A stretch of 16,845 bases of DNA from the NCBI GenBank assembly GCA_030918015.1, contig JAUPTP010000006.1, positions 1 through 16,845 on the forward strand, written 5' to 3'. Each line of letters opens with the position of its first letter. The stretch's first letter is position 1. This stretch comes from Pseudomonadota bacterium. GTDB lineage: Bacteria > Pseudomonadota > Gammaproteobacteria > Burkholderiales > Burkholderiaceae_C. The notes beneath the pieces were generated by a model that ran no database searches, was not told the DNA's origin, and saw only the letters and a program-made list of their open reading frames with translations. The position numbers and the translations under genes were made by a program. Below are positions 1 to 16,845 of this stretch, piece after piece.

Positions 1-1
1 C

Positions 2-859
2 GAGCACCGCCCGCGCGCGGTGCTGCACTTCGCGGCCGAGAGCCATGTCGACCGCAGCATCCACGGCCCCGGCGAGTTCATCCAGACCAACATGGTGGGC
101 ACCTTCGAGCTGCTGGAGGCCGTGCGCGCCTACTGGAGCGCGCTGGAGGCCGAGCCCAAGTCGGCCTTCCGCTTCCTGCATGTCTCGACCGACGAGGTCT
201 ACGGCTCGCTGTCCGAGACCGACCCGGCCTTCAGCGAGACCACGCCGTATGCGCCCAACAGCCCGTACTCGGCCAGCAAGGCCGGCTCGGACCACCTGGT
301 GCGCGCCTACCACCACACCTACGGCCTGCCGACGCTGACCACCAACTGCTCGAACAACTACGGGCCCTATCACTTCCCCGAGAAGCTGATCCCGCTGATG
401 ATCCTCAACGCCCTGGAGGGCAAGGCGCTGCCGGTCTACGGCGACGGTCAGAACATCCGCGACTGGCTCTATGTGCGCGACCACTGCGAGGCGATCCGCC
501 AGGTGCTGGCCAAGGGTCGGCTGGGCGAGACCTACAACGTCGGCGGCAAGAACGAGATCAGGAACCTGGACGTGGTGCAGGTGATCTGCGCCAAGCTCGA
601 CGCGCTGCGCCCGAAGGCGGACGGCACGAGCTACGCCAGCCAGATCACCTTCGTGGCCGACCGCCCGGGCCATGACCGCCGCTACGCGATCGACCCGACC
701 AAGATCGAGGCCGAGATCGGCTGGACGCCTGCCGAATCCTTCGAGACCGGCATCGACAAGACGGTGACGTGGTATCTGGAGAACACCGCGTGGATCGACT
801 CGGTGCGCACCGGCGCCTACCGCGAGTGGGTCTCGAAGAACTACAGCACGCGCGACTGA
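2..859 (+). CDS. rfbB: dTDP-glucose 4,6-dehydratase, 5' end cut by window
   Basis: RmlB/RfbB is a cytoplasmic NAD-dependent SDR that converts dTDP-glucose to dTDP-4-keto-6-deoxyglucose, the second step of dTDP-L-rhamnose synthesis. The frame is open from base 2, so the gene begins upstream. A GTG at 20 lies inside the conserved core ([14 protein letters not shown]) and is not the real start. About 285 residues are visible; the family is about 355 long, so some 70 residues with the N-terminal glycine-rich NAD loop are missing. Visible hallmarks are the AAESHVDRS block, the STDEVYGSL active-site strand, the catalytic Tyr-x3-Lys (YSASK), the [14 protein letters not shown] substrate-binding segment and the VGGKNE block near the C terminus. 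The stop is followed after 17 bases by rfbD. The assignment is firm and only the true start is unknown. Confidence 0.96.
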
Positions 860-863
860 CGCC

Positions 864-868
864 AGGAG
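864..868 (+). promoter_or_regulatory. Ribosome binding site of rfbD
   Basis: AGGAG lies 8 bases before the ATG at 877. It fixes this ATG as the start rather than any codon further upstream in the same open frame, which reaches back into rfbB. Confidence 0.75.
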
Positions 869-876
869 CCGCAGAC

Positions 877-1764
877 ATGAAGATCCTTCTTCTGGGCAAG
901 GGCGGCCAGGTCGGCTGGGAGCTGCAGCGCGCGCTCGCAGTGCTGGGCGAGGTCGTCGCGCTGGACCATGACAGCGCCGAGCTTCATGGCGACTTCAGCC
1001 GTCCCGAGGGGCTGGCCGCGACCGTCGCCGCCGTCCGGCCGGCCCTGATCGTCAATGCCGCGGCGCACACTGCGGTCGACAAGGCCGAGAGCGAGCCCGA
1101 GCTGGCGCGCGCGATCAACGCGACCGCCCCGGCCGTGCTGGCGCGCTGCGCGGCCGAGACCGGTGCCTGGCTGGTGCACTACAGCACCGACTATGTCTTC
1201 GACGGCTCGGGCGACGCCGCGCGCGACGAGGACGCCGCCACCGGCCCCTTGAGCGTCTACGGCCAGACCAAGCTGGAGGGCGAAGAGCTCATCCGCGCCA
1301 GCGGCTGCCGGCATCTGATCCTGCGCACCAGCTGGGTCTATGCGGCGCGCGGCGGCAACTTCGCCAAGACCATGCTGCGCCTGGCGGCCGAGCGCGAGCG
1401 CCTGACCGTCATCGACGACCAGATCGGCGCGCCCACCGGCGCGGACCTGCTGGCCGACCTGACCGCGCAGATGGTGCGCACCGCGATGGGCAGCGAGATC
1501 GACCTCTCCGGCGTCTACCACGCGGTGGCCGCCGGCGAGACCAGCTGGCACGGCTACGCGAGCTTCGTCATCGAGCAGGCCCGCCAGCGGGGCCGCGAGC
1601 TCAAGGTCCAGGCCATCGATGCGGTGCCGACCAGCGCCTTCCCGACGCCGGCCCGACGCCCGCACAACTCGCGACTGTCCACCACCAAGCTCCAGCAGGT
1701 CTTCGGCCTGCGGCTGCCGTCCTGGCAGCAGGGCGTCGAGCGCATGCTCACCGAGATCCTCTGA
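877..1764 (+). CDS. rfbD: dTDP-4-dehydrorhamnose reductase
   Basis: RmlD reduces dTDP-4-keto-L-rhamnose to dTDP-L-rhamnose with NAD(P)H, the last step of the pathway, in the cytoplasm. The 295 residues match the usual length of about 290-300. Seen directly: the N-terminal nucleotide loop [16 protein letters not shown], the family block [12 protein letters not shown] around residues 63-74, STDYVFDG, the catalytic Tyr-x3-Lys in YGQTKLEGE, and the [14 protein letters not shown] segment. The same frame is open further upstream inside rfbB, but the AGGAG site and the family-typical MKIL N terminus identify the ATG at 877. The gene lies 17 bases after rfbB and 1 base before rfbA, so it is almost certainly co-transcribed with both. 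The B-D-A-C order is the Salmonella rfb order. Confidence 0.97.
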
Positions 1765-1765
1765 C

Positions 1766-2653
1766 ATGAACACTCCTCGCAAGGGCATCATCCTGGCCGG
1801 CGGCTCCGGCACCCGGCTGCACCCGGCCACGCTGGCCATCAGCAAGCAGCTGCTGCCGGTGTACGACAAGCCGATGATCTACTACCCGCTGACCACGCTG
1901 ATGCTGGCCGGGATCCGCGACATCCTGATCATCTCCACGCCGCAGGACACGCCGCGCTTCGAGGCGCTGCTGGGCGACGGCAGCCGCTGGGGCCTGAACC
2001 TGCAGTACTGCGTCCAGCCCAGCCCGGACGGCCTGGCGCAGGCCTTCATCCTGGGCCGCGAGTTCGTCGGCGGCGCGCCCAGCGCCCTGGTGCTGGGCGA
2101 CAACATCTTCCACGGCCATGACCTGCAGCAGCTGCTCAACAGCGCCACCAGCCGGGAGACGGGCGCCAGCGTCTTCGCCTATCACGTGCATGATCCGGAG
2201 CGCTACGGCGTGGTGGCGTTCGACGACAAGAAGCGTGCGCTGAGCATCGAGGAAAAGCCCCAGACCCTGAAGAGCAACTACGCGGTGACCGGCCTGTACT
2301 TCTACGACAGCCAGGTCTGCGACATCGCCGCCAACATCGCGCCCAGCCCGCGCGGCGAGCTGGAGATCACGGATGTCAACGCCGAGTACCTGCGCCAGGG
2401 CCGCCTGAGCGTGGAGATCATGGGCCGCGGCTATGCGTGGCTGGACACCGGCACCCACGACAGCCTGATGGAGGCGGGGCAGTTCATCGCCACGCTCGAG
2501 AAGCGCCAGGGCCTGAAGGTGGCGTGCCCGGAGGAGATCGCGTGGCGCCGCGGCTGGATCGATGCCGCGCAGCTCGAGCGGCTCGCCCAGCCGATGCTCA
2601 AGAACGGCTACGGCCAGTACCTGAAGAAGCTGCTCGCCGAGCAGGTCTTCTGA
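1766..2653 (+). CDS. rfbA: Glucose-1-phosphate thymidylyltransferase
   Basis: RmlA couples dTTP and glucose-1-phosphate to dTDP-glucose and pyrophosphate, the first and feedback-controlled step of dTDP-rhamnose synthesis. The protein has 295 residues, the normal family length. Seen directly: the nucleotide-binding signature [16 protein letters not shown] at the N terminus, [17 protein letters not shown], the metal-binding LGDNIFHG, the EKPQ and [11 protein letters not shown] segments, and the second metal-site region [13 protein letters not shown]. The ATG follows the rfbD stop by one base, which implies translational coupling; the Shine-Dalgarno match is weak. The frame is open about 150 bases upstream inside rfbD, but that extra peptide is arginine-rich out-of-frame translation and is not part of the protein. 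Here the window also carries a second glucose-1-phosphate nucleotidyltransferase (rfbF), which feeds the separate CDP pathway. Confidence 0.97.
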
Positions 2654-2683
2654 GCGCGTACCCGAACACGACGACGACACGAC

Positions 2684-3235
2684 ATGAACATCATCCGCAC
2701 CGCCATTCCCGACGTGCTGATCCTCGAGCCGAAGGTGTTCGGCGACGCACGCGGCTTCTTCATGGAGAGCTGGAACCAGAAGGTCTTCGACGAGGCGGTG
2801 GGCCACCCGGTGCGCTTCGTGCAGGACAACCACTCGCGCTCGAGCCGCGGCGTGCTGCGCGGCCTGCACTACCAGCTGCCGCCGCATGCGCAGGGCAAGC
2901 TGGTGCGCGTGGTCTCCGGCTCGGTCTTCGACGTCGCGGTGGACCTGCGCCGCGGCAGCCCGACCTTCGGCCAGTGGGCCGGCGTCGAGCTGACCGGCGA
3001 GAACCACCGCCAGTTCTGGATCCCGCCGGGCTTCGCGCACGGCTTCGTCGTCACCAGCGAGACGGCCGACTTCCTCTACAAGACCACCGACCTGTACGCG
3101 CCGCAGTGCGAGGGCGCGGTGCGCTGGGACGACCCGACGGTCGGCATCACCTGGCCCGAGCTCGGCATGGCGCCGCTGCTGTCTGCCAAGGATGCGGTGG
3201 CGCCGCTGCTGGCCGACGCGCGGCATTTCGACTGA
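2684..3235 (+). CDS. rfbC: dTDP-4-dehydrorhamnose 3,5-epimerase
   Basis: RmlC is a cupin-fold epimerase that inverts C3 and C5 of dTDP-4-keto-6-deoxy-D-glucose, giving the L-sugar reduced by RfbD. The protein has 183 residues, the standard length. Seen directly: DARGFFMESWN near the N terminus, the RGVLRGLHYQ strand with the catalytic His at residue 62, Lys72, Tyr132 in FLYKTTDLY, Asp170 expected to pair with His62, and FWIPPGFAHGFVV, the family signature. Catalytic numbering is by analogy with characterised RmlC enzymes. It begins 30 bases after rfbA. The gap has an ACG-rich run (2668-2680) and no recognisable Shine-Dalgarno sequence, which is unusual for this operon. A stretch with promoter-like elements follows the gene. 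Confidence 0.97.
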   Translation: MNIIRTAIPDVLILEPKVFGDARGFFMESWNQKVFDEAVGHPVRFVQDNHSRSSRGVLRGLHYQLPPHAQGKLVRVVSGSVFDVAVDLRRGSPTFGQWAGVELTGENHRQFWIPPGFAHGFVVTSETADFLYKTTDLYAPQCEGAVRWDDPTVGITWPELGMAPLLSAKDAVAPLLADARHFD

Positions 3236-3246
3236 CGGAGCCCCTC

Positions 3247-3252
3247 TACAAT
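3247..3252 (+). promoter_or_regulatory. Possible -10 promoter element before the export genes
   Basis: TACAAT matches the sigma-70 -10 consensus at 5 of 6 positions and lies about 70 bases before the export gene. The -35 region is poor: the nearest candidate, TTTCGA at 3226-3231, gives a short 15-base spacer. A second weak pair is TTGTCT at 3281-3286 with GATACC at 3304-3309, 17 bases apart. This A/T-richer gap is the only plausible internal promoter between rfbC and the export genes. The call is tentative. Confidence 0.3.
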
Positions 3253-3259
3253 CTGAACG

Positions 3260-3282
3260 AACCGCCGGATTTTCGGGTGGTT
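3260..3282 (+). other. Inverted repeat (hairpin) in the leader of the export gene
   Basis: AACCGCC (3260-3266) can pair with GGTGGTT (3276-3282), one pair being G-U, around a nine-base loop. No uninterrupted T run follows directly, only a mixed stretch around 3291-3298, so it does not look like an intrinsic terminator. It could be an mRNA leader structure or attenuator ahead of the export gene, or mean nothing. Confidence 0.35.
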
Positions 3283-3320
3283 GTCTCAGATTCTTTTCGA
3301 TCCGATACCCATCCATTTCG

Positions 3321-5327
3321 ATGACGTCTTCTCGCTCGGTTATCCCTTTGCTGCGTGGCGGCCTGCTCGCCGTGGCCCTCGCCGGGCTCCACTTCGGGGC
3401 CTGCGCCCAGTGGAACACCTCCTCATCCTCTGACATGTATGGCACCTCGTCCGACGAGACGGGGCAGCAGAACGGCTCGACGTCCTCCAATGCGCAGGGC
3501 ACCGTGACGGAGGCGGGCAGCTCGGTGAGCGGCAGCAGCACGGTGCGGCTGCAGTCCGGCAACACCTCCAGCTCGAACGCCAGCTCGACGCAGAAGCGCT
3601 CCAGCAACGGCAGCAACAGCACGAGCGACGAGCGTCAGCGCCGGCTCAACGGCGACGACACCCAGGACGACGCGCAGCAGCCGCCCGAGGTGGCCCGCCC
3701 CGACGAGTTCGAGGTCTACCTGCGCAAGCTGGGCTACCGCAACATCAAGCGCTTCGGCCAGGAGCTGATGGCCGGGCGGGGCGGCTTCGACGCCCCCGAG
3801 ACCAGCGGCCTGGTGCCGGCGGACTACGTGATCGGCGCCAACGACGAGCTGCATGTCACGATCTGGGGCTCGGCCGATGCCGATCTGCGCCTGCAGGTCG
3901 ACCGCAGCGGACGCATCACGATTCCGCGCATCGGCGCCATTCCGGTGGCGGGCGTGAAGTTCGGCGACGTGACCGAGCTGATCTCGCGCCGCGTCGGCCA
4001 GGTCTTCCGCAACTACCAGGTGAGCGTCACGCTCGGCCAGGTGCGCAGCGTGCGCGTCTACGTGACCGGGCATGTCAAGCGTCCGGGCGTCTACAACGTC
4101 AGCGCGCTGTCGAGCGTCGTCAGCGCCCTCATGCGCAGCGGCGGCCCGACCGCCGCGGGCAGCCTGCGCCTGGTCGATCTGCGCCGTGGCAAGGATCTGG
4201 TCACCCGCTACGACCTCTATGACCTGCTGGTCAAGGGCGACCGCAGCGCCGACCGCGTGGTGCAGAACGGCGATGTGATCCACATCGGTCCGGTCGGTGC
4301 TCAGGTCGCGCTGGTGGGCAGCGTCAACCGCCCGGCCATCTTCGAGCTGAAGGCCGGCGAGACGATCGACGACCTGCTGACGATGGCCGGCGGCTTCACG
4401 GCGGTGGCCGACCGTTCGCGGCTGTCGATCGAGCGCCTGGACGAGCGCGCCAAGACCCGTGTCGCCCAGCTGGAGCTGCCGGGGGCGGCCTCGCAGGCGC
4501 CCGCCAGCGGCGACGTGCTGCGCGCCTTCAGCGCGGTCGAGGCCACCCAGCCGGTGGCGCGCCAGAACAAGCGCATCCGCATCGAGGGCGAAGTGCTCAA
4601 GCCGGGCGAGTACGTCCTGCCCCCCAACGTGACCGTGAGCCAGGCGCTGGGCCTGGCGGGCGGCCTGACCTCGAATGCCTATCTCTACGGCACCGAGTTC
4701 ACCCGCGAGTCCGTGCGCCAGCAGCAGCAGGTCAGCTACGACCGCGCCCTGCGCGACATGGAGACCGAATTCGCCCGCTCCTCGGCCACGCAGCGCGCGA
4801 TCAGCGCCGACGAGGCCGCCACCTTCGAGCAGCGCAACACCGCCACCACCCGCCTGATCGAGAAGCTGCGCCAGGTGCGCCCGACCGGCCGTGTCGTGCT
4901 GCAGATGACGCCGGGTTCCGACCGGCTGCCGGATCTCGCCCTGGAAGACGGCGACCGCATCCTGGTGCCGGCCCGGCCGACCACGGTCAACGTCTTCGGC
5001 TCGGTCTTCAGCAGCGGCGCCTTCCTGCAGGAGAAGGGCCGGTCGTTCTCGGACTACCTCAACCAGGCTGGCGGCCCCACCCGTGGCGCCGACGATGGCG
5101 CGATCTTCGTGCTGCGTCCCAACGGCAGCGTGGTCAGCCAGTTGCAGCGATCCTCCTTCTTCGGTCTGGTCGGCGACATCGGCGGCACCAAGGCCGAGCC
5201 CGGCGACACCATCTTCGTGCCGGAGCGCATGAACAAGACCACCTGGGTGCAGGACCTGAAGGAATGGACGCAGATCCTGTATCAGTTCGGTCTGGGTGCG
5301 GCTGCGCTCAAGACGCTGCAGAACTGA
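3321..5327 (+). CDS. Outer-membrane polysaccharide export protein (OPX/Wza class, SLBB repeats)
   Basis: OPX proteins form the periplasm-to-surface channel for capsule or exopolysaccharide and work with an inner-membrane co-polymerase, here probably the next gene. The protein has 668 residues, well above Wza (about 380). Residues 1-29 are a signal peptide with likely cleavage after Ala-Cys-Ala; Cys28 could instead be lipidated, though the lipobox is imperfect. Residues about 31-105 are rich in Ser, Asn and Thr. A polysaccharide-export (PES) domain spans about 165-242 (VPADYVIGANDELHVTIWG). Several SLBB-like modules follow: about 244-322 (VYVTGHVKRPGVYNV), 328-400, 418-460 (IEGEVLKPGEYVLPP) and 555-635 (VNVFGSVFSSGAFLQ). 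A C-terminal segment, 645-667, resembles the membrane-spanning helix of Wza. The ATG at 3321 is the only start that gives an N-terminal signal peptide; no Shine-Dalgarno is visible. The same frame reaches back into rfbC, but that part is not coding here. Confidence 0.9.
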   Translation: MTSSRSVIPLLRGGLLAVALAGLHFGACAQWNTSSSSDMYGTSSDETGQQNGSTSSNAQGTVTEAGSSVSGSSTVRLQSGNTSSSNASSTQKRSSNGSNSTSDERQRRLNGDDTQDDAQQPPEVARPDEFEVYLRKLGYRNIKRFGQELMAGRGGFDAPETSGLVPADYVIGANDELHVTIWGSADADLRLQVDRSGRITIPRIGAIPVAGVKFGDVTELISRRVGQVFRNYQVSVTLGQVRSVRVYVTGHVKRPGVYNVSALSSVVSALMRSGGPTAAGSLRLVDLRRGKDLVTRYDLYDLLVKGDRSADRVVQNGDVIHIGPVGAQVALVGSVNRPAIFELKAGETIDDLLTMAGGFTAVADRSRLSIERLDERAKTRVAQLELPGAASQAPASGDVLRAFSAVEATQPVARQNKRIRIEGEVLKPGEYVLPPNVTVSQALGLAGGLTSNAYLYGTEFTRESVRQQQQVSYDRALRDMETEFARSSATQRAISADEAATFEQRNTATTRLIEKLRQVRPTGRVVLQMTPGSDRLPDLALEDGDRILVPARPTTVNVFGSVFSSGAFLQEKGRSFSDYLNQAGGPTRGADDGAIFVLRPNGSVVSQLQRSSFFGLVGDIGGTKAEPGDTIFVPERMNKTTWVQDLKEWTQILYQFGLGAAALKTLQN

Positions 5328-5330
5328 GGC

Positions 5331-5334
5331 AGGG
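5331..5334 (+). promoter_or_regulatory. Ribosome binding site of the PCP gene
   Basis: AGGG, within the purine-rich run 5326-5334 that overlaps the stop of the export gene, lies 8 bases before the ATG at 5343. It supports that start and coupled translation with the upstream gene. Confidence 0.55.
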
Positions 5335-5342
5335 CGCATCAC

Positions 5343-6446
5343 ATGAACGACACGACTCGCTCTGCCGCCTGGGATGAGGAGGACGGCATCAGCCTGATGG
5401 AGCTGGCCTCGCTCGTCGGCGCCCAGTGGAAACTCATCCTGGCCGGCACGGTGCTGGCCGGTGCCGCCGGCTTCGGCGGTGCCTCGCTGCTCAAGCCCGT
5501 GTTCACCGCACGCACCGTGATCATGCCGCCGCAGCAGCAGCAAAGCTCGGCGGCCAGCGCTCTCAGCTCGCTGGGCGCGCTGGCCGGGCTGGCTGGAGGC
5601 TCGGTCAAGAGCCCGGTGGACCAGTATGTCGCCCTGATGCAGAGCGTCACGGTGTCGGACCGGCTGATCGACCGGTTCAAGCTGATGGAGGTCTATGACG
5701 AGGAGTTCCGCTCCGGGGCGCGCAAGGAATTGCTGAAGCAGGCCCTGATCACGGTGGGCAAGAAGGATGGCCTGATCGTGGTCGAGGTCGATGACCACGA
5801 TGCCAAGCGCGCCGCCGACCTGGCCAATGCATATGTCGACGAGCTGCGCTACATGACCAACACGCTGGCGGTCAGCGAGGCCCAGCAGCGGCGGCGCTTC
5901 TTCGAGCAGCAGCTCGAGGCGACCAAGGCCCGCCTGACCGCCGCCCAGACGGCGCTGCAGGAAAGCGGCTTCAATGCCAGCGCCCTGCGGGCCGAGCCGA
6001 AATCGGCCGCCGAGGGCTACGCCAAGCTGCGAGCCGAGGTCACTGCCGCCGAGGTGAAGCTGCAGACGATGCGGCGCAATCTGGCCGACCGTGCGCCTGA
6101 GGTGCAGCAACAGCAGGCCCAGCTGGACGCCCTGCGTGCCGAGCTGGCCAAGCTGGAGCAGCGCGAAGCCTCGGCCGCGCCGCGCGACGCGGGCTACATC
6201 GGGCGCTACCGCGACTACAAGTACCAGGAAACGCTGTTCGATCTGTACGCCAAGCAGTTCGAGCTGGCCCGCATGGACGAGAGCCGCGAGGGCGGGCTGA
6301 TCCAGGTGGTCGACGTCGCCACGGCGCCTGACCGCAAGAGCAAGCCCAAGCGCGGTGCGATCGCGGCTGGGGCGGCGGTGCTGGCGGGCTTGCTGCTGTC
6401 GGTGCGTGCCATCGTGGTCGGGCTGCGCGCCCGGCCGCAGTCGTGA
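5343..6446 (+). CDS. Polysaccharide co-polymerase / chain-length determinant (Wzz/GNVR family, no kinase)
   Basis: PCP proteins sit in the inner membrane, control polysaccharide chain length and couple polymerisation to the OPX channel. The protein has 367 residues. Seen directly: a first membrane segment at about 30-50 after a short acidic N terminus, a small Gln/Ser/Ala-rich stretch after MPP (about 61-75), a long periplasmic region with strong coiled-coil character (about 185-290, many Gln, Ala, Glu, Arg), the conserved pre-membrane motif VATAPDRKSKPKRG, and a second membrane segment at about 338-361. It stops soon after that segment, so the cytoplasmic tyrosine-kinase domain of Wzc is absent. 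The size resembles KpsE/VexD-type or Wzz-type proteins. It begins 15 bases after the OPX gene, and the two very likely work together. Which polymer they serve cannot be read from the sequence. Confidence 0.9.
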   Translation: MNDTTRSAAWDEEDGISLMELASLVGAQWKLILAGTVLAGAAGFGGASLLKPVFTARTVIMPPQQQQSSAASALSSLGALAGLAGGSVKSPVDQYVALMQSVTVSDRLIDRFKLMEVYDEEFRSGARKELLKQALITVGKKDGLIVVEVDDHDAKRAADLANAYVDELRYMTNTLAVSEAQQRRRFFEQQLEATKARLTAAQTALQESGFNASALRAEPKSAAEGYAKLRAEVTAAEVKLQTMRRNLADRAPEVQQQQAQLDALRAELAKLEQREASAAPRDAGYIGRYRDYKYQETLFDLYAKQFELARMDESREGGLIQVVDVATAPDRKSKPKRGAIAAGAAVLAGLLLSVRAIVVGLRARPQS

Positions 6447-6460
6447 TTCACGAGGGTCGC

Positions 6461-7450
6461 ATGCCTCTGATCACCACCACGCAAGGTCGGCAGTTCTCCG
6501 TCGCCGAGGGCGAAAGCTTGCTGGATGCGGCGCTGCGGGCCGATGTCGCCCTGTCCTACAGTTGCCGCACCGGCCGCTGCAGTTCCTGCAAGGGCAAGAT
6601 TCGCGAAGGCGAAACCCGTCTGCTGCATGAGGAAACCGGGCTGAGTTCCGCTGAGCGCGAGGCGGGCTGGGTGCTGACCTGCGCGCGGCAGGCCGTGTCG
6701 GACGTGTTGCTCGAGGTCGAGGATCTGGGGGTGCCCTTGATTCCGGCTCGCACGCTGCCCTGCCGCATCCAGAGTCTGGAGCGCTTGTCCGCCGATGTGC
6801 TCCGCGTGGAGCTGCGTCTGCCGCCCAACAGCCGATTCAATTACCGGGCCGGCCAGTACATCGACGTGATCGGTCCTGGCGGGGTGCGCCGCAGCTACTC
6901 GGTCGCCAATGCCCTGGTGGAAGGCCGCCCGCTGGAACTGCACATCCGTCAGGTGCCGGGTGGCGCCATGAGCCAGTACTGGTTCGAGCAGGCGCGCCCC
7001 AATGATCTGCTGCGTCTTCACGGGCCGCTGGGCACGTTCTTTCTGCGCGATGTGGCAGATCGGGATCTGGTTTTCCTGGCAACGGGCACCGGCCTGGCGC
7101 CGGTCAAGGCCATGCTGGAGAGCCTGTCGGAGGCGGATGCTCCGCGTTCTCGCTCGGTGACCGTCTACTGGGGTGGGCGGGTGCCTGAGGATCTGTACTG
7201 GGAGAGCAGCGCACTGGCCGTGCCCCATCGGTTCGTGCCGGTGCTCTCCCGTGCGGACGCCGACTGGCATGGCCGGCGAGGCCATGTGCAGGCGGTGATG
7301 CTGGCCGATTCCACCGCCCTGGACCAGAGTGTGGTGTACGCCTGTGGTTCTGACCTGATGATCCGGGATGCACATGCGCAGCTCGTGGCGGCGGGGCTGC
7401 CCGAGCAGCGTTTCCATTCCGACGCCTTTGTCTGCTCCTCCGCTGCTTGA
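6461..7450 (+). CDS. ddhD: CDP-6-deoxy-L-threo-D-glycero-4-hexulose-3-dehydrase reductase (E3)
   Basis: This NADH-dependent iron-sulfur flavoprotein (also called AscD or RfbI) passes electrons to RfbH, completing C3 deoxygenation of CDP-4-keto-6-deoxyglucose. Seen directly: a plant-type [2Fe-2S] ferredoxin domain at about 1-90 with Cys35, Cys40, Cys43 and Cys74 (C-x4-C-x2-C then C), a FAD-binding block RRSYSVAN at about 143-150, and an NAD-binding block [15 protein letters not shown] at about 205-219 with the terminal YACGSDLMI segment. The ATG at 6461 gives 329 residues, matching the length I recall for characterised AscD; GAGGG at 6452-6456 lies just upstream, 4 bases away. A GTG at 6443 overlapping the previous stop would add six residues but has no Shine-Dalgarno. 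Third positions are less G/C-rich than in the rml genes. It is the first gene of the ddhD-A-B-C block. Confidence 0.94.
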
Positions 7451-7463
7451 CTCCAACGTATCC

Positions 7464-7470
7464 AAAGGGA
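7464..7470 (+). promoter_or_regulatory. Ribosome binding site of rfbF
   Basis: AAAGGGA lies 8 bases before the ATG at 7479. It identifies this start over several in-frame codons that overlap the end of the reductase gene upstream. Confidence 0.7.
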
Positions 7471-7478
7471 CTGAACGC

Positions 7479-8252
7479 ATGAAAGCCGTGATCCTGGCCG
7501 GGGGCCTGGGCACCCGCCTGAGCGAAGAAACCGCGACCCGCCCGAAGCCGATGGTGGAGATCGGTGGCAAGCCGATCCTGTGGCACATCCTGAAGATGTA
7601 CTCGCACCACGGCGTCAACGACTTCGTGATCTGCTGTGGCTACAAGGGCTACGTGATCAAGGAGTACTTCGCCAACTACTTCCTGCACATGTCGGACGTC
7701 ACCTTCGACATGCGCAGCAACCGCATGGAAGTGCATCACAAGCGCGCCGAGCCCTGGAACGTGACGCTGGTCGACACCGGTGATCACTCCATGACCGGCG
7801 GCCGCCTGAAGCGCGTGGCCCGCTATGTGGAGAACGACGAGGCCTTCTGCTTCACCTATGGCGATGGCGTGGGCGATGTCGACATCAGCGCGACGATCGA
7901 CTTCCATCGCCAGCATGGCAAGGCGGCCACGCTCACCGCGACCTACCCGCCGGGCCGTTTCGGCGCGCTGGATATCCAGAACCGTCAGGTCATGAGCTTC
8001 AAGGAAAAGCCCAAGGGCGATGGCGCCATGATCAACGGCGGCTTCTTCGTGCTGTCGCCCAAGGTCTTGAGCTATCTGAAGGATGACGCGACCATCTGGG
8101 AGCAGGAGCCGCTGACGAATCTGGCAGCGGACGACGAGCTGATGGCCTACGAGCACCAAGGCTTCTGGCAGCCGATGGACACGCTGCGGGACAAGGTGCT
8201 GCTCGAAGAGCTGTGGACCTCGGGCCAGGCCCCCTGGAAGAAGTGGGATTGA
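7479..8252 (+). CDS. rfbF: Glucose-1-phosphate cytidylyltransferase
   Basis: RfbF (DdhA, AscA) forms CDP-glucose from CTP and glucose-1-phosphate, the entry step to all CDP-3,6-dideoxyhexoses. The 257 residues equal the usual family length. Seen directly: the nucleotidyltransferase signature [25 protein letters not shown] at the N terminus (split here by function: glycine loop 7-12, [13 protein letters not shown] 21-33), [13 protein letters not shown], the metal-site region [27 protein letters not shown], and the terminal [11 protein letters not shown] typical of this subfamily and distinct from RfbA. The stop overlaps the start of rfbG in TGATG, implying translational coupling. Confidence in the specific CTP activity is high because rfbG, rfbH and the E3 reductase surround it. 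Confidence 0.96.
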
Positions 8253-9346
8253 TGCGCATGATGAGTTCGTCCGTCCGCCCCGAGTTCTGGCGGGGCAAGC
8301 GTGTGCTGCTGACCGGTCACACCGGTTTCAAGGGCAGCTGGCTGAGCCTGTGGCTGCAGTCGATGGGCGCCGAGTTGCAGGGTCTGGCGCTGGCGCCCCC
8401 GACCACACCCAGCCTGTTCGTGGAAGCGAACGTGGCCGAGGGCATGACCAGCCAGATCGGCGACATCCGCGATCTGGAGACCGTGCGGGCATGCATGGCC
8501 GCCTTCCAGCCCGAGATCGTCATCCACATGGCGGCGCAGCCGCTGGTGCGGCTGTCGTACCACGAGCCGGTGGCCACCTATGCCACCAACGTGATGGGGA
8601 CGGTCCATGTGCTGGAAGCCGCCCGCACCACGCCCAGCGTGCGTGCCATCGTCAACGTCACCACCGACAAATGCTACGAGAACCGCGAATGGGTCTGGGG
8701 CTACCGGGAAGACGAGCCGATGGGGGGCTTCGACCCGTACAGCAATTCCAAGGGCTGTGCGGAGCTGGTGACCTCGTCCTACCGTCGCTCGTTCTTCCAG
8801 CAGGGCGGCATCGCGCTGGCCTCGGCGCGGGCGGGCAACGTGATCGGAGGCGGCGACTGGGCAGCCGACCGGCTGGTGCCGGACATCCTGCGCGCTTTCG
8901 AGCGCGGCGAGCCGGTGGTGATCCGCAATCCCCATTCGACCCGGCCGTGGCAGCACGTGCTGGAGCCGCTCTCGGGCTACCTGGCGCTGGCCGAGCGGCT
9001 CTACACCGAGGGCCAGTCCTGGGCCGAGGGCTGGAACTTCGGGCCGCAGGACGACGATGCCCGCCCGGTGCAGTGGATCGTCGAGCATCTGGTCGCCTCC
9101 TGGGGCCGCGGCGCGAGCTGGCGCCTTGATGGCGGCGACCACCCGCACGAGGCCGGCTACCTGAAGCTCGACATCTCCAAGGCCAAGGCCCGCATGGGCT
9201 GGCGGCCCCGCTGGGACCTGGCCACTGCGCTTGAGAAGATCACCGTCTGGCACCAGGCCTGGCTGGCGAAGGACGACGTCCGCGCGCTTTGCCTGCAGCA
9301 GATCCAGCACTACGCTGGCGCCCAGAACACCACGAACTCACACTGA
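8252..9346 (+). CDS. rfbG: CDP-glucose 4,6-dehydratase
   Basis: RfbG (DdhB, AscB) is an NAD-dependent extended SDR that converts CDP-glucose to CDP-4-keto-6-deoxyglucose. From the ATG at 8252 it has 364 residues, in the family range of about 355-365. Seen directly: the NAD loop [12 protein letters not shown] at 19-30, [13 protein letters not shown] at 91-103, the catalytic TTDKCYEN at 137-144, Tyr163-x3-Lys167 in [13 protein letters not shown], and the [13 protein letters not shown] segment typical of this enzyme. The start overlaps the rfbF stop (TGATG). In-frame ATGs at 8258 and 8261 are equally possible and would shorten the protein by two or three residues. The rfbH gene starts two bases after the stop. 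Confidence 0.96.
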
Positions 9347-9348
9347 AC

Positions 9349-10704
9349 ATGAGCACCTCTCCGATCGAATTCATGCCCAAGTCGCCTGACGCCATCCGCC
9401 GCGAGATCGCGGCGCTGGTGCAGCAGTACGCCGACATCGTCCACGCGCCCAAGCCCTTCGTGCCGGGCGAGTCGGTGGTGCCGGTGTCCGGCAAGGTCAT
9501 CGGCGCCAAGGAACTGCAGCTGATGGTCGAGGCCTCGCTGGACGGCTGGCTGACCACCGGCCGCTTCAACGCCGCCTTCGAGGAGCGCCTGGCCAAGTAC
9601 CTGGGCGTCAAGCACCTGATCACGGTGAACTCGGGCTCGTCGGCCAATCTGGTGGCGTTCTCGGCGCTCACCTCGCCGCGCCTGGGCGACCGGGCGATCA
9701 AGCAAGGCGACGAGGTCATCGGCGTGGCCGCGGGCTTCCCGACCACCGTCAACCCGATCCTGCAGTTCGGCGCCGTGCCGGTGTTCGTGGACGTGGACCT
9801 GGCCACGCACAACATCGATGCCAGCAAGATCGAGGCGGCGATCACGCCCAAGACCAAGGCCATCATGCTGGCGCATTCCTTGGGCAACCCGTTCAACCTG
9901 GACGTGGTGACCGCGCTGTGCAAGAAGCACAACCTGTGGCTGGTGGAAGACTGCTGCGACGCGCTGGGCGCCACCTACAACGGCCAGCTGGTCGGCACCT
10001 TCGGTGACATCGCCACGCTGAGCTTCTACCCGGCCCACCACATCACGATGGGCGAGGGCGGGGCGGTCTTCACCAACAACGCCGAGCTGAAGCTGATCGC
10101 CGAATCCTTCCGCGACTGGGGCCGCGACTGCTACTGCCCGCCCGGCAAGGACAACACCTGCAACAAGCGCTTCTGCTGGAACAAGAAGGAGCTGGGTGGC
10201 GACCTGCCCGACGGCTACGACCACAAGTACACCTACAGCCACCTGGGCTACAACCTGAAGATCAGCGACATGCAGGCCGCCTGTGCGCTGGCCCAGCTGG
10301 ACCGCCTGGACGAGTTCATCGCCACCCGCAAGGCCAACTTCACCTACCTGAAGAACCGCCTGCAGTCGTGCACCGAGTTCCTGCACCTGCCCGAGGCCAC
10401 GCCGAATTCCGACCCGTCGTGGTTCGGCTTCCCGGTCGTGCTGAAGGAGAGCGCCGGCGTCAAGCGCGTCGACCTGCTGAACTACCTCGACCAGAACAAG
10501 ATCGGTACCCGCCTGCTGTTCGCAGGCAACCTGACGCGCCAGCCCTACATGGCCGGCAAGACCTACCGCGTCAGCGGTGAACTCACCAACACCGATGTCG
10601 TGATGAACCAGACCTTCTGGCTGGGCACCTTCCCGGCGCTGGGCGAGCCGCAGCTCGACTACATCGCCGAGAAGCTGGAAGAGTTCTTCGGGGTGAATTT
10701 CTGA
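9349..10704 (+). CDS. rfbH: CDP-4-keto-6-deoxy-D-glucose-3-dehydrase (E1), PMP and [2Fe-2S] enzyme
   Basis: RfbH (DdhC, AscC, E1) is a fold-type I PLP-family enzyme that uses PMP to dehydrate C3 of CDP-4-keto-6-deoxyglucose; with the E3 reductase it yields CDP-3,6-dideoxy-4-ketoglucose. The protein has 451 residues against about 437 for the Yersinia enzyme. Two diagnostic features are visible. His230 in SFYPAHH stands where aminotransferases have the PLP-binding lysine, so it deoxygenates and does not transaminate. The cysteine pattern C203-x57-C261-x-C263-x7-C271 exactly matches the known [2Fe-2S] motif of E1, with numbering shifted by ten. NSGSSAN near 94-100 matches the cofactor phosphate-binding loop. 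No Shine-Dalgarno is visible before the ATG, two bases after the rfbG stop. The stop overlaps the next gene in TGATG. Function is very likely intact. Confidence 0.97.
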
Positions 10705-11558
10705 TGAGCAGTGTCGCGACTCCTCAAGCGCAAACCGGTACCGACCAGCGGTTCGCACCGGCCCGCATGCGCTGCACCGTGCTCGAGATGGCCTATGCCG
10801 GCTCGACGGTGCACATCGCCTGCGCGTTCTCGATCATCGAGCTGGTGACGGTGCTGTACCGGAACCACCTGCGCTATCCCGGCAATGATCCGCGCGCAGA
10901 GGGTCGCGACTATCTGGTCCTGAGCAAGGGCCACGGTGTGATGGCGCAATACGCCTGCATGCACGAGCTGGGCTGGCTGGACGACTCGCACATCCAGGGC
11001 TACTTCAAGGACGGCAGCGAGCTCAAGGGGCTGTCCGACTCGCGCGTGGCGGGGCTGGAGGTCACGTCGGGATCGCTGGGCCACGGCTTCTCCGTCGGCG
11101 TCGGCATCGCGATGGGCCTGAAGCGCAAGGGCACCGACCAGAAGGTCTATGCCATCGTTGGCGACGGTGAACTCAACGAAGGCCCGATCTGGGAAGGCGC
11201 GCTGGTCGCAGCCCATCACCGGATGGACAACCTGATGCTGATCGTCGACAAGAACGGCTTCCAGGCGATGGGCACGACCGACGACGTGCTGGCACTGGGC
11301 GACCTGTCGGCGAAGTTCACGAGCTTCGGCTTCGAGACACTGGAGGTCGACGGCCACGACGAGGAGGCGGTCGACGCCGCCATCTGCCGACTCTGGGCGA
11401 CAGGCCCCGGCAAGCCCAAGGCGCTGATCGCTCGCACGGTCAAAGGCAAGGGCGTGCCCTTCATGGAGTCCGACAACCGCTGGCACTACACGCGCCTGAA
11501 CCCGCAGACATTCGCCGAAGCCATCGACGCGCTCGGTCTTTCCGGAGCTTCGAAGTGA
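10704..11558 (+). CDS. Transketolase-like protein, N-terminal (ThDP-binding) subunit
   Basis: The 284 residues match the first third to half of a transketolase, encoded as a separate subunit. Seen directly: His37 in GSTVHIACAFSIIELVTVLY, where transketolases have the conserved GHPGG-type histidine; LSKGHGVMAQY at 74-83; SGSLGHGFSVGVGIAMGL at 122-139; and the ThDP/Mg motif GDGELNEG from 153, ending in Asn184 of DKNG about 30 residues on. It pairs with the next gene, which supplies the pyrimidine-binding half; the active site should lie between the two. It overlaps the rfbH stop (TGATG), with a GGGTGA sequence at 10691-10696. Placement directly after rfbH suggests ketol (C2) transfer to CDP-3,6-dideoxy-4-ketoglucose rather than a pentose-phosphate role. 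That substrate is inferred. Confidence 0.92.
   Translation: MSSVATPQAQTGTDQRFAPARMRCTVLEMAYAGSTVHIACAFSIIELVTVLYRNHLRYPGNDPRAEGRDYLVLSKGHGVMAQYACMHELGWLDDSHIQGYFKDGSELKGLSDSRVAGLEVTSGSLGHGFSVGVGIAMGLKRKGTDQKVYAIVGDGELNEGPIWEGALVAAHHRMDNLMLIVDKNGFQAMGTTDDVLALGDLSAKFTSFGFETLEVDGHDEEAVDAAICRLWATGPGKPKALIARTVKGKGVPFMESDNRWHYTRLNPQTFAEAIDALGLSGASK
11544..11547 (+). promoter_or_regulatory. Ribosome binding site deciding a GTG start
   Basis: GGAG lies 7 bases before GTG 11555. That GTG overlaps the previous stop in GTGA. The site supports the GTG as start of the second transketolase subunit; the first in-frame ATG would remove the catalytic region. Confidence 0.65.
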
Positions 11559-12487
11559 GAGAGGCTTTTTCCAATGCCCTGGTGCGTCTGGCGCTGGCGG
11601 ACCCGAAGGTGCTGCTGCTGACCGGCGACCACGGCTACGCGCTGTTCGACGAATTCCGCAAGCGCTGCCCGGACCAGTACATCAACGCTGGCATCGCCGA
11701 GCAGAACATGGTTGGGATGGCGGCAGGCCTGGCTCGCGTCGGTTTCCGGCCGTTTGTCTACGGCTTGGCCGCGTTCGTGCCGATCCGCACCGTCGAGCAG
11801 ATCAAGCTCGACATCGCCCACGACGACCTGCCGGTCGTGCTACTGGGCGACGGCGCGGGCTTCGTCTACAGCCACCTGGGTACCAGCCACCAGTCGACCG
11901 AGGACATTGCCTGCACGCGCGCTATTCCCGGCTTGGAGGTTCTGTCGCCCGCCGACCGATTTGAGATGACGGCCTGCATGGACTATGCCTACCAGGCCAA
12001 CGGCCCGGTGTACCTGCGCATGGGCAAGTCAGATCGCGGCGACGTGCATGCTGTGCCGGTTGACACTTTGCAGGCCGGCCGGCTGTTGACGGTTCGCACG
12101 GGTTGCATCGATCGACCGGGGCTGATCGCGACCGGTTCGATGGTCCGAGCAGCTTTGGACATTGCTCAGGATCTGGACCTTGCTGTCTGGAGTGCCCCCA
12201 TGCTGAAACCGCTGCGTGCCGACGACGTGTGCGCCGCTGCATGCGCGACGACCGGTTTGGTGACACTGGAAGAGCACTCGGTACTGGGCGGCCTCGGCGC
12301 CGCCGTGGCCGAGATCACCAGCGAGCACCAGCCTACACGCGTACTGCGCATTGGCGTGCCGGATCGGTTTTCGGAGCACTGTGGTACGCATGCCTACCTG
12401 CTGCGCGAGCACGGCTTGGACACCGGCAGCGTCCGGGCACGCATCTCGGCGTTCGGCCAGGCGGACGGGGTCGCGTCCTCCGCATGA
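11555..12487 (+). CDS. Transketolase-like protein, C-terminal (pyrimidine-binding) subunit
   Basis: The 310 residues match the second part of a transketolase: a pyrimidine-binding domain followed by the small C-terminal domain. Seen directly: Glu49 in NAGIAEQNMVGMAAGLA, the glutamate that activates the ThDP pyrimidine ring; FVPIRTVEQIKLD; His112 in GTSHQSTEDIA, which lies in a segment with a conserved transketolase active-site histidine; and LEVLSPADRFEM. A C-terminal domain with LEEHSVLGGLG follows (from about 235), as in transketolase and DXS. The start is GTG overlapping the stop of the N-terminal subunit, which favours equal production of both subunits. The stop overlaps the following SDR in ATGA. 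Alternatives such as a DXS or a pyruvate dehydrogenase subunit fit less well, because the split with a GDG subunit of this type is typical of transketolase-like pairs. Confidence 0.92.
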   Translation: MREAFSNALVRLALADPKVLLLTGDHGYALFDEFRKRCPDQYINAGIAEQNMVGMAAGLARVGFRPFVYGLAAFVPIRTVEQIKLDIAHDDLPVVLLGDGAGFVYSHLGTSHQSTEDIACTRAIPGLEVLSPADRFEMTACMDYAYQANGPVYLRMGKSDRGDVHAVPVDTLQAGRLLTVRTGCIDRPGLIATGSMVRAALDIAQDLDLAVWSAPMLKPLRADDVCAAACATTGLVTLEEHSVLGGLGAAVAEITSEHQPTRVLRIGVPDRFSEHCGTHAYLLREHGLDTGSVRARISAFGQADGVASSA

Positions 12488-13560
12488 CAATGGCACCCAT
12501 GAACCGCCCATCCCCGCTGGGCATCCCGGCGCAGGATCTTCAGCGCTGCCATGATCTCCTCGGCCCGGCCACATGGTCGTCGCTCGCGGGACAGCGCATC
12601 TTCATGACCGGTGGCACGGGTTTCGTCGGCAAGTGGCTGCTGGCGACACTGCTGGACGCGGACGAGCGATGGGGGCTGGGCTGTTGCATCACCGTGCTCA
12701 GCCGCGATCCGGCGGCTTTCATGCGCGATTGGCCGATCATGGCCGACCGGGTCAGGTGGGTCGCCGGCGACGTCCGAGATTTTCCAATTGGCACCGAGCA
12801 CCACGACGTGGTCATCCATGCGGCAACCGATGTGATCGCGCAGGCCACTCCGCAAGAGGTGTTCTCCACTTGCCTCGACGGAACGCGCCGGGTCTTGGCC
12901 CTAGCGCACGCTTGCGGCGCCCGGCGTTTGCTTCTGCTGAGCTCGGGCGCGATCTACGGACCGTTGCCCGCGGGCATGACGCATGTTCCGGAGACCTATC
13001 TGGGCGGTCCGGATCCGCTGCTGCCTGGCTCCGCCTACGGCGAGGGCAAACGCGTGTCTGAGTGGCTGGTGGCCCAGGCCGCGACGGACACGCTGTCCGT
13101 AGGTATCGCTCGCCTGTTCGCCGTCGTGGGACCGCATCTGCCACTCGACAAGCATTTTGCTGTCGGCAACTTCTTGCGTGCCGCGATGGACGGGAAAGAA
13201 ATCGTCATCAAGGGCGATGGCACGCCGCATCGCAGCTACCTATATGCCGCTGACATGGCCGCCTGGTTGTGGGCCGTGTTGCTGCGCGGACGATGCGGCC
13301 ACGCCTACAACGTGGGCTCGGAAGACTCTGTGTCCATCCTTGAGCTGGCGCGTCGCGTAGCGCAGGCGCTCGACGCGGACGTGGCCGTGCACGCCGCCCA
13401 AACCGCTCCGGCGGACCATATTCCGCAACATTACGTACCGAGGGCGCGTCGGGCACGTGAAGACCTCGGCCTGCCGCCTCCACTCGGACTGGACGATGCG
13501 CTGCGGCGCACCGCATGCTGGCACGGCCATACCGCAATCTCGGGGAATTCAGAGTCATGA
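12484..13560 (+). CDS. NAD-dependent epimerase/dehydratase family SDR, role unknown
   Basis: An extended short-chain dehydrogenase/reductase of 358 residues acting on a nucleotide sugar; I cannot name its reaction. Seen directly: an N-terminal extension of about 37 residues, the NAD(P) loop IFMTGGTGFVGKWLL at 39-53, an aspartate-containing AGDVRDF at 94-100, VIHAATDV, the active-site serine region LLLLSSGAIYGP, and the catalytic pair Tyr185-x3-Lys189 in YGEGKRVSEWL. The C terminus has the usual VGSEDSVSILELARRV motif. The ATG at 12484 overlaps the previous stop (ATGA); in-frame ATGs at 12490 and 12499 are alternatives. Codon use shows more A/T in third positions than in rfbF-rfbH. From its place between the transketolase pair and an RfbJ-like reductase, it may reduce, epimerise or cyclise a branched sugar, which is inference only. 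Confidence 0.88.
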   Translation: MTMAPMNRPSPLGIPAQDLQRCHDLLGPATWSSLAGQRIFMTGGTGFVGKWLLATLLDADERWGLGCCITVLSRDPAAFMRDWPIMADRVRWVAGDVRDFPIGTEHHDVVIHAATDVIAQATPQEVFSTCLDGTRRVLALAHACGARRLLLLSSGAIYGPLPAGMTHVPETYLGGPDPLLPGSAYGEGKRVSEWLVAQAATDTLSVGIARLFAVVGPHLPLDKHFAVGNFLRAAMDGKEIVIKGDGTPHRSYLYAADMAAWLWAVLLRGRCGHAYNVGSEDSVSILELARRVAQALDADVAVHAAQTAPADHIPQHYVPRARRAREDLGLPPPLGLDDALRRTACWHGHTAISGNSES

Positions 13561-14471
13561 TTGTCCTGACCGGAGCCACCGGCTTTTTGGGTAGCGCCCT
13601 GCTGGCGCAGTTGCTCGCGCGAGGCGACGAGGTCGTCGCCGTCAAGCGCAGCACCTCAAGCGTCAGGAAGATACAAGCCCTCTTGGACCATCCGGGGCTA
13701 CACCTGATCGATATCGACATCGACGATCCGGCCCACCTGTTTGAGCGCTACACGATCGACACCATCATCCATACCGCGACGGAATATGGGCGCGGTGCAG
13801 CGCCGCTCTACAGCATCCTCAACGCCAACCTGTTGTTGCCGCTGAGGCTCGCCGAACTTGGCATGCAGCGCGGCGTGCGTTGCTTCATCAACACGGACTC
13901 GTTCTTCAACAAGGGCGGCAACTCCTACTCGAACCTACTGAACTACTCCTTGTCGAAGAAGAGTCTCCTGATATGGCTTGACAAGCTGGCCGGCGAACTG
14001 GGCATCATTAACGTGGTGCTCGAGCACCTGTACGGACCAGGCGACAGCGCCTCGAAGTTCGTCGAGCATGTCATCCGAAAGGTCGGCGTCGAACAGGCGC
14101 CCCACATCGCATTGACGCACGGGCACCAGCGGCGCGACTTCATTTTTCTCGACGACGTAGTGCAGGCCTATCTGAAGTTGGTGGACTACGGTCGCTCGGA
14201 AGACCTGCGGTTCGAGACCTTCGAGCTCGGCACCGGCCAATCGATGCAGGTGCGCGACTTCGTCGAGCAGATCAAGTCGATCGCCAGCAGCCCGACGATG
14301 CTCGGCTTCGGCGACATTGCCTATCGACCGGACGAGATCATGTCCTCGCACGCCGACATCTCCCGCTTGGAACGCCTGGGTTGGCACCCGACGGTATCGG
14401 CGGCGGACGGCATCCGACGCATCCTCGACATGTACGGACCTGACGCCGAGCGCGTGCGTCATGCCCCCTGA
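13557..14471 (+). CDS. RfbJ-like SDR: CDP-3,6-dideoxyhexose reductase family (CDP-abequose synthase-like)
   Basis: Extended SDR of 304 residues. From memory of Salmonella RfbJ (CDP-abequose synthase) the resemblance runs end to end: the loop MIVLTGATGFLGSALL at the N terminus, IIHTATEYG at 70-78, FINTDSFFNKGGN at 110-122, catalytic Tyr130-x3-Lys134, LEHLYGPGDSASKF, RRDFIFLDDVVQAYL, LGTGQSMQVRDFVE and a terminal LGWHP motif. RfbJ reduces the C4 ketone of CDP-3,6-dideoxy-4-ketoglucose. Here the enzyme may do that, or may reduce the side-chain ketone left by the transketolase pair, as YerF does in yersiniose synthesis. Sequence alone does not decide. The ATG overlaps the preceding stop (ATGA); GGGGA at 13542-13546 lies 10 bases upstream. 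Codon use is less G/C-biased than in the rml genes. Confidence 0.88.
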   Translation: MIVLTGATGFLGSALLAQLLARGDEVVAVKRSTSSVRKIQALLDHPGLHLIDIDIDDPAHLFERYTIDTIIHTATEYGRGAAPLYSILNANLLLPLRLAELGMQRGVRCFINTDSFFNKGGNSYSNLLNYSLSKKSLLIWLDKLAGELGIINVVLEHLYGPGDSASKFVEHVIRKVGVEQAPHIALTHGHQRRDFIFLDDVVQAYLKLVDYGRSEDLRFETFELGTGQSMQVRDFVEQIKSIASSPTMLGFGDIAYRPDEIMSSHADISRLERLGWHPTVSAADGIRRILDMYGPDAERVRHAP

Positions 14472-15552
14472 CTATCGCCCGCCCGCGCAAGTCTCCCCGA
14501 TGAAGTTCGAAGCCACCGCATCGGCGCCCCTGCTAAGCCTCTGCATCCCCACCTACAACCGCTCGTCCACGCTGCTCGCGCTCGTGCGGCGCATCCTGTC
14601 GCAGAACTGCGCGGATCTCCAGGTGGTGGTACTCGACAACGGGTCGACCGACGACACGCTGACCAGGCTGTCCGAGATCGACGACCCGCGATTGGTCGTC
14701 CTGAGCAACGGGGTCAACCGCGGGGTCCTGTTCAACGTCGTGAATGTGCTGGTGCAAGGGACCGGTACCTACAGCGCGCTCCTGCTCGACAAGGATTTGC
14801 TGGATCCCACCCTCATACCCGGATTTCTTCAGTTCCTGCGCGAGGCGCAGCCGGAATGCGGCTACTGCGAATACGGCCTCCCGGTCGACGCCGCGCCGCG
14901 CCGGTTCGAGACGGGGGCGCCCGCCCTACGCGGCGTCGCCTACAGCTGTCACCACCCCACGGGCTACTTCTTCCGTACCGATTCGCTGCGGGCAATCGAC
15001 ATAACCACCCGTTTTACCGACTACGAAGTCGTCGGCCACTTTCCGTTCGAGTTCATGCAGGCCGAATTGTGCGTACGCGGTCCCGCGGCGATTTACCAGA
15101 CGCCGATCTTCAGTCCAGAGGTGCTGCAACTCGCCAAGTCGGCGAAATCACACGGCACCCATGCCGGCAGAGAGGACGCCTTTTTCTCGCCGAAGGGCCG
15201 ACTCAAGATGACCGTCAACTTCTCGCATCACATCAGCTCGCTGGCGATCGACCCCGCGGTGAAGCGGGAGCTCATCATCGATCGCTTCGCGCAAGGCCTG
15301 CGCCAGAGTACCGTAGAGTTCCGGCGCCTGATGGCCGACGGAAACATCTGCGACCACTACCACATCGCGCCGCGCCGCATCGGCGCGCTGGAGACCCTGC
15401 GCACGGGGTGGTGGTTCCATCGGCAGTTTTCCGATCGGGTCCTGCGGTGTGCGCCGGTGGAGGCCAAGCTGACGCAGGGGCGTTTGCTGGTTGGCATGCT
15501 CCGGCGATTCCGGCAGGCCATAAGTCGACGTCTAGCCCGTCGCTTCGCATGA
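14461..15552 (+). CDS. Glycosyltransferase family 2 (GT-A)
   Basis: Cytoplasmic or membrane-associated inverting glycosyltransferase, 363 residues from the ATG at 14461. Seen directly: the GT-A opening LLSLCIPTYNRSSTLLAL from about 24, VVVLDNGSTDDTL at 55-67, and a metal-binding DxD as Asp110-Lys-Asp112 in LLLDKDLLDP, followed by a substrate-binding half of about 240 residues and a very basic C terminus (many Arg). In Salmonella the neighbouring rfbV encodes the abequosyltransferase, and the general shape agrees, so transfer of the CDP-dideoxy sugar is a reasonable guess but unproven. The chosen start overlaps the previous gene by 11 bases. ATG 14500 (350 residues) is a good alternative, leaving 11 residues before the domain; neither has a clear Shine-Dalgarno. 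The stop overlaps the next gene in ATGA. Confidence 0.88.
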   Translation: MPPDYRPPAQVSPMKFEATASAPLLSLCIPTYNRSSTLLALVRRILSQNCADLQVVVLDNGSTDDTLTRLSEIDDPRLVVLSNGVNRGVLFNVVNVLVQGTGTYSALLLDKDLLDPTLIPGFLQFLREAQPECGYCEYGLPVDAAPRRFETGAPALRGVAYSCHHPTGYFFRTDSLRAIDITTRFTDYEVVGHFPFEFMQAELCVRGPAAIYQTPIFSPEVLQLAKSAKSHGTHAGREDAFFSPKGRLKMTVNFSHHISSLAIDPAVKRELIIDRFAQGLRQSTVEFRRLMADGNICDHYHIAPRRIGALETLRTGWWFHRQFSDRVLRCAPVEAKLTQGRLLVGMLRRFRQAISRRLARRFA

Positions 15553-16845
15553 CCGGCCCGACCCTCACCTCCCGGCTGATCCGCATCGCCGGCATCGACT
15601 TCCATGTCTTGGCGACGCTCCTGTCACGCGGATGGTCGGTCGTGGCCGGCGCGCTGACTGTCCTGCTGGTGCCGCTGTTCCTGTCCCCCACCGAGCAAGG
15701 CTACTACTACACCTTCGCCAGCCTGCTCGGCCTGCAGATCCTGTTCGAACTGGGTTTGGGGCAGGTGATCATCCAGCTCGTCGGTCATCACGCCGCCCAT
15801 CTGGAGATCATCGGTGATGATCGCCTCGCCGGCGAGGAGTACCATATCGACCTGCTCGCCTCGCTGACGCGATGGCTGCGTCGCTGGTATCGCGTTGCCG
15901 CCCTCGCCTTCGCCCTGCTCGCTGGTGGCGCGGGCGGTCTGTTTCTCACCCTAAAGGGCCAGTTGTCGGTGGAGCATTGGACCCCCGTCTGGGTCGTGCT
16001 GGTACTGTCCAGTGCTGTCAACCTGACCTATGTCCCGCTGCTGGCCCTCCAGGAGGGACTGGGCCGGATCGGCCAAGTGGCACGGCTGCGCCTGGCCCAG
16101 TCGGTGGTCGGGTACGCCGCCTTGTGGCTGGCGCTGTTCGGCCAGCTGTCGCTGTGGGCCGCGTGCATGGTCCCGCTGGCCACCTCCCTACTGACGGCCT
16201 ATTGGCTGAACCGGATCGCGCCGCTGCACCGCTGGCTCTGCGCCCGCCCCCCGACGACCGAGAGCGGGCTGGACTGGCGCCGCGACGTGTTCCCGTTCCA
16301 GTGGCGCATCGCGCTGAGCGCGATTAGTGGCTACTTCATCTTCTACGCCTTCACGCCCCTTGTCTTCGCCAACCGCGGGGCCGTCGAGGCCGGCCGTTTC
16401 GGCATTGCGATGGCGGTGTTCAATGCCCTGTCGGCAGTCGGCACGAGCTGGGTCTATGCCCGCGCCCCGGCCTTCGCGATGCACATCGCGCGGGGGGAGC
16501 GCGCGCAGCTCAACTCACTATTCTTGGCAGTGCTGCGACGTTCGGTGATCTTCACGACCGTAGTGGCCGCGAGTGTGGTGCTGACCGTGGTCTTCCTGGA
16601 CCAACTGGGCGTGCAGCAGATGAAGCGCATCGCCGATCCAGCCGTGCTGACCTGCTTGGCTGCGGCCTGCGCCGTCAACGCCGTCATCTTTTCCGTCGCC
16701 GCCTACATGCGCGCCCATCGCGAGGAACCGATGCTGCCGGTGTCGATCGTCGGCGCCGTGCTGACCGCCCTGATCGCATATGTCGGCTCCAAGTACAGCG
16801 TGCTGGCGATGAGCCTGCTGTACGCACTGTTGACGGCGTGCGTGC
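15549..16845 (+). CDS. wzx: Wzx-like oligosaccharide flippase, 3' end cut by window
   Basis: The frame is open from the ATG at 15549, which overlaps the previous stop (ATGA), to the last base, giving 432 residues with no stop. It is a polytopic inner-membrane protein with about 12 hydrophobic segments, near residues 28-46, 58-78, 115-135, 145-168, 183-203, 203-222, 256-274, 283-303, 332-351, 366-386, 397-412 and 417-432. The first segments contain LLSRGWSVVAGALTVLLVP and the EQGYYYTFASLLGLQ motif seen in Wzx/RfbX-type polysaccharide transporters. Such proteins move undecaprenyl-linked repeat units across the inner membrane. The family is usually about 420-500 residues, so most of the protein is present. 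Salmonella has rfbX at the corresponding point of its locus. An O-antigen ligase or Wzy polymerase is less likely because there is no large periplasmic loop. Confidence 0.85.
   Translation, partial: MTGPTLTSRLIRIAGIDFHVLATLLSRGWSVVAGALTVLLVPLFLSPTEQGYYYTFASLLGLQILFELGLGQVIIQLVGHHAAHLEIIGDDRLAGEEYHIDLLASLTRWLRRWYRVAALAFALLAGGAGGLFLTLKGQLSVEHWTPVWVVLVLSSAVNLTYVPLLALQEGLGRIGQVARLRLAQSVVGYAALWLALFGQLSLWAACMVPLATSLLTAYWLNRIAPLHRWLCARPPTTESGLDWRRDVFPFQWRIALSAISGYFIFYAFTPLVFANRGAVEAGRFGIAMAVFNALSAVGTSWVYARAPAFAMHIARGERAQLNSLFLAVLRRSVIFTTVVAASVVLTVVFLDQLGVQQMKRIADPAVLTCLAAACAVNAVIFSVAAYMRAHREEPMLPVSIVGAVLTALIAYVGSKYSVLAMSLLYALLTACV

Follow-up and report, generated by a model that had tools for sequence, protein, structure and literature searches.

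Enzymes of the YerE class put an acyl branch on C4 of CDP-3,6-dideoxy-4-ketoglucose, and to our knowledge this class, which is unrelated to the enzyme described here, is the only one known to branch a rare dideoxy sugar in operons of this kind. YerE uses 2-keto acids, according to a 2025 review (PMC12247030). The same review describes ThDP-dependent, PDH-E1-type alpha-KADH2 enzymes that branch keto sugars (aldgamycin, kosinostatin, kibdelomycin). For miharamycin and amipurimycin it names split transketolases as the proposed source of a hydroxyacetyl branch, a role not shown in vitro; the 13 further split-transketolase sequences cited there all come from Streptomycetes, none having been characterised in vitro, and the role of transketolases in keto-sugar branching is given as still pending (PMC12247030). 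As judged from its sequence, the gene pair studied here, tktN and tktC, encodes a split, altered transketolase within a cell-surface sugar operon. Hydroxyacetyl transfer to a keto sugar, the role proposed for the miharamycin and amipurimycin enzymes (PMC12247030), was suggested for the pair at first pass. Searches of the open literature turned up no description of tktN and tktC in an LPS operon.

Organization of the locus

The window, i.e. the whole 16,845-nucleotide stretch of DNA that was analysed, contains the following features:

6443..7450, + strand: E3-like reductase (2Fe-2S, FAD and NAD domains; Pfam Fer2, FAD_binding_6, NAD_binding_1), candidate electron donor for RfbH
7479..8252, + strand: rfbF, glucose-1-phosphate cytidylyltransferase (TIGR02623, 478.6 bits, cut-off 300)
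8252..9346, + strand: rfbG, CDP-glucose 4,6-dehydratase (TIGR02622, 505.9 bits, cut-off 278)
9349..10704, + strand: rfbH, CDP-6-deoxy-4-hexulose 3-dehydrase, E1 (NF011936, 743.9 bits, cut-off 423)
10704..11558, + strand: tktN, the half of a split transketolase (type I clade) that binds the diphosphate (Transketolase_N, 119 bits; 6yak)
11555..12487, + strand: tktC, the half that binds the pyrimidine and carries the catalytic Glu (Transket_pyr and Transketolase_C; 6yaj)
12484..13560, + strand: SDR1, which may reduce the branch ketone or a C4 ketone (Epimerase, 118.5 bits)
13557..14471, + strand: SDR2, a second SDR (Epimerase, 101 bits)
14500..15552, + strand: family 2 glycosyltransferase (Glycos_transf_2, 50 bits)
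15549..16844, + strand: candidate Wzx, a flippase-like membrane protein (open frame, named by eye from likeness to relatives' proteins)

RfbF, RfbG and RfbH of the CDP-3,6-dideoxyhexose pathway all scored above their NCBIfam cut-offs. The rfbG start at 8252, which shares one base with rfbF, is one among several candidates, and the Wzx-like frame ends at the contig edge and is therefore incomplete. RfbH contains the Cys cluster and the motif SFYPAHH, in which we take His to replace the PLP lysine; by its score and these motifs it is a true E1-type dehydrase. The E3-like reductase has the expected Pfam domains yet falls below every NCBIfam cut-off. Its linkage to the pair is not constant: a homolog lies upstream of the pair on the same strand in 10/80 relatives and on the opposite strand in 1/80, and one was present anywhere in the genome (E 1e-30) in 9 of the 12 carrier genomes searched. 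No SDR2 homologs were detected by tblastn at E 1e-10 among the 80 relatives.

The genes around the pair are tightly packed. rfbH, which ends at 10704, has one base in common with tktN (TGATG), and overlaps of 4 bases join tktN to tktC (GTGA), tktC to SDR1 (ATGA; SDR1 ATG at 12484) and SDR1 to SDR2 (SDR2 ATG at 13557). The first-pass annotation had described two overlapping transketolase halves that also overlap the rfbH stop and an SDR; its coordinates were exact and the overlaps were confirmed.

The pair is a split transketolase distinct from the housekeeping enzyme

TktN (284 aa, GDG at residue 153) matched Pfam Transketolase_N with 119 bits (cut-off 22) and E1_dh with 37 bits, and TktC (310 aa, catalytic Glu placed at E49 by alignment) matched transketolase domains only (Transket_pyr 100 bits, Transketolase_C 56 bits). 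The preference of TktN for Transketolase_N over E1_dh separates the pair from the alpha-KADH2 enzymes, of which the cited examples are from antibiotics. For both halves the best solved relative is the split transketolase of Carboxydothermus hydrogenoformans, with 6yak closest to TktN (E 1.6e-51) and 6yaj to TktC (E 2.7e-49). The YerE-type domain set (TPP_enzyme_N, M and C) had no match in the pair except for TPP_enzyme_C in TktN, at 22.3 bits barely above the cut-off of 21.9. The curated NCBIfam transketolase cut-off of 488 was not reached by either half (TktN 221, TktC 147 bits), the models having been built for full-length chains. AlphaFold2, given 16 close rows, modelled TktN poorly (mean pLDDT 43.5), and the model was left out of the analysis.

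The sequence family by itself would fit an ordinary pentose-phosphate transketolase that lies in the operon by chance, and the first-pass annotation had raised the case of the pair being the cell's only transketolase. However, a canonical transketolase is encoded elsewhere in the same assembly (C194, 504 bits), which is 69% complete, so the housekeeping enzyme is not this pair; in 17 of the 18 carrier genomes searched, the window genome included, a transketolase separate from the pair was likewise matched strongly. A housekeeping role was rejected on these two grounds, and since the linkage to rfbH spans phyla and the substrate residues are altered (both described below), a chance placement is hardly credible.

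The ThDP core is intact and the substrate residues are altered

We aligned 80 TktN and 83 TktC rows, window included, with residues numbered as in E. coli TktA; the TktN alignment was made without L022, L071 and L083, the last of which does have a full TktN. The GDG motif, the thiamin-site His residues and the catalytic Glu are kept in 80/80 TktN and 83/83 TktC rows, and the ThDP core (H26, H66, D155, N185, H261, R358, E411 and H473) is unchanged. In every family row H100 is replaced by Leu, H461 by Gly and D469 by Leu, and S385 falls in a gap; in the window these positions are Leu110 of TktN (H100) and Gly and Leu108 of TktC (H461 and D469). The losses of H100, H461 and D469 were repeated in an alignment of 79 rows restricted to loci with both halves over 200 aa, and the H461 position is Gly in the ungapped reading too. 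The C. hydrogenoformans enzyme keeps the motifs GHPD, THAG and EDGASHQ (H100, H461 and D469 by motif), whereas at these places the pair in the window has GLSD, GDGAG and HLGTSHQ.

All 14 split transketolases aligned from outside the family likewise lack H461 and D469, and since most of the 14 were not seen with rfbH, these losses alone do not point to a CDP sugar. H100 is kept in 13 of those 14, and four of these 13 also lie beside rfbH. H100 of E. coli TktA corresponds to His103 in yeast, which contacts the donor hydroxyl. Its loss throughout the family makes an acetyl or other acyl donor possible and weakens the hydroxyacetyl reading.

The pair is linked to rfbH across phyla

The 28 sampled pairs formed one clade (support 100/100). 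The relatives come from a species-wide scan, of which the 80 closest loci were retained; judged by record title they belong to 7 phyla, and in all 80 tktN adjoins tktC. rfbH lies at most 4.5 kb upstream on the same strand in 67 of them: in 63 of the 70 loci whose upstream sequence reaches 2.2 kb or more and in 4 of the 10 shorter loci. Among the remaining 13 genomes 11 contain an RfbH above the cut-off (in L032, L064 and L067 inside the same locus), and L074 and L077 (2/80) have just a weak RfbH relative. RfbH is thus present in 78/80 pair-carrying genomes, against a baseline of 39/300 sampled genomes of the order with an RfbH above the cut-off, and the co-occurrence for which a genome search had been suggested at first pass is found, in most cases with the genes close together. 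The His-for-Lys and Cys motifs occur in 65/67 nearby RfbH proteins, the other 2 being cut by contig ends, and by these motifs the RfbH near the pair is the dehydrase.

We considered whether the co-occurrence could be an artefact of sampling nearest relatives. In the 300-genome sample of the order TktC matches (E 1e-60) were found in 10 genomes, of which 4 have rfbH at most 4.5 kb upstream and 6 had no RfbH match at E 1e-100; the artefact was rejected. When 398 genomes of the phylum were sampled in addition, a match at E 1e-90 occurred in the window genome and G679 alone; the G679 locus has the order E3-rfbF-rfbG-rfbH-tktN-tktC-SDRb but, its contig being as long as that of L060, is probably not independent of L060. 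Viral contigs gave 6 pattern matches, 0 of them confirmed, and plasmids gave no relative at E 1e-60, and a phage or plasmid origin was therefore rejected.

Split transketolases that do not belong to the clade can adjoin rfbH as well (L104, L121, L122, L159). Among 296 genomes sampled around G302, the L074 genome, 47 had a match at E 1e-50; of five of those loci examined besides that of L074 (L121-L124, L131), L121 (rfbH identity 53%) and L122 contain rfbH. The split transketolases of L124 and L131 lie beside a DegT-like gene in glycan-like clusters (named by eye) with no rfbH seen, and L126 and L127 are likewise in such clusters. These four loci speak for an alternative in which the pair acts on a neighbouring precursor, either a sugar phosphate on the way to another component of the same polysaccharide or CDP-4-keto-6-deoxyglucose before RfbH. 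However, the presence of RfbH in 78/80 type I genomes, mostly close upstream, and the loss of H461 and D469 make this very improbable.

The pair shares its slot with YerE-like enzymes

In the 63 loci with full flanks an SDR1-type match lies beside the pair in 29 and an SDRb-type gene is present in 29, with neither in 5 and both in 0. The SDRb ORF starts directly 3' of tktC for 34/36 SDRb ORFs in tktNC loci. The 300-genome sample of the order includes 6 genomes with SDRb (E 1e-40), all of which contain RfbH; SDRb directly follows a YerE-like gene in 4 of them and tktNC in the other 2. Of the 42 rfbH rows in this sample we examined 40 places, all but G251:C5 and a partial copy in G170: YerE orthologs were found in 6/40, and in 0/80 tktNC loci. 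All three TPP_enzyme domains (N, M and C) are present in the YerE-like proteins encoded next to other rfbH genes, whereas the pair has transketolase domains over two chains. The pair therefore occupies a slot, ahead of one reductase type, that in some other rfbH operons belongs to a YerE-like enzyme. The YerE-type lyases (YerE, ErwE, JanthE) resemble the pair in this slot after rfbFGH, in the reductase type that follows and in using ThDP, and their acceptor is probably the same. YerE-linked SDRb proteins are 60-64% identical to that of L021, and L173 is another case of the shared reductase type.

The shared slot also fits an alternative in which the pair carries out YerE chemistry, transferring acetyl from pyruvate to C4 to give a yersiniose-like product by non-orthologous replacement. 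Downstream of both enzymes stands one type of reductase, and YerE-linked SDRb rows fall among tktNC-linked ones in a tree that is poorly resolved and leaves the grouping of the YerE-linked reductases unsettled. H100 is lost in every family row, and TktC scores nearly equally against the NCBIfam transketolase and DXS models (147.4 and 144.6 bits), DXS being an enzyme that uses pyruvate. TktN, however, is clearly transketolase-like (221 bits, against 30 for DXS), no DXS-specific pyruvate residue was identified in the pair, and an aliphatic residue at H100 is insufficient by itself for decarboxylation. We consider YerE chemistry unlikely.

Proposed function

Computation shows to which fold family the pair belongs, that its ThDP core is intact and its substrate residues are altered, that it is coupled to rfbH, and that it changes places with YerE-like enzymes ahead of one reductase type. 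Because RfbH is present in 78/80 genomes and the slot is shared with a YerE-like enzyme, the pair most likely belongs to CDP-3,6-dideoxyhexose synthesis and branches the 4-keto sugar; we put the probability that it is a transketolase-type C4-branching enzyme for a CDP-3,6-dideoxy-4-keto sugar at roughly 0.72. RfbF, RfbG and RfbH/E3 would generate CDP-3,6-dideoxy-4-keto-D-glucose, and the split ThDP-dependent C-C ligase would add a ThDP-bound two-carbon unit to the C4 ketone. The product, a tertiary alcohol with a keto side chain, would then be reduced at that side chain by the neighbouring SDR, and the branched sugar would enter a surface polysaccharide. We infer both that the C4 ketone is the acceptor and that the SDR reduces the side chain.

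For the donor unit hydroxyacetyl is plausible, at somewhat short of even odds, acetyl from pyruvate is improbable, and other units make up the remainder. Of the C2-branching idea put forward at first pass, C4-branching of a CDP-3,6-dideoxy sugar is thus supported by the rfbH linkage and the slot exchange, whereas hydroxyacetyl is not established, H100 being lost. Only tentatively, therefore, do we suggest a separate LPS-type branching class, spread over about seven phyla and cassette-exchanged with YerE, that would transfer hydroxyacetyl to CDP-3,6-dideoxy-4-ketoglucose and, with the SDR, give a 4-C-(1,2-dihydroxyethyl)-3,6-dideoxyhexose. A literature search on the sugar found no polysaccharide structure of a pair carrier.

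The clade occurs in cultured and uncultured bacteria. Its link to a defined acceptor pathway, together with YerE as a matched control for the slot, makes the question of branching by transketolases directly testable. The pair may point to a surface sugar that has yet to be described, and it may be of use as a biocatalyst in making tertiary alcohols. If the tentative LPS-type branching class exists, bacteria would vary one of their surface sugars through the replacement of a ThDP enzyme by another to which it is unrelated.

SDR1-type matches also occur in 10/35 rfbH loci that have no type I pair, and in L138 and L141, where an SDR1-type gene accompanies rfbH, no ThDP enzyme was seen nearby; SDR1 may therefore be an ordinary 4-ketoreductase. 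Four tktNC loci contain an additional, different ThDP enzyme, nearest to the L132 protein, which is itself 32-34% identical to the YerE-like enzymes.

Co-occurrence of the split transketolase with rfbH

We scanned one genome per species and obtained 354 stretches encoding a TktC relative, of which the best 80 were kept; these are the closest relatives only, and tree neighbours among them are not independent. Their database records are labelled Pseudomonadota, Cyanobacteriota, Chlorobiota, Planctomycetota, Bacteroidota, Spirochaetota and Actinomycetota, although individual placements may be wrong because many of the 80 are metagenome bins. tktN was adjacent to tktC in all 80 loci, with a 4-base overlap in 67 of the 77 measured. 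Among these best 80, 70 loci had 2.2 kb or more of upstream sequence and 10 had less; a same-strand rfbH lay no more than 4.5 kb upstream in 63 of the former and 4 of the latter. Repeating the search under stricter limits (200 bits, 45% identity) returned the identical 67 loci. The rfbH start was 1.2-2.4 kb before tktC in 46 of the 67, leaving space for scarcely more than tktN, and 2.4-4.5 kb before it in the other 21. The locus L105 (genome G103) has a deviating order, in which rfbH is followed by rfbF and rfbG leading straight into tktN, tktC and SDRb.

Whole-genome searches of the remaining 13 genomes found RfbH above the curated cut-off in 11, three of them (L032, L064, L067) inside the fetched locus itself. 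The genome search for co-occurrence proposed in the first-pass annotation therefore places RfbH in 78 of 80 genomes, against 39 of 300 genomes drawn evenly from the window's order that have RfbH above the cut-off. Ten of those 300 contained a TktC match at E 1e-60: four with rfbH no more than 4.5 kb upstream (three pairs of the window-like clade, type I, including the window's own, plus G057) and six in which RfbH gave no match at E 1e-100. By sequence, the RfbH proteins close to the pair are the dehydrase rather than aminotransferases: 65 of 67 have the His-for-Lys and Cys motifs, and the other two are truncated by contig ends.

The window cluster and transketolases of its genome

Translations and family searches identified the window as a polysaccharide gene cluster with the order dTDP-rhamnose genes, export genes, E3-like gene, rfbF, rfbG, rfbH, tktN, tktC, two SDR genes, glycosyltransferase gene and the first part of a flippase-like gene (rhamnose, export and flippase-like names were assigned by eye on translations, without a family search). 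The overlapping tktN and tktC had been described as chained to rfbH and an SDR gene, and indeed stop codon and next start overlap at every junction from rfbH to the second SDR gene. TktN and TktC are two transketolase halves, and the top solved-structure match for both was the Carboxydothermus split transketolase. The second SDR gene (13557-14471) overlaps the first; a tblastn search of the 80 related loci found no counterpart of it at E 1e-10, and its product may add a lineage-specific modification.

The pair is not the cell's only transketolase, which would have refuted the proposed branching role: the window's own assembly (2.96 Mb, 69% complete) encodes a separate canonical enzyme on contig C194, and also the following.

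L107, contig C336, 1705-4480, minus strand: third split transketolase pair, unlike the window's (37% and 31% identity to it)

By eye, a gene resembling a TIM-barrel sugar isomerase adjoins the C336 pair, which suggests a catabolic role.

Reductases shared with YerE-like enzymes

The gene beside the pair is usually an SDR gene of one of two kinds: in 63 loci with full flanks, it was SDR1-type, as in the window, in 29, SDRb-type in 29, both in none and neither in five. With the match limit set at 60 bits, some of the SDR1 matches are distant. In many loci the SDR1-type gene lies between rfbH and tktN, in three (L025, L046, L047) an SDR1-type ORF lies downstream beyond the distance limit, and 34 of 36 SDRb ORFs begin immediately after tktC. 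SDR1 may be a plain 4-ketoreductase, since matches to it occur in 10 of 35 rfbH loci lacking a type I pair, two of which (L138, L141) had no ThDP enzyme seen nearby.

For comparison, we read 36 places in these 300 genomes where rfbH stands without a type I pair. SDRb was present in four (L136, L154, L158, L173; 60-64% identity to the SDRb of L021), each time directly following an acetolactate-synthase-like ThDP enzyme of 569-590 aa. A domain search of the L136 and L173 proteins found TPP_enzyme N, M and C domains, and an NCBIfam check covered L136, L154 and L158. The top solved relative of the L136 protein was 5ahk (603 bits), which we take to be PpYerE. Searching all 300 genomes for SDRb (E 1e-40) gave six, four after a YerE-like enzyme and two after tktNC, and all six contain RfbH. 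YerE orthologs, which share 69-83% identity in the pairs compared, occupy 6 of the 40 rfbH places read, with genome G251 contributing two; the 80 tktNC loci contain none. At two of the six places the reductase gene is SDR1-type and not SDRb (L135, 33% identity; L143, 29%). The gene neighbourhoods thus indicate that a single acceptor pathway, with a single family of reductases, can be served by one or the other of two unrelated ThDP enzymes. YerE reportedly moves activated acetaldehyde, derived from pyruvate, onto CDP-3,6-dideoxy-4-keto-D-glucose (PMC12247030).

Altered residues and the predicted branch

Residues H26, H66, D155, N185 and H261 (E. coli TktA numbering) were invariant in all 80 TktN rows of the alignment, and R358, E411 and H473 in all 83 TktC rows, the window counted in each. 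In the same rows H100 was always Leu in TktN, and in TktC H461 was Gly, D469 Leu, R520 Lys and the S385 position a gap. Between H461 and D469 the TktC alignment opened a gap of two residues; when it was read ungapped, H461 remained Gly in all 79 family rows. A second alignment included 14 other split transketolases, and none of the 14 retained H461 or D469, residues that presumably act with aldose-phosphate substrates, so these two losses are common to other split enzymes. H100, whose position we assume contacts the C1 hydroxyl of the donor, was retained in 13 of 14, so its loss marks the type I clade, the C336 pair being the one non-type I exception. Further type I marks include Lys84, Pro76 and Leu71 (TktC) and Phe210 (TktN).

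In the proposed mechanism, RfbF, RfbG and RfbH/E3 would produce the 4-keto sugar, the TktN/TktC pair would load ThDP with a two-carbon unit taken from a donor and add this unit to C4, and the SDR would reduce the ketone of the new side chain. Our tentative reading, with a probability of about 0.45, is that the unit is hydroxyacetyl, as the transketolase class of the pair and the miharamycin proposal favour. However, Leu at H100 and a reductase shared with YerE-like enzymes weigh against hydroxyacetyl and would fit an acetyl branch equally; an acetyl unit we consider unlikely overall. A literature search found no polysaccharide structure from any tktNC carrier.

Other ThDP enzymes in rfbH and glycan-like loci

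The tree included 28 type I pairs (every third locus plus the window), which formed one clade with support of 100/100. Four non-type I split pairs that keep H100 also lie beside rfbH (L104, L121, L122, L159). L104 groups with L159 and L121 with L122, at two places among pairs not seen with rfbH, which suggests on tree position that the association of split transketolases with rfbH arose more than once. All four loci contain rfbF, rfbG and rfbH, with an FkbM-type methyltransferase gene in between in L159.

Two glycan-like clusters (L124, L131), with no rfbH seen in the loci as read, have a split transketolase followed directly by a gene that was assigned by eye as a DegT-type aminotransferase. 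A neighbourhood of split transketolase, SDRs and a HAD-like protein or alcohol dehydrogenase recurs by eye in L126, L127 and partly L130, in genomes of the window's order where RfbH had no match at E 1e-100. One rfbH locus encodes another ThDP enzyme.

L132, 4940-6781, minus strand: TPP_enzyme-class protein, 32-34% identity to the YerE-like ones

Proteins of this type recur in rfbH loci L161, L163, L165 and L166, and relatives occur in 4 of the 80 tktNC loci (L011, L012, L018, L062).
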